From Candidatus Altarchaeum sp. (GTDB taxonomy: Archaea > Altiarchaeota > Altiarchaeia > Altiarchaeales > Altiarchaeaceae): a stretch of DNA of 14,377 nt. Shown in pieces: positions 1 through 14,377 of the stretch (position 1 is its first letter; every line of letters starts with the position of its first letter). The position numbers were made by a program, and so were the translations under genes. The stretch covers positions 14,711-29,087 of the forward strand of contig JAGTWP010000012.1 of assembly GCA_018260755.1 (NCBI GenBank), in the 5' to 3' direction. The notes beneath the pieces were generated by a model. It was not told the origin of the DNA, ran no database searches, and worked only from the letters and a program-made list of their open reading frames with translations.

Positions 1-16
1 TTCCACTCATAATATT

Positions 17-64
17 TAATAATAAAATATAAATTAGTTACAATTATAATAATAAAATATAAAT
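17..64. repeat. 18-bp direct repeat upstream of the zinc-ribbon gene
   Basis: The same 18 bases occur at 17-34 and 47-64, offset by 30 bp, and the second copy ends 8 nt before the ATG at 73. Each copy contains an AAAATATAAAT stretch resembling an archaeal TATA element. The duplication may supply two TATA-like boxes. That role is inferred from position only. Confidence 0.6.
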
Positions 65-72
65 AAAATACG

Positions 73-255
73 ATGGAAAGAAGATTTGGAGGAGGAAGAA
101 GCGGCGGATATGGTGACAGAGGACCGAGAGAAATGCACAAAGCAACTTGTGCTGATTGCGGAAAGGAGTGTGAAGTGCCGTTTGAACCCGATGGAAGCAG
201 GCCGGTATATTGCAAGGACTGTTATTCAAAACACAGACCCGAAAGGCGTTATTAA
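73..255 (+). CDS. CxxC-x17-CxxC zinc-ribbon mini-protein
   Basis: This 60-aa protein has a Gly/Arg-rich N-terminus (residues 1-20) followed by a four-cysteine knuckle. The cysteines are C26/C29 and C47/C50, separated by 17 residues, and the tail is basic (KHRPERRY). The architecture matches the CxxC-x17-CxxC small zinc-binding domain family seen widely in archaea and candidate-phyla bacteria, whose biochemical role is not established. The RG-rich N-terminus and basic tail suggest nucleic-acid or ribosome association, which is inference. The ATG at 73 is the only sensible start, it lies just behind a TATA-like direct repeat, and no Shine-Dalgarno is visible. The gene appears monocistronic: a T-rich tract follows and sppA starts about 245 bp downstream. 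Confidence 0.8.
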   Translation: MERRFGGGRSGGYGDRGPREMHKATCADCGKECEVPFEPDGSRPVYCKDCYSKHRPERRY

Positions 256-324
256 GGAAAAATAGGCAATATTGCTGTTTGAATTGCGTGGATTTATGCA
301 GCAACGATCAATATTAATTTAAAT

Positions 325-365
325 TATTTTTTTGTTTTTAAATTTATTCTATATTTTTTTCTTTT
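325..365 (+). terminator. Poly-T tract, likely archaeal terminator
   Basis: Several T runs (seven T at the start, then five T, then seven T plus four T) follow the zinc-ribbon gene. Archaeal RNA polymerase terminates at such runs without needing a hairpin. The rest of the 256-501 gap holds one small inverted repeat at 437-457 and no other gene that I can support. Confidence 0.4.
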
Positions 366-436
366 AAATTTATTTTATTGTTCTGTAATCGTATTTTATA
401 ATCTTACTAAAAATACTTTGACTATTTTTAATATTT

Positions 437-457
437 TAAAAAACTACGAGTTTTTTA
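437..457. repeat. Small perfect inverted repeat upstream of sppA
   Basis: Nine-base arms (TAAAAAACT and its complement) flank a 3-nt centre (ACG), about 45 bp before the sppA ATG. It could be an operator or an RNA hairpin, or chance in AT-rich DNA. Nothing else supports a function. Confidence 0.35.
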
Positions 458-501
458 CAATAATTCTACCATAAAAATTTTTAATTTTAATATTCAAAAA
501 C

Positions 502-1413
502 ATGAACACAACACAAAAAATTGTAATTGCATCGGGAATTATCGGAATTTTACTTATTATCGGAATTTTGGCTTATTTTTTAATAAGTATGAGTTTGCCC
601 GGACTGTCAACAGGTGGGGTTGTTGCAGTAGTTCCGCTAAAAGGAGATATTGCAGGAGAATGTAGTAGTTATGGCGGTTGTATGGATCCAGCAAAATTTA
701 AAGAGATGATGGAAATAGCGGAAAATGACAATACAGTAAAAGTAATAATTATAAAGGTTGACAGCGGAGGTGGAGAGGTTGTGGCAAGCCGGGATTTGAT
801 GAAAATCGTGAAAAACGCAAAGAAACAAAAGCCGGTAATTGCATATATAAATGATATTGGTGCAAGCGGAGCGTATTATGTGGCATCGGCGAGCGATAAA
901 ATTGTCGCAAATGAATTCGCCTTCGTCGGAAGTATCGGTGTAAAATCAGAAATTGTCCATTATAAAGGACTTTTGGATAAATTGGGAATAAATATAACCG
1001 TTGTAATGAAGCCGGACAACAAGGATTTTGGAAGCCCGTACAGAGAAAATTTAACTGATGATGAAACAAATCTGATGGAAGATATCATCGATAAAATTTA
1101 TGATGCTTTTGTAAGTGATGTTGCTGAAAACAGAAATTTATCAAAGGAAAGAGTTAAGGAAATTTCCGAAGGACAGAGTATTTATCTTGGAAAGGATGCA
1201 AAAGAAAACGGACTGGTTGATTATGTAGGAGATATGGACGATGCGATAGATATTGCAGCAAGAGAAGCTGGAATCAAAGGAGATGTCGTTGTTCGCTACA
1301 TTGATACGGGACAAGAAAGTATTTTTGACAGGATGGCAATGAAAGTTGGATACGGTTTCGCAAAAGGGCTTGTTGAGATTGAGGGAAGTCAACAAAAGAT
1401 AGTAGCGGAGTAA
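502..1413 (+). CDS. sppA: Signal peptide peptidase SppA (S49 family, membrane-anchored)
   Basis: This 303-aa Ser/Lys protease of the ClpP/crotonase fold is expected to degrade cleaved signal peptides at the membrane. One N-terminal transmembrane helix spans about residues 7-30, leaving the catalytic domain outside the cytoplasm. The core shows the VDSGGG segment (87-92), the nucleophile Ser122 in GASGAYY, and the VGSIGV strand (142-147). Lys174 lies in NKDFGSP, 52 residues after Ser122. This is the same Ser-Lys spacing as in Bacillus subtilis SppA (147/199) and Thermococcus SppA (162/214). The length is typical of the short archaeal/Gram-positive form rather than the duplicated E. coli protein. 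The gene ends 34 bp from the convergent nob1 gene. The protein looks intact and active. Confidence 0.93.
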   Translation: MNTTQKIVIASGIIGILLIIGILAYFLISMSLPGLSTGGVVAVVPLKGDIAGECSSYGGCMDPAKFKEMMEIAENDNTVKVIIIKVDSGGGEVVASRDLMKIVKNAKKQKPVIAYINDIGASGAYYVASASDKIVANEFAFVGSIGVKSEIVHYKGLLDKLGINITVVMKPDNKDFGSPYRENLTDDETNLMEDIIDKIYDAFVSDVAENRNLSKERVKEISEGQSIYLGKDAKENGLVDYVGDMDDAIDIAAREAGIKGDVVVRYIDTGQESIFDRMAMKVGYGFAKGLVEIEGSQQKIVAE

Positions 1414-1447
1414 TAAAATTTAATTCCAGCAATAAATTTTACTAAAT

Positions 1448-1924
1448 TCAGACCTTTTTCTTAATAATTTCTGTTCCGCAGGCATCGCAAAATTTTTTAT
1501 AGGTTTTATAAACCTTTTCACATGCAGGACAAACATAGATAAATTTGTTTATTTTTTCATCCCCGGATTCAACTAGCCCTTCGTAAGGTATATTTAAAAT
1601 TTTAGCAATGTTCTGAATTGCAAAATCGCTTGTCATGATCTTTAAATTATATTCATAAGCCGCCGCTAAAATTTCAATATCGGTTTGTGAAAGATTGTTT
1701 GCAAGCTCTTTATTTATTTTTTCAATCTTCCTCTTTGAGTAATCAGAAGCATCTAATATCTTTAATTTTCCGTTCCTTAACAACCCTCTTACGACTTCTC
1801 TTAAAATTTCATCCTTTACTTCATTGAGGACACATGGTGTTATATAGCCCTCAAACATAATGTTTAGGGAATGTAAGATTACATTGGTGTCATAAATTCG
1901 GGTAAAATTTTTTGGTTCGGTCAA
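1448..1924 (-). CDS. nob1: rRNA maturation endonuclease Nob1 (PIN domain plus zinc ribbon)
   Basis: This 158-aa protein is PIN-like at residues 8-115 and carries a C-terminal zinc ribbon. Acidic residues expected to bind the catalytic metal are D12 (YDTNVIL), E35 (LNEVKDE), D82 (SQTDIEIL) and D100 (TSDFAIQ). The ribbon is C132/C135 and C146/C149. In archaea and eukaryotes Nob1 cleaves the 3' end of the pre-16S/18S rRNA (D site) during small-subunit maturation. Both length and order fit archaeal Nob1. The start is a TTG at 1924: an in-frame stop lies six codons upstream, no ATG intervenes, and the next Met (residue 23) would remove D12. It is transcribed away from the 97-aa gene on the same strand, with a 99-bp gap. 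Confidence 0.88.
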   Translation of the reverse strand: MTEPKNFTRIYDTNVILHSLNIMFEGYITPCVLNEVKDEILREVVRGLLRNGKLKILDASDYSKRKIEKINKELANNLSQTDIEILAAAYEYNLKIMTSDFAIQNIAKILNIPYEGLVESGDEKINKFIYVCPACEKVYKTYKKFCDACGTEIIKKKV

Positions 1925-2023
1925 TTTAAATTTGCTCGTTTATGTTTGTAGGAAAATTTGAGCTCAATAAATAAAATTTAAATTTAGCATAACTCTACTC
2001 TTGCATGTTCTCTTATTATTTTT

Positions 2024-2317
2024 TCATTCAATTAGTGTGCTTAATTTATCTTTAATTGCTTTCTCTATCTTATCAACATTATCTTCATTATTAAGTTTAA
2101 TTTTATAATAATCAGCAATTTTCTTTAAAATAGAATTGTCCATTTCTCTTAAGACCTTATTGGTTTTAATAGCATATAAAAGATAAAGTTTTTTATTTTG
2201 TTCTACCTCTTCTATGTGAACAAGAGGGGATAAATTTCCATATAACCACGCATCTTCTTCAACCATAAAAAGTGTTGGCAACTTAATGCTTGCTTCTTCA
2301 AAATTTATCCCGTTCAT
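2024..2317 (-). CDS. Hypothetical protein, 97 aa
   Basis: I do not recognise this protein. It is soluble and mixed in character. The N-terminal half (about 10-55) is beta-like with aromatic residues (DAWLYG, KLYLLYAI), and the C-terminal half is charged and helical (about 58-97, rich in Lys, Asp, Asn and Ile). No signal peptide, transmembrane segment or metal-binding cysteine is visible. The ATG at 2317 gives the full frame. The gene sits alone between nob1 and the 40-bp palindromic element, in the same direction as nob1, and could be co-transcribed with it. The frame is long for such AT-rich DNA and the amino-acid composition looks protein-like, so I think it is real, but no function can be assigned. 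Confidence 0.55.
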   Translation of the reverse strand: MNGINFEEASIKLPTLFMVEEDAWLYGNLSPLVHIEEVEQNKKLYLLYAIKTNKVLREMDNSILKKIADYYKIKLNNEDNVDKIEKAIKDKLSTLIE

Positions 2318-2633
2318 AGTAATCTGTGAATGGTGTTCTACGGTTATGGCTTTTTCGTCAAATTTTTTAAATGCATTAAAAAATATTTGAAATATTTTTT
2401 AAGATTGAAAATTTATCGCTCTTATGTTGATTTTCACTGATAGGGATAAACACATTGTTGAAGTTTTGCAAATTTTAAAATTCAAGCACAAATTCAAATA
2501 TAAATCCAAGTTCAAATACACTATAAAATGCAAAACACAAAAGTTCAATGATAATAGGTATATGAGCGAAATTTATTTATAACTTTTCAGTAAATTTTTG
2601 TATACTCTGAATAGTTACTTTTACTTTTAAATT
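2318..2633. other. Gene-poor gap of about 315 bp
   Basis: The gap between the 97-aa gene and the YhaM-like gene holds one copy of the 40-bp palindromic element (2375-2414). It also holds an imperfectly repetitive stretch at about 2470-2520 with several TTCAA/AAATTCAA words. A 52-codon frame on the plus strand (2424-2582) encodes a Lys/Phe-rich peptide that looks like a by-product of that repeat. I see no RNA gene here. Confidence 0.5.
2375..2414 (-). repeat. 40-bp palindromic element, copy A
   Basis: This 40-bp segment is the exact reverse complement of 10332-10371. Within it, 2376-2402 is a perfect palindrome with 13-base arms around a single central base (core ATATTTGAAATAT), followed by the tag AAGATTGAAAATTT. 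It lies in an intergenic gap upstream of the 97-aa gene. It is either a dispersed small repeat or a protein-binding or terminator site. No target-site duplication is seen. Confidence 0.75.
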
Positions 2634-3665
2634 TCATTTAACATCATCGTTCTTTTCAATATACACCCTTTTTATCGGGTATACATATTTTGTTTTTGTC
2701 TTGCCAGTATCATCATTTATTGCCCTTATATATTGCGTAACAGACGACGAAAAGTAATCCGCTGCATAGACAGCTGCCGCTTCAGGTATTGCCGGTTCAA
2801 TCACACTGCCTTGTTCCGGATTTCCATGGTGGCTAAGTATAATATGAAGTAATTTGTGTTTTAATATTTCGGGAAATTTTTCGTCTTCGTTTTTTGCTTC
2901 TTCATCAATTTTACCGATTTCTTTTATAAGCATTTCTTCGGCGATGGATATATGCCCCCGCAGTACATCTTCGGCATTGTCATCAAGCGGATAACCAGTC
3001 GCTTTGACGGTTATTGTTTCTATTTTTCCTATATCATGAAGGATTGCTCCTGCAATTGTTAAGTCCTTATCCATCCTATTTGGATGAATATCACATATCG
3101 CCTTGCATAATCGGACAACTTCAAGTGTGTGTTCCATTAATCCACCCACACATGCATGATGATACTTCATAGCCCCGGGCCATTTTCTAAATTTATCTAT
3201 AAAGTTCTTATCGTCAAAAAATTTTAACAGCAACTCTTTAAGAAATTTATTTTTTATTTCGTCTATTGTCTTTCTGAACTCTTTCTCCATTTCCTCTATA
3301 TTTTGGTTTGTAGAAGGAAGGAAGTCCGCAGCATTGTATTCGTTCTCTGCTGCTTTTCTTAATATACCTTCCGACTGATTTGTGTTTATTTCAGGTTCAT
3401 TGTTGAATAAATTTATATTGCCGGAAACAAATACAACATCACCGTTATTAAAGGAATTATAAATTTCTTCCACTTTTTCTTTTATTTCCCTGCCCCAAAA
3501 AGTTGCCTTAATATTTCCGGTTTTATCTGAAATATCAATTTTGAAGTAATATCCCGGTTTATTCTTGTATGACTGTAAGGTATCTTTTTTACTGACTGCA
3601 AAAAATCCTTCAACCTTGCTGCCTGCTTTTAAATTTTTTATGTCTCGGATAAAATTTTTCTCCAT
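2634..3665 (-). CDS. YhaM-like 3'-5' exoribonuclease (OB fold plus HD domain)
   Basis: This 343-aa protein has an N-terminal OB-fold nucleic-acid-binding domain (about 10-105, with strands around YYFKIDISDKTG and DVVFVSGNINLF). A helical linker precedes an HD metal-dependent hydrolase domain (about 165-320). HD ligands visible are H179 (LMEHT), H210-D211 (ILHDIGK), H238, H279/H280 (LSHHG) and D303. The order and length match the YhaM family, which degrades single-stranded RNA (and DNA) from the 3' end in Firmicutes. Homologues with this layout occur in some archaea. The start is the ATG at 3665, preceded by a 16-bp tandem-repeat tract separating it from purA on the same strand. The protein is intact. 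The substrate in this organism is inferred from the family. Confidence 0.82.
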   Translation of the reverse strand: MEKNFIRDIKNLKAGSKVEGFFAVSKKDTLQSYKNKPGYYFKIDISDKTGNIKATFWGREIKEKVEEIYNSFNNGDVVFVSGNINLFNNEPEINTNQSEGILRKAAENEYNAADFLPSTNQNIEEMEKEFRKTIDEIKNKFLKELLLKFFDDKNFIDKFRKWPGAMKYHHACVGGLMEHTLEVVRLCKAICDIHPNRMDKDLTIAGAILHDIGKIETITVKATGYPLDDNAEDVLRGHISIAEEMLIKEIGKIDEEAKNEDEKFPEILKHKLLHIILSHHGNPEQGSVIEPAIPEAAAVYAADYFSSSVTQYIRAINDDTGKTKTKYVYPIKRVYIEKNDDVK

Positions 3666-3706
3666 CGTTTAAAATTTATCTGATAATTTTATAATTTTAT
3701 AATTTT

Positions 3707-3786
3707 AACCGTATTTTAATTTAACCGTATTTTAATTTAACCGTATTTTAATTTAACCGTATTTTAATTTAACCGTATTTTAATTA
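3707..3786. repeat. 5 x 16-bp tandem repeat between purA and the YhaM-like gene
   Basis: The unit CCGTATTTTAATTTAA begins at 3709, 3725, 3741, 3757 and 3773, with the last copy incomplete. The array runs into the purA stop codon (TAA on the minus strand, 3784-3786) and forms most of the leader of the downstream YhaM-like gene. Copy number could alter promoter or leader length. Confidence 0.9.
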
Positions 3787-4896
3787 CCTTAAATCAATTG
3801 TATCGCTATATTCCCTTCCCGTTGAAATGAGCTTTACTTTAACACCGACTTCATTTTCAATGACTTTTATAAATTTCTTTGCATCTTCCGGCAAATCGTT
3901 AAATTTTCTAACTCCTGCACAATCAAATAAGCGGTCAATATTTGTTAATGCAAGCATTGTTGCGGAATTTATCTTTGCACTTCTTTTTGCCAGTTCAAAA
4001 TCAAAAGGAGCAACCCTTCTTGCCCTTCCAGTAACGGTTCCTTTTTCCTCAATTTTGGATAATTTTTCATAAATTTTTAAGTCATTAAACAGTTTGTTAA
4101 ATTTTTCATCTTTTTCATTATCTTTTTCATTATCTTTTTCATTATCTTTTTCATTATCTTTTTTATCTTTATTTATATTTGTTTTATTTGTTTCATTCCA
4201 AAACAATCCGTTCCCGACTCTTGTTGTGTATGCCTTTAAAACAACTATGACTTCATTAACACATTTAGGACCAACTCCTACATCGGAAAGCATAGCACTT
4301 GCCGTTGTATCTTTGGTTGTAACATAAGGATATGTTCCGTGATAAAGAGATAATCCGAAGCCCTGTGTTCCCTCAATTAAAATTTTCTTGTCTTCATCTA
4401 TTGCATCGTTCAGTTCCATTGCCACATCGCAAAGAAATTTATTTAATGCCGGAATGTCTTTTGCCAATTTTCCAAGCCGTTTTATCCGGTCTTCATTTGC
4501 AGGACCACATCCACTGCCTGTTGTCTGCACCTTTTCTCTTAGATTTGCATCGCCTTTGTCTCTTACTTTGTGTGTTTCCTTTATAATTCCGCACTGAAAA
4601 TCAACCTTAATTCGCTCTTTAACATTAAATTTATCAAATTTTGAAATTTCATCAAGAAAAACATCCGGATTAATAAGCACACCGGCACCGATATAAAGTT
4701 TTGTATTTTTGTTTAGAAAACCGGATGGAACCTGTCTTACTTTATATTCCTTTCCGTTATAAACAATTGTATGTCCCGCATTAGGTCCCACACCACCTCT
4801 CGCAATTATGTCATAATTGTCCTTTAGACACATATAGGAAATTATTTTTCCCTTCCCTTCATCACCGAATTGCCCTCCAACAACTATGTTGCACAT
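3784..4896 (-). CDS. purA: Adenylosuccinate synthetase PurA (archaeal short form with a repeat insert)
   Basis: This enzyme makes adenylosuccinate from IMP, aspartate and GTP, the first committed step to AMP. The N-terminal GTP-binding motif GDEGKGK is at 11-17 with catalytic D12. H42 lies in NAGHTIV, QTTGSGCGPA at 123-134, GTQGFGLSLYHG at 176-187, TTRVGNG at 224-230 and TGRARR at 289-294. It is 370 aa, close to archaeal enzymes and shorter than the roughly 430-aa bacterial form. A charged insert at about 234-268 contains NEKD repeated four times (248-263), encoded by a 12-bp microsatellite, where related enzymes would have a short loop. All catalytic motifs are intact, so the enzyme should be active. 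A possible 58-aa gene overlaps its start by 13 nt on the same strand. Confidence 0.95.
   Translation of the reverse strand: MCNIVVGGQFGDEGKGKIISYMCLKDNYDIIARGGVGPNAGHTIVYNGKEYKVRQVPSGFLNKNTKLYIGAGVLINPDVFLDEISKFDKFNVKERIKVDFQCGIIKETHKVRDKGDANLREKVQTTGSGCGPANEDRIKRLGKLAKDIPALNKFLCDVAMELNDAIDEDKKILIEGTQGFGLSLYHGTYPYVTTKDTTASAMLSDVGVGPKCVNEVIVVLKAYTTRVGNGLFWNETNKTNINKDKKDNEKDNEKDNEKDNEKDEKFNKLFNDLKIYEKLSKIEEKGTVTGRARRVAPFDFELAKRSAKINSATMLALTNIDRLFDCAGVRKFNDLPEDAKKFIKVIENEVGVKVKLISTGREYSDTIDLR
4107..4166. repeat. 12-bp in-frame microsatellite inside purA
   Basis: The unit TCTTTTTCATTA (plus strand) is repeated about four times perfectly, with a degenerate edge near 4155-4166. It encodes NEKD repeats. 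A unit length divisible by three keeps purA in frame if copy number changes. Confidence 0.9.
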
Positions 4897-5060
4897 TTTA
4901 AGATTGAATTAAATTTTATATTTTTTTCTTTGAAAAACAGAACAAGTAATGTTGTAATAAGCAAGGTGGAAGTCCCGAATAAATTTCCTATTACAAAAAT
5001 ACCAATCAAGGTAGTAAAGATAACGAATGTTTCCAATAAAATTTTTTTGGTTGTATCCAT
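4884..5060 (-). CDS. Possible 58-aa membrane protein overlapping purA
   Basis: An ATG at 5060 opens a 58-codon minus-strand frame that ends with TAG 13 nt inside purA. The product is hydrophobic over about residues 8-44: two membrane-spanning stretches (TFVIFTTLIGIFVIG and TSTLLITTLLVLFF) around a short GNLFG turn, then a basic tail (KEKNIKFNSILK). This is a credible small two-helix membrane protein, and the overlap could couple its translation to purA. Against it, AT-rich DNA gives hydrophobic frames by chance, the protein is short, and no family is recognised. It lies downstream of the dnaK terminator-like tract, so it would start its own transcription unit with purA. Confidence 0.38.
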   Translation of the reverse strand: MDTTKKILLETFVIFTTLIGIFVIGNLFGTSTLLITTLLVLFFKEKNIKFNSILKCAT

Positions 5061-5106
5061 TTATGAAAATCAGAAAGAATTAGATTTTAAAGAAATTTTA
5101 TTAAAG

Positions 5107-5140
5107 AAATAAAAAATAAGAAAAAGAAAAAAGAAAAAAT
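5107..5140 (-). terminator. T-rich terminator tract after dnaK
   Basis: On the minus strand this tract is almost pure T, interrupted by single C or A bases, beginning about 54 nt after the dnaK stop. It fits archaeal oligo-T termination and separates the chaperone transcript from purA. Confidence 0.45.
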
Positions 5141-5193
5141 TAAAATTTAAAATTTATTCTGCCTTATTGCAGGTCTCTTACAACCGCAAAGCA

Positions 5194-7113
5194 TTATTTC
5201 TTCACTTCATAATCTGCATCATAAACCTTACCATCTTTGTCTTTTCCCTGTTCACCTTCTGCTGTGTTTTGCTCTGTATTTTTCTTACCTTGTTGGTTGT
5301 TGCTTTCCTGATTTTGTTGCTTTTCCTGACCTGCTCCACCTGCCTGTGATTGCTGCTGTTGAGATGCCTGCTGATATACTGCTGTTCCTACCTGCTGCAA
5401 GATATTTTTTAAATTTTCAAATTTTGTCTTTATCATTTCAATATCCTTATTTTCCATTGCTTCTTTTAATTCCTTGACTGCTTCATTGAGCTTATTCTTA
5501 TTTTCTTCGCTGATTTTACCTTCAAGATCTTTGCTCAACTTTTCCGACTGGTATATAACTGATTCTGCATCATTCATCAATTCCGTTTCTTCCTTTTTCT
5601 TTTTATCTTCTTCTGCAAACCTCTCGGCATCTTTCTTCATGCGCTCAATTTGTTCCTTGCTTAATTTTGTTGATGCACTTATTGTAATTCCCGCTTCTTT
5701 TCCAGTTCCTAAATCCTTTGCTTTGACATTTAATATTCCGTTAGCATCAATATCATAGGTGATTTCTATTTGCGGAACCCCCCTCGGAGCAGGCGGAAGT
5801 CCTGTAAGATTGAACATACCTAATGAAGTATTATCTTTGGCAAGAGGTCTTTCACCTTGTGTAATGTGGATTGTAACAGCATTCTGGAAGTCGGCTGCCG
5901 TAGTAAATATCTGTGATTTTTTTGTCGGAATTGTTGTATTTGCCGGAATTAAAGGAGTTGCTATTCCGCCTAATGTCTCGGTTGATAAGGTTAAAGGAGT
6001 TACATCTAACAATAAAATATCATGAACTTCTCCGGATAATACCGCACCCTGAACTGCCGCTCCGATCGCAACACATTCCATCGGATCTACTCCTCCTTCC
6101 GCTTTCTTTCCGAAAATATCTTCAATAAATTTCTGAACGATGGGCATTCTGGTAGGTCCTCCTACTAATATAACCTTTTCAATACCCTCTTTTTTTATAT
6201 TGGCTTTCTCTAATGCAATCTCTACTGGTTTTCTGCATCTTTCAACTATCGGATTTACAAGTTCTTCAACTTTTGCTCGTGTTAATTTTGTAACAAGATG
6301 TTTCGGCCCTGTTTGTGTCGCAGTTATGTAAGGTAAATTTATCTCGGTCTCAAGAGTTGTTGAAAGTTCTATTTTTGCTTTTTCCACACCTTCTTTCAAA
6401 CGAATAAATGCGGTTTTGTCATTTCTTAAGTCAACACCTTCTTTGGTCTTGAAATCATGAATGAGGTAGTTAATAATTGCATTATCCATATCTGTTCCAC
6501 CTAACTGAGTATCTCCTGATGTCCCTTTAACTTCAAAAACACCTCCTCCGAATTCCATAATTGTAACATCAAGTGTTCCTCCCCCAAAATCAAAAACCAA
6601 AATTTTTGCCTCTTTTTGGGCCTTATCTAATCCGTAAGCCAGCGAGGCAGCTGTCGGTTCATTAACGATTCTGACAACTTCTAATCCTGCAATTTCACCA
6701 GCATCCTTTGTTGCCTGTCTCTGATTGTCATCAAAATATGCCGGAACAGTAATTACCGCTTTATGTATTGGCTCACCCAAAAATTTCTCAGAGTCCTTTT
6801 TTATCTTTTGCAATATATCCGCTGAAATTTGCTGCGGCGTATATTCCTTCCCGTAAATTTTGTATTTGTAATTAGTTCCCATCTTACGTTTTGCCGCATA
6901 AACGGTTCCTTCCGGGTTCATTGTTGCCTGCCTCTTTGCCGGCTCTCCGACAAGCAATTGTCCGTCCTTTGTGAATGCAACATAACTTGGAAATGCCTTT
7001 CCGTACATACTTACTCCTTCCGCACTTGGAATCACTGTTGGTTTTCCGCCGACCATCACCGCTGCCGCCGAATTGCTTGTTCCCAAATCAATCCCGATTA
7101 TTTTCTCTGCCAT
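5194..7113 (-). CDS. dnaK: Molecular chaperone DnaK (Hsp70)
   Basis: This full-length 639-aa cytosolic ATP-dependent Hsp70 cycles with GrpE and a J-protein. The nucleotide-binding domain shows GIDLGTSNS (7-15), [11 protein letters not shown] (151-161), [11 protein letters not shown] (174-184) and VGGPTRMP (317-324). The interdomain linker [10 protein letters not shown] is at 365-374, followed by the substrate-binding beta domain (about 380-490) and the helical lid. The region after [10 protein letters not shown] is short, so it lacks the roughly 24-residue insertion of proteobacterial DnaK and resembles Gram-positive/archaeal forms. The tail (about 581-625) is Gln/Asn/Gly-rich and low-complexity, and the protein ends in DADYEVKK. 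grpE lies 141 bp upstream on the same strand. No dnaJ is in the window. Confidence 0.97.
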
Positions 7114-7143
7114 TTTTAGATATTTTAAATTTATTAAATTTTT

Positions 7144-7228
7144 ATTTATTTAAATTTTATTATTCGGCTCAATTTTAATGTAAATTTTTTAATGTAAATT
7201 TCATAAATTTATTTAAATTTTATTATTC
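7144..7228. repeat. 22-bp direct repeat between grpE and dnaK
   Basis: The same 22 bases occur at 7144-7165 and 7207-7228, offset by 63 bp, with two AATGTAAATTT-like words between them. The pair fills the dnaK leader and may duplicate promoter elements. It could equally be chance enrichment in very AT-rich DNA, although 22 exact bases is long for that. Confidence 0.6.
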
Positions 7229-7254
7229 TTTGAAATTTGCTCATTATTTATTCA

Positions 7255-8031
7255 TTATTTGCTTTTTGATTTCGCAACCTTCACTTTTGAAGATCTTAAC
7301 AACATATCTTTGTACTTGTATCCCTTCTGAAATTCCTCAATTATCATACCTTCCGAAAATTTATCTGTTTCTTCCCACATAATCGCCTCGTGGTAATAAG
7401 GATCAAAATTTTTCCCGACAGATGAAATTTCACTTAATCCCTGTTCTCTCAAAACGTAAATTAATCCTTCGTAAATTTTTTTCGTTCCTTCAAATATTTC
7501 CCTTGATTCCACACTTAAATTTTTGTCTTTGTATGATGCAATAGCAGCGTTATAGGTGTCAAGTAAAGGAAGTAAATTGAGCATAACATCCCTTGCCCCG
7601 TACTCTTTAATTTCCCCCTCTTTTCTCTCCCATATTTTTCGTGCATTATCAAAATCGGCAATTGTTCTTAAACACCTATCATATCTGCTTTTCAGGTCAT
7701 CAATATCTTTGTTTTTTTTGTTTATTTCTCCCTCTAATTTTTCCCTCTCTTTTTGCTCTTTGTGTAATTTTTCTTCTATATTTTCTAATTCTTTCAGTTT
7801 TTCTTTGTGTTTTAACTTTGCGTTTATCGTTAAAATTTTGTCCTTCAAATCGGCAAATATGTTTTCCATATCTATTTTTGGTGAATTGAAATGTAAGGTT
7901 TCATCTGCAATTTTGACAATGATTTCGTTTTCTGCTGGCATGACTGAAATTTCTGGAACGCTTACTTGGACATTGTCAATTTTTATTATGAAATTTTCAT
8001 CATCCTGTGAAACATGCGAAATATAACTCAT
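7255..8031 (-). CDS. grpE: Nucleotide exchange factor GrpE with N-terminal extension
   Basis: This 258-aa protein is the DnaK partner that releases ADP. The canonical part starts with a long coiled coil (about 75-140, including FDNARK near 127-132). It ends with the beta-wing head: GKNFDPYYHEAIM (206-218) and IIEEFQKGYKYKDMLLRSSKVKV (split here as 230-241 and 242-252). GrpE is usually about 170-210 aa. Here residues 1-70 form an extra, apparently beta-rich module (FIIKIDNVQVSV, NEIIVKIADETLHF) that I do not recognise. The start is the ATG at 8031. An internal start that skipped the extension would need Met55, which is conceivable. The neighbours are dnaK downstream and the thermosome gene upstream, all on one strand. 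Confidence 0.93.
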   Translation of the reverse strand: MSYISHVSQDDENFIIKIDNVQVSVPEISVMPAENEIIVKIADETLHFNSPKIDMENIFADLKDKILTINAKLKHKEKLKELENIEEKLHKEQKEREKLEGEINKKNKDIDDLKSRYDRCLRTIADFDNARKIWERKEGEIKEYGARDVMLNLLPLLDTYNAAIASYKDKNLSVESREIFEGTKKIYEGLIYVLREQGLSEISSVGKNFDPYYHEAIMWEETDKFSEGMIIEEFQKGYKYKDMLLRSSKVKVAKSKSK

Positions 8032-8071
8032 TCTATTTAAATTTTTCTGATAAAATTGCCTAATAAATGTA

Positions 8072-8100
8072 TAAAAATAAAAAATAAAAAAAAGATAAAA
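8072..8100 (-). terminator. T-rich terminator tract after the thermosome gene
   Basis: Read on the minus strand this is a run of T interrupted by single A or C bases, 50-80 nt after the thermosome stop and before grpE. It fits oligo-T termination. Confidence 0.45.
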
Positions 8101-8150
8101 TTTGAAAAATTCTAAAATTTATTCGTCAAGTCAAGGAATATATGTTTTAT

Positions 8151-9821
8151 TTATTCCATTCCCATTCCTCCCATTCCACCCATGCCTCCCATTCCTCCGC
8201 TATATCCTCCTCCCGGAGGCCTTGGTGGCATGGATTTCTTTGCCGATGCAACAACATCATCTATCCTTAAAATCATTTCAACCGCTTCTGTTGCAGAGGC
8301 AATTGCCTGTGTTTTTATCTTAAGCGGTTCAATAACATTCTGTTCATACATATTTGCTATTTTTTTGTTCATCACATCAACACCAAAATCAATTCCTTCT
8401 TTTCCTTTTGCATGCTTTTCTTTTAATGAAACAATAGTATCTATAGCATCCATTCCCGCACTCTCTGCAAGCGTTTTCGGAATTATCTCTATTGCCTCTG
8501 CAAATGCGGATATTGCGAGTTGCTCTCTGCCTCCGACTGTTTTGGCATAATTCTCTAATTGTACAGATAATTCCGTTTCAAGTGCTCCTGCACCTATCAC
8601 ATACTTTCCGATTTCAAGGGCACAGGCTACGCCTCCGACAGCATCTTTTACCGCTCTTTCAAGTTCATCAACAACATGCTGTGTTCCCCCTCTTAAAAGT
8701 AAAGCAACCGCCTTTGGATTTTTACATTCTTTAATTAAAACCAGTTCATCACCTGCAATTTTAACCTGTTCAATCACTCCTGCAGAGCCCAAATCACCGG
8801 AAGATAGTTCCTTTATTGAACTTACAACCTTTGCATCCGTTGCCTTTGATAATTTTTCCATATCTGATTTTTTAACCCTTCTGACTGCCAGTATTTTCTC
8901 CTTTGCCAGATAATATTGTGCAACATCATCAATACCTTTCTGACAGAAAAGAACATTTGCTCCGCTTTTTTTAACCATATCAACCATGTTTTTTAAGGCA
9001 TTTTCTTCCTGTTCCAGGAACTTTTGCATCTGTGACGGATCCTTTATTGAAATTTTTGCATCTGTCTCGGTTTTTTTTACTTCAAGAGCGGCATCCAATA
9101 ATGCAATCTTTGCATTTTTTATTGTTTTTGGCATCTCAATATTTAATGTTTCTTTTTCAATAATCACCCCTTCAATCAATTCACTTTCAATCATACTTTT
9201 TCCAATCTTCTTGACTATTTGAATATCATCCTGATCTACTTTTACATTTCCGTTTTCCAGGACTGCAACCTTTGTTACGGCAGTTACGCAGAGATTTTTT
9301 AATTCTGTTTTTGCCGCCTCAGAGCCCTTCCCGGTCATTGCAGTTGTTGCTATTTTTTCAAGAATCTCTTTATCTTTCAATGTAACTTTTCCGGCAATTT
9401 TTTCCAATATCTTTTGTGCCTGTGCTGCTGCCATTGTATAGCCCCTGATTATTACCGTCGGGTGAATTCCGTTATTAAGAAGTTTCTCTGACTGATCTAA
9501 CAATGACGATGCCAAAACAACCACTGTTGTTGTTCCGTCTCCGACTTCTTTATCCTGTGTTTTTGCTATTTCAACCATCATCTTTGCTGCCGGATGTTCA
9601 ACCTTCATATTATCAACAATAGTTGCTCCGTCATTTGTTATAGTTATATCCCCTAAATCATCCACAAGCATTTTGTCCATTCCTTTCGGCCCTAATGTCG
9701 TTCTTACTACCTCACCGACAAATTTTGCTGCTGATATATTTGCTTTCATAGCATCTCTTCCCGTACTTCTAAAAGCCCCTTCCGGCAATATAAGCACCGG
9801 TTGCCCCATCTGTCCTGCCAT
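8151..9821 (-). CDS. ths: Thermosome subunit (group II chaperonin)
   Basis: This 556-aa subunit belongs to the archaeal double-ring chaperonin with a built-in lid, which folds proteins in the cytosol in an ATP-dependent manner. The equatorial ATP site shows [11 protein letters not shown] (41-51), NDGATIV (63-69) and GDGTTT (94-99). The apical/helical-protrusion region and the returning intermediate domain follow in order. The C-terminus (about 535-556) is the typical Gly-Met tail with GGM repeats. Length and start ([15 protein letters not shown]) match archaeal thermosomes. The window does not show whether this is the alpha or beta subunit or the only one. It is transcribed in the same direction as grpE and dnaK, forming a chaperone cluster. 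The leader contains a 4 x 17-bp repeat. Confidence 0.96.
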
Positions 9822-9834
9822 TTTATATATTTTT

Positions 9835-9902
9835 AATTGTATTTATTTTTTAATTGTATTTATTTTTTAATTGTATTTATTTTTTAATTGTATTTATTTT
9901 TT
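9835..9902. repeat. 4 x 17-bp tandem repeat in the thermosome leader
   Basis: The unit AATTGTATTTATTTTTT starts at 9835, 9852, 9869 and 9886. The array begins 14 bp upstream of the thermosome ATG, so it lies in the 5' leader or core promoter. Change in copy number would alter leader length. Confidence 0.9.
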
Positions 9903-10185
9903 AGTTATCTATCTTTTATTAAATTTTTAAATTTTGTTAATAAAATTTTGTTAATAAATTAGATATTATATATTAAATTCTTGTTTTAGTAATTAGTTTG
10001 AGTGTATATAAATTTAAATTTTATCTAAATAAATAACAAATAAACAGATGGCATAAACAAATAACAAAAACAGGTGCATCAAAATGAGAATGATAGAAAA
10101 ACCACCATGTAATAAAATTTTTCACCATGGTTAGAAAACTTTCGGTTTTGAAAACAACCTCGCTTCAAATTATTTAACAATAAAA
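9903..10185. other. Intergenic region between the thermosome gene and tRNA-Thr
   Basis: I see no convincing gene. The region holds a candidate TATA element (10005-10012) and an imperfect direct duplication (10031-10054 and 10059-10079, sharing AAATAACAAA, ACAG and GCAT). It also holds a hairpin with 6-bp arms ACCATG/CATGGT (about 10112-10131) and a 5-bp hairpin AAAAC/GTTTT just after it. Two tiny frames exist: 16 codons from 10084 (plus) and 35 hydrophobic codons at 10021-10128 (minus). Either strand could make a small RNA, but no family motif is recognised. Confidence 0.4.
10005..10012 (-). promoter_or_regulatory. Candidate TATA box for the thermosome gene
   Basis: On the minus strand the region reads TTTATATA, an exact match to the archaeal TATA consensus TTTAWATA. 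Transcription would begin near 9980, giving a leader of about 160 nt that includes the 17-bp repeats. The site is nearly symmetric and could also serve the plus strand. Confidence 0.33.
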
Positions 10186-10258
10186 AGCCCCAGATGAGGA
10201 TTGAACTCACGAACCTACCGCTTACAAGGCGGTCGCTCTGCCACTGAGCTACTGAGGC
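10186..10258 (-). tRNA. tRNA-Thr (UGU anticodon)
   Basis: Read on the minus strand it folds as a cloverleaf. The acceptor GCCUCAG pairs with CUGGGGC (one U-G). The D stem is GCUC/GAGC, the anticodon stem ACCGC/GCGGU and the loop CUUGUAA, giving anticodon UGU. The T arm is GUGAG-UUCAAUC-CUCAU. The discriminator is U and CCA is not encoded. A TTTAATA element about 26 bp upstream is part of a 16-bp duplication. Confidence 0.93.
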
Positions 10259-10281
10259 ATCGGATGATTTTTTTTAAATTT

Positions 10282-10313
10282 ATTAAATCTGTTTAATATT
10301 AAATCTGTTTAAT
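10282..10313. repeat. 2 x 16-bp tandem repeat at the tRNA-Thr promoter
   Basis: ATTAAATCTGTTTAAT occurs at 10282-10297 and again at 10298-10313. On the minus strand each copy carries TTTAAT. The proximal one is centred about 26 nt upstream of the tRNA-Thr 5' end, the expected TATA position, so the duplication copies a TATA-like element. Confidence 0.85.
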
Positions 10314-10331
10314 AATTAAAATTCCTTTGAG

Positions 10332-10371
10332 AAATTTTCAATCTTAAAAAATATTTCAAATATTTTTTAAT
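10332..10371 (+). repeat. 40-bp palindromic element, copy B
   Basis: This is the exact reverse complement of 2375-2414, with the same 27-bp perfect palindrome and the same flanking tag (here AAATTTTCAATCTT on the left). It lies between tRNA-Thr and tRNA-Pro, about 8 kb from copy A. A half-similar word, ATTTCAAATATTT, lies just upstream of tRNA-Leu (about 10638-10650). Confidence 0.75.
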
Positions 10372-10438
10372 AATTAAATTTTTAAAATTAAATTTAAAAT
10401 TTTCCAAAATTTCCAAAGTTAAGATATTGATTTCAATT

Positions 10439-10511
10439 TGGGGCCGCTGAGATTTGAACTCAGGTCGCTAGCACCCCAAGCTAGTAGGATACCAAGCTAC
10501 CCTACGGCCCC
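10439..10511 (-). tRNA. tRNA-Pro (GGG anticodon)
   Basis: On the minus strand the acceptor GGGGCCG pairs perfectly with CGGCCCC. The anticodon stem CUAGC/GCUAG holds the loop UUGGGGU, giving anticodon GGG. The T arm is CUGAG-UUCAAAU-CUCAG. The discriminator is A and no CCA is encoded. Confidence 0.94.
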
Positions 10512-10530
10512 ATTGGTATTTTGATTTGAT

Positions 10531-10540
10531 ATTTTAAATA
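10531..10540 (-). promoter_or_regulatory. TATA box of tRNA-Pro
   Basis: On the minus strand this reads TATTTAAAAT, centred about 25 nt upstream of the tRNA-Pro 5' end, the canonical archaeal TATA distance if transcription starts at or near the mature end. Confidence 0.42.
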
Positions 10541-10548
10541 AAAAATTT

Positions 10549-10632
10549 TGCGAGGGAAGGGACTCGAACCCTCGAAGGCTTACGCACACAGGAGCCTCAG
10601 TCCTGCCCCTTTGACCACTTGGGAACCCCCGC
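10549..10632 (-). tRNA. tRNA-Leu (GAG anticodon)
   Basis: This is a class II tRNA of 84 nt. The acceptor GCGGGGG pairs with CCCUCGC (one G-U). The anticodon stem CAGGA/UCCUG holds the loop CUGAGGC, giving anticodon GAG. A long variable arm (about GUGCGUAAGCC) and a T arm with GGUUCGAGUCCC follow. The discriminator is A and CCA is not encoded. Confidence 0.94.
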
Positions 10633-10678
10633 TTAAAATTTCAAATATTTAAATTTCAAAAGATAATTAGATTTTCAA

Positions 10679-10752
10679 TTAATAATTTTGGTAAATACAT
10701 TAACAAATACATTAATAATTTTGGTAAATACATTAACAAATACATTAATAAT
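10679..10752. repeat. 2 x 33-bp tandem repeat upstream of sepF
   Basis: A 33-bp unit occurs at 10679-10711 and 10712-10744, with a partial third copy to about 10752. Inside each unit AAATACATTAA occurs twice, so the array is nested. It sits between divergently transcribed tRNA-Leu and sepF. Confidence 0.88.
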
Positions 10753-10833
10753 ATTGCTAAAAATTAATTATTTTGTAATCTTTGTTAAATTTATTATAGA
10801 TAATAAAATTTAAAAAATTTAAATATATTAAAA

Positions 10834-11223
10834 ATGGGTTTTTTAGATAGTATATTTGGAACAGGAGAAAAAAAGGATATTGCGCCAGTGAGACCACAAT
10901 CGGTAGATATAGATGAAATTATAAAAGGACTGGAAAAAACAGGGGTAAATATTGGCGGTGAAGTGGGAAAAGGGCATATGGTAAAATCGCTGCCTTTAAC
11001 AAATGAGATTGATGCCGAAGCGGGAAGAACAGAGCTGATGGAGGGAAATATAGTAGTGTTTAGAATAGATAAGGAAATTTTATACCCTTTAAATAAAGAA
11101 TACTCTCTTTCAATTCTTAGCAGGGTAAAGCAAATTGCAGATGCCTTACATGGAGATGTAAAGCAAATTGCAGAGGATAAATTATTAGTTGTACCTACCG
11201 GAATTAAGATTATGAAGGAGTAA
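10834..11223 (+). CDS. sepF: Cell division protein SepF (archaeal type)
   Basis: This 129-aa protein begins with MGFLDSIFG, a short amphipathic helix of the kind that anchors SepF to the membrane. A flexible linker follows (about 12-45), then the conserved domain (about 48-127) with TELMEGNIVVFRID, the SILSRVKQIADALHGDVKQI helix and a final LLVVPTGIKI strand. SepF tethers FtsZ filaments to the membrane in FtsZ-using archaea, so it implies FtsZ-based division here. The start at 10834 preserves the membrane helix, and no Shine-Dalgarno is visible, so the message may be nearly leaderless. The next gene begins 6 nt after the stop and uses the AAGGAG at 11215-11220 inside the sepF end as its ribosome site, so the two form an operon. 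Confidence 0.83.
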   Translation: MGFLDSIFGTGEKKDIAPVRPQSVDIDEIIKGLEKTGVNIGGEVGKGHMVKSLPLTNEIDAEAGRTELMEGNIVVFRIDKEILYPLNKEYSLSILSRVKQIADALHGDVKQIAEDKLLVVPTGIKIMKE

Positions 11224-11229
11224 AAAACA

Positions 11230-12195
11230 ATGGATAAATTTTTGGAAATTTCGGATGAAAAAATTTCGGACTTATTTAAGAAATCCGCCAAAAATTTAAA
11301 TTTTTCCTTTTTGAACGAGGATCTAATAGAATTGTGTGTGTATGATATGACCGACGGAACAAGAACATCAACAAATTTAAAGGGCAGTGACGCATACATT
11401 GACGGCGGTTTATTTGCATTACGATTTACGAATGTGTTTAGGGCATTGGGAGCAAAAAATATATATCTGAATGTTATTCACACAGGCCATAAGAAAAGAG
11501 TAAATTATAAAGATATTTATGAGGCGATGCTCAAACTTGTTAATGTTTATCTGAATTATGCGAACAAATACGATGCAAAATTAAAATTTCTGGGAAATTT
11601 AGACGAGAGGATTGATTCGGGAGATAGTAAATTAAACCTTGCGGAAATTTTAAAGGGGCTTGAAAATAAAACTGAAAACAATAAAGGCCTTACAATACAT
11701 ATTTTGATAAATTTTTCAACAAGGTGGCTTGCAAAGCACGAAGAAATTTATGACAATCTTCCGGAAGTTAACGTTGTTGTTAGGCATACTAAGGGCTACA
11801 TAAACGGAGATATGCAGATTTTTGGCAGAATGGATAATTACTCGCTTGTATATGCACAAAACGGTTCATCATCAACAAACTGGAGCGACAGACAAATCGC
11901 TGAGCTTGCTGCAATATGTCTTAAAAGTTACATCCTGAACAGAGGAACTCATCTTACAAAGACATATACAGACGGAGAAAACGAATATGTGAGGGGGAAA
12001 AGAGAAATAGAACTTTCATTAATTCATAAGGACTTTTATGATGAAAAGGAAAACAAAGGGGAAAATAAAGATAAAGAAAACAAAGAAAATAATGAAAACA
12101 AAGAAAATAATGAAAACAAAGAAAATAATGAAAACAAATTTAAAAAGAGAGCGATAATATTTTCATCTGTCGGGCCGGAAATTTATGAATTTTAG
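11230..12195 (+). CDS. Divergent cis-prenyltransferase (undecaprenyl-diphosphate-synthase-like)
   Basis: This 321-aa protein has sequence landmarks in the order of the UPP synthase family. TDGTR (41-45) carries the aspartate equivalent to the pyrophosphate-binding Asp. A GG-LFALR helix follows, then LGAKNIYLNVI (74-83), HTGHKKR in the place of the STENW-type loop, KFLGNL (119-124), and PEVNVVVRH (178-186) for the PELDLLIRTGGE region. It is clearly divergent, so a noncatalytic or altered-specificity role is possible. The family normally makes polyprenyl diphosphate carriers for surface glycans. Residues 271-303 are a Lys/Glu/Asn low-complexity insert with KENNEN repeated three times. The stop is TAG, followed two codons later by TAA. 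A good Shine-Dalgarno (AAGGAG) lies 9 nt upstream. Its 3' part is duplicated at 13940. Confidence 0.6.
   Translation: MDKFLEISDEKISDLFKKSAKNLNFSFLNEDLIELCVYDMTDGTRTSTNLKGSDAYIDGGLFALRFTNVFRALGAKNIYLNVIHTGHKKRVNYKDIYEAMLKLVNVYLNYANKYDAKLKFLGNLDERIDSGDSKLNLAEILKGLENKTENNKGLTIHILINFSTRWLAKHEEIYDNLPEVNVVVRHTKGYINGDMQIFGRMDNYSLVYAQNGSSSTNWSDRQIAELAAICLKSYILNRGTHLTKTYTDGENEYVRGKREIELSLIHKDFYDEKENKGENKDKENKENNENKENNENKENNENKFKKRAIIFSSVGPEIYEF
11701..12128 (+). repeat. Left copy of a 428-bp or longer direct duplication
   Basis: From the codon for Ile158 of the cis-prenyltransferase-like gene to 12128, the sequence matches 13940-14367 with a constant offset of 2239 and no mismatch seen by eye. Divergence at the right end occurs inside the 18-bp microsatellite, so the true duplication may extend further, past the gene end. 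Confidence 0.93.
12082..12135. repeat. 3 x 18-bp in-frame microsatellite
   Basis: The unit AAAGAAAATAATGAAAAC starts at 12082, 12100 and 12118 and encodes KENNEN three times. The right-hand copy of the gene differs in this tract (two clean units, then an altered third). Confidence 0.9.
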
Positions 12196-12233
12196 ATTTA
12201 ATTTTAGATTTCTTATTTTTTGCTAAATATAAT

Positions 12234-12515
12234 ATGGAAAATACAAAAATATCAGATAAAAAAATAAAAGAACAATATAATCTGATAAAAGAATATCATG
12301 AAAAGTATTTGAAAAAATACGGCGTTAAAATGCCCAAGTTATACGGCAGAAACGGTAATTTTACAATGAACGCCTTAGTACTTGTTTATTTATCTCTCAG
12401 ATACCCTAAAACAAGAATAATCTCAAAAACAGAATTAACGATTTTTATAAGAAATTTTTACCCAGAAGTTAACGATGTCCAACAGGCAAGACACTTGGGA
12501 GCTCAAGATGGCTAG
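12234..12515 (+). pseudogene. HNH restriction endonuclease, N-terminal part (ended by in-frame TAG)
   Basis: This 93-codon frame is the start of a protein that continues in the same frame after one TAG (12513-12515). It is a helical, basic region (ISDKKIKEQYNLIKEYHEKY) leading to a DNA-binding-like segment and the DVQQARHLGAQDG motif that immediately precedes the stop. The sequence after the stop (WIVVGGRDN) reads on naturally, so the pair is one endonuclease gene of about 248 codons. A TGG-to-TAG change at the interrupted codon is the simplest origin. On its own this fragment lacks the HNH domain and should not cleave DNA. It begins 38 bp after the cis-prenyltransferase-like gene. The alternative is UAG read-through. 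Confidence 0.75.
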
Positions 12516-12524
12516 TGGATTGTA

Positions 12525-12980
12525 GTGGGGGGCAGAGATAACATAGTAGCGAAAATTGATAAAGGTTCTTATCAACTTTATACCTTAGAACAACCATATC
12601 CCGATTTTAAGAAAGGACATAGAATTGTAGATACTGGCGATTGGGAAAAATTAAAAGAGCAATATGGTTTTAGGTGCGCGACCTGTGGCTCTCGTGAAGG
12701 AGAACCTAATTTTCATTGGCGGGGAACAAAAACAATACTTCAAAAAGCACATAAAGACCCAAATAAACCTCTTGTAGCAGGCAATATAATTCCCCAATGT
12801 CAAAAATGCAATAGGGCGGATAGGAACAGATGGGTTTATGACGAGAAAGGAAGGGTAATAAAATTAGCAGATGCTTCTTTTGTTAGAAATTTTGATAAAG
12901 ATGTGATAGTAAAAATTTACAGAATACTTTATAAAGAATTTAAAGGAAAAAATCCCAAGGATATAAAAAATGAAAAATAA
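12525..12980 (+). pseudogene. HNH restriction endonuclease, catalytic C-terminal part
   Basis: This part continues the previous frame; 12525 is only the first GTG after the TAG. The HNH nuclease core is visible. Two zinc knuckles, CATC and CQKC, bracket LQKAHKDPNKP and AGNIIPQ, giving the H...N...N order of the ββα-metal fold, with NRADRNRW after it. The two CxxC pairs would bind a structural zinc. Such proteins pair with DNA methyltransferases in type II restriction-modification systems, and the next gene is one. The last 11 nt overlap the methyltransferase start, implying coupled translation. An independent product from the GTG would lack the N-terminal region and has no obvious ribosome site, so activity is doubtful unless UAG is suppressed. 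Confidence 0.78.
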
Positions 12981-13908
12981 TGACTTTATTAATAAGATAA
13001 TTACAGGAGATGCATTAGAAGTGTTAGCAAAAATTGAAGATGATTCAATAGATGTTGTTCTAACAGACCCGCCTTATTTTTTAGATAAACTTGATAACAA
13101 TTGGAAATATACAGAAGTTCCTGACAAAAAATATTGTGTGGTGGTGAAGTCATTACCTGCCGGAATGAAATTTGACAGACAACAAGGTATAAATCTTTAT
13201 AATTGGTTTTTAAATGTATCTAAGGAATTATACCGTGTCTTAAAAAATGGTGGTTTTTTCTTCTCTTTCTCCAGTCCGAGATTGTATCATAGAATGGCAA
13301 GCGCAGTTGATGATGCTGGCTTTATGATTAGAGATTGTTTTGTATGGATTTACACTCAAAACCAGCCAAAAGCAATGAGTTTAAATCATTTTATAGACAA
13401 ATTAAATATCAACAAATCAGCAAAAGAAAAATTAAAGAAAAAACTTTCTAGCTGGAAGACGCCACAAATTAAGTCGTGTTTTGAGCCGATTATTGTAGCT
13501 CAAAAGCCACCGGATAAAACATTCTTGGAAAATATAATAAACAACGAGGTTGGACTTTTTAATACAGATATAAAAGTTGGGGACAATATGTATCCTTCAA
13601 ACATTCTGACAATTGATCATATCAGCGAAATTATGGATAAAACTTTTTTAGTGGGAAAACCGACAAAAAAAGAAAAAAAGGACTATAATTTTCATATGAC
13701 TGTAAAACCATTAGCAATATGTGAACATCTTATTAAACTTTCTGCTTTTTCAAAAGATGCAGTAATATTAGACCCGTTCGTTGGTAGTGGAACTACTGCT
13801 GTGGCAGCAAAAAATGCATGTAAAAACTTTATCGGAATTGATAGTAATCCGGAATATACAAAAATTGCTTTGGAACGATTAGATAATTTACAGCACAAAT
13901 TATTTTAA
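12970..13908 (+). CDS. Type II DNA methyltransferase (beta class, N6-adenine or N4-cytosine)
   Basis: This 312-aa SAM-dependent amino-methyltransferase protects host DNA against the adjacent HNH endonuclease. The catalytic motif IV is DPPY (33-36, TDPPYFLDKLDNNW). A variable region follows (about 130-240, target recognition), then motif X/I: HMTVKP (242-247) and LDPFVGSGTT (267-276). Catalytic motif before SAM motif is the beta-class order. DPPY favours N6-adenine, but N4-cytosine cannot be excluded. Motifs and length look intact, so it could still modify DNA even if the endonuclease is dead. The ATG at 12970 overlaps the endonuclease stop by 11 nt. The 31 bp after its stop lead directly into the duplicated host-gene fragment. 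Confidence 0.93.
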   Translation: MKNNDFINKIITGDALEVLAKIEDDSIDVVLTDPPYFLDKLDNNWKYTEVPDKKYCVVVKSLPAGMKFDRQQGINLYNWFLNVSKELYRVLKNGGFFFSFSSPRLYHRMASAVDDAGFMIRDCFVWIYTQNQPKAMSLNHFIDKLNINKSAKEKLKKKLSSWKTPQIKSCFEPIIVAQKPPDKTFLENIINNEVGLFNTDIKVGDNMYPSNILTIDHISEIMDKTFLVGKPTKKEKKDYNFHMTVKPLAICEHLIKLSAFSKDAVILDPFVGSGTTAVAAKNACKNFIGIDSNPEYTKIALERLDNLQHKLF

Positions 13909-13930
13909 TAATGCCTGATTACAAATATAA

Positions 13931-14377
13931 ATGTTAGACATTTTGATAAATTTTTCAACAAGGTGGCTTGCAAAGCACGAAGAAATTTATGACAATCTTC
14001 CGGAAGTTAACGTTGTTGTTAGGCATACTAAGGGCTACATAAACGGAGATATGCAGATTTTTGGCAGAATGGATAATTACTCGCTTGTATATGCACAAAA
14101 CGGTTCATCATCAACAAACTGGAGCGACAGACAAATCGCTGAGCTTGCTGCAATATGTCTTAAAAGTTACATCCTGAACAGAGGAACTCATCTTACAAAG
14201 ACATATACAGACGGAGAAAACGAATATGTGAGGGGGAAAAGAGAAATAGAACTTTCATTAATTCATAAGGACTTTTATGATGAAAAGGAAAACAAAGGGG
14301 AAAATAAAGATAAAGAAAACAAAGAAAATAATGAAAACAAAGAAAATAATGAAAACAAAGAAAATAAGAAAATAATG
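13931..14377 (+). pseudogene. 5'-truncated duplicate of the cis-prenyltransferase-like gene (runs off the window)
   Basis: This frame of 149 codons opens with ATG TTA GAC and then is identical to the upstream gene from Ile158 onward, in the same reading frame. It stays open to the window end. It lacks the first 157 residues, including the conserved DGTR aspartate, so it cannot be an active synthase by itself. Its ATG comes from the cassette side of the junction, not from the duplicated sequence. Downstream, in the KENNEN microsatellite, it diverges from the left copy after 14367. In an insertion-with-duplication model this is the reconstructed right-hand target copy. Confidence 0.8.
13940..14367 (+). 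repeat. Right copy of the 428-bp or longer direct duplication
   Basis: It matches 11701-12128 at an offset of 2239, in direct orientation, with the restriction-modification genes between the copies. The exact left edge is the A at 13940, since the preceding base differs (C here, T in the left copy). Confidence 0.93.

What the first reader, a model, noticed from the sequence alone, without database searches (positions are those of the whole stretch)
11701..14377. Restriction-modification cassette flanked by a long direct duplication of its host gene
Seen: 11701-12128 and 13940-14367 are the same sequence in direct orientation, and only the HNH endonuclease and methyltransferase genes (plus short flanks and the first gene's end) lie between. 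Known: some bacterial type II R-M systems insert with target duplications of hundreds of bases, unlike transposons. Inference: this archaeal cassette inserted at the 3' half of a cis-prenyltransferase-like gene and kept an intact copy on the left. The direct repeats would allow precise excision or tandem amplification. The near-identity suggests recent insertion.
Basis: partly seen in the sequence, partly recalled or inferred. Interest (0 to 1): 0.75.

Follow-up and report, generated by a model that had tools for sequence, protein, structure and literature searches.

The report
Defence cassette behind half-copied host gene
In an uncultured groundwater archaeon, a two-gene DNA-cutting/DNA-marking module sits just behind a housekeeping gene and is followed by a second, partial copy of that gene; the same layout recurs in its relatives with other defence genes, which suggests that these archaea take up defence cassettes by an unusual, imprecise route.

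Summary
The repeat is real: 11701-12128 and 13940-14367 are identical (428/428). The window stops at a contig end, but another contig of the same genome (C27) begins with the rest of the gene's 3' end, so the right copy probably runs to the native stop. The genome is a Ca. Altarchaeum-type archaeon (Altiarchaeales).

"Recent insertion" is not supported. A congener (~87% DNA identity) has the same cassette at the same left junction, with ordinary species-level divergence, but has no right copy in the 1 kb that remains of its contig. The R-M insertion therefore predates the species split; the duplication is younger, or is kept identical by gene conversion. The endonuclease gene has an in-frame TAG (TGG in relatives), so only the methylase is intact.

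The anatomy is not R-M-specific. Other loci in two congeners show: intact host gene, cargo starting at its stop codon, then a 90-250 bp (up to 700 bp) partial copy of the gene. Cargo includes an unrelated R-M, a NACHT-TPR protein and an AAA-DUF4143 ATPase. Two loci have empty sites in congeners. I favour one-sided-homology (or circle) integration over simple target duplication: a new archaeal, cargo-independent variant of the known "insertion with long target duplication".

The parts
10834..11223 (+). sepF, gene upstream of the host gene
   Evidence: Pfam SepF E 1.6e-6; syntenic in G002 and G003
11230..12195 (+). host gene, cis-prenyltransferase-like (weak uppS match); intact left copy, stop TAG
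   Evidence: 85-89% aa relatives in congeners G002, G003; uppS E 0.013
11701..12128 (+). left copy of the perfect direct repeat (3' half of host gene); with contig C27 the repeat extends to about 12194 (GGG/GGA difference and different tandem-repeat number)
   Evidence: C27
12068..12139 (+). 18-bp tandem repeat GAAAATAATGAAAACAAA coding for the host protein's tail; the contig break falls in the right-hand copy of it
12196..12233 (+). intergenic stretch shared with G003 (87%) and partly with the cassette-free G002: native host-gene downstream plus the cassette's left end
12234..12980 (+). HNH-type (CxxC...H...CxxC) endonuclease gene, interrupted by in-frame TAG at 12513-12515 where relatives have TGG (Trp)
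12970..13908 (+). beta-class DNA methyltransferase gene (TDPPYF then DPFVGSGTT), intact
   Evidence: PF01555 E 4.7e-32; dN/dS 0.06 vs G003
13909..13939 (+). 31-bp spacer between methylase stop and right copy, not found elsewhere in the genus (first 25 bp searched, up to 3 mismatches)
13940..14367 (+). right copy of the repeat: 3' half of the host gene without its 5' part; continues to the contig end and probably into C27

Best explanation
The repeat is the footprint of a defence cassette (HNH endonuclease plus methylase) joined to the end of a housekeeping gene, and it is one case of a recurrent, cargo-independent process in this archaeal genus. Most likely mechanism: the cassette arrives on DNA that already carries the 3' end of the host gene (linear DNA from a relative, or a circle). 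Homologous recombination in the host gene rebuilds an intact copy on the left. The cassette's other end (or the circle's closing joint) is fused illegitimately, sometimes at ~10 bp of microhomology, inside the host gene. This leaves host gene intact, cassette, partial 3' copy, old downstream DNA, with a duplication whose length varies by case. The left joint is then inherited or transferred with the cassette, the right joint varies, and gene conversion can keep the two copies alike. Shown: anatomy, recurrence, empty sites at two loci, shared left joint in two species. Inferred: the recombination route, the link to C27, and that the right copy here is younger than the insertion.
For: Repeat 428/428; right copy's remainder heads contig C27. 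Same cassette and left joint in G003 with neighbourhood-level divergence (85.6% vs 86.6%), no right copy there. G002 has the host gene with no cassette. A second cassette copy in G003 (contig C30) sits behind 82 bp of a radical-SAM gene's 3' end and is followed by a longer 3' half of that gene. Same anatomy with other cargo in sampled stretches: apgM + AAA_14/DUF4143; RecJ-like + MTase/Tsp45I-DpnII-like REase; PHP + NACHT-TPR; mevalonate kinase + aspartyl protease; CODH-like gene + small ORFs. Empty sites: PHP gene joined to its downstream genes in G000, G001, G002; apgM followed directly by the next ATPase in G003. RecJ right joint in G003/G001 shows microhomology AAATTTAAAC with the cargo's own end; G000 shares the cargo but has only 68 bp of right copy. 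YdeI-5'/radical-SAM-3' joints share AAGGAAATTT.
Against: No circle, donor molecule or reads were seen. Only one clean empty site shows the right copy joined to native downstream DNA (PHP). At the UPPS locus the DNA after the right copy (C27) is not the downstream DNA of UPPS in G002 or G003. L116 and L104 duplicate a 5' part rather than a 3' end. The RecJ right-joint difference in G000 could be a deletion rather than an independent joint. The UPPS right joint shows no clear microhomology.
Confidence: 0.55

Rival explanations
1. Classical 'insertion with long target duplication' as described for bacterial type II R-M systems: one de novo insertion made both joints and both copies at once; later the right copy was lost in G003 and kept identical by gene conversion in G000.
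For: Identical anatomy; empty sites at the PHP and apgM loci; conversion-like similarity of copies at the RecJ-like locus (94.5% within G003 vs 77.5-84% between species, 8 shared derived sites); literature precedent (PMC3874152 and PMC3031569).
Against: Needs loss plus perfect homogenisation at UPPS; the right joint differs between species while the left joint is shared at two loci; cargo is not restricted to R-M.
Confidence: 0.28
2. Tandem duplication of a [UPPS 3' half + R-M] unit (possibly still amplified), with the last R-M copy lost or collapsed in assembly.
For: The joint 13939/13940 is of tandem-duplication type; both contig ends lie in a repeat, so extra units could be hidden.
Against: C27 shows one right end going straight to unique DNA; the same single-cargo anatomy recurs elsewhere with empty sites.
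Confidence: 0.09
3. Assembly artefact or strain mixture: a cassette-bearing strain's contig wrongly joined to a cassette-free strain's host gene at a contig end.
For: Metagenome assembly, contig end, odd 10-bp discrepancy in the last bases.
Against: The joint carries a 31-bp spacer found nowhere else; the same anatomy occurs in an independent assembly (record titles give ~3000x coverage) with copies that differ by 5-8%, which assemblers do not invent.
Confidence: 0.08

Closest known systems
Insertion of type II R-M systems with long, variable target duplication (Nobusato et al. 2000; Furuta et al. 2010; summarised in PMC3874152 and PMC3031569)
   Same: R-M gene pair without its own recombinase, flanked by a direct duplication of host sequence of hundreds of bp
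   Different: Described from comparisons of bacterial genomes, with duplications of the order of 100 bp. Here archaeal, several unrelated defence cargos, older insertion with a possibly younger or variable right joint, left joint always at the host stop codon in the 3'-end cases. The primary papers were not readable here.
Homology-facilitated illegitimate recombination, one homologous and one illegitimate end (PMC3240628), and its use in stacking gene arrays (PMC5361080); both seen as search listings and abstracts only
   Same: One homologous and one illegitimate joint, truncated gene pieces left beside new cargo, stacked arrays like G003 C30
   Different: Shown experimentally in bacteria; here inferred from sequence in an uncultured archaeon; yields a duplication rather than a replacement
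HpyAII locus of Helicobacter pylori (Aras 2001, cited in PMC7494987)
   Same: R-M genes between direct repeats (80 bp) that allow deletion and re-acquisition
   Different: Repeats here are a 428+ bp piece of a housekeeping gene; excision not shown
Deletion-coupled insertions of Haloquadratum walsbyi (PMC3119063)
   Same: Archaeal insertions of foreign DNA at sites without conserved sequence, by an undescribed mechanism; short repeats linked to deletions
   Different: Those are coupled to loss of host DNA, these to its duplication

Membership tests
Insertion with long target duplication (R-M type) | Direct duplication of host sequence (about 100 bp or more) on both sides of the R-M genes | tested here: met
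   428/428 repeat
Insertion with long target duplication (R-M type) | Relative with single-copy, uninterrupted target (empty site) | tested here: inconclusive
   G002 has the host gene without cassette but other downstream DNA; clean empty sites only at the PHP and apgM loci
Insertion with long target duplication (R-M type) | Both copies created in the same event as the insertion | tested here: inconclusive
   Insertion older than the species split but copies identical and right copy absent from G003; gene conversion could reconcile this
Functional type II R-M system | Intact endonuclease and methylase genes | tested here: not met
   In-frame TAG at 12513-12515 in the HNH gene; methylase intact
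Type II beta-class DNA methyltransferase | N6_N4_Mtase domain with DPPY before FxGxG | tested here: met
   PF01555 E 4.7e-32; TDPPYF at residues 32-37, DPFVGSGTT at 268-276
Transposon or integrase-borne element | Own recombinase gene and defined ends | tested here: not met
   Only HNH and methylase genes between the copies; no inverted repeats at the ends
One-sided-homology (HFIR) or circle integration | One homologous and one illegitimate joint demonstrated | not testable with these tools
   No donor, reads or culture; only indirect support

The most novel reading that the evidence does not exclude
Altarchaeum has a general, integron-like but recombinase-free (or in-trans) route that repeatedly captures defence cassettes behind housekeeping genes, leaves long partial copies of the gene ends, and lets cassettes be stacked, exchanged and deleted by recombination between those copies.
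Probability: 0.25. Interest if true: 0.75.

Novelty: new variant of a known kind. Interest (0 to 1): 0.52.

Why it matters
How small defence modules that lack a transposase or integrase move is an open question. Here are several independent cassettes in one archaeal genus with a common footprint, empty sites in relatives and a shared left joint. That makes the question testable: the footprint predicts donors with host-gene ends, variable right joints and excision by the repeats. It also warns that near-identical flanking repeats are not a reliable clock for insertion age.

Tried and rejected
HNH relatives outside the genus (Patescibacteria, Planctomycetota, Gammaproteobacteria, Nitrospirae and others) show no long direct repeats spanning the cassette (one 38-bp repeat in L088), so the footprint belongs to the host genus, not to the R-M family. 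One viral contig has a distant HNH relative (42%) without the methylase. The 31-bp spacer has no second occurrence. TAG read-through in the HNH gene was considered and rejected: apgM in the same genome uses TAG as its ordinary stop and relatives have TGG at this site. An in-frame ATG fused to the right copy (13932) was considered as a made gene and left as a probable coincidence. The control genome G012 (270 kb) had no spaced repeat of 90 bp or more at 1 kb or more, against 9 non-preselected cases in about 0.8 Mb of G000/G003; suggestive only (Poisson P about 0.05). The primary paper Furuta 2010 is not held.

Full report
WHAT IS THERE. The window is the right-hand 14.4 kb of contig C45 of a 1.32-Mb, 78-contig archaeal genome (G000); its last base is the contig's last base. 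11701-12128 and 13940-14367 are identical over all 428 positions, 2239 bp apart, in direct orientation. The left copy is the 3' half of an intact 321-codon gene behind sepF; its cis-prenyltransferase assignment is weak (uppS E 0.013). Between the copies lie an HNH-type endonuclease gene (12234-12980), a beta-class DNA methyltransferase gene (12970-13908; PF01555 E 4.7e-32) and a 31-bp spacer found nowhere else in the genus.

THE RIGHT END. C45 breaks inside an 18-bp tandem repeat of the right copy. Contig C27 begins in the same tandem repeat, carries the remaining end of the gene with stop TAA (98% to 12068-12194) and then different DNA. The most economical reading is that C45 continues into C27, so the right copy is a gene half reaching the native stop. 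Over the compared part the copies differ only in the number of tandem units, one G/A change and the stop codon. The link itself is inferred.

THE ENDONUCLEASE IS BROKEN. The HNH frame has one in-frame TAG (12513-12515) where relatives in G003 (both copies) read TGG and G001 also has Trp. The same genome uses TAG as an ordinary stop (apgM). The methylase is intact and conserved (dN/dS 0.06 against G003). So the present locus is probably a lone methylase with a damaged endonuclease gene.

AGE OF THE INSERTION. The relatives carry names from the Altiarchaeales: G003's contigs match 'Candidatus Altarchaeum sp. HURL_140' and G001's match 'Altiarchaeales archaeon A3'. G003 C17 has sepF, the host gene, HNH and methylase in the same order with the same left joint. 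Identity across the R-M is 85.6%, like that of the neighbouring genes (86.6%), though parts of the HNH gene are mosaic (71-97%). In the 1,045 bp left of that contig there is no right copy. G002 has the host gene with no cassette and other genes downstream. So the cassette joined this gene before the two species split, and the 100% identical copies (host gene 86% between the species) cannot simply date the insertion. Either the right copy is younger or gene conversion keeps the copies alike. The RecJ-like locus supports conversion as a possibility: its two copies in G003 are 94.5% alike, against 77.5-84% to the other species, with 8 shared derived sites, although the same right joint is also seen in G001.

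NOT ONLY R-M. A second copy of the same R-M in G003 (contig C30) sits behind the last 82 bp of a radical-SAM gene and is followed by a longer 3' half of that gene. The contig is an array in which several different cargos are each bracketed by pieces of the radical-SAM 3' end and a YdeI-type 5' end, joined at AAGGAAATTT. I then sampled 418 kb of G000 and 430 kb of G003 for spaced direct repeats. The anatomy 'intact host gene, cargo, partial 3' copy' recurs: apgM with an AAA_14/DUF4143 ATPase (143 bp, 99%); a RecJ-like gene with a methylase and a Tsp45I/DpnII-like endonuclease (200 bp, 94.5%); a PHP-domain gene with a NACHT-TPR protein (161 bp, 100%); mevalonate kinase with an aspartyl-protease-like gene (91 bp); a CODH-like gene with small ORFs (194 bp). 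Host-gene names here are my reading of the translations, except where Pfam is cited for cargo. Two further loci duplicate a 5' part: a 693-bp repeat around an ImmA-type, a DUF4411 and a PLD-type gene, and a hydrogenase-subunit-like gene (HdrC-like, my reading) around a probable transposase. A control genome of the same class (270 kb) had no spaced repeat of 90 bp or more; with this sample size that is suggestive, not proof.

EMPTY SITES. At the PHP locus G000, G001 and G002 have the gene joined directly to the downstream genes; in G003 the cargo starts at the stop codon and the right copy continues into that same downstream DNA. At apgM, G003 lacks cargo and duplication and has the next ATPase directly behind apgM. 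These two loci show insertion with long target duplication in this genus directly. In G003's assembly one copy at the PHP and at the RecJ-like locus contains a 100-N scaffold gap with a 55-bp overlap, so those copies were joined by read pairs.

MECHANISM. Shown: anatomy, recurrence, empty sites, shared left joint in two species. Inferred: the cassette comes with a piece of host-gene end, recombines by homology on that side, and is closed illegitimately on the other side inside the gene, from linear DNA or as a circle. Support: the left joint sits at or within ~36 bp after the host stop at the UPPS, PHP, apgM and RecJ-like loci; the right joint lies inside the gene at variable depth; microhomology at the RecJ right joint (AAATTTAAAC) and the YdeI/radical-SAM joint; the right joint differs between species where the left one is shared (UPPS; RecJ in G000, where an alternative is deletion). 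The rival is the classical one-event long target duplication known for bacterial R-M systems (PMC3874152, PMC3031569), with later loss and conversion. The two can be told apart by joint variation within a population.

VERDICT. Observation confirmed; interpretation partly supported. I class it as a new variant of a known kind: archaeal, cargo-independent, and older than its repeats suggest.

Noticed in passing
L049 (G003:C30) 1138-11550: Array of at least five cargo blocks bracketed by partial radical-SAM 3' ends and YdeI-type 5' ends, with repeated microhomology joints; looks like stacked alleles at one hotspot.
   Followed up: partly
L088, L089, L090, L092 vs window 12234-13908: The same HNH/methylase pair occurs in Patescibacteria, a Planctomycetota and other bacterial MAGs (HNH up to 82% identical to G003's), i.e. 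transfer between domains; the HNH gene is mosaic between Altarchaeum copies.
   Followed up: partly
L078 (G003:C42) 177-290: A ~53-bp end of the same host gene sits between two 28-bp direct repeats, on another contig than the intact gene; possibly a relic of a lost right copy.
   Followed up: no
L116 (G000:C33) 14460-19165: 693-bp, 100% identical direct repeat of a gene's 5' half around an ImmA-type/DUF4411/PLD cargo.
   Followed up: partly
L128 13549-14001: 453-bp element with three further near-identical (100%) copies in G003 (C104, C111, C17), and a ~130-bp dispersed repeat with tens of copies in the same genome.
   Followed up: no
window 3688-3785, 4096-4179, 9813-9931, 10678-10743: Several short tandem arrays (16, 12, 17 and 33 bp units), one of them (12 bp) inside the adenylosuccinate-synthase-like gene.
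   Followed up: no
window 2405-2574: 171-bp dispersed repeat, 93% identical to C45:7779-7948 in inverted orientation.
   Followed up: no
window 13932-14377: An ATG in the spacer is in frame with the right-hand host-gene half, so a 3'-half protein could be made.
   Followed up: no

Follow-up and report, generated by a model that had tools for sequence, protein, structure and literature searches.

The locus pairs an interrupted nuclease gene with an intact methyltransferase gene

The stretch of DNA analysed here (14,377 nucleotides, referred to as the window) comes from an uncultured Altarchaeum-like archaeon and carries a putative restriction endonuclease gene (R) with one in-frame stop, located between an uppS-like gene and a DNA methyltransferase gene (M) (Table 1). 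The first-pass annotation of the sequence had described a single in-frame UAG without a frameshift, and this was confirmed, as exactly one internal stop (TAG) and no frameshifts were present between positions 12234 and 12980. When translated across the TAG, R aligned over its full length with intact single-ORF homologues, to which it was mostly 60–82% identical, showing that both halves belong to a single gene rather than being two ORFs that adjoin by chance. The C-terminal open frame retained all residues found to be invariant in the alignment. The genome containing the window (G000) is a draft of 78 contigs that is 85% complete and probably metagenome-assembled, and the contig ends 1.9 kb downstream of the stop, inside a repeat.

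M was matched by the profiles N6_N4_Mtase (E = 4.7e-32) and PADLOC MTase_II (E = 3e-46), is a DPPY methyltransferase related to MboIIA, CcrM, DpnA and RsrI, and contains both the catalytic and the SAM-binding motif (DPPY and DPFVGSGTT); a methyltransferase with both motifs adjoining a nuclease gene is the arrangement expected of a Type II restriction-modification (R-M) system. Comparison of M with its counterpart in a genus-mate genome (G003) gave a dN/dS of 0.07–0.10, and the order R followed by M was retained in most loci of the R family. The methyltransferase had been proposed to be spared by the lesion in R, and it is indeed intact beside the broken gene.

Table 1. Features of the interrupted R-M locus and its surroundings (positions in the window).
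Feature	Position	Strand	Basis or remark
Intact uppS-like gene, directly upstream of R	11230..12195	+	ends TAG where relatives have TAA
Direct repeat copy 1, approximately 440 bp, in the 3' half of the uppS-like gene	11700..12140	+	
R, putative restriction endonuclease gene with one in-frame stop	12234..12980	+	248 codons; homologue comparison
R N-terminal fragment, 93 aa: helices of the predicted winged-helix domain without the wing strands	12234..12515	+	ORF; structure model
Premature TAG replacing an invariant Trp codon (residue 94)	12513..12515	+	52 of the 54 sequences spanning this codon have TGG
R C-terminal open frame, 151 aa from GTG: HNH-like catalytic region, preceded by most of the predicted wing strands	12525..12980	+	ORF; alignment; model
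M, intact beta-class (DPPY) N6_N4 DNA methyltransferase	12970..13908	+	profile matches; 11-base overlap with the end of R
Direct repeat copy 2, directly after M, up to the contig end	13939..14377	+	

R is a putative HNH nuclease with a predicted winged helix

Searches with R against Pfam, NCBIfam and PDB sequences returned no match reaching the cut-off. An alignment of 41 sequences revealed the invariant pattern C148-x2-C151, H173, N184 and C189-x2-C192-N193, one R homologue showed a sub-threshold match to Pfam HNH, and PADLOC gave a weak match to PtuB (E = 0.0014). Together with the adjoining Type II methyltransferase, the Cys/His/Asn pattern and the weak profile matches suggest that R may belong to the HNH nuclease superfamily. 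The initial label "HNH endonuclease" is less well supported than the first-pass annotation implied. The locus resembles known Type II R-M systems with an HNH endonuclease and a beta-class methyltransferase in its adjacent R and M genes, the HNH-like pattern in R and the kinship of M, and differs from them in that R lacks a family match at cut-off and that two members of the R family are paired with a C5-type instead of a DPPY-type methyltransferase (L029:2049-4324 and L031:24-1821, assigned by eye; in L029 a Vsr-like ORF comes after the pair).

An AlphaFold model of R built on the 41-sequence alignment (mean pLDDT 75) was confident over most of residues 9–121, which were predicted to form a winged-helix-like arrangement of helices followed by two strands, and was of low confidence in the HNH-like catalytic part. 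The modelled helices span residues 8–29, 45–53, 65–73 and 84–92, and Trp94 would open the first wing strand (residues 94–99) directly after the last of them; the TAG is thus predicted to split the winged helix, separating its helices from the wing strands and the HNH-like region. No significant match was obtained with the model in Foldseek, and VIA-align returned weak winged-helix matches (Fur/PerR, Z approximately 6; NaeI, SdaI and DpnI, Z approximately 4–5). Because these structural matches are weak, we do not assign R to a family on the basis of its fold. Relatives of R are spread patchily over CPR bacteria, deltaproteobacteria and archaea; none were found in viral contigs and phages, and the search of plasmids yielded only two partial matches from Thermus. 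Our literature search found no paper linking Altarchaeum with restriction.

The premature stop replaces an invariant tryptophan codon

When 84,980 prokaryote species were scanned, 59 loci proved to encode a relative of the C-terminal half of R. Among the 54 sequences covering codon 94, the window included, 52 had TGG and two had TAG, the second TAG being that of a Nitrospirae locus (L059), which is heavily decayed, with a frameshift and two additional stops. Trp94 was invariant in the 41-sequence alignment, in which the window's own residue had been entered as Trp, and the genus-mate copies of R (one in G001 and both in G003) likewise encode Trp here. The stop in the window therefore occupies a codon that is conserved as a sense codon in intact orthologues. 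It had been suggested that a conserved Trp at this codon would point to a nonsense mutation, and the presence of TGG in all 52 homologues open at the site agrees with this.

Homologues that are naturally two proteins split at codon 94 would have spoken against a mutation, and this idea was refuted by the same 52 open copies; no homologue was split there and otherwise intact. These data also bear on whether R could be expressed as two polypeptides, with translation reinitiating at the GTG at 12525 to give a 151-aa HNH fragment that works alone or with the N-terminal fragment. The GTG lies only three codons past the stop and the fragment would keep every catalytic residue, but the break would cut through the predicted winged helix and no obvious ribosome-binding site is located close upstream of the GTG, making this arrangement extremely unlikely.

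TAG behaves as an ordinary stop codon in this genome

The alternative that UAG is decoded as an amino acid, raised in the first-pass annotation, found no support. No match to PylS was obtained at the family cut-off in the window's genome and three genus-mates (genomes 65–87% complete), the best matches scoring 37–39 bits against a cut-off of 178 (PylS C-terminal model), and PylD was likewise below cut-off in all four genomes. The best PylS match in the window's genome was rejected as PylS, since its sequence looks SepRS-like. None of the 39 tRNAs found in this 85% complete genome had a CUA anticodon, a count in which the standard model could miss an unusual tRNA-Pyl; one tRNA missed by ARAGORN (L097) was read by eye and had the anticodon CAT and an intron. 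When stop usage was counted in sampled stretches of the genome, TAG ended 7 of 67 ORFs of at least 150 aa, with extensions of 0–1 codons in five of them and of 18 and 47 codons in the other two. The uppS-like gene is itself terminated by TAG, and the same codon is TAA in two genus-mates (G002 and G003) and in its own second copy (contig C27). The simplest reading of these sequences is that the standard genetic code applies and that TAG would act as a normal stop in this genome. On another contig, a remnant of a second methyltransferase (approximately 90 aa with motif I) was located behind a transposase-like ORF (G000:C34:791-997, L120); its in-frame TAG was rejected as evidence of recoding, as the rest of the gene is missing.

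Readthrough of the UAG by a suppressor tRNA, pyrrolysine insertion or leaky termination, yielding full-length nuclease and perhaps deliberately at a low level, would be in keeping with the full conservation of the downstream half of R, whose dN/dS (0.09–0.13) indicates normal purifying selection, and in a genome of this completeness the responsible tRNA could have been missed. However, the results for PylS, PylD and the tRNAs, the use of TAG to end other genes and the plain Trp in relatives all argue against it, and we consider readthrough very improbable. That the UAG is retained on purpose, so that a low rate of readthrough throttles an archaeal nuclease translationally while M is made in full, appears hardly credible.

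R was probably inactivated by a recent nonsense mutation

Apart from the TAG, R showed no sign of decay: the window's copy agreed with the conserved residue at all 86 columns in which conservation among the remaining 40 sequences was 95% or higher, and the dN/dS of R was 0.11–0.14 in pairs with the window and 0.085–0.17 in pairs of intact copies. With no other lesions and a dN/dS as in intact copies, the TAG is either a mutation of very recent origin or an artefact. A lack of further decay is expected of a very young mutation, but would be seen equally with a base-call error or with a gene expressed by readthrough. An artefact of sequencing, consensus building or strain mixing, in which case R would be intact and TAG would not be the true base of the population, would concern one base of a gene that is perfectly conserved everywhere else, and the fragmentation of the assembly, the contig of which breaks within a repeat so close by, adds to this concern. 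By contrast, at least 10 further members of the family carry lesions of independent origin (see below), which suggests that real inactivation is common, and we regard an artefact as unlikely, though less so than any of the alternatives above.

We therefore favour, with a probability of about 0.82, a recent single-base nonsense mutation that inactivated R and spared M. The locus would have been a two-gene Type II-like R-M cassette in which codon 94 of R recently turned into a nonsense codon, a change that we infer to be real in the population. Translation of R would end past the presumed DNA-contacting helix; the product would lack both the HNH-like catalytic region and the wing strands that precede it, so that no active nuclease would be expected. 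M, translated from its own start at 12970, would be unaffected and should go on methylating the genome, and the cell would survive the loss of the nuclease. Such an event, in which mutation switches off a defence enzyme, would be of an ordinary kind and probably recent. The locus, from an uncultured archaeon, would thus show cleanly how the conversion of an R-M pair into a lone methylase can begin, and it cautions against taking amber codons of this type for pyrrolysine.

Broken nuclease genes beside intact methyltransferase genes recur in the family

A broken or N-terminally truncated R together with an intact M was found at 10 of the 59 loci (L018, L021, L035, L037, L042, L052, L054, L055, L056 and L057), an intact R with a broken M at one (L046), and both genes were broken at two (L034 and L047). 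As the loci were found via R, total losses of R go uncounted in these numbers, and assembly errors will make the tally of broken R genes too high. The excess of broken R over broken M (10 versus 1) is as predicted from the biology of these systems: a cell may be killed by losing only the methylase, but it tolerates losing the nuclease (PMC4176335). Most nonsense codons in the family replaced either Trp (by TAG or TGA) or Gln (by TAA), the pattern that single transitions would produce. Loss of the nuclease with retention of the methylase had been called a common fate of R-M systems; this holds within the R family, which adds a counted series of 10 such loci for one nuclease family, but a large survey argues that solitary methylases rarely derive from recent in situ degradation of complete systems (PMC4176335). 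The window shares with solitary (orphan) methyltransferases that arose after endonuclease loss an interrupted R and an intact, conserved M, and differs from them in that its R is almost whole and carries a single lesion, which would place it at a very early stage.

The exceptional locus with a broken M (L046:2734-4495) has an early in-frame TAG in M (residue 16) beside its intact R, possibly a sequencing error. At two other loci (L034:2716-6331 and L058:815-3586), the broken R was seen by eye to contain or adjoin a further methyltransferase gene or set of R-M-like genes, an arrangement that looks like the insertion of one R-M cassette into a second.

The cassette is flanked by a duplicated part of the uppS-like gene

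The two copies of the direct repeat that covers part of the uppS-like gene were practically identical, and the tail of the second copy is likely located at the start of another contig of the same genome (G000:C27:1-129, L106). In G002, an uppS-like gene is present without R-M genes after it, representing an empty site, while G003 has the order uppS-R-M and no second uppS copy within approximately 1 kb past M; the duplication may therefore be younger than the insertion of the R-M genes. With long direct repeats of host DNA on either side, the cassette recalls the insertion of R-M genes with long target duplication described by Nobusato et al. (2000), as cited in PMC3031569; the single copy at the G003 locus is a point of difference.

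DNA identity between the window and the G003 locus (G003:C17, L108) was approximately 90% in the uppS-like gene, in R residues 1–33, in most of R residues 184–248 and in M, but only 61–74% in R residues 34–183 (window 12334-12783, which includes the TAG). The nearest relatives of the two R middles differ, those of the G003 copy being bacterial (L022 and L011, 86–87%), which indicates that intragenic recombination has shuffled R into a mosaic. Within the uppS-like gene, tandem 9/18-bp repeats (GAAAACAAAGAAAATAAT) at window positions 12061-12140 encode a Lys/Glu/Asn-rich stretch that varies in length among relatives, and it is within the second copy of this stretch that the window's contig breaks.
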